Positions 1 through 64,000 of a stretch of 64,000 nt of DNA are shown in pieces (the stretch's first letter is position 1; each line of letters starts with the position of its first letter). Below the pieces are notes generated by a model that was not told the DNA's origin, made no database searches, and saw only the letters and a program-made list of their open reading frames with translations. Both the position numbers and the translations under genes were made by a program. This DNA comes from Rossellomorea marisflavi (GTDB lineage Bacteria; Bacillota; Bacilli; Bacillales; Bacillaceae_B): contig NZ_CP081870.1 of assembly GCF_022170785.1 (NCBI RefSeq), positions 1,848,001 to 1,912,000 on the forward strand, in the 5' to 3' direction.

Positions 1-225
1 GAAGGATGTCTGAGTTTCCCTGGTCTTTTCGGGGAAGTGAGCCGTCCATATAGCATCTCATTCAGGACGCAGGACCGGAAGGGAAGATGGCTTGAAGGCA
101 GGGCAGAAGGGTTCCTTGCCCGGGCGATCCAGCATGAAATCGATCATTTGCACGGTGTCCTTTTCAATACAAAGACTGAAAAGCTCCTGACGGAAGATGA
201 ATTAGAAAGGTTTGAAGAAGAATGA
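1..225 (+). CDS. def: Peptide deformylase, C-terminal part (5' end outside window)
   Basis: Removes the N-formyl group from nascent proteins in the cytoplasm. The window opens inside the gene, in frame with base 1. Motif EGCLSFPG (residues 1-8 of the fragment), with the metal-binding Cys, is followed by HEIDHLHG, with two metal-ligand His and the catalytic Glu. Both are diagnostic for the family, here in the type 1 form (EGCLS). The reading frame ends at TGA 223-225 and overlaps the fmt start by 4 bases, so the two are translationally coupled. The upstream part, including motif I, cannot be judged. Function is certain from the motifs. Confidence 0.96.
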
Positions 226-1175
226 CCAAAGTGATTTTTATGGGGACCCCGGATTTTTCCGTCCCGGTCCTGAAAGCCTTGATCGAGAACGAGTATGAAG
301 TGGTTGCTGTTGTAACCCAACCCGATCGTCCCGTGGGAAGAAAACGCATCCTCACGCCCCCACCCGTCAAGGTAGAGGCTGAAAAGCACGGTATCTCCAT
401 CTACCAGCCGGAAAAGATCAAGAATTCCGATGAACTGGAAGAAGTGCTCGCATTAGAACCCGATTTGATCGTAACGGCAGCATTCGGTCAGATTCTTCCG
501 AAGCGCCTCCTCGACGCACCCAAGCATGGCTGTATCAACGTCCATGCGTCACTGCTGCCAGAACTCAGGGGAGGGGCTCCGATCCATTACTCCATCCTTC
601 AGGGGAAATCCTCCACAGGTATCACCATCATGTATATGGTAGAAAAGCTGGATGCAGGCGATATCATCAGCCAGGTTGAAGTTGAAATCGAAGAAACGGA
701 TCATGTGGGGACCCTCCATGATAAGTTGAGCGAAGCGGGTTCAGCCCTTCTGATCGAGACACTTCCAAAGCTTCTGGATGGATCCGTCTCACCGGTCAAA
801 CAAGACGAAGAACAGGCCACCTTCGCGTGGAACATCAAACGTGAGCAGGAAAAGATCGATTGGACAAAATCCGGGAAGGAAGTGTACAACCATATCCGCG
901 GTCTGCACCCTTGGCCAGTGGCTTATACGACCCTCGCTGGAGCCGTTATGAAAATCTGGTGGGGTGAAAAGGTGAAGGGTCATGGTTCATCGGTACCCGG
1001 GGAGGTCCTCGCGATCGAAGAGGATGGATTCATCGTTTCTACAGGTGATGATATATCCATCAAAGTGACCGACCTTCAACCTTCGGGCAAAAAGCGGATG
1101 AGTGCCAAGGACTATTTAAGGGGCGCGGGCTCTCACCTCACAGTCGGGGACAGGATCGGTGAAGAACATGAGTAA
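222..1175 (+). CDS. fmt: Methionyl-tRNA formyltransferase
   Basis: Transfers a formyl group from 10-formyl-THF to Met-tRNAfMet for initiation. The protein has 317 residues, the usual length. The N-terminal Rossmann formyltransferase domain carries the INVHASLLP motif (catalytic Asn and His around 106-108), the GGAP loop and catalytic Asp144 in LDAGDI. An OB-like C-terminal domain follows from about residue 210. The ATG overlaps the def stop (ATGA), and the 3' end overlaps rsmB, so def-fmt-rsmB form a tight operon. Confidence 0.97.
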
Positions 1176-2505
1176 GCAGAAAACGGTCAGGGAAGCCGCA
1201 CTGGAAGTCATTGAAGCCGTTGAAAAAAACCAATCCTACAGCAATCTGCTGCTCAATCATGTCATCGAGAAGAACGATATCCCGTCAAGGGATGTCGGTC
1301 TCCTTACCGAGCTTACATATGGAACGATCCAGCGGAAGATGACGCTGGATTATTATTTGAAGCCGTTCGTAAGAGGAAAGGTCGAAAGCTGGGTCAGACA
1401 GCTCCTGCGCATGTCCCTTTATCAGCTTGTGTATCTGGATCGCATCCCCGATCGGGCCGTATTTTATGAAGCAGTCGAAATTGCTAAAAAACGAGGTCAC
1501 AAAGGAATCTCCGGGATGGTGAACGGTGTGCTCCGTTCGGTACAGCGGAAGGGGCTTCCGTCGCTTGAAGACATTCAAGATCCCATCGAGAGAGTATCCG
1601 TTGAAACGAGTCACCCTCTATGGCTTGTGAAAAGATGGAGCGATCAATTCGGTCTCGAGAAAACGAAGGCCATGTGTGAAACGAATCTCCTTGCACCAAA
1701 TCAGACGGCAAGGGTCAATCCGCTCAAAGGGACAAGGGAAGAACTGTTGGAAATTCTCACCGAGCATGGGCACTCCGTTCAAGAAAGTCCCATCGTTCCC
1801 GAAGCGATCCAGTCACTCAGGGGAAACCTGGCCAAGACGGATGAATACCGGAATGGAAGGTTGACGGTTCAGGATGAAAGTTCCATGCTCGTGGCTCATG
1901 CCCTTAAATTAGAAGAAGGTATGAAGGTACTCGATGCTTGTGCGGCACCAGGTGGGAAAACGACCCATATCGCCGAGATGTTGAAGAATACAGGTGAGGT
2001 ACACGCCCTAGACCTTCATGCCCATAAAGTGAAGCTCATCGCTGAAAATGCCGGTAGACTCGGTCTCTCCAATGTCCATGCACGTACCCTCGACAGCCGC
2101 AAAGCCGGAGAGGTGTTCGCAGAAGAAAGCTTTGATCGAGTCCTTGTTGATGCTCCGTGTTCAGGACTTGGTGTCCTGAGAAGGAAGCCCGATATCAAGT
2201 ATGTGAAGAAGGAACAGGATTTGAACTCCCTGCAGAAAATCCAGCTTGATATTCTAGACGCTGCATCCAAACTGCTGAAAACGGATGGGATCCTTGTATA
2301 TAGTACGTGTACAGTTGACCAAAATGAAAACGAAGGTACCGTGACGGAATTCTTGAGGCATCATCCTGAATTCGAACCCCACCACCTTGATGACATGCCG
2401 GAAGCGGTAAAACCATTCATCCAAGGCCATATGCTGCAGGTATTCCCGCAGGATTTCGGAGGGGATGGATTCTTTATCTCATGCTTCAGGAAGAAAAATG
2501 GATAA
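1168..2505 (+). CDS. rsmB: 16S rRNA m5C967 methyltransferase
   Basis: SAM-dependent methylation of 16S rRNA C967 during small-subunit maturation. The protein has 445 residues. An N-terminal NusB-like RNA-binding domain (about 1-135) precedes a Sun/NOL1 methyltransferase domain with the SAM motif [10 protein letters not shown] near residue 258. The catalytic cysteines are Cys331 (DAPCSGLG) and Cys381 (STCT). ATG 1168 is chosen over GTG 1159 because homologues start with M-S/K-K. It overlaps fmt by 8 bases. In B. subtilis rlmN follows directly; here the next gene is prpC. Confidence 0.95.
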
Positions 2506-2630
2506 GCGTATTGTAAAGCAGGAAAATTCGCCATCGGAGTCGTAAGAGTAGTAAAGCCTTCTTTGACGGAGGAAAGAGGGGAAGCCCCTTTCCTTCACCG
2601 GGAAGTGCCAGTAGAGACGAGGTGACCTAT

Positions 2631-3380
2631 GTGAAAACGGTATATTATTCGGATAAAGGGAAAGTGAGACAGCTTAACGAAGATAGTGCAGGTGTATTTG
2701 TCAATGGACATGGAGACTACCTGGCAGTGGTAGCGGACGGGATGGGCGGCCATCGTGCTGGTGACGTTGCCAGTCAGTTGACCATATCATTCCTCGATGA
2801 ACGCTGGGGGAAGACAGAAAAGTTCCATACAGCTGATGAAGCTGAAAATTGGTTGAGGTCGACCATTGCAGACGTCAATCATGAAGTTTTCACTTATGCG
2901 CAGTCCAATTCTGATTGTGAAGGAATGGGTACGACGCTTGTCGGTGCCATCTGTACATCCCTATTCGCCACTGTGGTGAATGTCGGGGACAGCAGGGGCT
3001 ATATCCTTAATGAAAACGGGTTCCATCAGCTGACGGAAGATCACACCCTTGTCAACGAGCTTGTCAGGAGCGGAGAAATCACTAAGGAAGATGCAGAGCA
3101 TCATCCAAGGAAGAATGTCATCCTGAGGGCGATCGGCACAGAAGAAACCATCAGCATGGATATCAAGACAATCATGTTTGAAGAAGAAGATGTGCTGCTA
3201 TTATGCTCCGATGGGTTATCCAATAAAGTATCGGAAAGAGAGATGCAGCGGATTTTGGTTGAAGATCATCCACTCTCGGATAAAGGGGAAGCTCTGGTAG
3301 ATCGCGCCAATGAATACGGCGGAGAAGATAATATTACTGTAGTGATCGTTGAGTATGCCGCTGTAACGGAAAGCGGGTGA
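2631..3380 (+). CDS. prpC: PP2C-type Ser/Thr protein phosphatase PrpC
   Basis: Mn-dependent phosphatase that reverses PrkC phosphorylation of proteins such as EF-G and CpgA/RsgA. The 249 residues carry the bacterial PP2C motifs in order: NED near 18, VADGMGGH with metal ligand Asp36, GMGTT, VGDSRGY, CSDGLS and GGEDNIT. GTG 2631 is chosen because GAGGTG lies 6 bases upstream and the family N-terminus matches; GTG 2622 lies within that Shine-Dalgarno sequence. prkC begins 4 bases after the stop, the usual phosphatase/kinase pairing. Confidence 0.94.
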   Translation: MKTVYYSDKGKVRQLNEDSAGVFVNGHGDYLAVVADGMGGHRAGDVASQLTISFLDERWGKTEKFHTADEAENWLRSTIADVNHEVFTYAQSNSDCEGMGTTLVGAICTSLFATVVNVGDSRGYILNENGFHQLTEDHTLVNELVRSGEITKEDAEHHPRKNVILRAIGTEETISMDIKTIMFEEEDVLLLCSDGLSNKVSEREMQRILVEDHPLSDKGEALVDRANEYGGEDNITVVIVEYAAVTESG

Positions 3381-3384
3381 TCGT

Positions 3385-5424
3385 ATGATGAATGGAAAGC
3401 GCATCAGTGGCCGCTACAAAATTATCAAACTGATCGGCGGGGGCGGCATGGCCAATGTATACCTTGCCCATGATATGATCCTTGACCGGGAAGTCGCCAT
3501 CAAGACGCTGCGGTTGGATTTCGCTAATGAAGAAGAATTCATCAAGCGCTTCCAGCGTGAGGCACAATCTGCCACAAGCCTTACTCACCCGAATATCGTC
3601 AGCATATACGACGTCGGTGAGGAGGATGACCTGTCTTATATCGTGATGGAGTACGTCCATGGCATGACCTTGAAGCAGTACATACAGCAACATTCTCCCG
3701 TGGATGTGGAAAAAGCGATCGATATCATGAAGCAGTTGACCATGGCCATCGCACACGCCCACCAGAATCATATCATCCATAGGGATATCAAGCCCCATAA
3801 CATCCTTCTGGACGAAGAAGGCAATGTCAAAATTACCGATTTCGGGATTGCCATGGCCTTGAGTGCCACCTCCATCACCCAGACGAACTCGGTTCTCGGG
3901 TCCGTTCACTATTTGTCTCCCGAGCAGGCAAGGGGGGGAATGGCAACAAAGAAATCGGATATCTATTCTCTTGGGATCGTCATGTTCGAATTGCTGACCG
4001 GACGCCTCCCGTTTTCTGGAGAATCTGCGGTTTCTATTGCTTTGAAACATTTGCAGTCCGAGACGCCTTCCATGAAGCGGTGGGCACCGCATATCCCACA
4101 GAGCGTCGAGAATATCGTCCTGAAAGCTACAGCCAAAGATCCTTTCAGAAGATATGAAAATCTGGATGAACTGCAGGAAGAGCTAAAGACATGCCTTGAG
4201 CCCGGTCGCTTGGACGAACCAAGATTCAGCGTGCCTCTGGATGATGAAGCAACGAAGGCCATTCCGGTCATAACCGACCAGAATGCACACTCCAATCTGG
4301 ACGATACGATCGTCCATCATCAATCAACACCTGAAGAAATGGATACAAAGCCGTCGGCTCCAGTAGTGGAAGCGAAGAAGGGCAAGAAAGATAAGCAGAA
4401 AAAGAAGAAATCGAAAGACAAAAATAAAAAGAAGTGGCCGATCCTGATTGTTTCACTCTTTTTCCTCTTGGTGCTGCTGGGTGCGGCGGCCGTTTATTTC
4501 ATCCCCGATCTCCTCGGACCCAAGGAAATCGAGGTTCCGGATGTATCCGGCAAGGAATCAGCTGAAGCAGCATCCCTCATCGTGTCTCAAGGGTTTGTAG
4601 TGGGCAAGACCGAAAAGCAGCCGAGCGAGACCGTACCTGAAGGGGAAGTGATCAAAACGAACCCCAAGGGAGGGAGGACGGCTAAAGAAGGCTCCACCAT
4701 TGATCTCTATGTCAGTTCGGGAAAAGAGAAAATCGAGATGAAGGACTATACGGATGCCATGTATGATGTGGCGAAAAAAGATCTCGAGGAGCTTGGGTTT
4801 GAGGTAGAGAAGGAAGAAGTGAATGACCAGGCGGAGGAGGGAACCATCCTCAGGCAGGACCCATCGGAAGGTGAGGAAGTCATACCGGACGAAACGACAG
4901 TCACACTAACCGTAAGTCTGGGCCCCGTTTCATTCGATCTCAGGGACCTGACCGGTTTTGATAGCAAACTTCTTGAAGAGTACGAGGATTTGAGAGGCAT
5001 CTCGATCGAAAAAGGTGCAGAAGCCTACTCCGATAATATCCCGGAAGGAAGCGTCGTCTCCCAGGAAACCAAAGCGGGAACGCCGATATTTGAAGGGGAC
5101 GTCATCTATGTGACGATTTCTAAAGGTCCGGACCCGACTCAACAGAAGGAAGAAGAAGAGGCAGCAGCGTCTAAAACGACGAAAGAAGTGCCTCTAGAAC
5201 TTTCGATTCCTTATGAAAAGGAAGATGGGACCCCTCAATCCGTCGATATTTATATCGAGGATGCCAACAAGAAATTGGATGATAGCGATCAACTTCTGGC
5301 CATCACGGAAGAAACCTCTGTTACATTGACCTTCACTCTTGAAGAAGGGCAAGAAGGAAAGTATAGGATCCTTTTAGATGGCAAGGAGTATAAAGAAGAT
5401 ACAGTGGAATATCCTAATGATTGA
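3385..5424 (+). CDS. prkC: Membrane Ser/Thr protein kinase with PASTA domains, PrkC
   Basis: Senses muropeptides and cell-wall state, and in B. subtilis triggers germination and phosphorylates translation GTPases. The 679 residues hold an N-terminal Hanks kinase (about 10-275) with glycine loop GGGGMANV, Lys40, HRDIKPHN catalytic loop, DFG and SVHYLSPEQ activation segment. A lysine-rich juxtamembrane stretch (about 330-350) and one membrane segment (about 351-373) follow. Three PASTA repeats (about 376-585) and a C-terminal Ig-like domain lie outside the cell. The acidic linker after the third PASTA makes it somewhat longer than the 648-residue B. subtilis protein. A second ATG at 3388 is an alternative start. 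Confidence 0.96.
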   Translation: MMNGKRISGRYKIIKLIGGGGMANVYLAHDMILDREVAIKTLRLDFANEEEFIKRFQREAQSATSLTHPNIVSIYDVGEEDDLSYIVMEYVHGMTLKQYIQQHSPVDVEKAIDIMKQLTMAIAHAHQNHIIHRDIKPHNILLDEEGNVKITDFGIAMALSATSITQTNSVLGSVHYLSPEQARGGMATKKSDIYSLGIVMFELLTGRLPFSGESAVSIALKHLQSETPSMKRWAPHIPQSVENIVLKATAKDPFRRYENLDELQEELKTCLEPGRLDEPRFSVPLDDEATKAIPVITDQNAHSNLDDTIVHHQSTPEEMDTKPSAPVVEAKKGKKDKQKKKKSKDKNKKKWPILIVSLFFLLVLLGAAAVYFIPDLLGPKEIEVPDVSGKESAEAASLIVSQGFVVGKTEKQPSETVPEGEVIKTNPKGGRTAKEGSTIDLYVSSGKEKIEMKDYTDAMYDVAKKDLEELGFEVEKEEVNDQAEEGTILRQDPSEGEEVIPDETTVTLTVSLGPVSFDLRDLTGFDSKLLEEYEDLRGISIEKGAEAYSDNIPEGSVVSQETKAGTPIFEGDVIYVTISKGPDPTQQKEEEEAAASKTTKEVPLELSIPYEKEDGTPQSVDIYIEDANKKLDDSDQLLAITEETSVTLTFTLEEGQEGKYRILLDGKEYKEDTVEYPND

Positions 5425-5441
5425 TAAGAGTAGTCCTTGTT

Positions 5442-5480
5442 GGGGCTGTCTCCGTCTTAGACGGGACAGTCCCATTATTT
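5442..5480 (+). terminator. Hairpin after prkC
   Basis: A GGG-CTGTC-CCGT arm pairs with ACGG-GACAG-CCC, with a short TTAG-type loop and one or two mismatches, followed by ATTATTTTC. It lies between the prkC stop and the rsgA ribosome-binding site. The U-tract is interrupted, so termination may be partial. Confidence 0.5.
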
Positions 5481-5520
5481 TCGATTATAATGAGGATGTA
5501 AACCAGAACGGAGGTAGCGA

Positions 5521-6402
5521 ATGGCTGAAGGGAAAATTGTGAAAGCGCTCAGCGGTTTCTATTACGTACTTTCTGAAGGGACCGTCACTCAATGCAGGGG
5601 TAGAGGGAACTTCAGGAAAAATAAAATCACGCCCCTTGTTGGGGATCACGTTGAGTTCCAGGCGGACAATGTGACCGATGGATACATATTGAAGGTTTTT
5701 GAACGAAAGAATGAGCTCGTCAGGCCACCGATCGCCAATGTGGATCAAGCGATCCTCGTCTTTTCGGCGAGCGAGCCGGATTTCAGCACGACACTTCTTG
5801 ACCGATTCCTCGTACTTATCGAGAGTAAGGAAATCGACCCGCTCATCTGCATTACGAAAATGGACCTTCTTACGGAGGAGGAGATGGGCAGGATCCACCG
5901 ATACGCAGACGACTACCGGAGGATGGGGTATGAAGTGCTGACGACTTCTTCGAAAACGGAACAGGGCGTCAAAGAACTCGCCCCGTATCTTAGGGATAAG
6001 ATTTCGGTGTTTGCAGGTCAGTCAGGGGTCGGGAAATCCTCTCTGCTCAACGCACTTGATCCCGAACTCGATCTGAAGACCGCCATGATTTCAAGCCACC
6101 TTGGAAGGGGAAAACATACAACACGTCATGTGGAGCTGATCCATGTAGACGGAGGCCTCGTGGCAGATACACCCGGTTTCAGTTCACTGGACTTCACGGA
6201 GCTTGATGAATCCGATCTGCCTCTATGCTTTCCAGAAATGGTGACGGCTTCTGAAGCTTGCAAATTCAGGGGATGCCTGCATGTGAATGAACCAAAGTGC
6301 GCGGTGAAAGAGAAAGTGGAGGCGGGAGACATCCCGGCCTATCGATACGATCATTATCTATCCTTTCATCAGGAAATCAAAGAAAGAAAGCCGAGGTATT
6401 AA
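5521..6402 (+). CDS. rsgA: Small ribosomal subunit biogenesis GTPase RsgA
   Basis: Circularly permuted GTPase that checks late 30S assembly; the B. subtilis homologue (CpgA/YloQ) is a PrkC substrate. The 293 residues comprise an OB-fold (1-65), G4 motif ITKMD (about 118), G1 GQSGVGKSS (about 167-175), G3 DTPGF, and a C-terminal zinc site with Cys247, Cys252, His254 and Cys260. A GGAGGT lies 5 bases before the ATG. The stop overlaps the rpe start (TAATG). Confidence 0.97.
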   Translation: MAEGKIVKALSGFYYVLSEGTVTQCRGRGNFRKNKITPLVGDHVEFQADNVTDGYILKVFERKNELVRPPIANVDQAILVFSASEPDFSTTLLDRFLVLIESKEIDPLICITKMDLLTEEEMGRIHRYADDYRRMGYEVLTTSSKTEQGVKELAPYLRDKISVFAGQSGVGKSSLLNALDPELDLKTAMISSHLGRGKHTTRHVELIHVDGGLVADTPGFSSLDFTELDESDLPLCFPEMVTASEACKFRGCLHVNEPKCAVKEKVEAGDIPAYRYDHYLSFHQEIKERKPRY

Positions 6403-7070
6403 TGATGAAGATTGCACCATCGATTCTGTCAGCAGATTTTTCTAAACTAGGGGAGGATATCCGTGAGGTTGATGCGGGTGGAGCGGATTACATTCACGTG
6501 GATGTGATGGATGGTCACTTTGTACCGAACATCACTCTTGGACCGCCGATCGTCAAAGCCATTCGTCCCATCACAGGCCTTCCCCTCGACGTCCATCTGA
6601 TGATATCGGAACCGGCCAAGTATGTGGACGCATTTGCCGACGCAGGGGCAGATTATATCACTGTGCATGTAGAAGCGGATCCGCATATTCACAGGACCAT
6701 CCAGTTGATCAAAAATCGGGGAGTGAAAGCAGGTGTTGTCCTTAATCCAGGCACAGCCTCAGAGCTGATCAAACCGCTCATAGCGGATATTGATATGGTG
6801 CTCCTCATGACAGTCAATCCAGGCTTTGGTGGTCAGGCGTTCATTCCATCCGTGGTCACTAAGATCAAAGAAATCAGGAAGTGGGCCGATGAACTGAATC
6901 CAGCCCTAGAGATCGAAGTCGACGGCGGAATCAATCCCGAGACCATCGCAGTTTGTGCCGAAGCTGGCGCAGATGTATTCGTTGCCGGATCAGCCATCTA
7001 CAATCAAAGCGATCGTAAAAAAGCAATTGAAGATCTTAAAGCAGCGGCTTCTGTGGGGAAAGCAGAGTAG
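6402..7070 (+). CDS. rpe: Ribulose-phosphate 3-epimerase
   Basis: Interconverts ribulose-5-P and xylulose-5-P in the pentose phosphate pathway. The 222-residue TIM barrel has the signatures APSILSADF (about 5-13), HVDVMDGHFVPN, LMTVNPGFGGQ and EVDGGI. ATG 6402, overlapping the rsgA stop, is chosen over ATG 6405 because the B. subtilis protein starts M-I-K-V-A-P-S. GAGG lies 5 bases upstream. Confidence 0.96.
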   Translation: MMKIAPSILSADFSKLGEDIREVDAGGADYIHVDVMDGHFVPNITLGPPIVKAIRPITGLPLDVHLMISEPAKYVDAFADAGADYITVHVEADPHIHRTIQLIKNRGVKAGVVLNPGTASELIKPLIADIDMVLLMTVNPGFGGQAFIPSVVTKIKEIRKWADELNPALEIEVDGGINPETIAVCAEAGADVFVAGSAIYNQSDRKKAIEDLKAAASVGKAE

Positions 7071-7094
7071 CATCTCTGCTGGAAAGAGGACCCT

Positions 7095-7742
7095 ATGAAA
7101 ATTTCAATTTTAGCTGGAGGACCGACACCCTACCTTCCTCCCCTGGTCGATGTCCCTATGGATGGTCATATATGGGTAGGGGTGGACAGGGGGGTGTTCA
7201 CTCTCCTGGAAAAGGGAATGGAGCCTCATGTCGCTTTCGGTGACTTTGATTCGGTCAGCCCGCGTGAATGGCAACTGATCTCTTCCCGTGTTGAAGAAGT
7301 GAATCGCTATAGGCCGGAGAAGGACGAAACCGACCTCGAACTCGCTTTGAACTGGGCCGCTGAACAGGAGCCCGAAGAAATCACCATTTACGGTGCAACC
7401 GGCGGCCGTCTGGATCATTTTATGGGAAATGTGCAGCTTCTTCTTAAAGATGACTTGAAGGGGATCTCAGTTCGTCTCGTTGATTCGCTGAATGAAATGT
7501 CTATAAAGAGACCGGGAGAGCATGAGGTGGAAATGAACCCCCGCTACACGTACATTTCGTTCGTCCCGATCAGCCCTATTGTGAAGGGGTTGACCCTGTC
7601 CGGCTTCAAATATCCCCTCACCAACCGGAATATTTACTGGGGATCCACACTATGTATTAGTAATGAACTTATACAATCGCATGGTACTTTTTCTTTTTCC
7701 GACGGCATAATAATGGTGATAAGAAGCAATGATGCTTCTTGA
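7095..7742 (+). CDS. thiN: Thiamine pyrophosphokinase
   Basis: Makes thiamine diphosphate from thiamine and ATP. The 215 residues show the family signatures: GVDRGV, a nucleotide and metal site in FGDFDSV (about 49-55), EKDETDLE (about 76-83) and GATGGRLDH (about 100-108). A C-terminal beta-rich thiamine-binding domain ends the protein. It lies in the conserved rpe-thiN-spoVM order. Confidence 0.94.
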   Translation: MKISILAGGPTPYLPPLVDVPMDGHIWVGVDRGVFTLLEKGMEPHVAFGDFDSVSPREWQLISSRVEEVNRYRPEKDETDLELALNWAAEQEPEEITIYGATGGRLDHFMGNVQLLLKDDLKGISVRLVDSLNEMSIKRPGEHEVEMNPRYTYISFVPISPIVKGLTLSGFKYPLTNRNIYWGSTLCISNELIQSHGTFSFSDGIIMVIRSNDAS

Positions 7743-7817
7743 CCCAAACGTGTAGATCGGCTTGTATAAGCGATTTGTAATGAGTATGTTCTATAGATTG
7801 TGGGGAGGGACTTGAAA

Positions 7818-7898
7818 ATGCGTTTCTATACAATCAAATTACCGAAATTTCTTGGAGGCCTTGTCAGGGCCATGCTGGGGACGTTCAAGAAAGAATAG
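7818..7898 (+). CDS. spoVM: Stage V sporulation protein SpoVM (26 aa)
   Basis: Amphipathic peptide that senses the positive curvature of the forespore outer membrane and recruits SpoIVA to start coat assembly. The 26-codon frame begins M-R-F-Y-T-I-K-L-P-K-F-L-G-G and ends with a basic tail, F-K-K-E. It keeps Pro9 and the hydrophobic/basic face known from B. subtilis, with a few conservative changes. A GGGGAGGG Shine-Dalgarno sequence ends 8 bases before the ATG. A hairpin terminator follows 6 bases after the stop. Position between thiN and rpmB matches B. subtilis. Confidence 0.96.
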   Translation: MRFYTIKLPKFLGGLVRAMLGTFKKE

Positions 7899-7904
7899 CA
7901 CCTG

Positions 7905-7929
7905 GAGGCGGGAAACCGTCTCTTTTTTT
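7905..7929 (+). terminator. Intrinsic terminator of spoVM
   Basis: Stem GAGGCGG/CCGTCTC closed by a GAAA tetraloop and followed by seven T. It makes spoVM, or thiN-spoVM, an independent transcript. Confidence 0.9.
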
Positions 7930-8153
7930 GTCTTCTGCAGTAAGGGAAGGTCAGAGGTAGGTGTTAACCTGCAACATCATCTGCTCAGAATGAGATCACT
8001 GAGAGAGTTATACATAGCCGCAGGGCGTCTTAATGCCTGGTCTTGTGCTTGGAGTCCAAGTGATATTGATTGGAGCTCAAAAGGTAAAGAGCGCCTTTCC
8101 GGGTTCTCGTCTTATGCTTGTCGGGTCAGGGTGACCCGCCTCCGCTTTTCGTG
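7930..8153. other. Non-coding stretch between spoVM terminator and repeat array
   Basis: No convincing gene. The last ~130 bases are a degraded copy of the neighbouring repeat: the right-half sequence from 8090 onward is well preserved, including a perfect small palindrome GGGTCA-GGG-TGACCC, while the left half is barely recognisable. Confidence 0.6.
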
Positions 8154-8650
8154 GTGTCCAGCTCCGGGGGCTTGAGGCTCGAGGTCATAAGTCAAAGATC
8201 TCAAAAAGGCACAGAACGCCTTTCCGAGATCTTCGCCTTATGCTTGTCGCCTCAGGGCAAGCCCCCTCCGCTTTTCTTGATGTCCAGCTCCGGGGGCTTG
8301 AGGCTCGAGGTCATAAGTCAAAGATCTCAAAAAGGCACAGAACGCCTTTCTGGGTTCTCGTCTTATGCTTGTCGGGTCAGGGCGACCCGCCTGCGCTTTT
8401 CTTGGTGTCCAGCTCCGGCGGGTTGACCCTCGAGGTCATAAGTCAAGAACCCCAAAAGGCACAGAACGCCTTTCCGGGTTCTCGTCTTATGCTTGTCGGG
8501 TCAGGGCGACCCGCCTGCGCTTTTCTTGGTGTCCAGCTCCGGCGGGTTGACCCTCGAGGTCATAAGTCAAGAACCCAAAAAGGCACAGAACGCCTTTCCG
8601 GGTTCTCGTCTTATGCTTGTCGGGTCAGACCAACCCGCCTGCGCTTTTCT
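8154..8650. repeat. Four tandem ~125-bp hairpin-forming repeats
   Basis: Four units start at 8154, 8280, 8405 and 8529 (period 122-126 bp) with the anchor GTGTCCAGCTCCGG. A decayed partial unit precedes them from about 8025 (clear right half at 8090-8153). Each intact unit is an imperfect palindrome. In unit 1 the paired arms are 8166-8174 with 8258-8266, CATAAG 8186-8191 with 8237-8242, 8194-8202 with 8226-8233, and AAAGGC 8205-8210 with 8218-8223, around loop ACAGAAC. Arms differ between units but stay complementary in units 1, 3 and 4. Unit 2 joins a unit-1 left half to a unit-3 right half. Frames running through the array are not genes. Confidence 0.93.
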
Positions 8651-8802
8651 GTGTGTAAAGTATTTTTTCTTGAAAGGTTTGATTGTGGTATTGCATTGTG
8701 GTTTGTTGTGTGATAAATTATTAAGGTATCTTTTATGAAAAAAAAGCGAAATGTGAATCTGAAATTTACTTCAGCTTCTTGTTAGTGAGGAGGGAATATA
8801 TT

Positions 8803-8991
8803 ATGGCGAAACAATGCGTAATTACTGGCCGTAAAGCTAGCTCAGGTAATGCTCGCTCTCACGCGATGAATGCGAATAAGCGTACATGGGGTGCTAACCT
8901 GCAAAAAGTTCGTATTCTTGTAGACGGTAAACCTAAAAAGGTTTGGGTTTCTGCAAGAGCATTGAAATCTGGTAAAGTTGAACGCGTTTAA
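8803..8991 (+). CDS. rpmB: 50S ribosomal protein L28
   Basis: Small basic protein of the large subunit. The 62 residues begin [11 protein letters not shown] and contain the [12 protein letters not shown] segment typical of L28. GAGGAGGG (8787-8794) fixes the ATG at 8803. Codon choice (CGT, GGT, AAA) is that of a highly expressed gene. It has only the first of the two Cys pairs found in zinc-binding L28 forms. It is on the same strand as its neighbours. Confidence 0.96.
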
Positions 8992-9003
8992 TAATCAAGT
9001 TGA

Positions 9004-9035
9004 AAAGACGTCTAGCTGCTAGACGTCTTTTTTTC
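9004..9035. terminator. Strong intrinsic terminator of rpmB
   Basis: Perfect 13-bp stem AAAAGACGTCTAG/CTAGACGTCTTTT with loop CTG and a run of T on the 3' side, preceded by A-residues on the other. It could also stop transcription from the opposite strand. Confidence 0.93.
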
Positions 9036-9176
9036 ATGTTTGCGGCCGGATGATGCTTGGAGATAATGAAAGAATGGGTTCCCGGATGGGGCACCTGACA
9101 GTTTAGCTTTTAAAATAGGGTATTATATAGTAAAATGTTTGTAGCCAAGCATGTAAACGAAGGGGGATCACATTCC

Positions 9177-9539
9177 ATGTCCATCGAAATGAGAACGCAG
9201 TACGGACAAATTGATATTACTAATGATGTCATTGCAATGATTGCTGGAGGTGCAGCGGTGGATTGCTACGGAATTGTTGGGATGGCTTCAAAAAACCAGA
9301 TCAAGGACGGTTTCACTGATATTCTGCGTAAAGAGAACTTCACTCGAGGAGTGATCGTTCGTCAGGAAGCAGAGGAAGTACATATTGATATGTATATAAT
9401 TGTGAGTTATGGTACGAAGATTTCCGAGATTGCTCACAACGTACAATCCAAGGTTAAATATACCCTTGATAAAACCGTCGGCTTGGCGGTCGATTCTGTA
9501 AATATTTTTGTACAAGGGGTTCGCGTAACGAACCCGTAG
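9177..9539 (+). CDS. yloU: Asp23/Gls24 family envelope stress response protein YloU
   Basis: Member of the Asp23/Gls24 family, associated with envelope stress in Firmicutes; precise activity unknown. The 120 residues are nearly identical in pattern to B. subtilis YloU: ITNDVIAMIAGGAAVDCYGI near the start and NIFVQGVRVTNP at the end. No signal peptide or membrane segment. ATG 9177 matches the homologue; the in-frame extension to 9135 has no counterpart. fakA follows 15 bases later, a conserved pair. Confidence 0.93.
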   Translation: MSIEMRTQYGQIDITNDVIAMIAGGAAVDCYGIVGMASKNQIKDGFTDILRKENFTRGVIVRQEAEEVHIDMYIIVSYGTKISEIAHNVQSKVKYTLDKTVGLAVDSVNIFVQGVRVTNP

Positions 9540-9554
9540 TGAGGAGGAAGATTC

Positions 9555-11216
9555 GTGTCGATTACATCTTTGGATGGAAAACGTTTTGCAGAAATGGTGC
9601 TTCAGGGGGCAAGTCTTTTGTCTGCGAATGCACAGTTAGTTGATGCACTGAATGTTTTTCCTGTTCCTGATGGAGATACTGGAACAAATATGAATTTATC
9701 CATGACTTCCGGTGCGAAGGAAGTTCAAAAAAATATACAATCCCACATCGGGAACGTATCCATCTCCCTTTCTAAGGGACTGTTGATGGGGGCTCGCGGT
9801 AACTCGGGGGTCATCCTGTCCCAGCTGTTCAGGGGATTCGGCAAGGCGATTGAAGGCAAATCCAGCCTGACGACTGAAGAGTTTGCCCAAGCCCTTCAGA
9901 CCGGAGTGGATACAGCTTACAAAGCTGTCATGAAACCTGTTGAAGGAACCATTTTGACAGTGGCGAAAGATGCGGCGAAAAAAGGTGTTTCCGTTGCGAA
10001 AAACGAGAGCGATTTCATAAAGCTGATGGAGTCCATTGTCAAAGAAGGACAGGCCTCATTGAACCGGACACCGGATCTCCTTCCTGTCTTGAAGGAAGTT
10101 GGGGTAGTGGATAGTGGCGGTCAAGGTCTGCTGTTCGTCTATGAAGGCTTTCTTGCAGAATTGAAGGGGGAGAAGGTATCCGAACGTGTGAACCTTCCAT
10201 CCATGAATGATCTTGTGAGCGCGGAACATCACAAGTCTGCACAGGACTTCATGAGCACGGAAGATATCGAATTCGGCTACTGTACGGAATTCATGGTGCA
10301 ATTCGAAGAGGGGAAGAAGTCGTTTGACGAGGAAACATTCCGTCAGGACCTGAGCGGTTACGGGGATTCCCTCCTTGTCATCAGTGATGAGGAGTTGGCC
10401 AAAGTCCATATCCACTCAGAGGAGCCGGGTAATGTCCTAAGCTATGGTCACCAATACGGAAGCCTCATCAAGATCAAGATCGAAAACATGAGGGAGCAGC
10501 ACAGCTCCATCGTAGGTGAATCACGTCCTGTTGCAAAGGCCGAGACTCCTAAAAAGGAAGTCGACTTTGCCATCGTGACCGTTGCCATGGGTGAAGGTGT
10601 AGCAGAATTATTCAGGAGTATCGGTGCCACTGTCGTCATCGAAGGCGGACAAACGATGAATCCAAGCACGGAAGATATCGTCAAGGCAGTGGAAGAGGTC
10701 AATGCCAAGAAAGTCATCATCATGCCGAACAATAAGAACATCATCATGGCAGCGGAGCAAGCGGCGGAAGTCCTTTCACAGGAAGTGGCTGTCGTACCGA
10801 CGAAAACCGTTCCTCAAGGAATGTCTGCCCTACTGGCTTTTAATCCGGGTGCATCCGTATCGGAAAACCAGGCAGGGATGTCTGAAGCAGCCAAACAGGT
10901 GAAAAGCGGTCAGGTGACATTTGCTGTCAGGGATACAAGCATTGACGGCATCACGATTTCCAAAGATGATTTCATGGGGATCGATGAAGGAAAGATCGTG
11001 ATTGCAGAGAAAGACCTTAAGAAGGCGGCAACCGGCCTGCTTGAGCAAATGCTTGATGAAGATTCAGAGATTCTGACCATCATATACGGAGAAGATGTTT
11101 CTGAAGAAGACGTTGAGGCACTGCAAGAGTATATCGAACAAAAATATGGGGAAGTGGAAGTGGAAGTTCATAACGGGAAGCAGCCACTTTACTCCTATAT
11201 CTTCTCGGTCGAATAG
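9555..11216 (+). CDS. fakA: Fatty acid kinase catalytic subunit FakA-like (YloV)
   Basis: DAK-domain protein. In Staphylococcus the homologue phosphorylates fatty acids bound to FakB for entry into phospholipid synthesis via PlsX/PlsY. The 553 residues have an N-terminal DhaL-type nucleotide domain with PVPDGDTGTN (about 36-45) and GARGNSGVILSQ (about 81-92). A central FakB-interacting domain and a C-terminal DegV-like domain follow (about 335-553). GTG 9555 has GAGGAGG upstream. A plsX operon lies downstream, which fits a lipid role. Confidence 0.9.
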   Translation: MSITSLDGKRFAEMVLQGASLLSANAQLVDALNVFPVPDGDTGTNMNLSMTSGAKEVQKNIQSHIGNVSISLSKGLLMGARGNSGVILSQLFRGFGKAIEGKSSLTTEEFAQALQTGVDTAYKAVMKPVEGTILTVAKDAAKKGVSVAKNESDFIKLMESIVKEGQASLNRTPDLLPVLKEVGVVDSGGQGLLFVYEGFLAELKGEKVSERVNLPSMNDLVSAEHHKSAQDFMSTEDIEFGYCTEFMVQFEEGKKSFDEETFRQDLSGYGDSLLVISDEELAKVHIHSEEPGNVLSYGHQYGSLIKIKIENMREQHSSIVGESRPVAKAETPKKEVDFAIVTVAMGEGVAELFRSIGATVVIEGGQTMNPSTEDIVKAVEEVNAKKVIIMPNNKNIIMAAEQAAEVLSQEVAVVPTKTVPQGMSALLAFNPGASVSENQAGMSEAAKQVKSGQVTFAVRDTSIDGITISKDDFMGIDEGKIVIAEKDLKKAATGLLEQMLDEDSEILTIIYGEDVSEEDVEALQEYIEQKYGEVEVEVHNGKQPLYSYIFSVE

Positions 11217-11224
11217 GATGAAAG

Positions 11225-11257
11225 GAAGGGGACAGTCCGATTGGGCTCGTCCCCTTC
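11225..11257 (+). terminator. Strong hairpin after fakA, no U-tract
   Basis: Perfect 9-bp arms GAAGGGGAC/GTCCCCTTC, extended inwards by AGTCC/GGGCT pairs, followed by AATTATC rather than a T-run. It may protect the mRNA end or attenuate read-through into sdaAB rather than terminate. Confidence 0.45.
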
Positions 11258-11287
11258 AATTATCTCAAAATGAAGGGATAGAGGACG

Positions 11288-11950
11288 ATGAAGTATAAAA
11301 GCGTATTTGATATTATTGGACCGGTCATGATCGGGCCATCAAGTTCTCATACTGCGGGAGCCGCCCGCATCGGAAGACTTGCCAGGGAGCTGTTCCGTCG
11401 AGAACCGAAATGGGTCAATGTTTCATTTTACGGTTCATTCGCAAAAACGTATAAAGGGCACGGAACCGACGTGGCCATCATCGGCGGGGTCCTCGATTAT
11501 GATACATTTGATGAACGGATCATCAATTCAATCGAGACTGCCAGAAAAAAAGGAATCAAAATCAGATTCAGGGAAGAAGAGGCCATAACGGATCATCCCA
11601 ATACAGCTAGGATCCACATGGGTGATGACGAGGGGGAAATAGAGCTCGTTGGAATATCCATCGGCGGCGGAAAAGTAGAGATCATTGAATTGAATGGATT
11701 CGAACTAAAGCTCTCTGGACATCACCCGGCCATTCTCGTTGTCCATGACGACCGGTTTGGTGCAATTGCCGCTGTTTCAAATATTATTGCCAAGCACGAA
11801 TTGAACATCGGACACATGGATGTTTCAAGAAAGGAAAAGGGAAAAATGGCTTTGATGACGATCGAGGTCGATCAGCCGATTGATGAGGCTGTGCTCAAGG
11901 AGCTGTCGTCGCTTTCCCATATTACCCAGGTGACCAAAATCACCGATTGA
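11288..11950 (+). CDS. sdaAB: L-serine dehydratase, iron-sulfur-dependent, beta subunit
   Basis: With SdaAA deaminates L-serine to pyruvate and ammonia. The 220 residues carry the GPVMIGPSSSHTAGA motif (about 12-26) and a C-terminal ACT domain (from about 148, LVVHDDRFGAIAAVSNII). It is the two-gene, split form of the enzyme. sdaAA follows after 42 bases. Confidence 0.95.
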   Translation: MKYKSVFDIIGPVMIGPSSSHTAGAARIGRLARELFRREPKWVNVSFYGSFAKTYKGHGTDVAIIGGVLDYDTFDERIINSIETARKKGIKIRFREEEAITDHPNTARIHMGDDEGEIELVGISIGGGKVEIIELNGFELKLSGHHPAILVVHDDRFGAIAAVSNIIAKHELNIGHMDVSRKEKGKMALMTIEVDQPIDEAVLKELSSLSHITQVTKITD

Positions 11951-11962
11951 AGAATTGAAATA

Positions 11963-11976
11963 TGATAGCGTTTACA
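11963..11976 (+). promoter_or_regulatory. Candidate CcpA operator (cre) between sdaAB and sdaAA
   Basis: TGATAGCGTTTACA matches 13 of 14 positions of the cre consensus TGWAANCGNTNWCA; only position 4 departs. It sits 3 bases before the GGAGG of sdaAA, where bound CcpA could act as a roadblock. Assigned by sequence match only. Confidence 0.5.
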
Positions 11977-11992
11977 TTATGGAGGTAGACTT

Positions 11993-12889
11993 ATGTTCCG
12001 AAATGTCGCAGAGTTGATTGAACTCGCAGAAAGTCAAAATAAAAAGATTTCAGATATCATGATTGAACAGGAAATCGAATTCACTGGTAAAACCTACGAA
12101 GAAGTTTATCAGCAGATGGAAACCAACCTGGAAGTGATGGAAAAGGCCGTTGCCAGGGGGCTTGAAGGTGTAAAATCCCACTCAGGACTGACCGGTGGGG
12201 ATGCTGTCCTGCTTCAAAAATATATTGAATCGGGCAAGTCGTTGACAGGTGAAACCATCCTTGACGCAGTAAGTAAAGCGGTCGCCACCAATGAAGTGAA
12301 TGCGGCCATGGGCACAATCTGTGCCACACCGACTGCAGGTTCTGCCGGCGTCGTACCCGGTACGTTGTTCGCTGTCAAAAACAAATTGAACCCTACGAAG
12401 GAAGAAATGATCCGCTTCTTATTCACTTCCGGAGCATTTGGCTTTGTCGTGGCGAATAATGCTTCGATATCTGGTGCGGCTGGAGGTTGTCAGGCGGAGG
12501 TCGGCTCTGCGAGTGGTATGGCCGCGGCTGCCATCGTCGAAATGGCAGGGGGGACACCGAGTCAGTCTGCTGAAGCCATGGCGATCACATTGAAAAACAT
12601 GTTGGGGCTTGTTTGTGATCCGGTAGCAGGGCTTGTTGAAGTTCCGTGCGTGAAGCGGAATGCAATGGGAGCGGCAAATGCAATGGTGGCAGCCGATATG
12701 GCTCTTGCAGGAATTACGAGCAGGATCCCATGTGATGAAGTCATTGATGCCATGTACAAGATCGGTCAGACCATGCCGGTCGCTCTCCGTGAAACAGCAC
12801 TGGGAGGATTGGCTGCTACACCGACGGGGCGGGAGCTAGAGGCGAAAATCTTCGGCGTGGCACTGAATAAACGTGACGACGTGGAGTGA
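11993..12889 (+). CDS. sdaAA: L-serine dehydratase, iron-sulfur-dependent, alpha subunit
   Basis: Catalytic subunit holding the labile [4Fe-4S] cluster. The 298 residues include conserved Cys contexts ICATPTAGSAG (about 105), GGCQAEVGSASG (about 163) and CDPVAGLVEVPC (about 206-217), expected to bind the cluster. GGAGG precedes the ATG. The 3' end overlaps recG by 17 bases. Confidence 0.95.
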   Translation: MFRNVAELIELAESQNKKISDIMIEQEIEFTGKTYEEVYQQMETNLEVMEKAVARGLEGVKSHSGLTGGDAVLLQKYIESGKSLTGETILDAVSKAVATNEVNAAMGTICATPTAGSAGVVPGTLFAVKNKLNPTKEEMIRFLFTSGAFGFVVANNASISGAAGGCQAEVGSASGMAAAAIVEMAGGTPSQSAEAMAITLKNMLGLVCDPVAGLVEVPCVKRNAMGAANAMVAADMALAGITSRIPCDEVIDAMYKIGQTMPVALRETALGGLAATPTGRELEAKIFGVALNKRDDVE

Positions 12890-14924
12890 AGCACCAACGG
12901 TTGAATCCATCAAAGGGATAGGGTCAGAAACGGCGGTTCAATTACATGCCATGGGCATACGGACCGTTGTCGATCTGATGGAATATCTTCCTTATCGCTA
13001 TGATGATTTCAGATTGAGGGACCTGGAAGAGGTCGCTCATGACGAACGCGTCACCGTAGAAGGGAAGGTCCACTCGGAACCCGCCCTGATGTTTTACGGC
13101 AGGAAAAAATCCCGCCTCACATTGAGGATCCTCGTAGGAAGGGTCCTCGTTCAGGCCGTATTCTTCAACCAGCCTTATTTGAAAAAGAAAATCAATCTTC
13201 ATGATACCGTGACGGTCACAGGGAAATGGGATAAGAATCGTCAAATCATCACGGTTCAAAGCCACCAGCTTGGACCGCATAACAAGCAAGGAGACTTCGA
13301 ACCGGTCTATGCGTTGAAAGGGACAATCAAAGGAAATGCCCTGACCAAGTATATCAGGGCGGCGTTCCATGATTTCAGTGACCTGATCGAAGAGATTCTC
13401 CCAAACTATTATCTTGAAAAGTATAAGCTCTCAGGTCGCCTCGATGCCCTTTATCAGATGCACTTTCCAGACTCACCGGAAGCCATGAAACAAGCAAGGA
13501 GAAGGTTCGTATTCGAAGAGTTTTTGCTGTTCCAGCTCAAGATGCAGGCGCTCCGGAAATTTGAAAGGGAACATTCACACGGGATCAGCCAGCAATATGA
13601 TATTGAAAAGATCCAATCCTTCACGGATACGTTGCCATTCCCATTGACAAATGCTCAAAAACGTGTGGTCAATGAGATTTCAGCGGATATGAAAAGCCCT
13701 TATCGCATGAATCGTCTCCTTCAAGGTGACGTAGGGTCAGGGAAGACCGTCGTATCTGCCATCGCCCTGTATTCCTCGGTTACAGCAGGATATCAGGGTG
13801 CCCTCATGGTTCCGACTGAGATCCTAGCAGAGCAGCATGCAGACTCCCTCAGTGCGCTCCTTGAACCGACCGGCACAACTGTCGCCCTTTTGACAAGCTC
13901 GGTCAAGGGGAAACGGAGGGCTCTCCTCCTGGAAAAATTGAAGGAAGGGGAGATCGACATCCTGATCGGTACCCATGCCCTCATCCAGGGAGATGTGGAA
14001 TTCGAGAACTTGGGTCTTGTCGTCACCGATGAACAGCATCGGTTCGGCGTCAATCAGCGACGCGTGCTAAGGGAAAAAGGCGGGAGCCCTGATGTACTAT
14101 TCATGACGGCGACCCCGATTCCGAGGACTCTTGCCATTACTGTCTTCGGCGAGATGGATGTGAGCATCATCGATGAAATGCCTGCAGGGAGGAAAGCCAT
14201 CGAAACCTATTGGGCTAAGGAAGATATGCTCACCAGGGTCCTTGCCTTCATGGAAAAGGAACTGAAAGCCGGCCGGCAGGCGTACGTCATCTGCCCCCTA
14301 ATTGAAGAGTCCGACAAACTGGACGTGCAGAACTCCATCGATGTGTACAACCAGCTCAGTCAGCATTTCCAGGGACGATTCTCAGTAGGCCTCATGCACG
14401 GGAGACTGCATCCGGATGAAAAAGAAGAAGTCATGAGGAGCTTCAGTCGGAATGAAGTACAAGTCCTCGTATCCACGACGGTGGTGGAAGTCGGGGTCAA
14501 TGTTCCGAATGCCACGTTCATGCTCATCTATGACGCAGAGCGATTCGGGCTGTCGACCCTTCATCAGCTGCGGGGACGTGTAGGACGGGGGGATGATCAA
14601 TCCTACTGCATTCTCTTGGCAGACCCTAAGACCGAAGTCGGCAAGGAGCGGATGAAGATCATGACCGAGACGAATGATGGCTTCGTCCTTAGTGAAAAGG
14701 ACCTTGAACTTCGCGGTCCCGGGGATTTCTTCGGAAGGAAGCAAAGCGGGATGCCTGAATTTAAGGTAGCCGATATGATCCATGACTATAGAGCACTGGA
14801 GGTCGCGAGAGACGATGCGGCAACGCTCGCAAATTCAGACGCTTTTTGGAAAGACGACGAATATGCACCTCTCAGAAGGTACCTGGAAGACTCGGGGATC
14901 CTTGAAGGGGAGAAGCTTGATTAG
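12873..14924 (+). CDS. recG: ATP-dependent DNA helicase RecG
   Basis: Remodels stalled forks and Holliday junctions. The 683 residues are the normal length: wedge/OB domain (about 55-145), helicase motif I GDVGSGKT (about 286), DEQH box (about 386), motif III MTATPIPRT, and motifs V/VI VSTTVVEVGVNVPN and QLRGRVGRG. The C-terminal TRG region holds ELRGPGDFFG. GTG 12873 lies inside sdaAA. Start with M-T-T-W is consistent with homologues of similar length. Confidence 0.95.
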   Translation: MTTWSEAPTVESIKGIGSETAVQLHAMGIRTVVDLMEYLPYRYDDFRLRDLEEVAHDERVTVEGKVHSEPALMFYGRKKSRLTLRILVGRVLVQAVFFNQPYLKKKINLHDTVTVTGKWDKNRQIITVQSHQLGPHNKQGDFEPVYALKGTIKGNALTKYIRAAFHDFSDLIEEILPNYYLEKYKLSGRLDALYQMHFPDSPEAMKQARRRFVFEEFLLFQLKMQALRKFEREHSHGISQQYDIEKIQSFTDTLPFPLTNAQKRVVNEISADMKSPYRMNRLLQGDVGSGKTVVSAIALYSSVTAGYQGALMVPTEILAEQHADSLSALLEPTGTTVALLTSSVKGKRRALLLEKLKEGEIDILIGTHALIQGDVEFENLGLVVTDEQHRFGVNQRRVLREKGGSPDVLFMTATPIPRTLAITVFGEMDVSIIDEMPAGRKAIETYWAKEDMLTRVLAFMEKELKAGRQAYVICPLIEESDKLDVQNSIDVYNQLSQHFQGRFSVGLMHGRLHPDEKEEVMRSFSRNEVQVLVSTTVVEVGVNVPNATFMLIYDAERFGLSTLHQLRGRVGRGDDQSYCILLADPKTEVGKERMKIMTETNDGFVLSEKDLELRGPGDFFGRKQSGMPEFKVADMIHDYRALEVARDDAATLANSDAFWKDDEYAPLRRYLEDSGILEGEKLD

Positions 14925-14929
14925 ACAGG

Positions 14930-14967
14930 GCGGATTGCAAGATTATCTCTTGCAATCTGCTTTTTTT
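14930..14967 (+). terminator. recG terminator overlapping the fapR promoter
   Basis: 13-bp arms 14930-14942 and 14948-14960 (one G-U pair), loop TTATC, seven T at 14961-14967. The 3' arm contains the TTGCAA that serves as the fapR -35 box. Confidence 0.92.
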
Positions 14968-14978
14968 GTCTATATACT
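14950..14978 (+). promoter_or_regulatory. Promoter of the fapR-plsX-fabD-fabG operon
   Basis: TTGCAA (14950-14955), 17-base spacer, TATACT (14973-14978). Good SigA-type match. Transcription would start at about 14985, inside the FapR operator. Confidence 0.8.
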
Positions 14979-14981
14979 ACT

Positions 14982-15000
14982 ATTAGTACCTAGTACTAAT
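14982..15000. promoter_or_regulatory. FapR operator
   Basis: ATTAGTACCTAGTACTAAT is a near-perfect palindrome and fits the known FapR box (TTAGTACC...GTACTAA type). It begins 3 bases after the -10 box and covers the expected start site, so bound FapR would block initiation; malonyl-CoA would relieve it. This is the established autoregulatory layout. Confidence 0.93.
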
Positions 15001-15017
15001 ACTGGACGGTGTATATA

Positions 15018-15593
15018 ATGAGACTTTCTAAGAAAGAGCGGCAGAATGCACTTGTGAATACAATCAAGGAAAATCCGTTCATCACCGATGAAGAATCGGC
15101 CGAGCGGTTTGGAGTCAGCGTACAGACGATCCGCCTTGATCGCATGGAATTATCCATCCCTGAACTCAGGGAACGAATTAAACATGTAGCTGAGAAGTCT
15201 TTTGAAGATGAAGTAAAGGCACTTCCAATCGAAGAAATCATCGGTGAAATCATCGATATCGATCTGGGGGACAGTGCCATCTCCATATTTGACGTGAAGC
15301 CCGAACACGTTTTTGTAAGGAACGGAATTGCCCGTGGGCATCATTTGTTCGCACAGGCCAATTCATTGGCGGTTGCCGTGATCAATGATGACCTGGCGCT
15401 GACGGCCAAGTCGTCGATCAGGTTCACACGTTCCGTCAAACAGGGGGACCGCGTGGTAGCGAAAGCGAAGGTGGTACATGCCCATGACCAAAAAGACCGT
15501 ACAATGGTGGAAGTGAATAGCTTCGTTGGCGGGGAATTGGTGTTCACGGGTGAATTTGATATGTATCACTCCACCAAACCGGAGAAGGAGTGA
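15018..15593 (+). CDS. fapR: Malonyl-CoA-responsive transcription repressor FapR
   Basis: Represses fatty acid and phospholipid genes and is released by malonyl-CoA. The 191 residues have an N-terminal winged HTH (about 20-60, [20 protein letters not shown]) joined by a helix ([12 protein letters not shown]) to a hot-dog fold effector domain (about 78-190). ATG 15018 gives the M-R-x-x-K-x-E-R-Q start of homologues, not ATG 15009. Its own operator lies just upstream. plsX follows, as in B. subtilis. Confidence 0.96.
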
Positions 15594-15601
15594 ATGAAAG
15601 A

Positions 15602-16600
15602 ATGAAACTGGCCGTTGATGCAATGGGTGGAGATCATGCACCCAAAGAAATCGTCCTGGGGGTGAAGCGTGCCCTGGACGAATTCGATGATATCGAAGTC
15701 TTATTATATGGGAATGAAACACAAATCAAAGAGTGGATCACACCAGGTGACCGCTTGACGATCGTACATACGGATGAAGTGATCGAGGGGACGGATGAAC
15801 CGGTCCGTGCCGTTAAAAGAAAGAAGAATGCTTCCATGGTGCTGATGGCCCAAGCCGTCAAGGACGGGGAAGCCGATGCATGCATTTCAGCAGGTAATAC
15901 GGGAGCGCTCATGACAGCAGGGCTATTTATCGTCGGAAGGATCGAAGGCATAGAAAGGCCGGCGCTGGCACCGACACTCCCGACACTGGACGGAAAAGGC
16001 TTCCTTATGCTTGACCTTGGGGCTAACGTCGATGCAAAGCCTGAACATCTCGTTCAATATGCCATTATGGGGAGCATCTATGCAGAGAAGGTCAGGGGAA
16101 TCGACCGTCCAAGGGTGGGTCTCCTGAATATCGGCACCGAAGATAAAAAAGGGAATGAACTCACGAAGAAGGCCTTCCAGCTCATCAAGGAAACACCGGT
16201 GAATTTCGTCGGGAATATTGAGTCCCGTGATCTTTTGAACGGTCCCGCCGATGTAGTCGTGACAGATGGATTCACAGGGAACATGGTCCTTAAGACCATC
16301 GAAGGAACGGCATTGTCGGTTTTCTCCCTGCTTAAAGAGACGCTCACATCATCAATGAAGAACAAGATTGCGGCAGGTATGATCAAAAACGATCTAAAAG
16401 GCCTGAAAAATATGCTGGATTACTCGGAGTATGGTGGAGCCGGACTATTCGGTCTGAAAGCCCCTGTCATCAAAGCGCATGGTTCCTCCAATGAAACGGC
16501 ATTCTATAATGCCATGAGACAGGCGCGGGAAATGGTGCGCCATCAGGTCGCACAAACGATAAAAGAAGCTGTAATAAGGAGTGAAGAAGATCATGGGTAA
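15602..16600 (+). CDS. plsX: Phosphate acyltransferase PlsX
   Basis: Converts acyl-ACP to acyl-phosphate for PlsY, the entry to phosphatidic acid synthesis; peripheral membrane enzyme. The 332 residues begin [14 protein letters not shown] and include [10 protein letters not shown] (about 99-107) and [14 protein letters not shown] 15602 fits homologues; GTG 15590, overlapping the fapR stop, would add four residues. The end overlaps fabD by 8 bases. Confidence 0.96.
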
Positions 16601-17540
16601 AATCGCCTTCGTTTTTCCAGGGCAAGGTTCACAAACAGTAGGGATGGGTCAGCAATTAGCCGATGCCCATCCAGAATCAAAGGAGTATTTCTCTAAGGCT
16701 GACGCGGCTCTTGGCATCGATCTGTCTTCCGTCATCTTCGACGGACCACAGGAAACATTGACGGCCACATTCAACGCTCAACCAGCCCTCCTCACAACGA
16801 GCATGGCCATCATGGACCGTCTGACATCAGCAGGCATCCGTCCTGATTTCACTGCAGGACATAGTCTCGGTGAATATTCTGCCCTTGTGGCTTCAGGTGC
16901 GATTTCATTCGAGGACGCCGTGGTAACCGTCAGGAAACGCGGGGAACTCATGGAAGCAGCCGTACCGAGCGGAGAGGGCACGATGGCTGCTGTACTAGGC
17001 ATGGAGCGCACAGCCCTTCAAGAGGTAACGGAAGCAGTGTCTGCTGAGGGTCATGCCGTAGATCTTGCCAACATGAACTGTCCGGGACAGATCGTGATTT
17101 CCGGTACGGTCAAAGGAGTGGAAATCGCATCGGAAAAAGCCAAGGAAGCGGGAGCTAAACGTGTGATCCCCCTTCAAGTAAGCGGTCCTTTCCACTCCCG
17201 CCTGATGAAACCCGCTGCAGAGGATTTCAAAGGCGTGCTCGACAGTAAAACATTCAATGAAGCGGGTGTTCCGGTCATTGCCAATGTGACGGCCGAACCA
17301 GTGACAAAGGGTGAAGAAATCAAAGACCTACTCGTTCAGCAATTGTACTCTCCTGTCCTTTGGGAGGATACAGTCGAAAAATTGCTTGATCTCGGTGTGG
17401 ATACATTCATCGAAGTGGGCCCAGGTAAAGTGTTGTCAGGTCTTATCAAAAAAGTGAACAGAAGAGTGAAGACATATGCCGTTCAGGATGAGGAAACGTG
17501 CATCCAGACGATCGAAGCATTGAAGGAGGAAGCGCAATGA
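16593..17540 (+). CDS. fabD: Malonyl-CoA:ACP transacylase FabD
   Basis: Loads malonate onto ACP for fatty acid elongation. The 315 residues have FPGQGSQ (about 7-13), catalytic Ser91 in [10 protein letters not shown] and His201 in [14 protein letters not shown] lies 11 bases upstream of ATG 16593, within plsX. The TGA overlaps the fabG ATG. Confidence 0.97.
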
Positions 17541-18280
17541 ACTTAGAAGGTAAAGTGGCACTGGTTACCGGGGCTTCCCGGGGAATTGGCAGGGAGATTG
17601 CCATGGAGCTTGCACGTGAAGGCTGCAATGTTGTCGTAAACTATGCCGGAAGCGAAGCAAAGGCCCATGTGGTTGTGGATGAGATCAAAGCCCTTGGCAG
17701 GGATGCTGTAGCCTATCAATGCAATGTATCAGAGAGTGAAGCGGTACAGGCAATGGTAAAAGAGACGGTTGCACGCTTCGGGCGCATTGATATCCTTGTG
17801 AATAACGCAGGGGTGACGCGTGACAATCTCCTCATGCGCATGAAGGAACAGGAATGGGACGATGTCATCAACATCAACCTCAAAGGTGTCTTTCTTTGCA
17901 CGAAGGCAGTCACCCGTCAAATGATGAAGCAGCGCAGCGGTCGGATCATCAACATTTCATCCATCGTGGGCGTAAGCGGGAATGCCGGACAGGCAAACTA
18001 CGTGGCCGCCAAATCCGGTGTGATCGGCCTTACGAAAACGTCTGCACGTGAACTTGCCCCTCGTGGGATCACTGTAAATGCCATCGCTCCAGGCTTTATC
18101 TCTACAGATATGACAGATGAACTGCCGGAAGAGGTCCGTGATGGAATGCTTTCCCAAATTCCTTTGAGTAGATTCGGGGAACCGAAAGACATCGCCAAGA
18201 CCGTTTCATTCGTTGCATCCGATGCAGCTGCCTATATGACGGGTCAAACCCTTCATATTGACGGCGGAATGGTGATGTAA
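17537..18280 (+). CDS. fabG: 3-oxoacyl-[ACP] reductase FabG
   Basis: NADPH-dependent reduction of 3-oxoacyl-ACP. The 247-residue short-chain dehydrogenase has TGASRGIG (about 11-18), NNAG, Ser142, Tyr155 and Lys159 (catalytic triad) and the [12 protein letters not shown] end. ATG 17537 overlaps the fabD stop; AGGAGGAAG lies just upstream. Confidence 0.97.
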
Positions 18281-18327
18281 TTGCGGAAAAATTGATATTC
18301 TCCTTTTCAATCGGGGAGGTTATGCAC

Positions 18328-18333
18328 TATAAT
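18328..18333 (+). promoter_or_regulatory. -10 box of a probable acpP promoter
   Basis: Perfect TATAAT with TTTCAA 17 bases upstream (18305-18310, weak -35). It lies between fabG and acpP and would give the strong separate expression expected of ACP. Confidence 0.55.
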
Positions 18334-18355
18334 ACCTTGAGGGGAGGTGACAATA

Positions 18356-18589
18356 ATGGCAGAAGTACTAGATCGCGTAACAAAGATCATCGTTGATCGT
18401 CTAGGTGTAGATGAATCACAAGTGAACCTTGAAGCTTCTTTCAAAGAAGATCTTGGAGCTGACTCCCTTGACGTAGTTGAGCTTGTTATGGAGCTTGAGG
18501 ATGAGTTTGACATGGAAATCTCTGATGATGATGCTGAAAAAATCGGCACAGTCGGTGATGCTGTGAACTACATAAAAGCAAACACATAA
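18356..18589 (+). CDS. acpP: Acyl carrier protein
   Basis: Carries acyl chains on a 4'-phosphopantetheine arm. The 77-residue acidic protein has the attachment Ser37 in GADSLD. GGGGAGGTGA precedes ATG 18356. A terminator lies 67 bases after the stop. Confidence 0.98.
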
Positions 18590-18656
18590 TTTTGGGGTCG
18601 ACCAAGATGGTTTGCTTTCATGTGAACTTCATAAATCTTTGGTACAAGACACAATG

Positions 18657-18690
18657 ACTTGGTAGAAGCTACTTTCTACCAAGTTTCTTT
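18657..18690 (+). terminator. Intrinsic terminator after acpP
   Basis: 11-bp arms ACTTGGTAGAA/TTCTACCAAGT with a 6-base loop, followed by TTCTTT. Ends the fapR-to-acpP transcripts. Confidence 0.82.
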
Positions 18691-18792
18691 ATGTCCGGCA
18701 ATCCCGTAAAATTAACTTTTGCGAAAATGTTTTTTTTAGCATAAACTTGATTAGTATATAGTGAGAACATTTATAGCAAGGTGGAGTGCCTC

Positions 18793-19536
18793 ATGCGCAA
18801 ACAAAGCAGAAATAAAGGATTAGCAAACAAATATGATGGAAAGTTCAAAGCCTTTCAGGATGAACTCCAAATCCATTTCTCAGATGAAAAATTATTAAAG
18901 CAAGCGTTCACTCATTCATCTTATGTGAATGAGCATCGCCGGAAGCCTTATGAAGACAACGAACGCCTCGAGTTCCTTGGGGATGCGGTACTGGAATTGA
19001 CCGTATCACAATTCCTTTTCAAAAAATATCCCATGATGAGTGAAGGGGAACTGACAAAGCTCAGGGCGGCGATCGTATGCGAACCGTCCCTGGTGAAGTT
19101 CTCCAGGGAAATGAATTTTGGGGAATTGATCCTTCTCGGAAAAGGGGAAGAAATGACCGGTGGAAGGGAGCGTCCCGCTCTCCTCGCAGATGTATTCGAA
19201 GCCTTCATCGGGGCTCTATACCTCGATCAGGGACTCGAAACGGTTGTCTCGATTCTTGAAAAGGTGGTTTATCCGAAGATCAATGCCGGTGCTTTTTCTC
19301 ATGTGATGGATTACAAAAGTCAACTGCAGGAACTTGTACAGAGAGGAAGCGCGGGTACGATCATGTACAGCATCCTCGATGAGAGCGGTCCTGCCCATAA
19401 CCGTGAGTTCATTTCACGAGTATGCTTGAACGGCGAGGAGCTCGGGGTCGGCAAAGGTCGATCGAAGAAAGAAGCAGAACAGAAAGCCGCCCAGAAGGCG
19501 CTCGAAAAGTTAAAACAAAAGCTTGATGTGAAATAG
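18793..19536 (+). CDS. rnc: Ribonuclease III
   Basis: Cuts double-stranded RNA in rRNA and scRNA maturation. The 247 residues have the RNase III signature [12 protein letters not shown] (about 56-67) and a second acidic site [14 protein letters not shown]-terminal dsRNA-binding domain follows (about 170-240). ATG 18793 sits 7 bases after AGGTGGA; the GTG at 18781 lies within that Shine-Dalgarno sequence. A possible promoter (TTGCGA, 17 bases, TAAACT) lies at about 18719-18747. Confidence 0.96.
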
Positions 19537-19547
19537 GGGGAAAGAAG

Positions 19548-22500
19548 ATGTTCCTCAAACAACTAGAAGTGATGGGGTTTAAATCATTCGCAGAAAAGAT
19601 TTCTGTGGAATTCGTACCTGGGGTGACGGCGGTAGTCGGGCCCAACGGAAGCGGCAAAAGCAATATCATCGATGCAGTCAGGTGGGTTCTTGGCGAGCAG
19701 TCGGCCAAAAGCCTCAGGGGCTCGAAGATGGAAGATGTCATCTTTGGAGGCAGTGATTCTAGGAAGGCTCTCAATATAGCAGAAGTCACCCTGGTGCTTG
19801 ACAATGAAGATGGGACCCTTCCGATCGATTACAGTGAAGTGAGTGTCACAAGACGGGTATACCGATCAGGGGACAGTGAATACCTATTGAACAGGCAGCC
19901 CTGCAGACTGAAAGATATCATTGAACTCTTCATGGATTCCGGACTCGGGAAGGAAGCGTTCTCCATCATCAGTCAGGGGAAGGTCGAGGAGATCCTGAAC
20001 AGTAAGCCTGAAGAGCGCCGGACGATCTTTGAGGAGGCGGCTGGTGTCCTGAAGTACAAAACCAGGAAGAAAAAAGCCGAGAATAAGCTGTTTGAAACCC
20101 AAGAAAACCTCAATCGTGTCAACGATATCCTCCACGAACTTGAAGGGCAGGTTGAACCCCTTAAAATCCAGGCCTCCATGGCGAAGGATTATTTGGAGAA
20201 GAAGGAAGAGCTCGAGACATTCGAGGTGTCCTTGACAGTCTATGATATTGAAGATCTACATAAGCAGTGGGAATCCCTGAGCGAAGAATTTGAAAGGCAC
20301 GGACGTGAAGAAGGCAATCTGTCGGCTGTGATTCACGGCAAGGAAGCGGACCTTTCAGGAGCAAGGGATAAAATTTCCGCCCTGGATGAATCGATCACCG
20401 GACTTCAGGAGGTGCTTCTGTCCACAAGTGAGGAGCTCGAAAAGCTTGAAGGCAGGAAGCAGGTCCTCGTTGAGAGGAAAAAGAACTCTTCCACGAATGA
20501 AACACAGCTCAAACAGTCCATCGTGGAGCTTGAAGACCAGATCCGGGAAATGAAACAAGAGAAAGAGCGTCTTGAAGAGGAAAGGGCCGGGCTTCAGCTG
20601 GAAGTCGACGAATCAAGGATAGCTCTAAAGGAGAAGCAGAATCAGCTCTCCCTCTTCAGTGAAAATATCGAGGACGTAATTGAATCCCACAAAAGTGATT
20701 ATATTGAAAAATTGAATCAACAGGCATCCGCCAAAAACGAGATTCAATATATCGAGCAGCAGCTCACCCAGCAATCGGGACGAAGCGGCCGTCTTGAAGC
20801 CGAAAACGAAAAATACATCACTCAGCGTGAAGAGCTATATCGCGATCATGAAAAGCTGAAAGCAGAACGCGAAAGCCATCAAATCGACATGGATCAGCAT
20901 ATCCAAGCGTACCGGGATGAGAAACGGAATCTAGAATCTGCCCAACTGAAGTATGAGAAACAGGAAAAAACGCTCTATCAAGCCTATCAATACCTGCAAC
21001 AGGCCAAGTCCCGAAAGGAAATGCTTGAGGAGATGGAAGACGATTACAGTGGTTTCTTCCAAGGGGTCAAAGAAGTCTTGAAGGCAAGGGACGGGATTCT
21101 GGATGGAATCGAAGGAGCCGTTGCAGAGCTTATTTCAGTACCGAAGAAATATGAGGCTGCCATGGAAACCGCCCTAAGCGCGTCCATGCAGCATATCGTT
21201 GTCGGAACCGAGCAGGACGGTCGCAAAGCCATCGCATATCTCAAGCAGAATCAATATGGAAGGGCTACTTTCCTGCCGATGAATATCATCAAAGGGAAAA
21301 CCCTTCAGGGGGCACAGCTCTCCATGCTGAAGGGCCACCCTTCCTTCGTTGGGATCGGAAGTGATCTCGTTCAGTACGATGGACGCTTCGAAAGGATCGT
21401 CTCCAATTTACTAGGTCATGTCATTATCACAGAGGACCTCAAGGGTGCCAATGAAATCGCAAAGCTCATCCAATATCGTTACCGGCTGGTGACCCTTGAT
21501 GGGGATGTCGTCAACCCGGGGGGATCCATGACGGGCGGTATGGTCAAGCAAAAGAAAAACTCGCTTCTATCACGGAAAACCGAGCTGGAAGACATGAAGG
21601 TGAAGCTCGAGAATATGGAAGAGCAGACCCGTACACTTCAGCAATCCGTCAAGGATTTGAAAGAAGAGACGGCGTACAGGTCGAAAAAGCTTGAAGAGCT
21701 CCGGGTCAAAGGAGAGAAATTGCGGCTTCAAGAACAGGATCTTCAATCCAGGCTCCGGGAGAACGAACTGAGCACGAAAAACCTCGATGAAAGATTGTCT
21801 CTATACGACATGGAAAAGCGTGATTTCAGTTCCATGAAGGAGCGACATCACGCACGGAAAGAAGAACTCGAGTCACTACTGGCACAAATCGGCGCAGACA
21901 TTGCAGCACTGGATGGGAAAATTGAAGAATTGACGCTGCAAAAAAACAGCGACCGTTCATCGAAGGACGTCCTGACAAATGCCATAAGCGACCTGAAAGC
22001 CCATCTCGCAGGTAAGAATCAGCAGCTTCTTAGTGTTGCGGACCGTCTTGGAAGGGTGGACTCAGCCGTTGTTGAGTCTGAGAAACGACTGTCTGCCCTC
22101 CTGGATGACCTCGAGTGGCTTCAGAGTCAGATGAAAGACAATTTCTCTGGAGAAGAGGATTTGACCGTCAAGGCAAAAGAATGTGCCACACAAAAACGGG
22201 AAACGTCTGAGCTTATCACGGCAAGAAGGGATGAACGATCCCGTTTGCAGCAACAGGCAGAACAGGAAGATGAGGAATTGTCAGAGCTGAAACGAAGGCA
22301 TAAAGGTCTCTTGAATGCCTTGAAGGATGAGGAAGTCAAGATCAACCGTCTCGATGTAGAGCTTGAGAATCGCTTGGAGCATTTACGTACAGAGTATATG
22401 CTATCGTTCGAAGCAGCCAAGGAGCATTACCCTCTGACCGTCGATATCGATGAAGCGAGGAAAAAAGTGAAACTGATCAAGCTTGCCCTGGAAGAATTGG

Positions 22501-23114
22501 GAACCGTCAACCTCGGGGCGATTGATGAGTATGACAGGGTGAAGGAACGATATGAATTCCTCCTTGATCAAAAAAATGATCTCACCGAGGCCAAGGATAC
22601 CCTCTATCAGGTAATCCATGAAATGGATGAAGAGATGGTGAAGCGGTTCGGGGAAACATTTGCGTCGATCCAAGCCCAATTCGGGCAGGTATTCAGGGAG
22701 TTGTTCGGCGGTGGCCGGGCAGAGCTGAAACTGACCGATCCGAAAGACCTTCTTCGGACCGGGGTGGATATCGTAGCCCAACCGCCCGGTAAAAAACTTC
22801 AGAACCTCGGATTGATGTCGGGTGGAGAACGTGCGCTCACGGCCATTGCCCTGCTGTTCTCCATACTGAAGGTAAGACCGGTGCCATTCTGCATCCTCGA
22901 TGAAGTGGAGGCTGCCCTCGATGAAGCCAATGTGCAGCGATTCAGCCAGTACCTGCGCAAGTTCAGTGATGACACCCAGTTCATCGTCATCACCCACCGC
23001 AAAGGGACAATGGAGGAAGCACATGTGCTATATGGTGTGACCATGCAAGAGTCAGGTGTTTCAAAACTTGTATCAGTAAGGCTTCAGGAAACACAAGAGC
23101 TATTGGAAGCATAA
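19548..23114 (+). CDS. smc: Chromosome segregation ATPase SMC
   Basis: ATPase of the SMC-ScpAB condensin that organises the chromosome from ParB-loaded origins. The 1188 residues have Walker A GPNGSGKSN (about 32-40), a coiled coil (about 165-500), a hinge (about 515-670, with the GGSMTGG motif) and the returning coil (about 675-1010). The C-terminal head carries signature LMSGGERALTA and Walker B PFCILDEVEAALDE. GGGGGAAAG precedes the ATG. The rnc-smc-ftsY order is conserved. Confidence 0.98.
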   Translation: MFLKQLEVMGFKSFAEKISVEFVPGVTAVVGPNGSGKSNIIDAVRWVLGEQSAKSLRGSKMEDVIFGGSDSRKALNIAEVTLVLDNEDGTLPIDYSEVSVTRRVYRSGDSEYLLNRQPCRLKDIIELFMDSGLGKEAFSIISQGKVEEILNSKPEERRTIFEEAAGVLKYKTRKKKAENKLFETQENLNRVNDILHELEGQVEPLKIQASMAKDYLEKKEELETFEVSLTVYDIEDLHKQWESLSEEFERHGREEGNLSAVIHGKEADLSGARDKISALDESITGLQEVLLSTSEELEKLEGRKQVLVERKKNSSTNETQLKQSIVELEDQIREMKQEKERLEEERAGLQLEVDESRIALKEKQNQLSLFSENIEDVIESHKSDYIEKLNQQASAKNEIQYIEQQLTQQSGRSGRLEAENEKYITQREELYRDHEKLKAERESHQIDMDQHIQAYRDEKRNLESAQLKYEKQEKTLYQAYQYLQQAKSRKEMLEEMEDDYSGFFQGVKEVLKARDGILDGIEGAVAELISVPKKYEAAMETALSASMQHIVVGTEQDGRKAIAYLKQNQYGRATFLPMNIIKGKTLQGAQLSMLKGHPSFVGIGSDLVQYDGRFERIVSNLLGHVIITEDLKGANEIAKLIQYRYRLVTLDGDVVNPGGSMTGGMVKQKKNSLLSRKTELEDMKVKLENMEEQTRTLQQSVKDLKEETAYRSKKLEELRVKGEKLRLQEQDLQSRLRENELSTKNLDERLSLYDMEKRDFSSMKERHHARKEELESLLAQIGADIAALDGKIEELTLQKNSDRSSKDVLTNAISDLKAHLAGKNQQLLSVADRLGRVDSAVVESEKRLSALLDDLEWLQSQMKDNFSGEEDLTVKAKECATQKRETSELITARRDERSRLQQQAEQEDEELSELKRRHKGLLNALKDEEVKINRLDVELENRLEHLRTEYMLSFEAAKEHYPLTVDIDEARKKVKLIKLALEELGTVNLGAIDEYDRVKERYEFLLDQKNDLTEAKDTLYQVIHEMDEEMVKRFGETFASIQAQFGQVFRELFGGGRAELKLTDPKDLLRTGVDIVAQPPGKKLQNLGLMSGGERALTAIALLFSILKVRPVPFCILDEVEAALDEANVQRFSQYLRKFSDDTQFIVITHRKGTMEEAHVLYGVTMQESGVSKLVSVRLQETQELLEA

Positions 23115-23171
23115 AGGCCGCGGCAAACAGGCCGGAAAGTATGAATATTCAAAGAATGGGGTAGATGGATT

Positions 23172-24161
23172 GTGAGTTTCTTCAAAAAGCTGAAAGACAA
23201 ATTCACACAATCAAGCGACAGTGTGACGGGGAAGTTTAAAGACGGGCTGAGCAAAACCCGGAGCAACTTCACTACAAAGGTGAATGACCTGGTCGCAAGA
23301 TACCGTAAGATCGATGAGGAGTTCTTTGAAGAACTCGAAGAAATCCTCATCGGTGCGGACGTCGGGTTTGATACGGTCATGGAGCTCATCGATGAACTGA
23401 AGCTCGAAGTCAAGAGGAGGAATATCTCCGATCCTGTTGAAGTCCAGTCCGTCATTTCTGAGAAACTGGTTGATATCTATCAGGGGGATGCCGAGGTATC
23501 GAGTGAGCTGAATATCCAGGAGGGTGAACTGACCGTCCTTCTTTTCGTCGGGGTAAACGGCGTGGGGAAAACGACGACGATCGGCAAGATGGCCCATATG
23601 CTCAAGAGTGAAGGGAAGAATGTCATCCTTGCAGCAGGAGATACGTTCAGGGCCGGTGCCATCGAACAGCTTGAAGTGTGGGGTGAGCGGGTCGGTGTGC
23701 CTGTCATCAAACAGGGGGCGGGAAGTGATCCCGCAGCGGTCATGTATGATGCCGTACAATCGGCCAAGGCGAAGAAGGCCGACATCCTCATCTGCGATAC
23801 GGCAGGTCGACTGCAGAATAAGGTCAATCTGATGAAGGAACTCGAGAAAGTCAAGCGCGTCATCGAGCGTGAAGTTCCGGGAGCCCCGCATGAGGTCCTG
23901 CTAGTATTGGATGCGACGACGGGTCAAAATGCCATGGTGCAGGCGAAAACGTTCAAAGAAGCCACGGATGTGTCGGGAATCGTCCTTACGAAGCTCGATG
24001 GGACAGCCAAAGGCGGGATCGTCCTTGCGATCCGCAACGAACTTGATATTCCCGTGAAATTTGTCGGTCTCGGAGAACAGATGGACGATCTGCAGCCATT
24101 CGATGCCGAAAAATATGTGTACGGCTTGTTTTCAAATGAAGTAGACAATAACGAAGAATAA
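23172..24161 (+). CDS. ftsY: Signal recognition particle receptor FtsY
   Basis: SRP receptor GTPase that docks ribosome-SRP complexes at the membrane. The 329 residues lack a long acidic A domain, as in B. subtilis. The NG domain shows GVNGVGKTTTIGK (about 127-139), DTFRAGAIEQL, DTAGR and TKLDGTAKGG. Start codon is GTG 23172 and the ribosome-binding site is weak. Confidence 0.97.
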   Translation: MSFFKKLKDKFTQSSDSVTGKFKDGLSKTRSNFTTKVNDLVARYRKIDEEFFEELEEILIGADVGFDTVMELIDELKLEVKRRNISDPVEVQSVISEKLVDIYQGDAEVSSELNIQEGELTVLLFVGVNGVGKTTTIGKMAHMLKSEGKNVILAAGDTFRAGAIEQLEVWGERVGVPVIKQGAGSDPAAVMYDAVQSAKAKKADILICDTAGRLQNKVNLMKELEKVKRVIEREVPGAPHEVLLVLDATTGQNAMVQAKTFKEATDVSGIVLTKLDGTAKGGIVLAIRNELDIPVKFVGLGEQMDDLQPFDAEKYVYGLFSNEVDNNEE

Positions 24162-24164
24162 GGG

Positions 24165-24196
24165 AAAGTCCGGTCGATGAATCGACCGGACTTTTT
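24165..24196 (+). terminator. Intrinsic terminator after ftsY
   Basis: 13-bp arms AAAGTCCGGTCGA/TCGACCGGACTTT, loop TGAA, then a T-run. Separates rnc-smc-ftsY from ylxM-ffh. Confidence 0.94.
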
Positions 24197-24230
24197 ATCT
24201 CTAAAAGTGAAAGTTTTTCATGGGGCAACC

Positions 24231-24259
24231 TTGACAAAGTCGCTTGAAATCTGTATTCT
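24231..24259 (+). promoter_or_regulatory. SigA promoter of ylxM-ffh
   Basis: Perfect -35 TTGACA (24231-24236), 17-base spacer and TATTCT (24254-24259). The ylxM start is about 40 bases downstream. One of the best consensus promoters in the window. Confidence 0.88.
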
Positions 24260-24299
24260 TCATATGTAAAGGTTTTTCACTTAACAAGGAGGGATGACC

Positions 24300-24632
24300 A
24301 TGCTGGAGAAAACGACCAGGATGAACTATCTCTACGATTTCTACCAGTCACTACTGACTCCCAAGCAACGGAGTTACATGTCCCTTTACTACCTCGATGA
24401 TTTCTCCCTTGGAGAGATTGCAGAAGAGTACAGCGTAAGCCGTCAGGCGGTCTATGATAATATCAAGCGTACTGAGGCCATGCTGGAAGAGTATGAAGAG
24501 AAACTTTTATTATTCAACAAGTTCCAAGAGCGGAATCTCATCCTGAATCGGTTGAGAAAAAGCCTTGAAGAGTCGGATATCGATTCTGCGGACTGTTTAA
24601 AACTGATTGACGACCTTGAAATTTTGGATTAG
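24300..24632 (+). CDS. ylxM: YlxM family putative DNA-binding protein, SRP-associated
   Basis: Small HTH protein of the UPF0122 family encoded with ffh in many Firmicutes and linked to SRP function; exact role unresolved. The 110 residues have a sigma-70 region 4-like HTH (about 30-62, [20 protein letters not shown]) and a C-terminal coiled coil. AAGGAGG is 6 bases upstream of ATG 24300; ATG 24294 abuts it and is unlikely. ffh begins 12 bases after the stop. Confidence 0.92.
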
Positions 24633-24644
24633 GAGGCGGCATGA

Positions 24645-25988
24645 ATGGCATTTGAAGGATTAGCCGACCGACTGCAAGGCACAATACAGAAAATCCGCGG
24701 TAAGGGGAAGATCTCCGAAGCGGATGTTAAAGAAATGATGCGTGAGGTCCGTCTCGCCCTTTTGGAAGCAGACGTTAACTTTAAAGTGGTCAAGCAATTT
24801 GTCAAAAAAGTAAGCGAACGGGCTGTCGGGCAGGAAGTCATGAAGAGTCTTACACCCGGCCAGCAGGTCATCAAGGTGGTCAAGGAAGAACTGACCGAAC
24901 TGATGGGCGGCGAACAGAGTCAGATTGCTGTCTCCAAACGCCCTCCGACCGTCATCATGATGGTGGGACTACAGGGTGCCGGTAAGACGACGACCACCGG
25001 GAAGCTTGCGAACCTGCTTCGTAAGAAACACAATCGAAAACCTCTTCTTGTCGCGGCTGATATTTACCGTCCCGCTGCCATCAAGCAGCTTGAAACCGTC
25101 GGTAAACAGCTTGACCTGCCGGTATTCTCACTGGGAGATCAGGTCAGCCCCGTCGAAATTGCCAAGCAGGCAATCGAAAAGGCGAAAGAAGAACACCATG
25201 ATTATGTGCTGATCGATACGGCCGGCCGTCTTCACATCGATGAAAACCTCATGGGGGAGCTCAAGGATATCAAAGAGCTGTCAAACCCGGATGAAATCTT
25301 CCTCGTTGTCGATGCCATGACCGGTCAGGATGCCGTCAACGTAGCTGAAAGCTTCAATGAAGCCCTTGGCATCAGCGGGGTGGTCCTGACGAAGCTGGAT
25401 GGTGATACCCGTGGTGGAGCAGCCCTTTCGATTCGTTCCGTCACGGAAAAGCCGATCAAATTCGTCGGTATGGGTGAAAAGATGGATGCCCTCGAGGCGT
25501 TCCATCCTGAGCGCATGGCGTCAAGGATCCTCGGGATGGGTGACGTCCTATCCCTGATCGAGAAGGCACAAGCCAACGTCGATGAAGAGAAGGCGAAGGA
25601 ACTGGAGCAAAAGATACGTACCATGTCCTTTACGTTCGATGACTTCCTCGAGCAGCTCGGACAGGTGAAGCAGATGGGGCCATTGGATGAACTCCTGAAG
25701 ATGATGCCCGGCGCCAACAAGATGAAAGGGCTCGATAAGCTTCAGGTGGATGACAAACAGATCGTCCATGTGGAAGCAATCATCCAGTCCATGAGCAAGA
25801 AAGAAAAAACCAATCCTGAAGTCATCAATGCGAGCAGGCGCAAACGGATTGCGAAAGGAAGCGGGACATCCATCCAGGAGGTCAATCGCTTGCTGAAGCA
25901 ATTTGAAGACATGAAAAAAATGATGAAACAAATGAGCGGTATGCAGGGTAAAGGCAAGAAAAAGGGAATGAAATTCCCGTTCATGTAA
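24645..25988 (+). CDS. ffh: Signal recognition particle protein Ffh
   Basis: GTPase subunit of SRP; binds signal sequences and scRNA. The 447 residues have the NG domain with GLQGAGKTTT (about 107-116), DIYRPAAIKQL, DTAGR and TKLDGDTRGG. The methionine-rich M domain follows (about 300-447), ending in a basic Met-rich tail. Nearly collinear with B. subtilis Ffh. Confidence 0.98.
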   Translation: MAFEGLADRLQGTIQKIRGKGKISEADVKEMMREVRLALLEADVNFKVVKQFVKKVSERAVGQEVMKSLTPGQQVIKVVKEELTELMGGEQSQIAVSKRPPTVIMMVGLQGAGKTTTTGKLANLLRKKHNRKPLLVAADIYRPAAIKQLETVGKQLDLPVFSLGDQVSPVEIAKQAIEKAKEEHHDYVLIDTAGRLHIDENLMGELKDIKELSNPDEIFLVVDAMTGQDAVNVAESFNEALGISGVVLTKLDGDTRGGAALSIRSVTEKPIKFVGMGEKMDALEAFHPERMASRILGMGDVLSLIEKAQANVDEEKAKELEQKIRTMSFTFDDFLEQLGQVKQMGPLDELLKMMPGANKMKGLDKLQVDDKQIVHVEAIIQSMSKKEKTNPEVINASRRKRIAKGSGTSIQEVNRLLKQFEDMKKMMKQMSGMQGKGKKKGMKFPFM

Positions 25989-26039
25989 CCGATCTTAGCA
26001 CTTTTTTTGAAGAAAAAAAGAACTGTTAAGAAAAAACCC

Positions 26040-26379
<340 letters not shown>

Positions 26380-26391
26380 TCGACTGATTTG

Positions 26392-26625
26392 ATGAAAGAT
26401 CTTATTCTGACGATTGTGAAACCCCTGGTCGACCATCCTGACGCTGTCTCGATCGAGACGGAGGAAGGACCTAATGGAATGACATACAAACTTTCGGTAC
26501 ATCCGGAGGATATGGGTAAAGTCATCGGCAAGCAAGGGCGCGTAGCAAAATCGATTCGAACTGTGGTATACGCTGCAGCAGGATCTTCACAACAGAAGAA
26601 AATCTTCCTGGAGATTGTGGAATGA
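26392..26625 (+). CDS. khpA: KH-domain RNA-binding protein KhpA (YlqC)
   Basis: Small KH protein that partners KhpB in other Firmicutes and binds many RNAs. The 77 residues contain the KH loop GKVIGKQGRVAKSIR (about 42-56). It starts 12 bases after rpsP. No clear Shine-Dalgarno sequence precedes ATG 26392 (or TTG 26389), so translation is probably coupled to rpsP. Confidence 0.92.
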   Translation: MKDLILTIVKPLVDHPDAVSIETEEGPNGMTYKLSVHPEDMGKVIGKQGRVAKSIRTVVYAAAGSSQQKKIFLEIVE

Positions 26626-26657
26626 CCCGGTCATGATCGGGTCCCGCTTCCGGGAAC

Positions 26658-26714
26658 AAAGGACTGACCAGCGAAGGAGTGAAAGCTTGCCCCTACTTTG
26701 TCAGTCCTTTTTTT
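26658..26714 (+). terminator. Long-loop terminator-like hairpin between khpA and ylqD
   Basis: Perfect 11-bp arms AAAGGACTGAC/GTCAGTCCTTT enclose a 31-base loop and are followed by a T-run. A second small stem GACCCG/CGGGTC lies upstream (about 26623-26642). It may reduce transcription of ylqD-rimM-trmD relative to rpsP. Confidence 0.65.
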
Positions 26715-26769
26715 ATCATTCGCCGATGTTCTTGGTGATGCGGCGGAATCAATGAGGAGGAGTGGCCGA

Positions 26770-27153
26770 TTGGATATCATACATAAGGTGACGGTTAAAC
26801 AAATCCTGACTGAAACAAGCAAGGGGCGTCTTGTGACGCGCTATCAAGAACAGGCAGCGCAACTAGCGAAAGAATGCGATCAGCTGAGGTTCGAGATGAA
26901 AAAGATCGAACGGGCAAAGAAGTATCCGTCAGAAAAGCTCAGGCAGCATTTCGATAAAGAGTTGGATGAGCGAGCCGAGAAGATCAAGCTGCTTGAATTC
27001 CAGCTCGATCAGCTGGACCTCCTGCCCCTCGGGAGTGAACTGAAAGAGAAGGAAGTTCAGGGTATATCGAGGGTGCAGGTGGGTGACAATTGGAATGACG
27101 AGATTCAAAGGACGATCATCATTGAAGATGGGATTATCAAAGAAATACGCTGA
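26770..27153 (+). CDS. ylqD: YlqD family protein
   Basis: Conserved Bacillaceae protein of unknown function. The 127 residues are mostly coiled coil (about 15-80) with a beta-rich end (GDNWNDEIQRTIIIEDGIIKEI). Start TTG 26770 is supported by GAGGAGGAG 7 bases upstream; the earlier ATG at 26752 begins before that Shine-Dalgarno sequence. Length then equals that of B. subtilis YlqD. Genetic context suggests a link to ribosome maturation, but this is inference. Confidence 0.85.
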   Translation: MDIIHKVTVKQILTETSKGRLVTRYQEQAAQLAKECDQLRFEMKKIERAKKYPSEKLRQHFDKELDERAEKIKLLEFQLDQLDLLPLGSELKEKEVQGISRVQVGDNWNDEIQRTIIIEDGIIKEIR

Positions 27154-27172
27154 ATGCAAGAGGTGAATGGAT

Positions 27173-27688
27173 ATGGAAAAATGGTTCAATGTCGGCAAGA
27201 TTGTAAATACTCACGGGATAAAAGGGGAGCTTAAAGTCCTCTCCATGACCGATTTTCCTGAAGAGCGGTACCAAAAGGGAAATGAACTGACCCTCTTCAT
27301 CGAAGGAAAGGAACCGAAATCACTGACGATCGCTTCTTACCGTAAACACAAGAATTTCGACTTGTTGATGTTTGAAGGCTACAGCGATATCAATGAAGTG
27401 GAAGGGTTCAAGCAAGGGATCTTGAAAGTCGATGAAAGTCAGCTTCAAGACCTTGATGAAGGAGAGTTCTATTTCCATGAAATCATTGGCTGTGTGGTCA
27501 GGACGACGTCTGGCGAAGAGCTCGGTGTCGTAAAGGAAATCCTCAGCCCGGGTGCAAACGATGTTTGGGTGGTCAAAGCCCCCCGGGGGAAAGAGCATCT
27601 CATCCCTTATATCGAGGATATCGTAAAAAAGGTCGATATTGCTCAAAAGGAGATCATCATTGAACCGATGGAAGGGCTTCTGTCATGA
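27173..27688 (+). CDS. rimM: Ribosome maturation factor RimM
   Basis: Binds S19 and aids 30S head assembly. The 171 residues have the N-terminal RimM barrel ([17 protein letters not shown]) and a C-terminal PRC-like barrel (from about 95, [10 protein letters not shown]). ATG 27173 is 7 bases after GAGGTG; ATG 27167 is too close. ATGA overlap with trmD. Confidence 0.95.
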
Positions 27689-28416
27689 TGAAGATCGATG
27701 TATTGTCCCTTTTCCCTGCCATGTTCGAAGGGGTATTCGGAGAATCAATTCTGAAGAAAGCAGCTGAAAAGGAAGCTGTGAACTATCAGGTCGTCAATTT
27801 CCGGGAATTCTCGGACAACAAGCATAAGCAGGTAGATGATTATCCATACGGTGGTGGAGCAGGAATGGTCCTCAAGCCGCAGCCTGTCTTCGATGCCGTT
27901 GATTCCCTGAAGGGGGATGCTAAACCTCGTGTGATCCTCATGTGCCCTCAGGGTGAGCGATATACCCAGGCTAAGGCCGAGGAGCTTGCAAAGGAAGAGC
28001 ATCTCATCTTCATCTGCGGCCACTATGAAGGGTACGATGAACGCATCAGGGAGCATGTGGTGACGGATGAGATATCCATCGGCGATTATGTCCTGACCGG
28101 GGGCGAATTGGGGGCCATGGTGGTCATCGATTCTGTGGTGAGGCTGATCCCGGGGGTACTCGGGAATGAAGATTCACCTGTCCTTGATTCCTTCTCTTCG
28201 GGTCTACTCGAGCATCCGCATTATACGAGACCCTCTGACTTCAGGGGGATGGAAGTCCCGCAGCCGCTGTTATCCGGCAATCATAAGCTGATTGAAGAAT
28301 GGCGGGAGAAGGAAAGCTTCCGAAGGACCCTTGAGAGGCGTCCGGATCTACTTGAAAACTATCCTCTGACTGAAAAGCAGGCAGCCTTGGTGGAAGAGTT
28401 GAAAAAGTCGAAGTGA
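27685..28416 (+). CDS. trmD: tRNA (guanine37-N1)-methyltransferase TrmD
   Basis: SPOUT enzyme making m1G37, which prevents +1 frameshifts. The 243 residues have [14 protein letters not shown] (about 53-66), the trefoil-knot motifs HYEGYDERI and [11 protein letters not shown], and LEHPHYTRP. Two ATGs (27685, 27688) are possible. Overlaps rimM by 4 bases. Confidence 0.97.
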
Positions 28417-28420
28417 CCTA

Positions 28421-28449
28421 TTGCAACGCCCATTGGTTTATGCTATTAT
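28421..28449 (+). promoter_or_regulatory. Promoter of rplS
   Basis: TTGCAA (28421-28426), 17-base spacer, TATTAT (28444-28449). It starts the leader that precedes rplS. Confidence 0.8.
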
Positions 28450-28455
28450 ATTCTT

Positions 28456-28540
28456 TGTGGCTTGAGCGAAAGCTTGACCACTGATCCCGATGTTCCGCTG
28501 CAATACATCGCTTTTGTATGAGCATCTGTTGGAAGGAGTT
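28456..28540 (+). ncRNA. L19 (rplS) mRNA leader
   Basis: Between promoter and gene lie about 90 bases with a clear fold: GTGG/CCAC closing a stem that contains GCTT...AAGC, then GATG/CATC enclosing ATACA/TGTAT. The position and layout fit the Rfam L19 leader described in Bacillales. It is thought to be an autoregulatory site for L19; the ligand is not proven by the sequence. Confidence 0.7.
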
Positions 28541-28547
28541 GAATAAG

Positions 28548-28892
28548 ATGCACAAATTAATCGAAGATATTACGAAAGAACAACTTCGCTCTGATCTACC
28601 ATCTTTCCGTCCTGGTGATACAGTACGCGTACACGTTAACATCGTGGAGGGTACTCGTGAACGTGTCCAGGTTTATGAAGGTGTCGTAATCAAACGCCGC
28701 GGTGGCGGTATCAGCGAAACATTCACAGTTCGTAAAATTTCTTACGGTGTAGGTGTTGAACGTACATTCCCTGTACACACACCAAAAATCGCTAAACTAG
28801 AAGTCATTCGTCGCGGTAAAGTCCGTCGTGCGAAACTTTACTACTTGCGTAACCTACGTGGTAAAAAGGCTCGGATTAAAGAAATTCGATAA
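28548..28892 (+). CDS. rplS: 50S ribosomal protein L19
   Basis: Large-subunit protein at the 30S-50S interface. The 114 residues begin M-H-K-L-I-E-D-I-T and include [11 protein letters not shown] and [22 protein letters not shown] lies upstream of ATG 28548. Highly expressed codon use. Own promoter, leader and terminator. Confidence 0.97.
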
Positions 28893-28900
28893 TGAACGAA

Positions 28901-28934
28901 GAAGAAGGAGCTTGGAGACAAGCTCCTTTTCTTT
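28901..28934 (+). terminator. Intrinsic terminator after rplS
   Basis: AAGGAGCTTG/CAAGCTCCTT stem with a GAGA loop, followed by TTCTTT, a few bases after the stop. Confidence 0.88.
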
Positions 28935-29096
28935 AGGGTTTTTTTGGTCTTACTGACGTTCAAATGGACCGGTGAGCATGTTCCTGTTGCCGGCTTTCTG
29001 TGTATTTCGAACTAAACCTCTCTTTTTTGATGAGAACAGGGTGGTTTTCTAGTAGAATGAACAAAAGATGGTATCCATACATAAGGCGGTGGGAAT

Positions 29097-29636
29097 GTGG
29101 AGAAGGAGAATAGTGAGTGGCGGGAATGGGCAAAAGCCTTGGGAATAGCGTTGATACTGGTCATCGTAATTAGGTATTTCCTGTTCGCGCCCATCGTAGT
29201 GGACGGCCTTTCAATGACTCCTACACTCCATAATGGAGATCGTATGATCGTCAGCAAGTTCGGCACGCCCGATCGATTCGACATTGTGGTGTTCCATGCA
29301 CCGGAGCGTAAAGACTATATCAAGCGCGTGATCGGCTTGCCAGGTGATAAAATCGAATACAAAGATGATACCCTATATATAAATGGGAAAGCATATGAGG
29401 AACCTTATTTAAAAGATAGTAAAGCTGCGCTCCAAGAAGGGCTCCTGACGGATGATTTCACATTAGACGAGATCATCGATCAAGAGACGGTTCCCGATGG
29501 AGAGATTTTCGTGATGGGTGATAACCGCAGATACAGTAAAGACAGCCGGCATATCGGCACAGTGCCCCTTGAAGAGGTGGTCGGCATTACAAGCGTGGTA
29601 GTATGGCCGATCAAAGACATGGGCATGGTGAAATAA
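29097..29636 (+). CDS. lepB: Type I signal peptidase
   Basis: Cleaves signal peptides on the outer face of the membrane. The 179 residues have one N-terminal membrane segment (about 13-31), catalytic Ser39 in GLSMTPTL, general base Lys76 in [11 protein letters not shown], and the [11 protein letters not shown] box (about 139-149). Starts with GTG 29097; GGTGGG lies upstream. Located between rplS and rbgA, an arrangement found in several Bacillus species, though not B. subtilis 168 as I recall. Confidence 0.95.
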
Positions 29637-29661
29637 GCAAAGAACGTTTGGAGGTGGTCAT

Positions 29662-30522
29662 ATGACCATTCAATGGTTTCCAGGCCATATGGCAAAAGCA
29701 AGAAGACAGGTAACGGAAAAGCTGAAACTCGTAGATATCGTCATTGAACTGGTGGACGCGCGCATCCCCCTGTCATCCCGAAATCCCATGATCGAGGAGA
29801 TCATCGGTGAAAAGCCGAGGCTTGTCCTATTAAACAAAGCCGACATGGCGGATCCGGCTAAAACGAAGCAGTGGATCCACTATTTCGAAGAGCAAGGGAT
29901 CATGGCCCTGGCAGTCAATGCCCAGGCTGGAAAAGGGCTGCAAGCGATCGTCAGTGGTGCAAAAGAGATCCTGAAGGCGAAATTCGACCGCATGAAGTCA
30001 AGAGGCATGCGCCCGAGGGCCATCAGGGCGATGATCGTCGGCATCCCCAATGTAGGGAAGTCGACCCTCATCAACCGTCTCGTCAAGAAGAACATAGCCA
30101 AAACCGGAAATACACCGGGAGTGACCAAAGCCCAACAGTGGATAAAAGTCGGCAAGGAACTGGAGCTCCTCGATACGCCGGGTATCCTGTGGCCGAAGTT
30201 CGAAGATCAGGAAGTAGGCTACAAGCTGGCCCTCACAGGAGCCATCAAAGATACGATCCTCAATCTGCAGGATATAGCGGTCTATGCCCTCAGGTTCCTG
30301 GAAGCAACCTATCCCGACCGATTGGAGTCTCGTTACGGGATCAAAGAAATCCATGAAGATGTGGTGGAATGTTTCAATCATATCGGTGCCAGAAGGGGAT
30401 GCCTCATGGCCGGAGGAGAAATCAACTATGATAAGACGGCCGAAGTGATCGTCAGGGACATCCGGAACGTTCAACTGGGTCCCATTACGTTAGACCGTGT
30501 GGAAGTCAAGGTCGAAGATTGA
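29662..30522 (+). CDS. rbgA: 50S subunit assembly GTPase RbgA (YlqF)
   Basis: Circularly permuted GTPase needed for late 50S assembly (L16 incorporation). The 286 residues show G4 LNKADM (about 58) before G1 GIPNVGKST (about 126-134) and G3 [10 protein letters not shown]-terminal helical ANTAR-like domain follows. GGAGGTGG precedes ATG 29662. Confidence 0.97.
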
Positions 30523-30527
30523 TAAAC

Positions 30528-30568
30528 AGGCTGCAAAAGGGATGACCCTGCTGCAGCCTCTTTAATTT
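30528..30568 (+). terminator. Hairpin after rbgA
   Basis: AGGCTGCA/TGCAGCCT arms with inner AGGG/CCCT pairing, followed by CTTTAATTT. Weak U-tract, so termination may be partial. Confidence 0.65.
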
Positions 30569-30607
30569 GCCGAGATCCAACCGATAAAGAGAAGAGAGGT
30601 ACAACCG

Positions 30608-31381
30608 ATGGAACGAATTGATATGACAGTGTCCGAGATAAAAGAAACACTTAAACAACTGGCAGAAGATGATCCCCTATGGGACCAACTGAAGCTCGAC
30701 CCGCGCAAGGGTGTCCGTCAGTTGGTCAGAAGTGCGGAAACCTCCCGTGAGAAAAAGGCGAAGGAGATTGCCGAGTTTACGCGCATGTCCATCCATGAAA
30801 ACGAATTATGGAACGCTGGGTATGATCATATTGCCGGAATAGACGAAGTCGGCAGGGGACCACTTGCTGGGCCCGTAGTGGCCGCTGCTGTCATCCTTCC
30901 TCACGATTTCCACCTCCCGGGACTCACGGACAGCAAAAAGGTGCATGAGCGGAAACGCGAAGCATTCTTCGACACGATCATGGAGCAGTCGATCGCGACC
31001 GGTATCAGTATCATCGGACCGGAAGTAATCGATGATATCAATATATATGAAGCGACAAAAAAAGCGATGAGTGCAGCGATCGGTGAACTTTCGGTACAGC
31101 CCGATCATCTATTGATCGATGCCATGCCGCTTACGACACCATACCCGAGCAGGTCCATCATCAAGGGAGATGCCACCAGCATCTCGATTGCGGCTGCTTC
31201 CATCATCGCGAAGGTGACAAGAGACCGTCTGATGAAGGAGTATGCCGTCACCTATCCTGGCTATGGTTTTGAAAAAAATGCGGGGTATGGAACGGCGGAT
31301 CACTTGAGCGGGTTGGATCAGTACGGAGTGACACCCATACATAGAGCCAGTTTTGCACCGGTTAGAGATAGAATCACGTAA
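30608..31381 (+). CDS. rnhB: Ribonuclease HII
   Basis: Removes ribonucleotides from DNA. The 257 residues have an N-terminal extension typical of Bacillus RnhB (1-72) and the catalytic core with Asp79-Glu80 in GIDEVGRGPLAGP, Asp in LTDSKK and DAMPL. GAGAGGT lies upstream of the ATG. ylqG follows after 14 bases. Confidence 0.96.
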   Translation: MERIDMTVSEIKETLKQLAEDDPLWDQLKLDPRKGVRQLVRSAETSREKKAKEIAEFTRMSIHENELWNAGYDHIAGIDEVGRGPLAGPVVAAAVILPHDFHLPGLTDSKKVHERKREAFFDTIMEQSIATGISIIGPEVIDDINIYEATKKAMSAAIGELSVQPDHLLIDAMPLTTPYPSRSIIKGDATSISIAAASIIAKVTRDRLMKEYAVTYPGYGFEKNAGYGTADHLSGLDQYGVTPIHRASFAPVRDRIT

Positions 31382-31395
31382 AGGGAGCTGATGCT

Positions 31396-33057
31396 ATGGA
31401 ACGGATCCAAGGAAGGGGAGAACAAATACTGGGTCAAGAACCCAAACCCTTGAGCTTTTCACCAGGACGGGTCCTGCTCATCCGTGTCAACCGCTTGCTT
31501 GGAGATGGGACTGCAGAAGTCTCCGCGGGTGGACATCGTTTCATCGCCAGCGTCCAGACCGGCTTAAAAGCAGGGGAAAGCTACTGGGTGGAGACGAAGC
31601 AGACCGGAAATGGAATCGGTCTCTCGGTTCTTACGGACCGCTCCCAAGAAGGGGGAGGACACACCTTGGATTCCCTCCTCTCGCACTATTCACTTAAACG
31701 AGAAGGGCCAATCAAGGAGCTGATCGGAGAGGCCCTGCGGCTCAATGTACCGATCTCAAGGGCCATGATTGAATTTGCTGCGTCAGTCGGAGATCGTCTG
31801 AACCCCGACATTATCCTGAAGATGGAGAGACAGCATCTCCCATTTGTAGATCGAGTATATAGGTCACTAGAGGCTGGTGGGAAACAACCAACACTTTTGA
31901 CCGGCATTGAAGAATTGAAGAATCAACTGATTGCTGTTGGCTCGACTTCAGAGGCAGAGAAGCTCATGAAGAACGTTCAAGCACCCCTTGAAACCCTGGT
32001 AGGGGGGAAGGTTGCTGACCGGGCATTGTGGATATTGGCAGACGATGCGCAGCCTTTCCCGCAGCGGCTGGCTGCCCTAGACCTTTTAAGGGAGCTTGGT
32101 GTCCTGCACAATCATAGCAGGATGGGTCAATGGAAGGAAGAACTGCTGAAAACCATTCTGAAGTCTTTCCCTGATGCGGTAGCTGCTGAAGAAGGGTTGG
32201 CCAAACTGGGAGCCGGACTTACGGGAGATCGTGAAGTATCCAAGCAACCGTCAGTCCCCCGTTCGCCTGAGGACCTGAACGTTACTGCTCTCAGGGTGAT
32301 AGATGCCATCATCACGGCAAAAAAGGAACTCATCTCATCTGTGCATTCACCTATAGTGGTTAGAACCGCTGCGGGACAATTTGAAGGGCATGATAGCATG
32401 ACGAACAAGGATTCGCTCCATTCACAGCTCCGGACCATCGTGCTTGATGAACTGAAAGATGCCATTCATGGCCGGGACATTTCACAGCTGCTTAAAAGGG
32501 CAGTCTCATCCCTCGGGTTGAATTATGAAACAGATCCCTTCGTGGATTCAGCCAAGCGGCAGCTGATTCAGCTCAGTCAAGGGCATCCGGTGGCTGCCAT
32601 TAGGGAAAGTGCCGATGAAATTGTCCTGAAAATGAATCACCCTGCCCTCATGTCACAGGATCAGTCCGGTTTTCTCACCATTGTCCATCAGATCCCCCTC
32701 TATCACGCAGGGGGCCAGACCGATGTGACCATCCAGTGGAGCGGGAAGAAAACCAATTATGGCCAGATCGACAGCAGCCAATGCAGAGTGATGTTCTACC
32801 TTCATCTCGGTCATTTGGACGAGACCATCGTCGACCTGCAGATTCAGCAGGGGGTCCTGCAAATCGTCGTATGGAATGAGCATCCGAATATAAAGGATCT
32901 TGCCCGCGAATTCCTGCCTGCCCTTAAAAAGGGCATTGAAGAGAACGGTTATACATTCTCCTCCATACTCTTCAAAGTCCCGGATTCGCGTCCGGGACCT
33001 GCAAGCGTGACCGATCAGCACCCAGGCGTGCACAAAGGAGTGGATATCCGCATATGA
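31396..33057 (+). CDS. ylqG: YlqG, FliK-like protein outside the flagellar operon
   Basis: Uncharacterised in B. subtilis. The 553 residues look FliK-like. An N-terminal barrel-like segment (about 25-75, with AEVSAGGHRFIASVQTGLKAG) resembles the start of many FliK-like proteins. The C-terminal segment (about 460-530) has the Flg_hook pattern: YLHLGHLDETIVDLQIQQG, a gap, then LAREFLPALKKGIEENGY. This aligns by eye with the FliK C-terminus in this window. No signal peptide or membrane segment. Overlaps ylqH by 4 bases. Function unproven. Confidence 0.75.
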   Translation: MERIQGRGEQILGQEPKPLSFSPGRVLLIRVNRLLGDGTAEVSAGGHRFIASVQTGLKAGESYWVETKQTGNGIGLSVLTDRSQEGGGHTLDSLLSHYSLKREGPIKELIGEALRLNVPISRAMIEFAASVGDRLNPDIILKMERQHLPFVDRVYRSLEAGGKQPTLLTGIEELKNQLIAVGSTSEAEKLMKNVQAPLETLVGGKVADRALWILADDAQPFPQRLAALDLLRELGVLHNHSRMGQWKEELLKTILKSFPDAVAAEEGLAKLGAGLTGDREVSKQPSVPRSPEDLNVTALRVIDAIITAKKELISSVHSPIVVRTAAGQFEGHDSMTNKDSLHSQLRTIVLDELKDAIHGRDISQLLKRAVSSLGLNYETDPFVDSAKRQLIQLSQGHPVAAIRESADEIVLKMNHPALMSQDQSGFLTIVHQIPLYHAGGQTDVTIQWSGKKTNYGQIDSSQCRVMFYLHLGHLDETIVDLQIQQGVLQIVVWNEHPNIKDLAREFLPALKKGIEENGYTFSSILFKVPDSRPGPASVTDQHPGVHKGVDIRI

Positions 33058-33335
33058 GCAGGGAACAAAAGCGTAAAGCGGCAGTAGCGCTTGGATATGA
33101 CCGTACTATCGACGGGTCTCCCCGTGTCATGGCCAAGGGGAATGGCCTGATTGCCGAAGAGATCCTCAGGAGGGCTGTAGAGCATGACATCCCTGTTCAG
33201 GAGGATGAAACGCTGGTAGGTCTCTTGGGACAGCTTGATATCAATGAGTCGATACCTGAGGAGCTTTACGGGGCGGTTGCCGAGGTGTTCGCCTTCATTT
33301 ATCGCGTGGATAAATCATTCCACGAAGAGAAGTAA
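33054..33335 (+). CDS. ylqH: YlqH, soluble FlhB C-terminal domain homologue
   Basis: The 93 residues match the cytoplasmic C-terminal domain of FlhB: AVALGYD, VMAKGNGLIAEEIL, VEHDIPVQEDETLVGLL, and IPEELYGAVAEVFAFIY align with the FlhB end encoded at 59905-60170. It begins about where autocleaved FlhB begins; the NPTH cleavage motif is absent. No membrane segments. Resembles FlhX of epsilon-proteobacteria. Coupled to ylqG. Confidence 0.88.
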   Translation: MSREQKRKAAVALGYDRTIDGSPRVMAKGNGLIAEEILRRAVEHDIPVQEDETLVGLLGQLDINESIPEELYGAVAEVFAFIYRVDKSFHEEK

Positions 33336-33518
33336 TTGGTTTTCAAGTATAATATATTCTTGAAGGACACTTCCTCGACAGGCGCCTCTGCCTGGCTTAA
33401 AATGTTGGAATTTTTAAATTAATATAATATTTTTAGTATAATGGTAGACATCTAATCTATCATTTTATACAATGAAAGCGCAGTCTATTTTTTGAAGAGT
33501 TCGATAGGAGGATGGAAA
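33336..33518 (+). promoter_or_regulatory. sucC upstream region with TATAAT-like boxes and a weak cre-like site
   Basis: AT-rich region with several -10-like TATAAT elements around 33423-33442 but no convincing -35 partner. TGAAAGCGCAGTCT at 33473-33486 matches about 12 of 14 cre positions. The sucCD promoter must lie here; the exact elements are uncertain. Confidence 0.4.
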
Positions 33519-34679
33519 ATGAATATCCATGAATATCAAGGTAAAGAAATCCTCAGAAATAACGGGGTATCCGTGCCAAACGGTAAAGTGGCCTTCACTG
33601 CCGATGAAGCGGTTGAAGCTGCAAAGACACTCGAATCAAGTGTGTATGTAGTAAAAGCTCAGATCCATGCAGGCGGCCGCGGAAAAGCGGGCGGAGTCAA
33701 AATAGCGAAAAGCTTGGATGATGTTCGTACATATGCCGATGAACTTCTAGGAAAAACATTGGTGACACACCAAACAGGTCCTGAAGGGAAGGAAGTAAAG
33801 CGCTTACTTATCGAAGAAGGCTGCGACATCAAAAAAGAATATTATGTCGGTCTTGTTCTTGATCGTGCAACTTCTCAAGTCGTGCTCATGGCATCTGAAG
33901 AAGGCGGTACAGAGATCGAGGAAGTAGCGGAACAAACACCTGAAAAAATCTTCAAAGAGTACATCGATCCGGTAGTGGGTCTTACTGGTTTCCAGGCAAG
34001 ACGCATTGCATTCAACATCAATATCCCGAAGGAATTGGTCGGTAAAGCAGCCAAGTTCATGCTCGGGCTTTATCAGGTGTACCTTGAAAAAGACGCTTCC
34101 ATTGTAGAAATCAACCCTCTGGTTGTTACGGGTGACGGCAATGTGATGGCGCTAGATGCAAAATTCAACTTCGATTCCAATGCTCTATATCGTCAAAAAG
34201 ACGTCCTTGCACTTCGTGACTTGGAAGAAGAAGACGCAAAAGAAATCGAAGCATCGAAATATGATTTAAGCTATATCTCCCTTGATGGAAATATCGGCTG
34301 CATGGTCAATGGAGCTGGACTTGCCATGGCCACAATGGATATCGTCAAGCATTATGGTGGAGATCCCGCCAACTTCCTTGATGTTGGGGGCGGCGCAACG
34401 GCAGAGAAAGTAACCGAAGCCTTCAAAATCATCCTTTCCGATGAGAACGTAAAAGGGATTTTCGTCAATATCTTCGGAGGAATCATGAAGTGTGACGTCA
34501 TTGCAACTGGTGTCGTGGAAGCGGCAAAACAAATCGGCCTGGACGTTCCACTTGTTGTACGTCTTGAAGGTACGAACGTAGACCTCGGTAAAGAAATCCT
34601 GAATCAATCAGGCTTGAATATCATTGCAGCCGAATCAATGGCTGACGGCGCACAAAAAATCGTTGAGCAAGTAGGCTGA
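33519..34679 (+). CDS. sucC: Succinyl-CoA synthetase, beta subunit
   Basis: TCA cycle enzyme; the beta subunit has the ATP-grasp fold. The 386 residues begin [10 protein letters not shown] and include [17 protein letters not shown] (about 45-60), [11 protein letters not shown] and [20 protein letters not shown] lies 7 bases before ATG 33519. sucD follows after 16 bases. Confidence 0.97.
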
Positions 34680-34695
34680 GAAAGGCGGGAGAAAA

Positions 34696-35598
34696 ATGAG
34701 CGTATTTATTAATAAAGATACAAAAGTCATCGTACAGGGAATTACCGGTTCAACAGCGCTTTTCCACACGAAGCAAATGCTTGAGTACGGTACTCAGATC
34801 GTAGCTGGTGTGACTCCTGGTAAAGGCGGAACAGAAGTCGAAGGCGTGCCTGTATTCAATACAGTCGAAGAAGCGAAAAAGGCAACCAATGCCAATGCTT
34901 CTGTCATTTATGTTCCTGCCCCGTTCGCGGCGGACGCGATCCTCGAAGCGGTCGATGCTGAACTGGATCTTGCCATCTGTATCACAGAGCATATCCCGGT
35001 ACTTGATATGGTGAAGGTGAAACGTTATATGGAAGGCAAGAAGACCCGTCTTGTCGGCCCTAACTGTCCTGGTGTCATCACTCCGGATGAATGTAAAATC
35101 GGTATCATGCCTGGATATATTCATACAAAAGGTCACGTCGGTGTGGTATCCCGCTCCGGTACATTGACGTATGAGGCGGTTCATCAGCTGTCACAGGCCG
35201 GAATCGGTCAGACGACGGCAGTCGGTATCGGAGGAGACCCCGTCAATGGAACGGACTTCATCGATGTGTTGAAAGCCTTCAATGAAGACGAAGAAACGTA
35301 TGCTGTCATCATGATCGGTGAGATTGGTGGAACGGCAGAAGAAGAAGCGGCTGAGTGGGTCAAGGCGAATATGACCAAACCGGTCGTCGGATTCATCGGT
35401 GGACGCACTGCACCTCCAGGAAAGCGTATGGGACATGCAGGGGCAATCATTTCAGGTGGTAAAGGGACAGCTGACGAAAAGATCCGCGTCATGAATGAGT
35501 GCGGGATCGAAGTGTCGCCGACTCCTTCCGAGATGGGTGAAACCCTCATATCCGTACTGAAGGACAAAGGCATCTACGATAAATGTAAAACTCATTAA
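34696..35598 (+). CDS. sucD: Succinyl-CoA synthetase, alpha subunit
   Basis: Holds CoA and the phosphohistidine. The 300 residues have [11 protein letters not shown] (about 15-25), the NCPGVI loop, and the phosphorylated His247 in GHAGAIIS. Forms the heteromer with SucC. Confidence 0.97.
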
Positions 35599-35605
35599 TC
35601 AAGGG

Positions 35606-35632
35606 AAAGGGCTGATGGACTCAGCCCTTTTT
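35606..35632 (+). terminator. Intrinsic terminator after sucD
   Basis: 10-bp arms AAAGGGCTGA/TCAGCCCTTT, loop TGGAC, then T residues. Confidence 0.9.
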
Positions 35633-35660
35633 ACCATACCTATTAAAGGAGGTCCTTTCA

Positions 35661-36533
35661 CTGGAAATACGTGAAGCAATATTCCGCTTGTCTCATTGCC
35701 GAGAGATCGGCACCTCACGAAAATTGAAGCTTATTTCATCACTGCAAGCCCCCACATCAGTCCTCCCCCACATTTCCGCACTCCAACTGATACTCTCCAT
35801 CTCCATTGAAAAAGCATCTAAACTCCATAAAGAATTTCATTCCATCCCTTTTACCAAACTCAAGCTGCACTATGCAGATAAAGGGATAAAGTGGTTCACA
35901 ATTGCCGATGAAGGGTATCCTGATCTGCTCAAGGAGGTCTATGATCCGCCCCTGCTCCTATTCTGTAAGGGGGATACCGAGCTCATGCACGCTCCTATGA
36001 AACTAGCTATCATCGGGGCTAGAAAATGCACACCCTACACTGGGAAAGTCCTCTCCCATCTCATTCCATCCCTTACTCAACACCGCGTGACGATCATATC
36101 CGGGCTTGCCCGGGGTGCCGATACGATTGCTCATGAAACATCAATCCGAAGCGGTGGAAAAACCATCGGAGTCATTGCCGGGGGGTTCGATAATATTTAT
36201 CCGAAAGAAAATGTGCCCCTAGCGAATCACATGATGGATCACCATCTCATGATCAGTGAATTCCCTCCCCATACAAGACCTGAAAAATGGCAGTTCCCAC
36301 TACGAAATCGGATCATCAGCGGCTTGAGCCATGCCGTATTGGTGACGGAGGCACAGCGGAAGAGTGGTACCTATAGTACGGCAGACTATGCACTGAATGA
36401 GGGGAGAGATGTATTCTGCATCCCCGGGCCCCTATTCGCACCCATGTCCGAAGGGACGAACAGCCTCATCCAGGAGGGTGCCAAAATGGTGGTTTCAGCT
36501 GAAGATATTCTTGTAGAATTGGCTCGAATGTGA
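35661..36533 (+). CDS. dprA: DNA processing protein DprA, probable CTG start
   Basis: Loads RecA on incoming single-stranded DNA during transformation. The Rossmann-like core shows IGARKCTPYTGK, SGLARGADTIAHE, VIAGGFDNIYP, SEFP and GTYSTADYALNEGRDVFCIPGP. No in-frame ATG or GTG precedes the conserved N-terminus. CTG 35661 lies 7 bases after AAAGGAGGT and gives 290 residues starting x-E-I-R-E-A-I-F-R-L-S-H-C-R. The next candidate, TTG 35688, has no Shine-Dalgarno sequence and loses part of the first helix. Confidence 0.88.
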   Translation: MEIREAIFRLSHCREIGTSRKLKLISSLQAPTSVLPHISALQLILSISIEKASKLHKEFHSIPFTKLKLHYADKGIKWFTIADEGYPDLLKEVYDPPLLLFCKGDTELMHAPMKLAIIGARKCTPYTGKVLSHLIPSLTQHRVTIISGLARGADTIAHETSIRSGGKTIGVIAGGFDNIYPKENVPLANHMMDHHLMISEFPPHTRPEKWQFPLRNRIISGLSHAVLVTEAQRKSGTYSTADYALNEGRDVFCIPGPLFAPMSEGTNSLIQEGAKMVVSAEDILVELARM

Positions 36534-36585
36534 TGAAGACCGGACCTTTCGGTGCGATGATTTAACAGGTTTTTGTACAAAATGG

Positions 36586-36614
36586 TTGCATTTATGATGA
36601 AACTGTTATACATT
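36586..36614 (+). promoter_or_regulatory. Candidate topA promoter
   Basis: TTGCAT (36586-36591), 17-base spacer, TACATT (36609-36614) in the 249-base gap before topA. A cre-like TGAAAACGTTTCCC at 36693-36706 (12/14) lies downstream; its relevance is doubtful. Confidence 0.45.
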
Positions 36615-36782
36615 TTGCATCAGGTATCAAAAACAATAGAAGAGAGACATAATGAAGAAATCGGATCCCTATTCCAGCTTTGCAACAATTGCTGAAAACG
36701 TTTCCCTCAATTGTATGATGGAGGGAGATTAAGGGAATTAAGATTGAAAAAGGATCATTTTCCTCTTTAAGGAGGCCCATGA

Positions 36783-38861
36783 ATGGCAGATTATTTGGTA
36801 ATCGTAGAATCGCCAGCGAAGGCAAAAACAATTGAGCGTTACTTAGGAAAAAAATATAAAGTACGTGCATCCATGGGGCATATCAGGGATTTGCCGAAGT
36901 CCCAGATGGGTGTCGACGTTGAAAATGAATTCGAACCGAAATATATTACAATCCGCGGGAAAGGCCCCGTGTTGAAAGAACTGAAAACAGCCGCAAAAAA
37001 AGTGAAGAAAATCTATCTCGCGGCTGACCCCGACAGGGAAGGGGAAGCCATAGCCTGGCACCTCGCCCATAGTCTGGACCTTGATGTCGCATCAGATTGC
37101 CGGGTAGTATTCAATGAAATCACGAAGGATGCCATCAAGGAATCATTCAAGCACCCGAGAGCCATCAATATGGACCTGGTCGATGCACAGCAAGCAAGGA
37201 GAATCCTCGACCGACTCGTCGGGTACAATATCAGCCCGCTCCTATGGAAAAAAGTGAAGAAGGGGCTGAGTGCAGGACGGGTACAGTCGGTTGCGGTCCG
37301 ATTGATCATCGACAGGGAAAATGAGATCAAAGAGTTTACTCCTGAAGAATACTGGTCCATCGATGCTCAGTTCAAAAAAGGGAAAGACATCTTCTCGGCA
37401 GCATTCTACGGAATCGATGGTAAGAAAGTGGAACTGAAGAATGAAGATGAAGTGAAAGACGTCCTTTCACAGATGAAAGGGAAGTCGTTCTCTGTTGATA
37501 AGGTGACAAAGAAGGAACGAAAGCGTAATCCCGCTCCTCCGTTCACTACTTCTTCCCTCCAACAGGAAGCAGCTCGTAAACTCAACTTCAGGGCAAAGAA
37601 AACCATGATGCTCGCACAGCAACTCTATGAAGGAATCGAGATGGGCGGCAAAGAAGGAACCGTCGGTTTCATCACCTATATGAGAACCGATTCGACCAGG
37701 ATCTCCGAAGTCGCTCAAAAAGAGGCCGGTGAGTACATCACGGGGAAATACGGGGAAGAGTTCCTCAAAACCAGCCCTCGTAAGGATAAAAAGCAGCAGA
37801 AAGCCCAAGATGCCCATGAAGCAATCCGTCCGACCAGCACCCTGAGGGACCCTTCATCGGTGAAGGAATTCCTCTCACGGGATCAGCATCGCCTTTACAA
37901 GCTGATCTGGGAGCGGTTCATATCAAGCGAGATGGCACCTGCCGTCATGGATACAATGAGTGTAGACCTCGTCAATGGTGGAGTATTCTTCAGGGCGACG
38001 GGTTCCAAGGTGAAGTTCCCAGGATTCATGAAGGTTTACGTAGAAGGATCGGATGACCAGAAGGAAGAGAAAGATAATATCCTTCCCGCTCTTAAAGAAG
38101 GAGATAAAGTGACTTCGGAAGCCATCGACCCGAATCAGCATTTCACCCAGCCACCTCCAAGATACACAGAGGCAAGGCTCGTCAAGACCCTTGAAGAGTT
38201 GGGGATCGGTCGTCCTTCCACATATGCCCCGACCTTGGACACCATTCAGAGAAGGGGATATGTTTCCCTTGATAACAAGCGATTCATCCCTACCGAACTT
38301 GGTGAGATCGTCCTTGAACTCGTGCGGGAATTCTTCCCGGATATCATCGATGTTGAATTTACCGCCAATATGGAGAAAAGCCTGGATAATATAGAAGAAG
38401 GCAATGAAAAATGGGAAAAAATCATTGAGCACTTCTATAAAGATTTCGAGAAGCATCTTGAAATCGCCGAGAATGAAATGGAAAAAGTCGAAATCCGGGA
38501 TGAACCGGCCGGGGAAGACTGCGAAGAGTGCGGTCACCCGATGGTATTCAAAATGGGACGCTACGGGAAGTTCATGGCGTGCAGCAATTTCCCTGACTGT
38601 CGGAACACAAAGCCGATCGTCAAGGAAATCGGCGTGAAATGTCCAAAGTGTGAAAAAGGGAATATCATCGAGAGGAAGAGCAAGAAGAAGCGAATCTTCT
38701 ACGGATGTGACCAATATCCTGAGTGTGACTTCCTTTCCTGGGATAAGCCGATTGAGCGGAAATGTCCGAAATGTTCCGAAATGCTCGTGGAGAAGAAGCT
38801 TAAAAAAGGAAATCAGATCCAATGTGTCAACTGTGATTACAAGGAAGAAGAACAAAAGTGA
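36783..38861 (+). CDS. topA: DNA topoisomerase I
   Basis: Relaxes negative supercoils. The 692 residues have an N-terminal TOPRIM domain ([18 protein letters not shown] at 4-21, [13 protein letters not shown] about 82) and catalytic Tyr299 in TYMRTDSTR. Three C-terminal zinc-binding C4-type fingers begin near residue 580 ([24 protein letters not shown]). AAGGAGG precedes the ATG. Confidence 0.98.
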
Positions 38862-38917
38862 TCAGAGGGTCATTCTTCCTATTGAAGAATGCATTCTAAA
38901 AGCATAGAATAAACAAG

Positions 38918-38960
38918 GGACTGTCCTGAAAGCTCAATGCCATTTCAGGTCAGTTCTTTT
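38918..38960 (+). terminator. Intrinsic terminator after topA
   Basis: 14-base arms (38918-38931 and 38943-38956) with G-U pairs and one mismatch, 11-base loop, then TTTT. A perfect small stem CATTCTTC/GAAGAATG at 38871-38891 precedes it. Confidence 0.7.
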
Positions 38961-39198
38961 GTTGTTTCCACCTTATACATAAATTTACAAAATACTTAAA
39001 ACTTTTTTATTTTACGCAATTGGTGTACAATTCTTCATGGTAGACGACCAGCCCGTGGACCCTGTTTTAAGGGGTTGGATGTGAAAAGGTGGCCCGTTGG
39101 GATAAACAATTCAGAACTTTGTGAAAAAAGGGTGAAATGAATTGCAAGCCCCATGGGGTTGTGTTACTATTTAGTAGCCCTTGTGAGGTGTTTAACGA
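38961..39198 (+). promoter_or_regulatory. xerC operon upstream region; trmFO absent
   Basis: No gene is seen. A -10-like TACAAT lies at 39026-39031 without a clear -35. A palindrome CCCCATGGGG flanked by CAA/TTG lies at 39144-39161. In B. subtilis trmFO (gid) would lie between topA and xerC; no trace of its N-terminal FAD motif is visible. Confidence 0.5.
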
Positions 39199-40092
39199 AT
39201 GAATGAAGAACATTCACTACAATCCTTTATCGATTATCTGAAAATAGAGAAGCATTATTCTTCTTATACATTTGAACATTATCGTCATGATATTGAAGAG
39301 TTTTACGTATTTATGAAAGAGCAGGGTATAGGTTCTTTGAAAGATGTCGAGTATTCTGATGCAAGGCTGTTTTTGACCAAACTCCATGATCAAGGTTTGA
39401 AGAGAGCTTCTGTCGCGAGGAAAGTATCGAGCATAAGAAGCTTTTATCGTTTCTTGAACAGGGAGGCCCGTATCCTGGAAAATCCATTTTCTTATGTGAA
39501 CCTTCCAAAGCGGGAGCAAAGGCTGCCGAAGTTTTTTTATGAAGAAGAAATACAAGCACTCCTTGATGCCTGTGGGGATTCCACTCCGCTCGAAATCAGG
39601 AACAGGGCATTATTCGAGCTTCTGTACGCAACGGGCATGAGGGTAAGTGAATGCTCGGGTCTTACGCTGGATGATCTGGATTTCTCCTTGTCGATCCTCT
39701 TGGTCCAAGGGAAAGGGGGAAAGGAGAGGTATGTGCCGTTCGGTAGTTTTGCCCATGACGCACTGGAGGAATACATAAACCGTTCGAGGACGACTTTGAC
39801 CAAACATGCGTCAGAGAAACATCTCTTCCTGAATCATCGGGGCGGTCCCCTGACTCAAAGGGGGATCAGACTGATCCTGACCAAGCTGATCGACAAAGCC
39901 TCCCTGACAAGGAAGATTCACCCTCATATGCTCAGGCACACATTCGCCACGCATTTATTGAACAACGGTGCGGATCTGAGGGCTGTGCAGGATCTCCTTG
40001 GGCATGCCTCTCTTTCTTCCACCCAGGTGTATACGCATGTATCGAAGGACCAATTGAGGAAGTCATACCTCGCGCATCATCCACGTGCATAA
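39199..40092 (+). CDS. xerC: Site-specific tyrosine recombinase XerC (CodV)
   Basis: With its partner (RipX/XerD) resolves chromosome dimers at dif. The 297 residues have a SAM-like N-terminal domain (1-95) and the catalytic core with Arg148, a Lys in [24 protein letters not shown] and nucleophile Tyr278. TGAGGTG precedes the ATG. First gene of the xerC-hslV-hslU-codY operon; the stop overlaps a hslV start candidate. Confidence 0.95.
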
Positions 40093-40112
40093 TGGAGAAG
40101 GGAATGAGTAGG

Positions 40113-40655
40113 ATGGAACAATTTCATGCAACAACGATATTCGCCGTTCAACATAACGGTCAATGTGCCATGAGCGGTGACGGTCAGGTGACATTCGGTA
40201 ATGCAGTCGTCATGAAACATACGGCCAGGAAAGTAAGGAAGCTTTTCAATGGTAAGGTTCTTGCTGGATTCGCCGGATCGGTTGCCGATGCATTCACCCT
40301 TTCTGAAATGTTCGAAGGAAAGCTTCAGGAGTTTAACGGAAATCTCCCCAGGGCTGCCGTTGAACTTGCAAAGCAATGGAGGAGCGACAAAATCCTGAGA
40401 AAGCTAGAGGCCATGCTTATCGTGATGGATCAGGAACACCTATTGTTGATATCAGGAACTGGGGAAGTCATTGAACCGGATGACGGGATCCTTGCCATCG
40501 GATCAGGGGGCAATTACGCCCTTTCCGCTGGACGCGCACTGAAGCAGTATGCCGGTGAGCACCTGACGGCAAAGGAAATTGCCCGGTCATCTCTGAATAT
40601 TGCATCTGAAATTTGCGTTTATACGAATAGTCAAATCATCGTTGAAGAGCTTTGA
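40113..40655 (+). CDS. hslV: ATP-dependent protease proteolytic subunit HslV (ClpQ/CodW)
   Basis: Forms the dodecameric chamber of HslVU. The 180 residues align fully with B. subtilis ClpQ ([36 protein letters not shown]). Three in-frame ATGs exist (40092, 40104, 40113). The last gives M-E-Q-F-H-A-T-T and has AAGGGA 9 bases upstream; 40104 gives M-S-R-M-E-Q and has GGAG 6 bases upstream. Homologues have a small residue at position 2, so Glu here is odd. Confidence 0.93.
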
Positions 40656-40692
40656 TATAGATTCCCGTATGGGGCAAAGGAGTGTGTAGAGA

Positions 40693-42102
40693 ATGAAGAA
40701 TTCGGAACATTTAACGCCGAGGCAAATCGTTGAGCGTCTCGACCAATTCATCATCGGTCAGAAAGATGCCAAGAGGGCTGTAGCAGTCGCTCTTCGCAAC
40801 AGATACCGGAGAAGTCTTCTCTCAGATGAACTGAAGGACGAAGTGATCCCGAAGAATATCCTGATGATGGGCCCTACCGGAGTCGGGAAAACCGAGATTG
40901 CCAGAAGGATCGCCAAGCTGGTTCGTGCACCTTTTATTAAGGTGGAAGCAACAAAATTCACTGAAGTTGGGTATGTAGGACGAGATGTTGAATCAATGGT
41001 CAGGGACCTGGTGGAAACGTCGGTGCGTCTCGTGAAGGAAGAGAAGATGGCAGGCGTGCAGGAGGCAGCGAGGAAAAACGCTGATCAACGCCTCGTCGAG
41101 CTGGTCGTTCCTTCAAAGAAAAAATCTTCATCCTATAAAAATCCCTTCGAAATGATCTTTGGAGGGAACCAAGCCCAGCCGTCTGATGATGATCAGGAAA
41201 AGCAGGAAGAGATGTCCCTCCAGGAAAAACGGAAGGTCATTGAGGAAAAGCTTCGCAACGGTGAACTCGAAGAAGAGTATGTCACCATTGAGGTGGAAGA
41301 ACAACAGGCATCCATGTTCGATATGCTGCAAGGTTCCGGAATGGAACAGATGGGGATGAACATGCAGGATGCCTTGAGCAATCTTGTTCCTAAAAAGAAG
41401 AAAAAGAGGAAGCTCAAGGTGAAGGAAGCACGTGCCGTATTGACGAGTGAAGAGGCCCAGAAACTGATCGATATGGATGAGGTGACGCAGGATGCCGTCC
41501 TAAGGGCAGAGCAGTCGGGTATCATCTTCATCGATGAGATCGATAAGATCGCGAGCAAGGGTTCCGGTCAGTCTTCAGCAGATGTATCGAGAGAAGGCGT
41601 ACAACGTGATATCCTGCCGATCGTCGAGGGCTCCACGATCGTTACCAAGTATGGCTCCGTGAAAACGGACCATGTCCTATTCATCGCAGCGGGTGCTTTC
41701 CATATGAGTAAGCCGTCTGATCTCATCCCCGAACTTCAGGGACGTTTCCCGATCAGGGTGGAACTTCAAAAGCTGTCCACGGATGACTTCGTGAAGATCC
41801 TGGTTGAACCTGATAATGCAATCATCAAGCAATATATTGCGTTGCTGGAAACAGAAGGTATACAAATCGAATTTTCTGACGATGCTATTCGTAGACTCGC
41901 CGAAATCGCCTATGACGTGAATCAGGAAACAGACAATATCGGTGCAAGGAGGCTTCATACCATCATGGAGAAACTTCTCGAAGATCTGTCGTTCGAAGCC
42001 CCTGATATTTCGATGGGAACCGTTTCGATCACTCCGGGCTACGTCGACGAAAAACTGAAAGCCATCGCAAAGGATAAAGACCTCAGCCAATTTATACTAT
42101 AA
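40693..42102 (+). CDS. hslU: HslU (ClpY/CodX) protease ATPase subunit
   Basis: AAA+ unfoldase feeding HslV. The 469 residues have Walker [10 protein letters not shown] (about 60-68), an intermediate I-domain (about 110-240, charged and Met-rich), Walker [12 protein letters not shown] and sensor regions, ending with the DLSQFIL tail that docks into HslV. Confidence 0.97.
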
Positions 42103-42195
42103 GTTTTTTTTAGTGTGAATGTGGGTAAAGAAACATGAATTCATTCCATTATATATTGAAGAAGAAACACTTTAGCCGTAGTAGGAGGAAATAGT

Positions 42196-42975
42196 ATGAA
42201 TTTACTAGCGAAAACAAGAACCATTAATGCCATGCTGCAAAATGCAGCGGGTAAACCAGTTAACTTTAAAGAAATGTCCGAAACATTGAGCCAGGTCATC
42301 GAAGCGAATGTCTTCGTTGTAAGCAGAAGAGGGAAACTTCTTGGCTATGCAATCAACCAACAAATCGAAAATGAACGCATGAAGCAGATGCTTGCAGACA
42401 GACAATTCCCTGAAGAGTATACTCAAAACCTCTTCAATGTCCAGGAAACATCTCCAAACTTAGATGTGAACAGTGAATATACTGCGTTCCCAGTAGAGAA
42501 CAAAGAATTGTTCAATAGCGGTCTTACAACGATCGTCCCGATCATCGGTGGAGGAGAGCGTCTTGGGACACTGATCCTAGCCCGCTTGGAGGCTTCATTC
42601 GAAGACGATGACCTCATTCTCGGAGAATATGGTGCAACGGTCGTAGGGATGGAAATCCTTCGTGAGAAAGCAGATGAGATCGAAGTAGAAGCCCGAAGCA
42701 AAGCGGTTGTTCAAATGGCCATCAGCTCCCTCTCCTATAGTGAGTTGGAAGCAATCGAGCACATTTTCGAAGAACTTGATGGCAACGAAGGATTGCTTGT
42801 AGCATCCAAAATTGCCGATCGTGTAGGGATTACCCGCTCAGTCATTGTCAATGCACTCCGTAAGCTTGAAAGTGCCGGTGTGATCGAGTCACGTTCCCTT
42901 GGTATGAAGGGAACGTACATCAAAGTGCTGAACAACAAATTCCTCGTGGAATTGGATAAGCTTCGTACCAATTAA
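42196..42975 (+). CDS. codY: GTP- and BCAA-sensing global regulator CodY
   Basis: Represses nutrient-scavenging, competence and (in B. subtilis) fla/che genes when GTP and branched-chain amino acids are high. The 259 residues have an N-terminal GAF domain (about 1-155) and a winged HTH (about 200-250, [22 protein letters not shown]). AGGAGG precedes the ATG. The 93-base gap after hslU suggests possible extra control. Confidence 0.98.
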
Positions 42976-42991
42976 TAGTTCCGCAATTACT

Positions 42992-43028
42992 AAAACCCCA
43001 TCATCGTTATCCGGTGATGGGGTTTTTT
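42992..43028 (+). terminator. Intrinsic terminator after codY
   Basis: AAAACCCCATCA/TGATGGGGTTTT arms with further CG/CG pairing inside, then a T-run. Ends the xerC-codY operon. Confidence 0.94.
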
Positions 43029-43564
43029 GCGTTGGGTACACCTATTATATGCTTAAAAAACTATTTATGAGATTTATCAGGAATATGACTATTATGACAG
43101 CGTTTATTCAGATTCTTCTTTGTAAAACCATACGGAAATCAAATATCAGTTCTCTAAAATAAAGCAAAAGTACTAGACGAGGTGAATCTTTAGCCCTTGT
43201 TAAACATTTGTTGAATAGTACAATTAAATTAATTCCTTGTACGACGGCATTCGACTGTGAAAGCTATAAAATTACATTTAATGGCATGACATAGAGAGCA
43301 TTTACTAACATAAAACCACGTGTAATAAGGAGTGAGGGAACTTTTTTTGTACTGATGAGCTGATTTTCCAAGTGGATACGATGGGAACAAAAGGATTTTA
43401 CATAGTATATAAGTCATATTTTTTCAATTATCGACAAAGTTCTATCATTTTTACGGAAATTTCATAGACACTACTCGAGTGAAACATTACAATAAATACT
43501 GTTGCATGATAAATATGTCAAACTAAGTAGTAATTTGTAAAATAACTAGTTAGAGGTGGATATA
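43029..43564 (+). promoter_or_regulatory. fla/che operon upstream region, ~530 bases, no gene
   Basis: Markedly AT-rich and without a convincing gene on either strand. A possible SigA promoter is TTACAA, 17 bases, TAAATA at about 43488-43516. A CodY-box-like ATTTTTACGGAAATT (11 of 15 matches to AATTTTCWGAAAATT) lies at 43447-43461. No SigD-type GCCGATAT was seen. The main fla/che promoter should be here. Confidence 0.45.
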
Positions 43565-43954
43565 GTGAACATTTTTTCCAATACATTTTCAGTTCTTGAA
43601 CGGGGCCTTGACTATGCTTCGCTTAATCAGCGGACCATATCGCAAAACATCGCCAACGTGGATACCCCGAATTATAAAGCGAAAAAAGCAGAGTTCAGTC
43701 AAGTGCTTCAGGATTCAATGAATGCCTTAGAAGCAACAAGGACGGACTCCAGGCACTTCGCCTTCCAATCACAGCCCTCTAGCAGTCGAATTTCAATCAA
43801 ACAACCCAATGAATACAATCATAACGGGAACGGGGTCGACTTGGATCGGGAAATGTCAGACCTTGCTTCCAATCAAATCTATTATAATGCCGTGACAGAT
43901 AGACTGAGCGGTAAATTCAACAGCCTCCAGTCAGTAATTAAAGGAGGGAAATGA
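43565..43954 (+). CDS. flgB: Flagellar basal-body rod protein FlgB
   Basis: Proximal rod subunit exported by the flagellar type III system. The 129 residues have the rod signature NQRTISQNIANVDTPNYKAKK (about 21-41). GTG 43565 is 6 bases after AGAGGTGG; GTG 43556 lies inside that Shine-Dalgarno sequence. First gene of fla/che; overlaps flgC by an unused ATGA. Confidence 0.95.
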   Translation: MNIFSNTFSVLERGLDYASLNQRTISQNIANVDTPNYKAKKAEFSQVLQDSMNALEATRTDSRHFAFQSQPSSSRISIKQPNEYNHNGNGVDLDREMSDLASNQIYYNAVTDRLSGKFNSLQSVIKGGK

Positions 43955-43956
43955 GC

Positions 43957-44412
43957 ATGACCATTTTTGCAGGGATGAACACCACGGCCTCTGCCCTTAC
44001 TGCCCAGAGGCTCAGGATGGATACGATTTCGTCCAATATGGCCAATGTTGATACTACCAGAGGAAAGATGGTAGATGGAGTGTGGCAACCCTATACGCGC
44101 AAGAGCGTCGTGATGGAAAGTAAAGGTGGAGGGTTCACGTCATTCTTGAACCAGGCGATGGGCAAGACGGATTCTCCTGGAAGCGGTGTTCAGGTCTCGA
44201 GAATTGAAGAAGACACGCAAACGCCCTATAAGATGCAGTATGACCCGGAAAATCCGGACGCCGATGCTGAAGGGTATGTAAGGCTGCCGAATGTCGACCC
44301 TTTGCGTGAAATGGTCGATCTCATCTCGGCTACTCGCTCTTATGAAGCGAATGTAACGGTGTTCAATGCCAATAAATCCATGCTGTCAAAGGCACTTGAA
44401 ATAGGTAAATAA
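43957..44412 (+). CDS. flgC: Flagellar basal-body rod protein FlgC
   Basis: Rod subunit. The 151 residues have the N-terminal rod motif ASALTAQRLRMDTISSNMANVDT and the C-terminal PLREMVDLISATRSYEANVTVFN. AAAGGAGGG fits ATG 43957 (8 bases) better than ATG 43951. Confidence 0.96.
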   Translation: MTIFAGMNTTASALTAQRLRMDTISSNMANVDTTRGKMVDGVWQPYTRKSVVMESKGGGFTSFLNQAMGKTDSPGSGVQVSRIEEDTQTPYKMQYDPENPDADAEGYVRLPNVDPLREMVDLISATRSYEANVTVFNANKSMLSKALEIGK

Positions 44413-44426
44413 AGGAGGGGAAGCAC

Positions 44427-44726
44427 TTGGCGATCTCAGGAGTCAATTCTGTACAAGGCGGTATGATGATACCGTCAGTCAAGATAAATGAAACGAAAAC
44501 CGGAGAAGCGGGGTTCGGCAAGTTACTGAAGGATACGATCGATGAAGTGAACAAGAGCCAGCTTCAATCCGATGAAATGACCAAAAAATTGGTGATGGGG
44601 GAAAATGTGGACCTGCATTCCGTCATGATTGCATCCCAAAAAGCCAGCATCACCATGCAGACTACCATGGAAGTGAGAAACAAAGTGATTGAAGCCTATC
44701 AGGAAATCATGAGAATGCCAATGTAA
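44427..44726 (+). CDS. fliE: Flagellar hook-basal body complex protein FliE
   Basis: Links the MS ring to the rod. The 99 residues show the C-terminal signature ENVDLHSVMIASQKASITMQ. Starts with TTG 44427; AAAGGAGGGG lies 6-7 bases upstream. Confidence 0.95.
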   Translation: MAISGVNSVQGGMMIPSVKINETKTGEAGFGKLLKDTIDEVNKSQLQSDEMTKKLVMGENVDLHSVMIASQKASITMQTTMEVRNKVIEAYQEIMRMPM

Positions 44727-44756
44727 GTAGATTGGCTATAGTACCGGAGGATTGTA

Positions 44757-46352
44757 ATGAATGAATCGCTTACGAAATATAAAGATCAGATAAAAACGTT
44801 TTGGGGCAGTCGTTCCCGAAAACAAAAAGCCGGGATGGGGATCGGTCTACTGCTTATCCTCATCTTGATCGCTATCATCAGTTTCTTTGCCACCAGAACA
44901 GATCTGGTGCCTTTATACAGCAATCTCTCTGTGTCCGAAACGGGTACGATCAAGGAAAACCTTGACGGGCGGGGAATCACTTCGGAAATTTCAGACGGTG
45001 GAACGACGATCATGGTCCCGAAGGAACAGGTGGACACATTGAAGGTGGAGCTTGCCGCAGAGGGGATCCCCAATTCAGGAAGCATCGATTATTCCTTCTT
45101 TAGTCAAAACGCCGGTTTCGGAATGACGGATAATGAATTCAATGTATTGAAACTGGATGCCATGCAGACCGAACTGGCGGATCTAATGAAAAGCATCGAC
45201 GGGGTGAAAGATGCAAAGGTCATGATCAACATGCCGGCCGAGCAGGTATTCGTGAGCGATGAAAATCAGCAGGGCTCTGCATCCATCGTATTGAATACCA
45301 ACCCAGGATTCACGATGGACCAGAGACAGATCAAATCCCTTTATCATTTGGTTTCAAAAAGCGTACCCAAACTTCCTACAGACAATATCGTGATCATGAA
45401 TCAAAATTTCGAGTACTTTGATCTTGATTCACAAAATGCAGGTAGCAATGCAGTCGCCGGCCAGATGGAGATCAAAAAGGAAGTGGAGCGTGATCTTCAG
45501 CGCCAGGTCCAGAATATGCTTGGCACGATGATCGGCTTCAATAAGGTCGTCGTTTCCGTTACAACTGATATTGACTTTACCCAGGAAAATAGGGAAGAAA
45601 ACCTCGTAACTCCGGTAGATGAAGAAAATATGGAAGGAATTGCAGTTAGTGCACAGCGGATCAATGAAACATACTCCGGTGAAGGCGCAGCCGACGGGGG
45701 GACACCTGGTGCGGGTGACGGCAATGAACCGACCAACAGCGGTGTCACATATGGAGCTGGTAGCGAGTCCAATGGTGACTACGAAAAAATGGAAGAAACC
45801 ATCAATAACGAAGTGAACAGAATCAAGAAAGAAATTACCGAGAGTCCCTATAAGGTAAGGGATATCGGAATCCAAGTCATGGTCGAACCACCCGAGCCCG
45901 ATAACTTGAACTCACTTCCGCAATCACGGGTGGACGACATTCAGCAGGTTCTCTCAACGATCATCCGCACGTCCATCGACAAAGATGAAGTTCCAGACCT
46001 TACGGATCAGGAACTGAGTGACAAGGTCGTCGTTTCTGTCCAGCCCTTCAACGGCAAGGTGGAGATGGACGACGAGAAAACCACTGGCCTACCTTGGTGG
46101 ATTTATGCAGTCGGAGGGGTGCTTCTCTTAGTGATCATTCTCCTCGTCATCATGATCATTCGTTCAAGGAAAAACGAAGAAGAAGTGGAAGAGCTGATCG
46201 TAGAAGAGAAAGTGGAGCTCGCACCCATCCCTGATATAGAGCCTAAACAGGAAACAGAGGCCACCATCAGGAGGAAACAACTTGAAAAGATGGCCAAGGA
46301 TAAACCTGAAGAATTTGCAAAATTACTGCGCACGTGGCTAGCGGAAGAATAG
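44757..46352 (+). CDS. fliF: Flagellar MS-ring protein FliF
   Basis: Membrane ring on which the rotor and export gate are built. The 531 residues have membrane segments at about 26-47 and 447-470, ring-building motifs between them, and a C-terminal FliG-binding tail ending KLLRTWLAEE. GGAGG precedes the ATG. Confidence 0.97.
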   Translation: MNESLTKYKDQIKTFWGSRSRKQKAGMGIGLLLILILIAIISFFATRTDLVPLYSNLSVSETGTIKENLDGRGITSEISDGGTTIMVPKEQVDTLKVELAAEGIPNSGSIDYSFFSQNAGFGMTDNEFNVLKLDAMQTELADLMKSIDGVKDAKVMINMPAEQVFVSDENQQGSASIVLNTNPGFTMDQRQIKSLYHLVSKSVPKLPTDNIVIMNQNFEYFDLDSQNAGSNAVAGQMEIKKEVERDLQRQVQNMLGTMIGFNKVVVSVTTDIDFTQENREENLVTPVDEENMEGIAVSAQRINETYSGEGAADGGTPGAGDGNEPTNSGVTYGAGSESNGDYEKMEETINNEVNRIKKEITESPYKVRDIGIQVMVEPPEPDNLNSLPQSRVDDIQQVLSTIIRTSIDKDEVPDLTDQELSDKVVVSVQPFNGKVEMDDEKTTGLPWWIYAVGGVLLLVIILLVIMIIRSRKNEEEVEELIVEEKVELAPIPDIEPKQETEATIRRKQLEKMAKDKPEEFAKLLRTWLAEE

Positions 46353-46362
46353 GGGGATCGGT

Positions 46363-47373
46363 ATGAGAAGAGAAAAAGGACTAACAGGTAAGCAAAAAGC
46401 AGCAATTCTCCTGATCTCCCTTGGGCCGGATGTATCGGCATCGGTGTACAAGCATCTGTCAGAGGAAGAAATTGAAAAGCTGACCCTTGAGATCTCCGGT
46501 GTGAAAAAGGTGGAGACCGAAGCAAAGGAAGGGATCATGGAAGAGTTCCATCATATCGCCATGGCACAGGATTATATCTCTCAGGGCGGTATAGGATATG
46601 CGAAGACCGTTTTAGAAAAGGCGTTGGGGGCTGATCAAGCGACGGCCATCATCAATCGCCTAACGTCTTCCCTACAAGTCAGGCCATTCGATTTTGCACG
46701 GAAGGCCGATGCTGCGCAAATACTGAATTTTATCCAGAATGAACATCCACAGACGATTGCACTCATTCTTTCCTATCTTGACCCGCAGCAGGCAGGTCAG
46801 ATCCTATCTGAACTTCCTCAAGAGGTACAAGCGGATATTGCGCGCAGGATCGCCCTGATGGATGGGACCTCCCCTGAAGTGATCAGTGAAGTGGAAGCCA
46901 TTCTCGAGAAAAAACTATCGGCTACAGTCACACAGGATTATACGCAGACAGGCGGAGTCGAGGCAGTAGTGGAAGTGTTGAACGGAGTAGATCGTGCCAC
47001 GGAAAAAACGATCCTCGATTCACTGGAAATACAAGATCCGGAGTTGGCTGAAGAAATCAAGAAGCGGATGTTCGTCTTTGAAGATATCGTCACCCTTGAC
47101 AGCCGCTCCATCCAACGCGTCATAAGGGATTGTGAAAATGAAGACCTTCTTCTTGCCCTTAAAGTCTCGGCTGATGATGTGAAGAATGTGGTGTTCAAGA
47201 ATATGTCGAGTCGTATGGTCGAAACAATCAAAGAAGAGATGGAATTCATGGGACCAGTTCGTTTGAAAGATGTAGAAGAAGCTCAATCAAGGATCGTATC
47301 CATTATCAGACGACTCGAGGACTCGGGAGAAATCATCATCGCCAGAGGCGGGGGAGACGATATCATTGTCTAA
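46363..47373 (+). CDS. fliG: Flagellar motor switch protein FliG
   Basis: Rotor protein that contacts MotA. The 336 residues comprise the FliF-binding N domain (KQKAAILLISLGPD near 11-24), the middle domain with the EHPQTIALILSYL motif (about 126-138), and the C-terminal torque domain with the charged helix SIQRVIRDCENEDLLLALK. Overlaps fliH by 8 bases. Confidence 0.97.
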   Translation: MRREKGLTGKQKAAILLISLGPDVSASVYKHLSEEEIEKLTLEISGVKKVETEAKEGIMEEFHHIAMAQDYISQGGIGYAKTVLEKALGADQATAIINRLTSSLQVRPFDFARKADAAQILNFIQNEHPQTIALILSYLDPQQAGQILSELPQEVQADIARRIALMDGTSPEVISEVEAILEKKLSATVTQDYTQTGGVEAVVEVLNGVDRATEKTILDSLEIQDPELAEEIKKRMFVFEDIVTLDSRSIQRVIRDCENEDLLLALKVSADDVKNVVFKNMSSRMVETIKEEMEFMGPVRLKDVEEAQSRIVSIIRRLEDSGEIIIARGGGDDIIV

Positions 47374-48103
47374 GATCATCAAAAATGTCTCTGAGCTTGG
47401 CAGTAAGATCATCGAACCGAGAAGAATCCTCCTTTCACGGGTTGGTGATAGTCAAGAACACAGTGCTGATACCGATGCCATCCTGGAGAATGCGAGAATC
47501 AAAGCAGACCGTGTCCTTGAAAACGCACGTCGTGAACATCAACGGACCCAAGAATCGATTCAGACGGCGAGAAGCGAATGGGAAAAGGAAAGGGAACGAC
47601 TGATGGAAGAAGCATATAACGAAGGCTACTTGCTGGGGGAGCAGGAAGGGAAACAGTCTGGTTACAGTGCTTACACTGGAATCATCGAAGAAGCGAACCG
47701 CATTGTCGAGGAAAACCGAGAACACTATTACTCTTACATCGAGCGTGCTGAGAAGGTCATCCTCTCCCTCGCTGTCCGTAGTGCAGAGACAATCCTCCAT
47801 CAGGAACTGGAAGACGAAGAGCGTTTCATCCCTATCCTTCAGAGGGGGCTGAAGGAAGTCAGGGATCTTCCTGAAGTGCGAATTCATATCCATCCATCCA
47901 GGCACCACCTTCTCATGGAGCATAAAAGTGAACTGGAAGCGATGTTTCCGGCAGACGTGCAATTATTCGTTTATGCAAACGATGATCTCGATCCATTGGA
48001 GTGTTACATGGAAACCAAGCAGGGTAGAATCGTTCTTTCCGTTGATTCCCAGCTTGAAGAGTTGAAAAGGAAGCTTCTCGAGCGGATGGAGGAGGAAGGA
48101 TGA
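47366..48103 (+). CDS. fliH: Flagellar export ATPase regulator FliH
   Basis: Dimeric stalk of the FliI ATPase. The 245 residues are largely coiled coil (about 30-110) followed by a V-ATPase E-subunit-like C-terminal domain. TTG 47366 inside fliG is the likely start with GGGGGAG upstream; the exact start is less certain. ATGA overlap with fliI. Confidence 0.9.
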   Translation: MSKIIKNVSELGSKIIEPRRILLSRVGDSQEHSADTDAILENARIKADRVLENARREHQRTQESIQTARSEWEKERERLMEEAYNEGYLLGEQEGKQSGYSAYTGIIEEANRIVEENREHYYSYIERAEKVILSLAVRSAETILHQELEDEERFIPILQRGLKEVRDLPEVRIHIHPSRHHLLMEHKSELEAMFPADVQLFVYANDDLDPLECYMETKQGRIVLSVDSQLEELKRKLLERMEEEG

Positions 48104-49419
48104 AAGCAAGTGAACTTCTCGATTTCATCCCGAAGACGCCGACATTCAAAAAATACGGAAAAGTCCATCGGGTTGTAGGATTGATGATTGAATCACAAGG
48201 ACCCGAAAGCTCCGTGGGAGAAGTATGCCATATCCATATGAAAAGCAGGGGGAAAGAGAAGATCATCCCGGCGGAAGTGGTCGGATTCAATGGGGAACTG
48301 GTCATTTTGATGCCGTACACGAGTATGCAGGATATCGCCCCGGGTAGCCTAGTGGAAGCCACCGAAAAGCCACTTGAAATCAAGGTCGGCCCTTCCTTGA
48401 TCGGGAAGGTGATCGACTCCCTTGGAAATCCCCTCGACGGCAGCACCCTCCCATATGGACTGAGTTCGGTCCATACAGAAAAAGATTCCCCTAATCCCCT
48501 GTCCCGTCCCCCAATCGATGAAGTAATGGAAGTCGGCGTCAAAGCGATCGACAGTATGCTTACGGTTGGGAAAGGACAAAGGATCGGTATTTTTGCTGGG
48601 AGCGGGGTTGGGAAAAGCACCTTGCTAGGAATGATTGCCCGGAATACGAAAGCTGACCTGAACGTCATCGCCCTCGTCGGGGAGCGAGGCAGAGAGGTGA
48701 GGGAATTCATTGAGAGAGACCTTGGCGAGGAAGGTCTGAAGCGGACCATCGTCGTAGCAGCTACTTCGGATCAGCCCGCCCTTAAAAGGATCAAAGGTGC
48801 CTTTACGGCTACGGCCATCGCGGAATATTTTCGTGATAAGGGGATGAATGTGATGTTGATGATGGACTCCGCCACAAGGGTGGCGATGGCACAGCGTGAA
48901 ATCGGCCTTGCCGTGGGAGAACCACCCACGACAAAAGGATACACCCCTTCTGTATTTGCCATCCTTCCAAAACTTTTGGAGCGGACCGGGACCAATAGAA
49001 ACGGAAGCATCACGGCTTTTTACACCGTACTGGTGGACGGAGATGACCTCAACGAGCCGATCTCCGACACGGTGAGGGGGATCTTGGACGGACATATCGT
49101 CCTTGATCGGGACATTGCCAATAGGGGGCAGTACCCAGCCATCAATCTTCTGAAAAGCGTCAGCAGATTGATGAATCATCTTACCGATCCCTCACATAAA
49201 CAAGCTGCAACCCGTATTAGGGAACTTCTTAGTACGTATTTGAAATCGGAAGACCTCATTCAAATCGGAGCATACAAAAAAGGCTCGTCCAAAGAAGTGG
49301 ATGAAGCGATCGACTATTATCCGAACATCATTTCTTATTTGAAACAGGATGTCATGGAGAAGCGCTCTTTCAAGGAAAGTGTGGAAGAGCTAATACAACT
49401 GGCGGAAACGGGTGAATGA
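48100..49419 (+). CDS. fliI: Flagellum-specific ATPase FliI
   Basis: Type III export ATPase related to F1-beta. The 439 residues have Walker A GSGVGKSTLL (about 167-176), GERGREVREF and Walker B MLMMDSATR. Energises unfolding and entry of rod, hook and filament subunits with FliH and FliJ. Confidence 0.97.
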   Translation: MKASELLDFIPKTPTFKKYGKVHRVVGLMIESQGPESSVGEVCHIHMKSRGKEKIIPAEVVGFNGELVILMPYTSMQDIAPGSLVEATEKPLEIKVGPSLIGKVIDSLGNPLDGSTLPYGLSSVHTEKDSPNPLSRPPIDEVMEVGVKAIDSMLTVGKGQRIGIFAGSGVGKSTLLGMIARNTKADLNVIALVGERGREVREFIERDLGEEGLKRTIVVAATSDQPALKRIKGAFTATAIAEYFRDKGMNVMLMMDSATRVAMAQREIGLAVGEPPTTKGYTPSVFAILPKLLERTGTNRNGSITAFYTVLVDGDDLNEPISDTVRGILDGHIVLDRDIANRGQYPAINLLKSVSRLMNHLTDPSHKQAATRIRELLSTYLKSEDLIQIGAYKKGSSKEVDEAIDYYPNIISYLKQDVMEKRSFKESVEELIQLAETGE

Positions 49420-49423
49420 AAGA

Positions 49424-49870
49424 ATGACCTATGAATATCGATTCGAGCGGATCCTTACTTTAAAGGAGCAGGAAAAAGAAGACATGCAGGAGCAGTACAA
49501 ATCCAGTGTGTCAAAATTCCAAGAAGCTGCGGAACAATTATATGGGGCGTTGAAGAAGAAAGAAACCCTGGAGGCCATGCAGGTAGAGAAGCTTTCAACA
49601 GGGTTATCGATCCTCGACATCAGGCATCACCAGCAGTTCATCACGAATCTCGAGAAGAGCATTTCTTACTTTCAGAACCTCGTGGTCCAGGCCAGGAACC
49701 GGATGAACTGGTATGAAGAAAAAATGATCGAGATGAATATGGAAGTTAAGAAGTATGAAAGATTGAAAGAAAAGGATTTCAAAGCCTTCTTGGGGCGTCT
49801 TCAGGCGGAAGAAAATAAGCAGCTGGACGAAGTTTCCGTGACCCAGTACATGAAACAGGAAGTCAGGTGA
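49424..49870 (+). CDS. fliJ: Flagellar export chaperone FliJ
   Basis: Central stalk of the export ATPase. The 148 residues form one long coiled coil. ATG 49424 gives M-T-Y-E-Y-R-F-E-R-I-L as in homologues; GTG 49412 is inside fliI. The ribosome-binding site is weak, suggesting coupling to fliI. Confidence 0.92.
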   Translation: MTYEYRFERILTLKEQEKEDMQEQYKSSVSKFQEAAEQLYGALKKKETLEAMQVEKLSTGLSILDIRHHQQFITNLEKSISYFQNLVVQARNRMNWYEEKMIEMNMEVKKYERLKEKDFKAFLGRLQAEENKQLDEVSVTQYMKQEVR

Positions 49871-49876
49871 CGAAAA

Positions 49877-50467
49877 ATGGCTAAATCAAAAGAAATCGAC
49901 AACCCACAGCCTCACGGACGATTCCAGAAATTTGTATTCATCGTCCTGATCCCGATCCTGTTCATCATTGTCGTGACGCTGGTGGTATTGACGGCAACGG
50001 GAACAAACGTATTCGAAAAAGCACAATCACTGGGAGTTCATCTTCCGTTTACCAACGATAAGGAACCAGCATCCGCTGATACTGAGAAAGAAGATACGAA
50101 TGCCCTCAAGGTGGTAATAGAAGATCAAAAAGCTGAAATCGCTCAGTTGAACTCTTCCCTGGAGCAGAAAACGAAAGAAGCGGACGGGCTGAATGCATCC
50201 TTTGAGCAACAAGCTTCCGAAATGGAGGAACTCCGTCAAACGGGAGAAGAAAGCAAGCGTTCCTTTAAAGAGATCATCTCTACCTATGAAGCAATGTCGG
50301 CAAAAAATGCGGCACCGGTCATCCTGAATTTAAAAGATGATGATGCCGTCAGGATTCTGTCTAGCGTCAAGCCGGCGACATTGGCATCCATCCTTGAAAA
50401 AATGCCCCCGGCTGATGCAGCAAAATATACGGCCTTGATCACTGCGGAAGAAGGAGCGAGCCAATGA
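49877..50467 (+). CDS. ylxF: YlxF, MotE-like flagellar operon protein
   Basis: Conserved flagellar operon protein of unclear role. The 196 residues have one membrane segment (about 20-42), a coiled coil (about 75-130) and a C-terminal MgtE-N/MotE-like domain (from about 135, ILNLKDDDAVRILSSVKPATLASILEKM). Cytoplasmic N-terminus, extracellular rest. ATGA overlap with fliK. Confidence 0.88.
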   Translation: MAKSKEIDNPQPHGRFQKFVFIVLIPILFIIVVTLVVLTATGTNVFEKAQSLGVHLPFTNDKEPASADTEKEDTNALKVVIEDQKAEIAQLNSSLEQKTKEADGLNASFEQQASEMEELRQTGEESKRSFKEIISTYEAMSAKNAAPVILNLKDDDAVRILSSVKPATLASILEKMPPADAAKYTALITAEEGASQ

Positions 50468-51639
50468 TGCAAATCACTCCATTGATGAATCAGCTAGGTG
50501 CCCTATCAGCTTCCTCCGAAGCTCCTGGAGTAGAAGCAGGTGGGGATGCGCTCTTCACTTCTCAGCTTCTGGGCTTCCTGGGACAAGTGCAGGTTGGTGG
50601 AGCTAAGCCCGACGAAGCTGAACAGCCTTCACTCCTGCAGAACCTTGAACTTCTCCTTCAATCAGATAGCCTGTCGGGACTCGGAGTACCTGAAGGAGAG
50701 TTGGATGCACAGTCAGATGGTGAAGAGGTGACGATGGAAGACATGGCAGAGCTTCTTGGAATCGATGTGGAAGCTCTCCAGGCCTTTCATGCTGCACTGC
50801 TGAAAGAGATGCACATCACCTCAGGCAGTGTCGAACCCCCTGATGATCTTCAAGAGCTCGTAGCCGGAATCCTGCATCTTTCGAAGGAGCTTCCCTCGGA
50901 CATCAAGTCTCAGCCACTTGAACAGGCAGTCAAACTGATCCGGGCAATGCAGCTTTTGAGCGCTTCGGGTAAATCAGAGTGGAATGACACGTTTGAATCG
51001 GCCCAGATCAAAGAGGCGCTCAAGGAGCTTCTGATCAGGATAGAAGGAACAGGTCAAGCGGTAACTCGGAAAGAACCCGAACTGAAGGCCGGGAACCAGG
51101 GAGACAAGGTATCACGAGATGTGCCGGCCGGTTTGAATGCTTTTCAACCTGCCACTTCTTCACAAGGTATATCCACAGCCACAGTGAAAGCGAGTTTATT
51201 CATAAAACCCGAACAGCCTGAGAGTGTGGTTCAGCAGTTTCAGAGCCTGTTAGGCAAGTCACAGTTTTCTTCCATGGGCTCGATGAGCAAGCTGTTCATC
51301 AAGCTTTACCCCGAGCATTTGGGTTCCGTCAGGATCGAGCTGCTTCAGCAAAACGGTGTGATGACAGCAAAGATCTTGGCATCTTCGGCATCGGCAAAGG
51401 AAATGCTTGATTCCCATCTGCAAGGATTGAAGCAGGCTTTTCACTCTCAAAATATCCAAGTCGATAAAATCGAAGTGTCACAGAGTCTGAGCGATCCTGA
51501 AAGGGCGTTCAAGGGTCAATCACACCAGCAGCCCAAAGAACATGGTCAAAAACAAGGCGGACACGATAGGGAACAAGATGCAGATATAGACACGGATTTC
51601 AAGGAGTTACTCATAAAGAATGAACAGGTGATAACATGA
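50464..51639 (+). CDS. fliK: Flagellar hook-length control protein FliK
   Basis: Measures hook length and switches FlhB specificity. The 391 residues have a low-complexity N-terminal ruler and a compact Flg_hook domain (about 265-340, LFIKLYPEHLGSVRIELLQQ and LQGLKQAFHSQNI). The Gln/His-rich tail is exported-protein-like. Overlaps flgD by 4 bases. Confidence 0.93.
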   Translation: MMQITPLMNQLGALSASSEAPGVEAGGDALFTSQLLGFLGQVQVGGAKPDEAEQPSLLQNLELLLQSDSLSGLGVPEGELDAQSDGEEVTMEDMAELLGIDVEALQAFHAALLKEMHITSGSVEPPDDLQELVAGILHLSKELPSDIKSQPLEQAVKLIRAMQLLSASGKSEWNDTFESAQIKEALKELLIRIEGTGQAVTRKEPELKAGNQGDKVSRDVPAGLNAFQPATSSQGISTATVKASLFIKPEQPESVVQQFQSLLGKSQFSSMGSMSKLFIKLYPEHLGSVRIELLQQNGVMTAKILASSASAKEMLDSHLQGLKQAFHSQNIQVDKIEVSQSLSDPERAFKGQSHQQPKEHGQKQGGHDREQDADIDTDFKELLIKNEQVIT

Positions 51640-52271
51640 CGAAAATCGATCCCGGTCTACTTTACTCAAATCTTCAACCGGAGAAACGTTCCGGAGCGAA
51701 TGATATCCTCGGCAAAGATGACTTTCTCAAAATCCTGATGACCCAGCTTCAGAATCAGGATCCCATGAATCCTATGCAGGATAAAGATTTCATTGCTCAG
51801 ATGGCCACTTTCTCTTCTCTAGAGCAAATGACCAATCTGAATAAGACGATGGAAGGGTTTGTGGAAGCAGAGGCTCAGAGCCGCTTGATTTCCTATAATT
51901 CATTCGTCGGGAAGCATGTCACCTGGCACAAGCTTTCAGGTGAAGGAGAAGCTGCGTCCATCGAGCAGGGGGATGGAATCATCAAGGGAGTGCGTTTCAA
52001 GAACCAATCGGTTGAATTCATCATGGAAGACGATAGTATCCTGACGCCGGCCAATATCTCACAGGTGAATCAGACTGCACCAGGTGATACCACGCTAGTA
52101 AATGCTACGATGCTGATCGGCAAATTGGTATCCTGGCAGGACGGTGAAGAGGTCAAACAAGGAGTCGTCCAGTCCGTTTCCAAGAAAGATTCGGCCATCT
52201 GGATCCATTTGGCCTCCGGAGAGAAGATCAAGTCAGGCGATTTGACGGCAATCGAGACGCCTAAAGCCTAA
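51636..52271 (+). CDS. flgD: Flagellar hook assembly scaffold FlgD, long form
   Basis: Cap for hook polymerisation. The 211 residues begin with the FlgD core (LGKDDFLKILMTQLQNQDP and FSSLEQMTNLN, about 25-75). The C-terminal half holds two similar beta-rich units (about 89-148 and 160-209), each with GK-V-W at the start and a G-V/I-x-x-V core. This makes it longer than the ~140-residue B. subtilis protein, as I recall it. Confidence 0.92.
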   Translation: MTKIDPGLLYSNLQPEKRSGANDILGKDDFLKILMTQLQNQDPMNPMQDKDFIAQMATFSSLEQMTNLNKTMEGFVEAEAQSRLISYNSFVGKHVTWHKLSGEGEAASIEQGDGIIKGVRFKNQSVEFIMEDDSILTPANISQVNQTAPGDTTLVNATMLIGKLVSWQDGEEVKQGVVQSVSKKDSAIWIHLASGEKIKSGDLTAIETPKA

Positions 52272-52296
52272 GAGAGAAAAAGAGAGGGGAAAAAAC

Positions 52297-53523
52297 ATGT
52301 TACGCTCAATGTACTCAGGTATCAGCGGAATGAAGAATTTCCAAACGAAACTGGATGTAATCGGTAATAATATCGCCAATGTCAATACGTTCGGCTACAA
52401 AAAAGGCAGGGTAACCTTCCAGGATCTTATGAGCCAGACGGTTTCCGGTGCCAGTCGTGCTACAAATGACCGTGGTGGTCAAAATGCCAAGCAGGTGGGC
52501 CTTGGTACGTCCCTTGCAACCATTGACTCGATCCAAACCCAAGGGAGCCTTCAAACGACGGCAAGGGACCTTGATGTCGCCATCTCGGGAGATGGGTTCT
52601 TCGTGGTCAAGACCGGTAATAACACGATGTATACCCGTTCAGGGAACTTCTATCTTGATTCGAACGGAAGTCTCGTCACGGCACAGGGTAACCTCGTACA
52701 AGGCTATCCCGTCAATGCTCAGGGTGTAGTTAACCGAAGTGGAGCAACTAATATCAAGGTGGATACCAATGCAACGATGGCTCCTCAAGCATCCTCACTT
52801 GCCACGTATAACGGTAATTTAAAAGCGAGTGCTGCAACAGGTACCACGGTTGAAGCAGAAACAAAGGTGAAAGATTCACTCGGCAAGGATGTGAGCCTGA
52901 AGATCACGATGACGAAGACCGGTGTCAATAACCAATGGGATGTAGCCATTTCGAGCCTTACACCTGGTGTGACCGTCGCGACAGGTACGACCAGGTCCTT
53001 CACATTCGATAATCAAGGAAAGCTGACGAACCCTACATCTTCCAACATCTCACTCAATAATACGACAGGAGCGAATCCTACCCAGCCGATCGAGCTCGAT
53101 TTCTCCAAGATCACCCAGTTCGACAGCTCATCTTCCGCCAATACCGACACGGTGGATGGAAATGCAGAAGGCTACCTGGAAAGCTTCAATATCGGGTCAT
53201 CCGGTGAAGTGAACGGCGTATTCTCGAACGGTGAAGTAAGGGTTCTGAGTCAGCTCGCGGTCGCAACATTCTCGAATCCGGGGGGACTGATGAAAGCAGG
53301 GGGCAATCTGTTCCAGGCTTCGAATAACTCCGGGCTTCCGAATACCGGTGTACCGGGGGAAGGTCGCGGGATGCTTCAGGCAGGGGCACTGGAAATGTCC
53401 AACGTCGATCTTTCCGAAGAATTCACGGAAATGATCACGGCACAACGTGGTTTCCAGGCTAACACAAGAATCATCACCACTTCGGATGAAATCCTTCAGG
53501 AACTTGTAAACCTGAAACGATAA
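52297..53523 (+). CDS. flgE: Flagellar hook protein FlgE
   Basis: Hook subunit. The 408 residues have the N-terminal rod/hook signature SGMKNFQTKLDVIGNNIANV and the C-terminal SEEFTEMITAQRGFQANTRI. The middle (about 150-320) is Thr/Ser/Asn-rich, the variable surface domain, and makes this FlgE larger than the ~264-residue B. subtilis hook protein. GAGAGGGG precedes the ATG. Confidence 0.96.
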   Translation: MLRSMYSGISGMKNFQTKLDVIGNNIANVNTFGYKKGRVTFQDLMSQTVSGASRATNDRGGQNAKQVGLGTSLATIDSIQTQGSLQTTARDLDVAISGDGFFVVKTGNNTMYTRSGNFYLDSNGSLVTAQGNLVQGYPVNAQGVVNRSGATNIKVDTNATMAPQASSLATYNGNLKASAATGTTVEAETKVKDSLGKDVSLKITMTKTGVNNQWDVAISSLTPGVTVATGTTRSFTFDNQGKLTNPTSSNISLNNTTGANPTQPIELDFSKITQFDSSSSANTDTVDGNAEGYLESFNIGSSGEVNGVFSNGEVRVLSQLAVATFSNPGGLMKAGGNLFQASNNSGLPNTGVPGEGRGMLQAGALEMSNVDLSEEFTEMITAQRGFQANTRIITTSDEILQELVNLKR

Positions 53524-53534
53524 TCGTCTGACAT

Positions 53535-53575
53535 AAGGAGGGAAGGGCTGAGGTTCCCCTCGGTCACATAATATG
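53535..53575 (+). promoter_or_regulatory. swrD translation start region with hairpin between Shine-Dalgarno and ATG
   Basis: AAGGAGGG at 53535-53542 is 30 bases from ATG 53573. An 8-bp stem (53546-53553 with 53558-53565, loop TTCC) lies between them. If folded, the spacing shrinks to about 10 unpaired bases. No other Shine-Dalgarno sequence or in-frame start exists. Confidence 0.55.
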
Positions 53576-53794
53576 ATTACGTTAACTAGGTTGAACGGCA
53601 AAGCGCTCACGATCAATGCATTATACATTGAAACCATTGAATCCTTCCCAGACACGGCCATTCTTCTCACAAATGGTAGACGATATGTGGTCAAGGAATC
53701 GGTGGTGGAGGTGCAAGCCCTCTCAACAGAATTTTATCGACGTGTCCAGCTCCTCGGGAATGGACACAAGGGAGGGATGAACGATGAAGAGTAA
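53573..53794 (+). CDS. swrD: Swarming motility protein SwrD (YlzI, FlbD family)
   Basis: In B. subtilis raises flagellar motor torque for swarming. The 73 residues begin M-I-T-L-T-R-L-N-G-K and include ILLTNGRRYVVKESVVEV, typical of the FlbD family. No membrane segment. Overlaps fliL by 11 bases. The unusual start region is described separately. Confidence 0.92.
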   Translation: MITLTRLNGKALTINALYIETIESFPDTAILLTNGRRYVVKESVVEVQALSTEFYRRVQLLGNGHKGGMNDEE

Positions 53795-54209
53795 AGCCGT
53801 CACCATCACCATGGTCATTGTCGTCACGTGTGTCCTTCTGGGGGCTGTAGGCTGGGTGGTCGTGAAGCAGATGTCACCGAAAGCAGAAGCCAAGGAGCCG
53901 AGCATTGAAGAGGTGCTTTCTTACTCGGTTGATGTACCGGAGCTGACGACCAATCTGTCGAGCAATGATTTCATTCGTATCTCATTCAAGATCCAGACCG
54001 ATGGAAAGAAGGCAAAAGAGGAATTACAGCAGCGGGACTTCATGGTGAATAATATCATCATCGAGGAGCTATCCGAGCTGAATGCAAGCGATCTGAAAGG
54101 CAAGAAAGGCAAAGAACTGATCGAAACAACCATTCGTAAAAGAGTCGACTCCCTTATGCAGGAAGGATCCGTCGAAAAAGTTTATATTACATCGATGATG
54201 ATCCAATAG
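53784..54209 (+). CDS. fliL: Flagellar basal body-associated protein FliL
   Basis: Membrane protein around the rotor that supports stator function. The 141 residues have one N-terminal membrane segment (about 6-28) and a stomatin-like extracellular domain (about 50-141). GGAGGG lies 8 bases before the ATG, within swrD. Confidence 0.94.
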   Translation: MKSKAVTITMVIVVTCVLLGAVGWVVVKQMSPKAEAKEPSIEEVLSYSVDVPELTTNLSSNDFIRISFKIQTDGKKAKEELQQRDFMVNNIIIEELSELNASDLKGKKGKELIETTIRKRVDSLMQEGSVEKVYITSMMIQ

Positions 54210-54245
54210 GGATACCTGTTTTGATTGGTAGGGAGGTGAATGAAT

Positions 54246-55241
54246 TTGGCCAATGAAATCTTATCACAAAGTGAAATCGATGCCCTCCTTTCCGCGATCA
54301 ATACCGGGGAAATGAGTGCGGATGATTTTAAAAAAGAAGAAGAAGAGAGAAAAGTAAAGGTCTATGATTTTAAACGGGCACTCCGTTTTTCCAAGGATCA
54401 AATCAGGAGTTTGACAAGGATACATGAAAACTTCGCACGAATACTGACTACTTACTTCTCTGCACAGTTAAGGACCTACGTCCATATCAATGTTGCATCG
54501 GCCGATCAGATTCCATATGAGGAGTTCATACGGTCTGTCCCGAAGATGACGATATTGAATGTGTATGAACTGCCTCCACTCGATGGGCGAATCCTCATCG
54601 AGATCAATCCCAATATTGCTTACTCGATGATGGACCGCGTCATGGGTGGAAAAGGAGTGTCCATCAACAAGGTGGAGAATCTCACGGAAATCGAGACAAG
54701 CATCATGAGCCAGCTCTTCGAAAAAGCCTTCGAGAGCTTGAGGGAAGCCTGGAGTACTGTCGTAGACGTTGATCCTGTCTTCGATGAGTTCGAAGTGAAT
54801 CCCCAGTTCCTGCAGATGGTCTCCCCGAATGAAACGGTGGTGGTCATTTCGTTGAACACGACGATTGCAGAAACAAGCGGGATGATCAATATCTGCATCC
54901 CTCATGTCGTCCTTGAACCGATCTTGCCGAAACTCTCAGGAAGCTACTGGATGGAGAGCAAGCGGAAAGAAAGCAGCTCTACTGATGTGACCCAACTCCG
55001 TGAGGGCATCAAGAAGGCGATGGTGCCCGTTGTCGCCCAGCTCGGGAAGACGGAGGTCACCATCGAGGACTTCCTATCCATGGGAGTCGGCGATGTCCTT
55101 GATCTGGGTACCGGCATAGGAGATCCCTTGACCGTCTGCGTCGGGAATGTGCCTAAATTCATTGCACAACCTGGCCGCTCCAAGAAAAAACTGGCTGTAC
55201 AAATTTTGGAAACATTGAAAGGAGGAGACGGTGATGAGTGA
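54246..55241 (+). CDS. fliM: Flagellar motor switch protein FliM
   Basis: C-ring protein binding CheY-P. The 331 residues begin with the CheY-binding peptide ILSQSEIDALLSAI, then the middle CheC-like domain with TEIETSIMSQLFE and the C-terminal SpoA domain (about 255-325). TTG 54246 is 7 bases after GGAGGTG; ATG 54240 is only one base away and unlikely. Overlaps fliY by 8 bases. Confidence 0.95.
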   Translation: MANEILSQSEIDALLSAINTGEMSADDFKKEEEERKVKVYDFKRALRFSKDQIRSLTRIHENFARILTTYFSAQLRTYVHINVASADQIPYEEFIRSVPKMTILNVYELPPLDGRILIEINPNIAYSMMDRVMGGKGVSINKVENLTEIETSIMSQLFEKAFESLREAWSTVVDVDPVFDEFEVNPQFLQMVSPNETVVVISLNTTIAETSGMINICIPHVVLEPILPKLSGSYWMESKRKESSSTDVTQLREGIKKAMVPVVAQLGKTEVTIEDFLSMGVGDVLDLGTGIGDPLTVCVGNVPKFIAQPGRSKKKLAVQILETLKGGDGDE

Positions 55242-56343
55242 CATGCTATCACAGGATGAAATTGATGCGTTGCTAAGGGGCTCTGCCGAATCCGATGAAA
55301 CGAATGAAAAACCTGAGATCCGGACCGATGACCACATTTCCACGGTAGAAGTCGATGCATTGGGGGAAATCGGGAACATCTCTTTCGGAAGTTCAGCAAC
55401 AGCACTATCCACTCTTTTGAATCAAAAAGTGGAAATCACAACCCCGAAGGTATCGATTGTAGACCGCAACCTGCTTGAAGAAGAATTCCCGCATCCTTAT
55501 GTTGCGATTCAAGTACAGTACACCGAAGGATTCTCTGGCGCCAATCTGCTCGTCATCAGACAGTCCGATGCTTCGATCATCGCGGATCTGATGCTTGGTG
55601 GTGATGGCATTTCCCCGTCACAAGACCTCGGAGAGATTCAATTGAGTGCTGTGCAGGAGGCGATGAACCAGATGATGGGTTCCGCAGCCACGTCCATGTC
55701 GACGGTGTTCAGGAAAAAGGTGGACATTTCACCACCTTCCATCAATCTCATGTTTATCCCGAAAGGAGAAGGAAAGGAAAATCTTCCTGAAGAAGATTTG
55801 CTCGTGAAGGTATCGTTTGCCCTTAAGATCGGAGAACTGATCGATTCGAGCATCATGCAGCTCCTTCCTTTGAAATTCGCCAAAAGTCTCGTGGATGAGC
55901 TTATGGCTCCAGAAGAAGTGGACATACATACTCCCTCTGTACCAATCGAGGAACCGTATCAGGCAGAAAGAGAAGTGGCAGCAGCCCAGACAGTGGAAGC
56001 GCCGAGGGTGGAGGAGCCGAGCGTGAACGTTCAGCCTGCTTCATTTGCAGATTTTGAATCACCGCAGCTCGGAGCTCATGAAGCCCAGAACCTGAATATG
56101 CTTTTGGATATCCCGCTGCAGGTGACAGTCGAGCTCGGAAGGACGAACAGATCTGTCAAGGAAATCCTTGAGCTGTCATCGGGTTCCATCATTGAACTTG
56201 ATAAGCTTGCAGGAGAACCGGTTGATATCCTCGTCAACAGCCAGCTCATGGCCAAAGGCGAGGTCGTAGTCATCGATGAGAACTTCGGCGTGAGGATCAC
56301 TGATATCGTCAGCCAAAGCGATCGTCTAAAGCGATTAAAGTAA
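55234..56343 (+). CDS. fliY: Flagellar motor switch phosphatase FliY
   Basis: C-ring protein and CheY-P phosphatase of Gram-positive bacteria. The 369 residues have an N-terminal CheY-binding peptide LSQDEIDALL and CheC-type phosphatase motifs EIGNISFGSSATAL (about 45) and the AVQEAMNQMMGSAAT repeat (about 140). A FliN-like SpoA domain ends the protein (from about 290). ATG 55234 has AAAGGAGGA 7 bases upstream. Confidence 0.96.
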   Translation: MSDMLSQDEIDALLRGSAESDETNEKPEIRTDDHISTVEVDALGEIGNISFGSSATALSTLLNQKVEITTPKVSIVDRNLLEEEFPHPYVAIQVQYTEGFSGANLLVIRQSDASIIADLMLGGDGISPSQDLGEIQLSAVQEAMNQMMGSAATSMSTVFRKKVDISPPSINLMFIPKGEGKENLPEEDLLVKVSFALKIGELIDSSIMQLLPLKFAKSLVDELMAPEEVDIHTPSVPIEEPYQAEREVAAAQTVEAPRVEEPSVNVQPASFADFESPQLGAHEAQNLNMLLDIPLQVTVELGRTNRSVKEILELSSGSIIELDKLAGEPVDILVNSQLMAKGEVVVIDENFGVRITDIVSQSDRLKRLK

Positions 56344-56367
56344 AAAGAATGATGGAGGTAGACCAGA

Positions 56368-56730
56368 ATGGCTAATAAAATTCTTATTGTAGATGATGCA
56401 GCATTCATGCGAATGATGATCAAGGATATTTTAACAAAAAATGGTTTTGACGTAGTGGGAGAAGCAGCAGATGGGTCCCAGGCAGTTGACAAGTATAAAG
56501 AGTTGAAGCCTGATCTTGTGACGATGGATATCACCATGCCTGAAAAAGACGGTATCGCCGCGTTGAAAGAAATCAAAGCGAGTGATCCCGGCGCTAAAAT
56601 CATCATGTGCTCGGCCATGGGTCAACAGGCCATGGTCATTGATGCTATCCAGGCGGGGGCAAAGGACTTCATTGTCAAACCGTTCCAGGCAGACCGTGTA
56701 ATCGAAGCAATCCAAAAAGCATTGAGCTAA
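56368..56730 (+). CDS. cheY: Chemotaxis response regulator CheY
   Basis: Phosphorylated by CheA; binds FliM to bias rotation (counter-clockwise in B. subtilis). The 120-residue receiver has the acidic pocket DDAAF (about 9-10), phospho-acceptor Asp54 in TMDITMP, and Lys104-type lysine in VKPF. GGAGG precedes the ATG. Confidence 0.97.
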   Translation: MANKILIVDDAAFMRMMIKDILTKNGFDVVGEAADGSQAVDKYKELKPDLVTMDITMPEKDGIAALKEIKASDPGAKIIMCSAMGQQAMVIDAIQAGAKDFIVKPFQADRVIEAIQKALS

Positions 56731-56756
56731 AGGTGATTTAAGAAGGTGTGCATGCA

Positions 56757-57356
56757 GTGAGAAAACTATTAGTAACCCTATGCATCATGATGGCCCTTGT
56801 GGCCATCTGGGGGCATACGGCCCTTGCGGTGGAGGATAGCACGAAATTTTGCATCGAGAATCCGGATAAATGCAATCAATCCGATGAAACACCCGGGAAT
56901 CTGGCAGGCGATACGTCTGTTACATTCGTGGATTACGTCAAAATGGTCGGTGCCTTGCTGTTTGTCATCGCATTGATCTACGGCCTATTGAAGTTCATCA
57001 ATCAAAAAGGGAAATCGTATCAACAATCAAAATTGATCCATAACCTTGGGGGGACCACCCTGGGAGGTAATTGTTCCGTACAGCTCATAAAAGTGGGGGA
57101 TGAGATCCTCGTGGTCGGGGTCGGAGAGAACATCCAGTTGTTAAAAGAGGTAGAGGATCCCTCTCAAAAAGAGAAAATCCTCTCTTTTTATGAAGACAAA
57201 TCAGTCTCTCCCGCAAACTGGGTATCTAAATTCACAACCCCAAAAGGGACAGGATCGTTTCAAGCCCATTTGAAAGAACAGCTGGAAGAAATGAAGCGGG
57301 GACGAAAGACGATGCTTGGTGAGTGGAAGAAGAAGAGGGATCAGTCAGATGAATGA
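56757..57356 (+). CDS. fliZ: Flagellar biosynthesis protein FliO/FliZ
   Basis: Helps assemble the FliPQR export gate. About 199 residues: a signal peptide-like N-terminus (to about 24, ending A-L-A), a short Cys-containing loop (two Cys around 32-38), a membrane segment (about 62-85) and a cytoplasmic FliO domain with GGNCSVQLIKVGDEILVVGV. GTG 56757 is preferred over GTG 56748, which is next to AGAAGG. Overlaps fliP by 8 bases. Confidence 0.9.
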   Translation: MRKLLVTLCIMMALVAIWGHTALAVEDSTKFCIENPDKCNQSDETPGNLAGDTSVTFVDYVKMVGALLFVIALIYGLLKFINQKGKSYQQSKLIHNLGGTTLGGNCSVQLIKVGDEILVVGVGENIQLLKEVEDPSQKEKILSFYEDKSVSPANWVSKFTTPKGTGSFQAHLKEQLEEMKRGRKTMLGEWKKKRDQSDE

Positions 57357-58014
57357 ATTCATGGAGTTCTTCAATACGAGTTCAGCAGATAATGTCTCCA
57401 CCAGCGTAAAACTTCTCTTATTGTTTACCGTGCTGTCCCTTGCACCGAGCATTCTGATCCTCATGACGTGTTTTACCAGGATCATCATCGTGCTTTCATT
57501 TGTGAGGACGTCCCTTGCGACCCAGCAGATGCCCCCGAATCAGGTGTTGATCGGTCTTTCGCTTTTCTTGACCTTCTTCATCATGGCTCCGACGTTCCAA
57601 CAGGTGAATAAAGACGCTTTGACACCGTTATTCAATGAAGAGATCAACTTGGAGCAGGCGTATGACCGGGCATCGGTGCCATTCAAGGAATTCATGAGCG
57701 GCCACACCCGGCAAAAGGACCTGGAGTTGTTTTTGAACTATTCAGGTGCTGAGCAACCCGAGTCGATCGAAGAGATTCCTCTTACGTCCCTGGTACCAGC
57801 TTTCGCACTGAGTGAAATCAAGACCGCCTTTCAGATCGGGTTCATGATCTTCATACCGTTTCTGGTGATCGATATGGTGGTCGCGAGCATCCTTATGTCC
57901 ATGGGTATGATGATGCTCCCACCGGTGATGATTTCCCTTCCGTTCAAGATTCTCCTCTTCGTACTTGTAGACGGGTGGTATCTGGTCGTGAAATCTCTCC
58001 TACAAAGTTTTTAA
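57349..58014 (+). CDS. fliP: Flagellar export gate protein FliP
   Basis: Core of the export gate. The 221 residues have four membrane segments and signatures TCFTRIIIVLSFVRTSLATQQMPPNQV and MGMMMLPPVMISLPFK (the longer one spans about 48-74). No cleaved signal peptide, as in B. subtilis. Confidence 0.97.
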   Translation: MNEFMEFFNTSSADNVSTSVKLLLLFTVLSLAPSILILMTCFTRIIIVLSFVRTSLATQQMPPNQVLIGLSLFLTFFIMAPTFQQVNKDALTPLFNEEINLEQAYDRASVPFKEFMSGHTRQKDLELFLNYSGAEQPESIEEIPLTSLVPAFALSEIKTAFQIGFMIFIPFLVIDMVVASILMSMGMMMLPPVMISLPFKILLFVLVDGWYLVVKSLLQSF

Positions 58015-58027
58015 GAAGGTGAAGCAA

Positions 58028-58297
58028 TTGAGTGTAGAATCCGTAATTTCCTTGGCTGAAAGAGGGATTTATACGACCTTGATCGTCTCTGGACCATTGC
58101 TATTATTGGCACTGGTCGTGGGGCTGATCGTGAGTATTTTCCAAGCAACGACGCAGATACAGGAGCAGACGCTTGCCTTCATACCGAAGATTGTGGCCGT
58201 GCTCCTGGGGATCATCTTTTTCGGTCCCTGGATGCTGACAAAGATGTTGACCTATACATCACAGATATTTTCAGATTTAACCAGGTTCGTAGGCTAA
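58028..58297 (+). CDS. fliQ: Flagellar export gate protein FliQ
   Basis: Small gate subunit with two membrane segments (about 15-38 and 52-75) and the signature FQATTQIQEQTLAFIPKIV. The 89 residues equal the B. subtilis length from TTG 58028, 7-8 bases after AAGAAGGTG. Confidence 0.96.
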   Translation: MSVESVISLAERGIYTTLIVSGPLLLLALVVGLIVSIFQATTQIQEQTLAFIPKIVAVLLGIIFFGPWMLTKMLTYTSQIFSDLTRFVG

Positions 58298-58301
58298 GGG
58301 C

Positions 58302-59078
58302 ATGGAGCAGCTTGTCCCGTTATTATCGGTATATTTATTGATATTTGTCAGGGTTTCATCTTTTTTTATTACCATGCCCCTGTTTTCCTATAGAACCATA
58401 CCTGCTCAGCATCGAATCGCGTTTTCTGCTGTCATTTCATGGGTGATGTATTATTCCGTGGAAGCTTCGGCGTTTGATATCAACGGTGAATACATCCTGT
58501 TGATTATGAAGGAAGCCCTTGTCGGCCTCCTGATCGGATTTATCGCCTATATGATCCTATCCGCCGTGCAGATTGCCGGGGGATTGATTGATTTTCAGAT
58601 GGGGTTTGCCATCGCGAATGTGATTGACCCTCAGACGGGTGCTCAAAGTCCGCTCATGGGGCAATACCTCTATACATTCGCCCTGTTGCTGTTGTTGACA
58701 TTGAACGGTCATCATCTCTTGCTCGATGGGATCTTTTACAGCTATAAGCTCATACCCATCGATCAGGCGTGGATCCCCTTCGGCAACGAAGATATGGTGG
58801 ATTACGTTCTGAAGGCATTCAATTCCATGTTCATCGTCGCCTTTCAAATGTCGATTCCCGTTGTTGCCACACTTTTCCTTGTCGATGTGGCGTTGGGGAT
58901 CGTGGCACGTACCGTCCCGCAGCTCAACATTTTTGTAGTCGGATTCCCGATCAAGATTGCGGTTTCGTTTATCATTCTCTTCATTGTCATGGGCGTCATG
59001 TTTGCCGTGATGCAAAAGTTGTTCGGGATGATGCTCGTCACCATGAGGGACTTAATGAACATCATTGGAGGCACATAA
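58302..59078 (+). CDS. fliR: Flagellar export gate protein FliR
   Basis: Gate subunit completing the FliPQR cone. The 258 residues have about six membrane segments, with VQIAGGLIDFQMGFAIANVIDP as signature (about 90-111) and a polar loop before the last segments. The ribosome-binding site (TAAGGG) is weak and close, suggesting coupling to fliQ. Confidence 0.95.
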   Translation: MEQLVPLLSVYLLIFVRVSSFFITMPLFSYRTIPAQHRIAFSAVISWVMYYSVEASAFDINGEYILLIMKEALVGLLIGFIAYMILSAVQIAGGLIDFQMGFAIANVIDPQTGAQSPLMGQYLYTFALLLLLTLNGHHLLLDGIFYSYKLIPIDQAWIPFGNEDMVDYVLKAFNSMFIVAFQMSIPVVATLFLVDVALGIVARTVPQLNIFVVGFPIKIAVSFIILFIVMGVMFAVMQKLFGMMLVTMRDLMNIIGGT

Positions 59079-59079
59079 A

Positions 59080-60177
59080 TTGAAGCTTTTGAAACTGGAC
59101 CTGCAGTTTTTCAGTGGGGAGAAGACCGAGAAGGCAACACCGAAAAAAAGGGACGATGCACGCAAGAAAGGGCAGACCGCTAAGAGTCAGGATGTGAATA
59201 CGGCGATCATCCTCCTGTCGGTATTCATGTTTATGCTTTTCGGGGCATCCTTCCTTGGAGATGTTGTATTCGATCTGTTCCATCAGACGTTTCAGGAGTA
59301 CATGCTCATGGACCTGACGGAGAAAAGCATTCGTGTAATCACCCTGGATATAATGAAAGAGCTCGCTTTGCTTCTCGGCCCCATCATGCTTGTCGCATTG
59401 CTTGCCGGACTTGTGGCGAACTATATCCAGGTGGGAGTGATGTTCACGGTTGAGCCGATCCAACCAAAGTTGGAAAAGATCGATCCGATTAAGGGATTTA
59501 AACGGATCTTTTCCCTGAGGGCGATCGTTGAGCTCGTAAAATCGATCCTCAAGATCGGTTTCGTGGGAACCATTACATTCGTGATCCTCTGGATCAATAT
59601 CGATAAGGTACTGAGCCTTTCATTTAAATCAGTCGGTGATTCGTTGCTCACAATGGGAAAGCTTACCGTCCAGATGGGTATCGCAGCCTCGATTGCGCTC
59701 CTGTTCCTTTCTCTGTTCGATTTCCTCTATCAAAGATATGACTTCGAGAAGAATATCAGGATGTCAAAGCAGGATCTGAAGGATGAACATAAAAACATCG
59801 AAGGCGATCCGCTGATCAAGTCGAAAATCAAGCAGAGACAGCGGGAAATGGCCATGCGAAGGATGATGCAGGAGGTTCCCCAGGCGGACGTCATCATCAC
59901 GAATCCGACGCATTTTGCCATCGCCCTTAAGTACGATGAAACGAAAATGGACGCTCCTTTCGTTGTGGCAAAGGGTGTTGACTTCCTGGCGCAAAAAATC
60001 AAATTCATCGCAAGTGAGCATGATGTTGTCACCATTGAAAATCGACCGCTTGCAAGAGCCCTCTATGATGCAGCTGATATAGGGGATGCTGTCCCGGAAG
60101 AATTTTTTAAGGCTGTGGCAGAAATCCTTGCGTACGTATACAAAACCAAAAAAACACATGCCCTACATAAGGAGTGA
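59080..60177 (+). CDS. flhB: Flagellar export specificity switch protein FlhB
   Basis: Gate protein that changes substrate class after autocleavage. The 365 residues begin M-K-L-L-K-L-D-L-Q-F-F with GEKTEKATPKKR. Four membrane segments follow, then the cytoplasmic domain with the NPTH autocleavage site at Asn275-Pro276. TTG 59080 matches homologues; GGAGG lies about 8 bases upstream. Confidence 0.96.
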   Translation: MKLLKLDLQFFSGEKTEKATPKKRDDARKKGQTAKSQDVNTAIILLSVFMFMLFGASFLGDVVFDLFHQTFQEYMLMDLTEKSIRVITLDIMKELALLLGPIMLVALLAGLVANYIQVGVMFTVEPIQPKLEKIDPIKGFKRIFSLRAIVELVKSILKIGFVGTITFVILWINIDKVLSLSFKSVGDSLLTMGKLTVQMGIAASIALLFLSLFDFLYQRYDFEKNIRMSKQDLKDEHKNIEGDPLIKSKIKQRQREMAMRRMMQEVPQADVIITNPTHFAIALKYDETKMDAPFVVAKGVDFLAQKIKFIASEHDVVTIENRPLARALYDAADIGDAVPEEFFKAVAEILAYVYKTKKTHALHKE

Positions 60178-60182
60178 GAACT

Positions 60183-62219
60183 ATGCCAGCAAGAGATCTA
60201 TCCGTTTTAGCAAGTGTCATCTTGATCGTCGCCATGCTGATCATCCCATTTCCGGGGTGGCTGCTGAGCGTATTGATCATTATCAATATTTCACTTGCCC
60301 TCCTTGTGCTCCTGATCTCCATGAATATGAATGAACCATTGCAATTCTCGATATTCCCGTCGCTTCTGTTGCTACTGACGCTGTTCAGACTAGGTCTAAA
60401 TGTTTCCACAACGAGGTCGATCCTTAGTAAAGGGGAAGCAGGAGGCGTTGTGGAAACATTTGGAACGTTTGTGGTCGGAGGAAATGTCCTGGTGGGCCTC
60501 GTGGTATTCGTCATCTTGATCGTGATTCAGTTCATTGTCATTACAAAGGGATCAGAGCGTGTATCCGAAGTGGCTGCCCGTTTCACCCTTGACGCGATGC
60601 CAGGAAAACAGATGAGCATCGATGCCGATCTGAATGCCGGGATGATATCTGAACAAGATGCCCGAACCCGGCGTGAAAAAGTCGGGAGGGAGGCAGACTT
60701 CTACGGAGCCATGGACGGAGCATCCAAGTTCGTCAAAGGGGATGCCATTGCCGGAATCGTCATCGTCATGATCAATCTGATCATGGGGATCATCATCGGG
60801 ATGACCCAGATGGGTCTTCCCATCGCAGATGCTGCCACAAAATTCTCACTTTTGACCGTCGGTGATGGAATCGTTAGTCAAATTCCGGCCCTATTGATTT
60901 CAACGGCAACAGGAATCGTCGTTACACGTGCTGCCTCTGAAGGGAACCTCGGGCAGGATATCATGAATCAGCTCTTGGCTTACCCGGTCATGCTTTATGT
61001 GGCGGCCTCAACGATCTTTTTACTCGGTGTGTTCACACCAATTTCATTCCTCGTTACGGTGCCCATAGCAGCCGCCCTTGCACTTGGCGGCTACATGGTC
61101 TCGAGAGCACCAAAGGAGGATGAATCCGATCTGATGGAGCTCGAAGAAGAGATGGAACATGAAGAAATGAAAAGTCCCGAGAGTGTTGTAAACCTGTTGA
61201 ATGTAGACCCAATCGAATTCGAATTTGGGTACGGGCTCATTCCCCTTGCAGATTCCAATCAAGGAGGGGACCTCCTTGACCGCATCGTCATGATCAGGAG
61301 GCAGCTTGCCATCGAAATGGGCCTCGTGATCCCGGTTGTGAGAATCAGGGATAATATCCAGCTTCAGCCGAATGAGTACCGTCTGAAGATCAAAGGAAAT
61401 GAAATGGCAAAGGGTGAACTTCTTCTCGATCACTATCTCGCCATGAGTCCAGGGATCGATGATGGATCAGTTGAAGGAATTGATACGATTGAACCGTCAT
61501 TCGGACTCCCGGCCAAATGGATCTCCGAAGAAATGAAGGAACAGGCCGAAATCTTCGGCTATACGGTGGTCGACCCGCCTTCTGTCGTTTCCACGCATTT
61601 AACGGAAATCATCAAGACGAACGCACATGATCTTCTTGGAAGGCAGGAAACAAAGCAGCTGATCGATCATCTGAAGGAATCCTATCCGATCCTGGTGGAG
61701 GAAGTAACACCGAATCCACTTTCCATAGGTGAGATACAAAAAGTGCTGGCCAAATTATTGAAGGAACATGTTTCAATCAGGAATCTACCGGTGATCTTCG
61801 AGACCCTCGCCGATTACGGAAAAATGAGCTCCGATACCGATTTGTTGGCAGAGTATGTAAGACAAGCCCTGGCTAGACAGATCACAAGCCAGTATGCAGG
61901 CGGTGATGCCATGCTTAAGGTTGTGACCGTTTCAGGGAAGGTCGAAAAGAAAATTGCCGACAGTATTCAACAGACCGAGCATGGAAACTTCCTGTCCCTT
62001 GATCCCGGTGACTCACAAGAGATTCTTGAAAGTGTGGCATCTCAGGTCGAACAGGTTTCCCTCATGGAAGAATCACCGGTCATTCTCTGTTCCCCGGCTG
62101 TCCGTATGTACGTCAGACAAATGACCGAGCGTTACTTCCCGCACGTTCCGATCCTTTCGTATAATGAGCTCGAAGCAAACGTCGAAGTACAAAGTCTAGG
62201 GGTGGTGAATATCTCATGA
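60183..62219 (+). CDS. flhA: Flagellar export gate protein FlhA
   Basis: Proton-driven export motor with a cytoplasmic ring that binds chaperone-substrate complexes. The 678 residues have about eight N-terminal membrane segments, the FHIPEP-type loop (RFTLDAMPGKQMSIDADLNAG at about 137-157), and a large soluble domain from about 330. AAGGAGTG fits ATG 60183. Overlaps flhF by 4 bases. Confidence 0.97.
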   Translation: MPARDLSVLASVILIVAMLIIPFPGWLLSVLIIINISLALLVLLISMNMNEPLQFSIFPSLLLLLTLFRLGLNVSTTRSILSKGEAGGVVETFGTFVVGGNVLVGLVVFVILIVIQFIVITKGSERVSEVAARFTLDAMPGKQMSIDADLNAGMISEQDARTRREKVGREADFYGAMDGASKFVKGDAIAGIVIVMINLIMGIIIGMTQMGLPIADAATKFSLLTVGDGIVSQIPALLISTATGIVVTRAASEGNLGQDIMNQLLAYPVMLYVAASTIFLLGVFTPISFLVTVPIAAALALGGYMVSRAPKEDESDLMELEEEMEHEEMKSPESVVNLLNVDPIEFEFGYGLIPLADSNQGGDLLDRIVMIRRQLAIEMGLVIPVVRIRDNIQLQPNEYRLKIKGNEMAKGELLLDHYLAMSPGIDDGSVEGIDTIEPSFGLPAKWISEEMKEQAEIFGYTVVDPPSVVSTHLTEIIKTNAHDLLGRQETKQLIDHLKESYPILVEEVTPNPLSIGEIQKVLAKLLKEHVSIRNLPVIFETLADYGKMSSDTDLLAEYVRQALARQITSQYAGGDAMLKVVTVSGKVEKKIADSIQQTEHGNFLSLDPGDSQEILESVASQVEQVSLMEESPVILCSPAVRMYVRQMTERYFPHVPILSYNELEANVEVQSLGVVNIS

Positions 62220-63286
62220 TGGTCAAAAAATACAGAGCCGATTCAATGAATGATGCCATGGCGAAGGTTCGAAAGGATCTTGGATCAGATGCAGTGATTC
62301 TTCATTCGAAACAGATTCATTCAGGGGGCATCCTCGGTTTATTCAAGAAAAGAGGCGTGGAGGTCATTGCTGCTCTCGATCCCGATCACACGGAGACGGA
62401 GGATCACGTAAAAATGGAAAGAATTCAGGATCCCACGCCCCACCCGGTCATCAATCAGCAGCTTGGTGAACTGAAAGGCATGATCGCAGCATTGTCCTCA
62501 TCGATGACGGACCATTTCCCTTCTCCTGTATCGGATATCCTTGATTCCTTAAAAAAACAGGGGATGAAGGAAGAATATCTGTTGGAGCTCGGGAACCGGC
62601 TTCAGCGGCTTCCTGAAGAAACCTACATCGAAAGCACAGAAGCTTTCCTAAGCGAGCGTTTGGATACTGTACCCATGGGTGGGATGACCTTCACTCATAA
62701 ATATATCAATCTCATGGGACCGACCGGGGTAGGAAAGACCACGACCCTTGCGAAATTGGCGGCAGAAGCCGTGATCGAGAAAAGGAAGAAAGTTGCTTTC
62801 CTGACGACCGATACTTACCGAATCGCTGCGATCGAACAGTTGAAAACCTATGCCTCCCTGCTGAACGTTCCGGTTGAAGTGATCTATAAGGCAGATGATT
62901 ACAGTGCTGCGATTGAGAAGTTCCGGGACTACGATCATCTCTTCATCGATACGGCAGGCCGGAACTACCGGGAAGAAAATTATGTGACGGAACTTCATAA
63001 CCTGATTGACTTCAGTACCGATATGGAATCATACCTCGTTCTCTCGCTCACCAGCAAGGAAGAAGATATGAGGGAGATCGCCACAGCGTTCTCGTCTATG
63101 AAGATCGACCGGTTCATATTTACCAAACTGGATGAAACATCGAGTATGGGGGCAATTTTCAACCTTATCCTTGAGACGGGGATCGGTGCCGCATATGTGA
63201 CGACAGGGCAGGATGTTCCTGAAGACATTGAACCACTCTTGGCCAAAGACATTGCACGGCTACTGATGAAAGGGATCCGTCCATGA
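62216..63286 (+). CDS. flhF: SRP-like GTPase FlhF, flagellar placement
   Basis: Third SRP-family GTPase; controls flagellar number and position with FlhG. The 356 residues have a variable N-terminal B domain (about 1-90), an N domain and a G domain: [13 protein letters not shown] (about 164-176), DTYRIAAIEQL, DTAGRNYRE and TKLDETSSMG. ATGA overlaps on both sides. Confidence 0.96.
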   Translation: MMVKKYRADSMNDAMAKVRKDLGSDAVILHSKQIHSGGILGLFKKRGVEVIAALDPDHTETEDHVKMERIQDPTPHPVINQQLGELKGMIAALSSSMTDHFPSPVSDILDSLKKQGMKEEYLLELGNRLQRLPEETYIESTEAFLSERLDTVPMGGMTFTHKYINLMGPTGVGKTTTLAKLAAEAVIEKRKKVAFLTTDTYRIAAIEQLKTYASLLNVPVEVIYKADDYSAAIEKFRDYDHLFIDTAGRNYREENYVTELHNLIDFSTDMESYLVLSLTSKEEDMREIATAFSSMKIDRFIFTKLDETSSMGAIFNLILETGIGAAYVTTGQDVPEDIEPLLAKDIARLLMKGIRP

Positions 63287-64000
63287 GTGATCAGGCACAT
63301 AAACTCAGACAAAGGATGAATGAGAGTGCGAGGACCTTTGCCGTCGTGAGCGGCAAGGGTGGAGTCGGGAAGTCTAATATCACGACGAACCTGGCCATCC
63401 TTATGGCGAAAAGAGGGAATCGGGTCCTTCTATTCGATATGGATATCGGCATGGGGAATGTGCATCTTCTCCTGGGTAGCCACAGGAAGTACTCCGTGAT
63501 GGATTATATAGAAGATGGACATAAGACGATTCACGATGTGGTATGTAAAGACGTGCACGGTATTTCCTATATCTCCGGGGGCAATGGATTGAAAGACCTG
63601 GTGGAATGGCACGGTGAACGGATGGAACGATTCTTCGAAGGCTTGAAAGAGCTCATGCGGCATTATGATTATATTTTATTCGATATGGGCGCCGGGGCAA
63701 CGAGTGCGACCATTGAATTCCTGCTGTCTGTCGATGAAATCATTGCCGTGACCACACCTGAGCCAACGGCCATGACCGATGTATATTCCATGATGAAGTA
63801 TATTTTCCTTAAAGACCGATCGAAGGAGATTTCGATTATATGCAATCGCGCCGCGACGAAAAGAGAAGGAAGGGAAACACTGCTCAGGCTTAAACATACA
63901 GTCGGAAAGTTCCTCTTGAAGGAAGTATCTGACCTCGGATTCCTCCCTGAAGATCCTACTGTACGAAAAGCCGTGATCAATCAGGTGCCCCTGGTCATCG
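63283..64000 (+). CDS. flhG: MinD-like ATPase FlhG (YlxH), 3' truncated by window end
   Basis: ParA/MinD ATPase that limits flagellar number, stimulates FlhF and delivers C-ring parts. The 239 visible residues have the FlhF-activating peptide DQAHKLRQ (3-10), deviant Walker A SGKGGVGKSN (about 23-32), DMDIGMGN and LFDMGAG. The frame is open to base 64000; the stop lies outside. Start ATG 63283 overlaps the flhF stop. Confidence 0.95.
   Translation, partial: MSDQAHKLRQRMNESARTFAVVSGKGGVGKSNITTNLAILMAKRGNRVLLFDMDIGMGNVHLLLGSHRKYSVMDYIEDGHKTIHDVVCKDVHGISYISGGNGLKDLVEWHGERMERFFEGLKELMRHYDYILFDMGAGATSATIEFLLSVDEIIAVTTPEPTAMTDVYSMMKYIFLKDRSKEISIICNRAATKREGRETLLRLKHTVGKFLLKEVSDLGFLPEDPTVRKAVINQVPLVI

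What the first reader, a model, noticed from the sequence alone, without database searches (positions are those of the whole stretch)
31396..33335. ylqG-ylqH: a second FliK/FlhB-C-like pair outside the flagellar operon
YlqH is a free-standing copy of the FlhB cytoplasmic switch domain that starts about where FlhB autocleaves, without NPTH. YlqG, overlapping it by 4 bases, carries at its C-terminus the Flg_hook pattern of FliK. FliK and FlhB-C act on each other in the export switch, so co-inheritance of a matched pair suggests an accessory or competing specificity switch, or a repurposed module. Both are listed as uncharacterised in B. subtilis, to my knowledge. The true FliK and FlhB are present in this window.
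Basis: partly seen in the sequence, partly recalled or inferred. Interest (0 to 1): 0.7.

Follow-up and report, generated by a model that had tools for sequence, protein, structure and literature searches.

The report
Second flagellar export-switch protein pair
Beside a housekeeping gene, this bacterium carries an old and widely shared pair of proteins that resemble free-standing versions of the two parts of the switch that makes a growing flagellum stop building its hook and start its filament; what the pair does has not been tested here.

Summary
ylqG (31396-33057) and ylqH (33054-33335) overlap by 4 bases. YlqH is a free FlhB C-terminal (FlhB-CC) domain without NPTH; YlqG ends in a Flg_hook/T3S4 domain (profile-profile 98.3%). 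The pair is not local: 129 of 141 ylqH loci examined, from nine phyla, have a FliK-C-like gene touching ylqH, and second copies of ylqH bring their own (9 of 10). In Bacillota, ylqH goes with the flagellar export gate, one draft genome apart. YlqH and FlhB-CC are split by one strongly supported branch, so YlqH is one old family (named flhB_rel/FlhX), not a decayed local FlhB. Main new point: many YlqG proteins end in the same C-terminal tail as FliK (YlqG GVDIRI; E. coli FliK GVDIFA), whose last five residues matter for switching in Salmonella; YlqH keeps the early-substrate pocket; and in many Bacilli FliK has lost that tail while YlqG keeps it. Best reading: an accessory export-switch module acting from the cytoplasm. 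Function is untested, and an AlphaFold chain did not place the tail on YlqH. Novelty: new variant of a known kind.

The parts
31396..33057 (+). ylqG, FliK-C-like protein of 553 aa
   Evidence: ORF; Flg_hook
31456..31635 (+). YlqG residues 21-80, N-terminal beta barrel, OB-like
   Evidence: AlphaFold model m10403b6e0a0c, pLDDT 77-87 by blocks of ten, whole model only 61.9 and pTM 0.33; weak Foldseek hits to chains known to me as OB folds, such as eIF1A in 9h6y_j (E 3.1e-3) and 3wwv (E 0.23)
31657..32094 (+). YlqG residues 88-233, helical region
   Evidence: model, pLDDT 48-85 by blocks of ten
32650..32976 (+). YlqG residues 419-527, Flg_hook / T3S4 domain
   Evidence: model pLDDT 65-69 for 421-440 and 80-92 for 441-530; fold match 5cuk PscP SS domain (prob 1.00, E 0.023, rmsd 2.5) and, weakly, 2rrl FliK-C (prob 0.82, E 0.14); Pfam stretch 465-527
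33037..33054 (+). YlqG last six residues GVDIRI, FliK-type C-terminal tail
   Evidence: sequence; 18 of 18 proteins in A7 end in hydrophobic/aromatic-[DN]-hydrophobic/aromatic-[RK]-[VI]; wider counts
33054..33057 (+). 4-base overlap ATGA of the ylqG stop and ylqH start
   Evidence: sequence; gap of exactly -4 in 34 of 133 locus pairs measured
33054..33335 (+). ylqH, free FlhB-CC-like domain of 93 aa
33117..33122 (+). YlqH S22-P23, counterpart of FlhB pocket residues A286-P287 (Salmonella numbering)
   Evidence: alignment; pocket residues as listed in PMC13344023 (passage)
33279..33290 (+). YlqH A76 and F79, counterparts of FlhB pocket residues A341 and L344
   Evidence: alignment
30608..31381 (+). 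rnhB, upstream gene, 14 bases before ylqG
   Evidence: RNase_HII 135 bits; rnhB found near ylqH in 46 of 140 other loci
50464..51639 (+). fliK proper; it ends in NEQVIT, without the tail
   Evidence: Flg_hook 63.9 bits; sequence
59065..60177 (+). flhB proper, with ADVIITNPTH
   Evidence: PF01312 445 bits; sequence

Best explanation
YlqG-YlqH is an accessory flagellar export-switch module. YlqH is a soluble stand-in for FlhB-CC: it keeps the pocket where early (rod/hook) substrates dock but has no membrane part and no cleavage site. YlqG is a relative of FliK that does not look like a plain ruler: an OB-like N-terminal domain, a T3S4 domain and the FliK-type C-terminal tail. Encoded side by side with a 4-base overlap, they act from the cytoplasm on the export gate: YlqG acts through its T3S4 domain and tail on an FlhB-CC-type domain (its partner YlqH, or FlhB-CC itself) as FliK-C acts on FlhB-CC, so setting when early-substrate docking is available. 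Shown here: homologies, linkage, flagellar co-occurrence, shared tail, kept pocket, old single family. Inferred: action at the flagellar export gate (about 0.85), physical complex (about 0.75), tail contact with an FlhB-CC-type domain (about 0.6); whether it holds early mode, resets it, or helps to leave it is open.
For: Pair linkage: a FliK-C-like ORF directly upstream in 123 of 141 ylqH loci, directly downstream (order reversed) in 4 (L063, L084, L093, L182), overlapping an over-called ylqH start in 2 (L199, L229). Of 10 second-copy YlqH genes in nine loci (L334, L337, L344-L350; families f132, f136, f138, f146), 9 have their own 580-1048 aa upstream ORF that matches the YlqG-C profile (E 7e-17 or better) and ends in the tail, 8 of 9 by the strict pattern. 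A second Flg_hook match (E <= 0.001) lies beside ylqH in 31 of 40 genomes with YlqH; of 40 genomes taken as lacking it, 1 (G223) has two matches, 36 one, 3 none. Flagella: of 299 Bacillota genomes 250 have FlhA and 250 a TIGR00789 match; the two lists differ, by eye, only in G023 and G220. Of 48 named YlqH genomes outside class Bacilli (44 outside Bacillota), 46 have a further TIGR00789 match, 45 of FlhB size or cut by a contig end and one (G491) a fragment. Tail: strict pattern in 52 of 60 and 53 of 73 upstream ORFs, background 142 of 40027 internal FliK positions; E. coli FliK ends GVDIFA; the last five FliK residues matter for switching in Salmonella (PMC10965912 passage; PMC13344023 section). 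Pocket: A286 135, P287 141, A341 140 of 141; position 344 is L 117, F 14, M 5, I 3, Y 2. Tree: one branch, 100/99, separates 49 YlqH from 25 FlhB-CC.
Against: No call tests function or binding. The AlphaFold chain that reads YlqG-C through into YlqH (L179) left the tail unplaced, pLDDT 26-33. In Negativicutes the FliK-C-like upstream protein lacks the tail (L061, L209, L224, L235, L242), and 20 of 73 upstream ORFs in the named set miss the strict pattern, some near variants such as AISIKA, some wrong ORFs. 12 of 141 loci show no FliK-C-like neighbour, of which L196, L207 and L211 lie near a contig end. At least 66 of the flagellated Bacillota genomes have a single TIGR00789 match, read as FlhB alone, so YlqH is not needed for flagella in general. 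The genes sit with rbgA/rnhB far more often than with flagellar genes. B. subtilis clones with ylqG P457Q still swarmed (PMC11523185, section 18), though whether that change breaks YlqG is unknown. G023 has ylqGH and fliK but no FlhA and no second TIGR00789 match.
Confidence: 0.6

Rival explanations
1. Spare part: YlqH replaces FlhB-CC after it is lost from the gate, restoring early-substrate docking, and YlqG is mainly its chaperone or carrier.
For: Helicobacter HP1575, an FlhB C-terminal homologue, is called a 'spare part' when FlhB-CC is deleted (title of Wand et al. 2006, seen only in a reference list; the paper is not held). YlqH keeps the docking pocket. In Salmonella FlhB-CC is reported lost at the switch and needed for early secretion (PMC13344023, abstract and passages).
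Against: Does not by itself explain why the partner is a FliK relative that in most loci keeps the FliK tail.
Confidence: 0.22
2. Division of labour in Bacilli: FliK keeps the ruler but the C-terminal trigger of the switch is supplied by YlqG.
For: FliK lacks the strict tail in 45 of 64 sampled Bacilli with YlqH, in at least one genome of 14 of 24 such families; the YlqG tail is there in 20 of 20 Bacilli loci read for it. In family f5 FliK has the tail in 3 of 3 genomes without YlqH and 0 of 9 with it (Fisher p 0.0045). None of 58 genomes with both proteins read lacks both tails.
Against: Over the sampled Bacilli the association is weak: tail in 5 of 11 without YlqH and 19 of 64 with (p 0.31). 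FliK without the strict tail and without YlqH occurs in f2, f141 and f145 (G465, G484, G314, G331, G346, G358). Genomes are related and unevenly sampled (16 of the 64 are family f4). The 0 of 58 is not strong: chance gives 0 with p 0.02 (strict) or 0.26 (relaxed), and 0.09 or 0.52 once two cases scored on a wrong ORF (G075, G081) are mended.
Confidence: 0.15
3. Repurposed module with a non-flagellar job, for instance tied to the rbgA-rnhB housekeeping cluster.
For: Gene neighbourhood: rnhB in 46 and rbgA in 41 of 140 loci; nine core flagellar proteins of the window are matched in 8 of 140 loci in all, and FlgE-type in 5; UPF0102 downstream in 13 of 49.
Against: Goes with FlhA/FlhB, one draft genome apart; pocket and tail, both export-switch features, are kept.
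Confidence: 0.07
4. Dispensable relic kept by linkage.
For: Absent in some sublineages, e.g. G465 and G484 against G245 in one genus.
Against: Invariant YlqH residues in 58 aligned proteins, second copies that keep the pair, old single family.
Confidence: 0.04

Closest known systems
FlhX / flhB_rel (TIGR00789), including Helicobacter HP1575
   Same: Free FlhB-CC domain without membrane part; YlqH matches the family model over its length
   Different: Of HP1575 I saw only the title of the paper, and did not examine whether it has a FliK-like partner; here most loci have one. PMC9321776 names 'flhX-fliK' among genes outside the main cluster of Nitratiruptor (passage).
FliK (Flg_hook, PF02120) and its T3S4 relatives such as PscP
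   Same: C-terminal domain and C-terminal tail
   Different: YlqG has an OB-like N-terminal barrel, lies outside the flagellar operon and has its own FlhB-CC-like partner
FlhB
   Same: CC domain and early-substrate pocket
   Different: YlqH has no membrane part, no NPTH, and is split from FlhB in the tree

Membership tests
flhB_rel / FlhX (TIGR00789) | Match to the family model over its length | tested here: met
   1-83 of 84 positions, E 9.4e-29
flhB_rel / FlhX (TIGR00789) | Score above the curated cut-off of 117.35 bits | tested here: not met
   99.5 bits; only 2 of 299 Bacillota genomes have a match over it, so the cut-off is strict. I place YlqH in the family by coverage and tree, not as a match that NCBI's own rule would name
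flhB_rel / FlhX (TIGR00789) | Separate from FlhB-CC in a tree | tested here: met
   49 YlqH rows against 25 FlhB rows, one branch, 100/99
FlhB | Membrane domain plus NPTH autocleavage motif | tested here: not met
   93 aa, PF01312 positions 261-335 only; NP[TV]H in 0 of 141 YlqH
Flg_hook / T3S4 (PF02120) | Domain homology | tested here: met
   profile-profile 98.3%; 42 of 57 relatives match at E <= 0.01; fold 5cuk prob 1.00 though E 0.015-0.023. The window protein alone stays below the curated cut-off
FliK (hook-length ruler) | FliK-type C-terminal tail | tested here: met
   GVDIRI against E. coli FliK GVDIFA
FliK (hook-length ruler) | Secreted ruler that sets hook length | not testable with these tools
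   needs a bench test; the N-terminal OB-like barrel speaks against a plain ruler

The most novel reading that the evidence does not exclude
In many Bacilli the last step of the flagellar export switch is delivered in trans: FliK measures the hook but has lost its C-terminal trigger, and YlqG, working with the FlhB-CC mimic YlqH, supplies it from the cytoplasm.
Probability: 0.15. Interest if true: 0.85.

Novelty: new variant of a known kind. Interest (0 to 1): 0.6.

Why it matters
How FliK flips FlhB has been under study for decades (PMC13344023, section read). A natural, free pair of the two reacting domains, found in nine phyla and annotated in the easily worked B. subtilis (ylqG in PMC11523185), offers a soluble, minimal version of that reaction. 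The shared C-terminal tail, and its absence from FliK in many Bacilli, give direct and cheap mutational tests.

Tried and rejected
Donor-strand idea: the YlqG tail (GVDIRI) resembles the FlhB strand before NPTH (ADVIITN in the window; ADVVITN or ATVVITN in six others) that YlqH lacks. I modelled YlqG-C read through into YlqH from locus L179; both domains folded, the tail was not placed. The alignment behind it was shallow for YlqG (8 joined rows of 40) and misaligned some tails, so this is a weak negative. Two earlier alignments were discarded because MAFFT laid YlqG-only rows on YlqH.

Loss of the FliK tail against YlqH presence: significant in one family only, not overall; reported as a lead. 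The tail pattern was written after seeing the tails; its background comes from internal positions of the same FliK proteins. 'No genome lacks both tails' does not stand as evidence after correction.

The ylqG P457Q clones of PMC11523185: all four such clones swarmed; not used as evidence of function. A consensus scan found no sigma-70-type promoter between rnhB and ylqG.

At least two loci occur in both sets (L047/L166 and L063/L182, equal contig lengths). Three of 26 fetched FlhB stretches were dropped from the tree because a script pattern missed them (L362, L364, L371). Counts of single and multiple matches were made by eye. In one search L063, L084 and L182 were scored on a wrong upstream ORF; one search shows the right one. 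One FliK (L123) runs into the end of its stretch.

Full report
What is there. ylqG (31396-33057) and ylqH (33054-33335) overlap by ATGA and follow rnhB by 14 bases. YlqH is a free FlhB-CC domain. YlqG by itself scores only 18.4 bits against Flg_hook, but its family is FliK-like at the C-terminus: 42 of 57 upstream proteins match Flg_hook at E <= 0.01, and the profile comparison with FliK-C gives 98.3% (E 1.3e-14) while the control with YlqG N-terminal ends gives 6.5%. Models match the PscP substrate-specificity domain 5cuk (prob 1.00, E 0.015 and 0.023, rmsd about 3) and, weakly, the FliK C-terminal structure 2rrl (prob 0.82, E 0.14). The model of the window protein (mean pLDDT 61.9, pTM 0.33) shows an N-terminal barrel (residues 21-80), helices to about 233, a low-confidence middle, the T3S4 domain (419-527) and a disordered end. 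The best fold matches of the N-terminal part are chains that I know as OB folds, with E 3e-3 at best, so 'OB-like' is likely but not firm.

A true pair. In 141 ylqH loci (60 from unnamed Bacillota genomes, 80 named loci, the window; at least two loci occur twice), a FliK-C-like ORF lies directly upstream in 123, directly downstream in 4 and overlapping the called start in 2; 12 have none in reach. Between ylqH and the longest upstream ORF the spacing is 25 bases or less in 103 of 133 and exactly a 4-base overlap in 34. Some Bacilli carry further copies of YlqH: of 10 such genes in nine loci, 9 have their own large YlqG-like protein upstream, matching the YlqG-C profile at E 7e-17 or better, 8 of them with the 4-base overlap. 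The pair thus duplicates, and flips its order, as a unit.

Linked to flagella. Of 299 Bacillota genomes, 250 have a TIGR00789 match and 250 have FlhA; the positive lists differ, by eye, only in G023 and G220. G023 has ylqGH and a Flg_hook FliK but no FlhA and no second TIGR00789 match, which in a draft genome may be a missing piece; G220 has a weak FlhA match only. By my count 67 of the 250 have one TIGR00789 match (66 read as FlhB alone, G023 as YlqH alone) and 183 two or more, the usual sign of FlhB plus YlqH but not checked one by one. In 200 Bacilli the figures are 146 with a match, 14 of them single. Of 48 named YlqH genomes outside class Bacilli, 46 have a further match, in G491 only a fragment; G497 and G502 have none. 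Record titles and the tree's origins name nine phyla: Bacillota, Nitrospirota, Thermodesulfobacteriota, Myxococcota, Aquificota, Thermotogota, Hydrogenedentota, Nitrospinota and Actinomycetota. The genes lie mostly away from flagellar genes: rnhB is near in 46 and rbgA in 41 of 140 loci, nine core flagellar proteins in 8 in all; RNase HII is the next gene up in 19 of 53 and UPF0102 the next down in 13 of 49.

Old family. A tree of 49 YlqH and 25 FlhB-CC domains puts each on one side of a branch with 100/99 support and length 1.03 (91 columns, 30 of 71 inner branches open, bootstrap not fully settled). YlqH is therefore best read as one family, not repeated decay of local FlhB.

The tail. Upstream proteins of ylqH differ greatly (9% mean column identity), yet many end in hydrophobic-[DN]-hydrophobic-[RKT]-[VIA]: 52 of 60 in the Bacillota set and 53 of 73 in the named set by a strict pattern, where internal positions of FliK proteins match in 142 of 40027. 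FliK has the same kind of tail: 56 of 64 outside Bacilli, most of the rest near variants, and E. coli FliK ends GVDIFA. The last five residues of FliK are stated to be important for switching in Salmonella (PMC10965912, passage), and PMC13344023 (abstract, two sections and passages seen) proposes that they act on FlhB-CC so that it is ejected. So YlqG carries the switch end of FliK.

The pocket. The residues listed as the early-substrate pocket (A286, P287, A341, L344; PMC13344023 passage) are kept in YlqH: 135, 141 and 140 of 141 for the first three, and L, F, M, I or Y at the fourth. The window YlqH has S, P, A, F. An NP[TV]H string is absent in all 141.

A lead in Bacilli. The window FliK ends NEQVIT, without a tail. 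Among sampled Bacilli with YlqH, 45 of 64 FliK lack the strict tail, in 14 of 24 families, while 20 of 20 YlqG read there keep it. In family f5 the three genomes without YlqH keep the FliK tail and the nine with YlqH lack it (p 0.0045). But overall the association is not significant (p 0.31), f2, f141 and f145 contain genomes with neither strict FliK tail nor YlqH, and the absence of genomes lacking both tails is within chance after correction. I therefore treat 'the tail moved to YlqG' as the bold reading, not the main one.

What it most likely does. See Best explanation. The steps from homology to function are inference. The one structural test of tail contact that I could run was negative but weak. 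In the paper library my searches showed no study of YlqG or YlqH function: ylqG appears in a mutation table of clones that still swarm, ylqH as an annotation, FlhX in flagellar gene surveys and a table. Most subscription papers are not held, so this does not show that nothing is in print.

Noticed in passing
L334, L337, L344-L350 (Bacilli families f132, f136, f138, f146): Further YlqG-YlqH pairs elsewhere in the genome, with a much longer YlqG-like protein (580-1048 aa) and tails such as EGVDFSV; L350 holds two YlqH genes within 6 kb.
   Followed up: partly
L061, L209, L224, L235, L242 (Negativicutes); FliK of G249 in L130: The FliK-C-like upstream protein has no tail, while the FliK of G249 ends in a YlqG-type tail (EGVDYRI).
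   Followed up: no
L063, L084, L093, L182: Gene order reversed: ylqH first, the FliK-C-like gene directly after, tail kept (GVNYQV, YVNLQI, GVNYKV). L063 and L182 appear to be the same record.
   Followed up: partly
L210, L213, L221, L227, L244: YlqH without a FliK-C-like neighbour (Thermodesulfovibrionales, Thermovibrio, Sporomusa, Pelosinus), like a lone FlhX.
   Followed up: no
window 28487-28528: Rfam L19_leader (38.1 bits, gathering 36), upstream of the 124-aa ORF at 28518-28892.
   Followed up: no
G023 (L052, L115): Draft genome with ylqGH and a FliK but no FlhA match and no FlhB match.
   Followed up: partly
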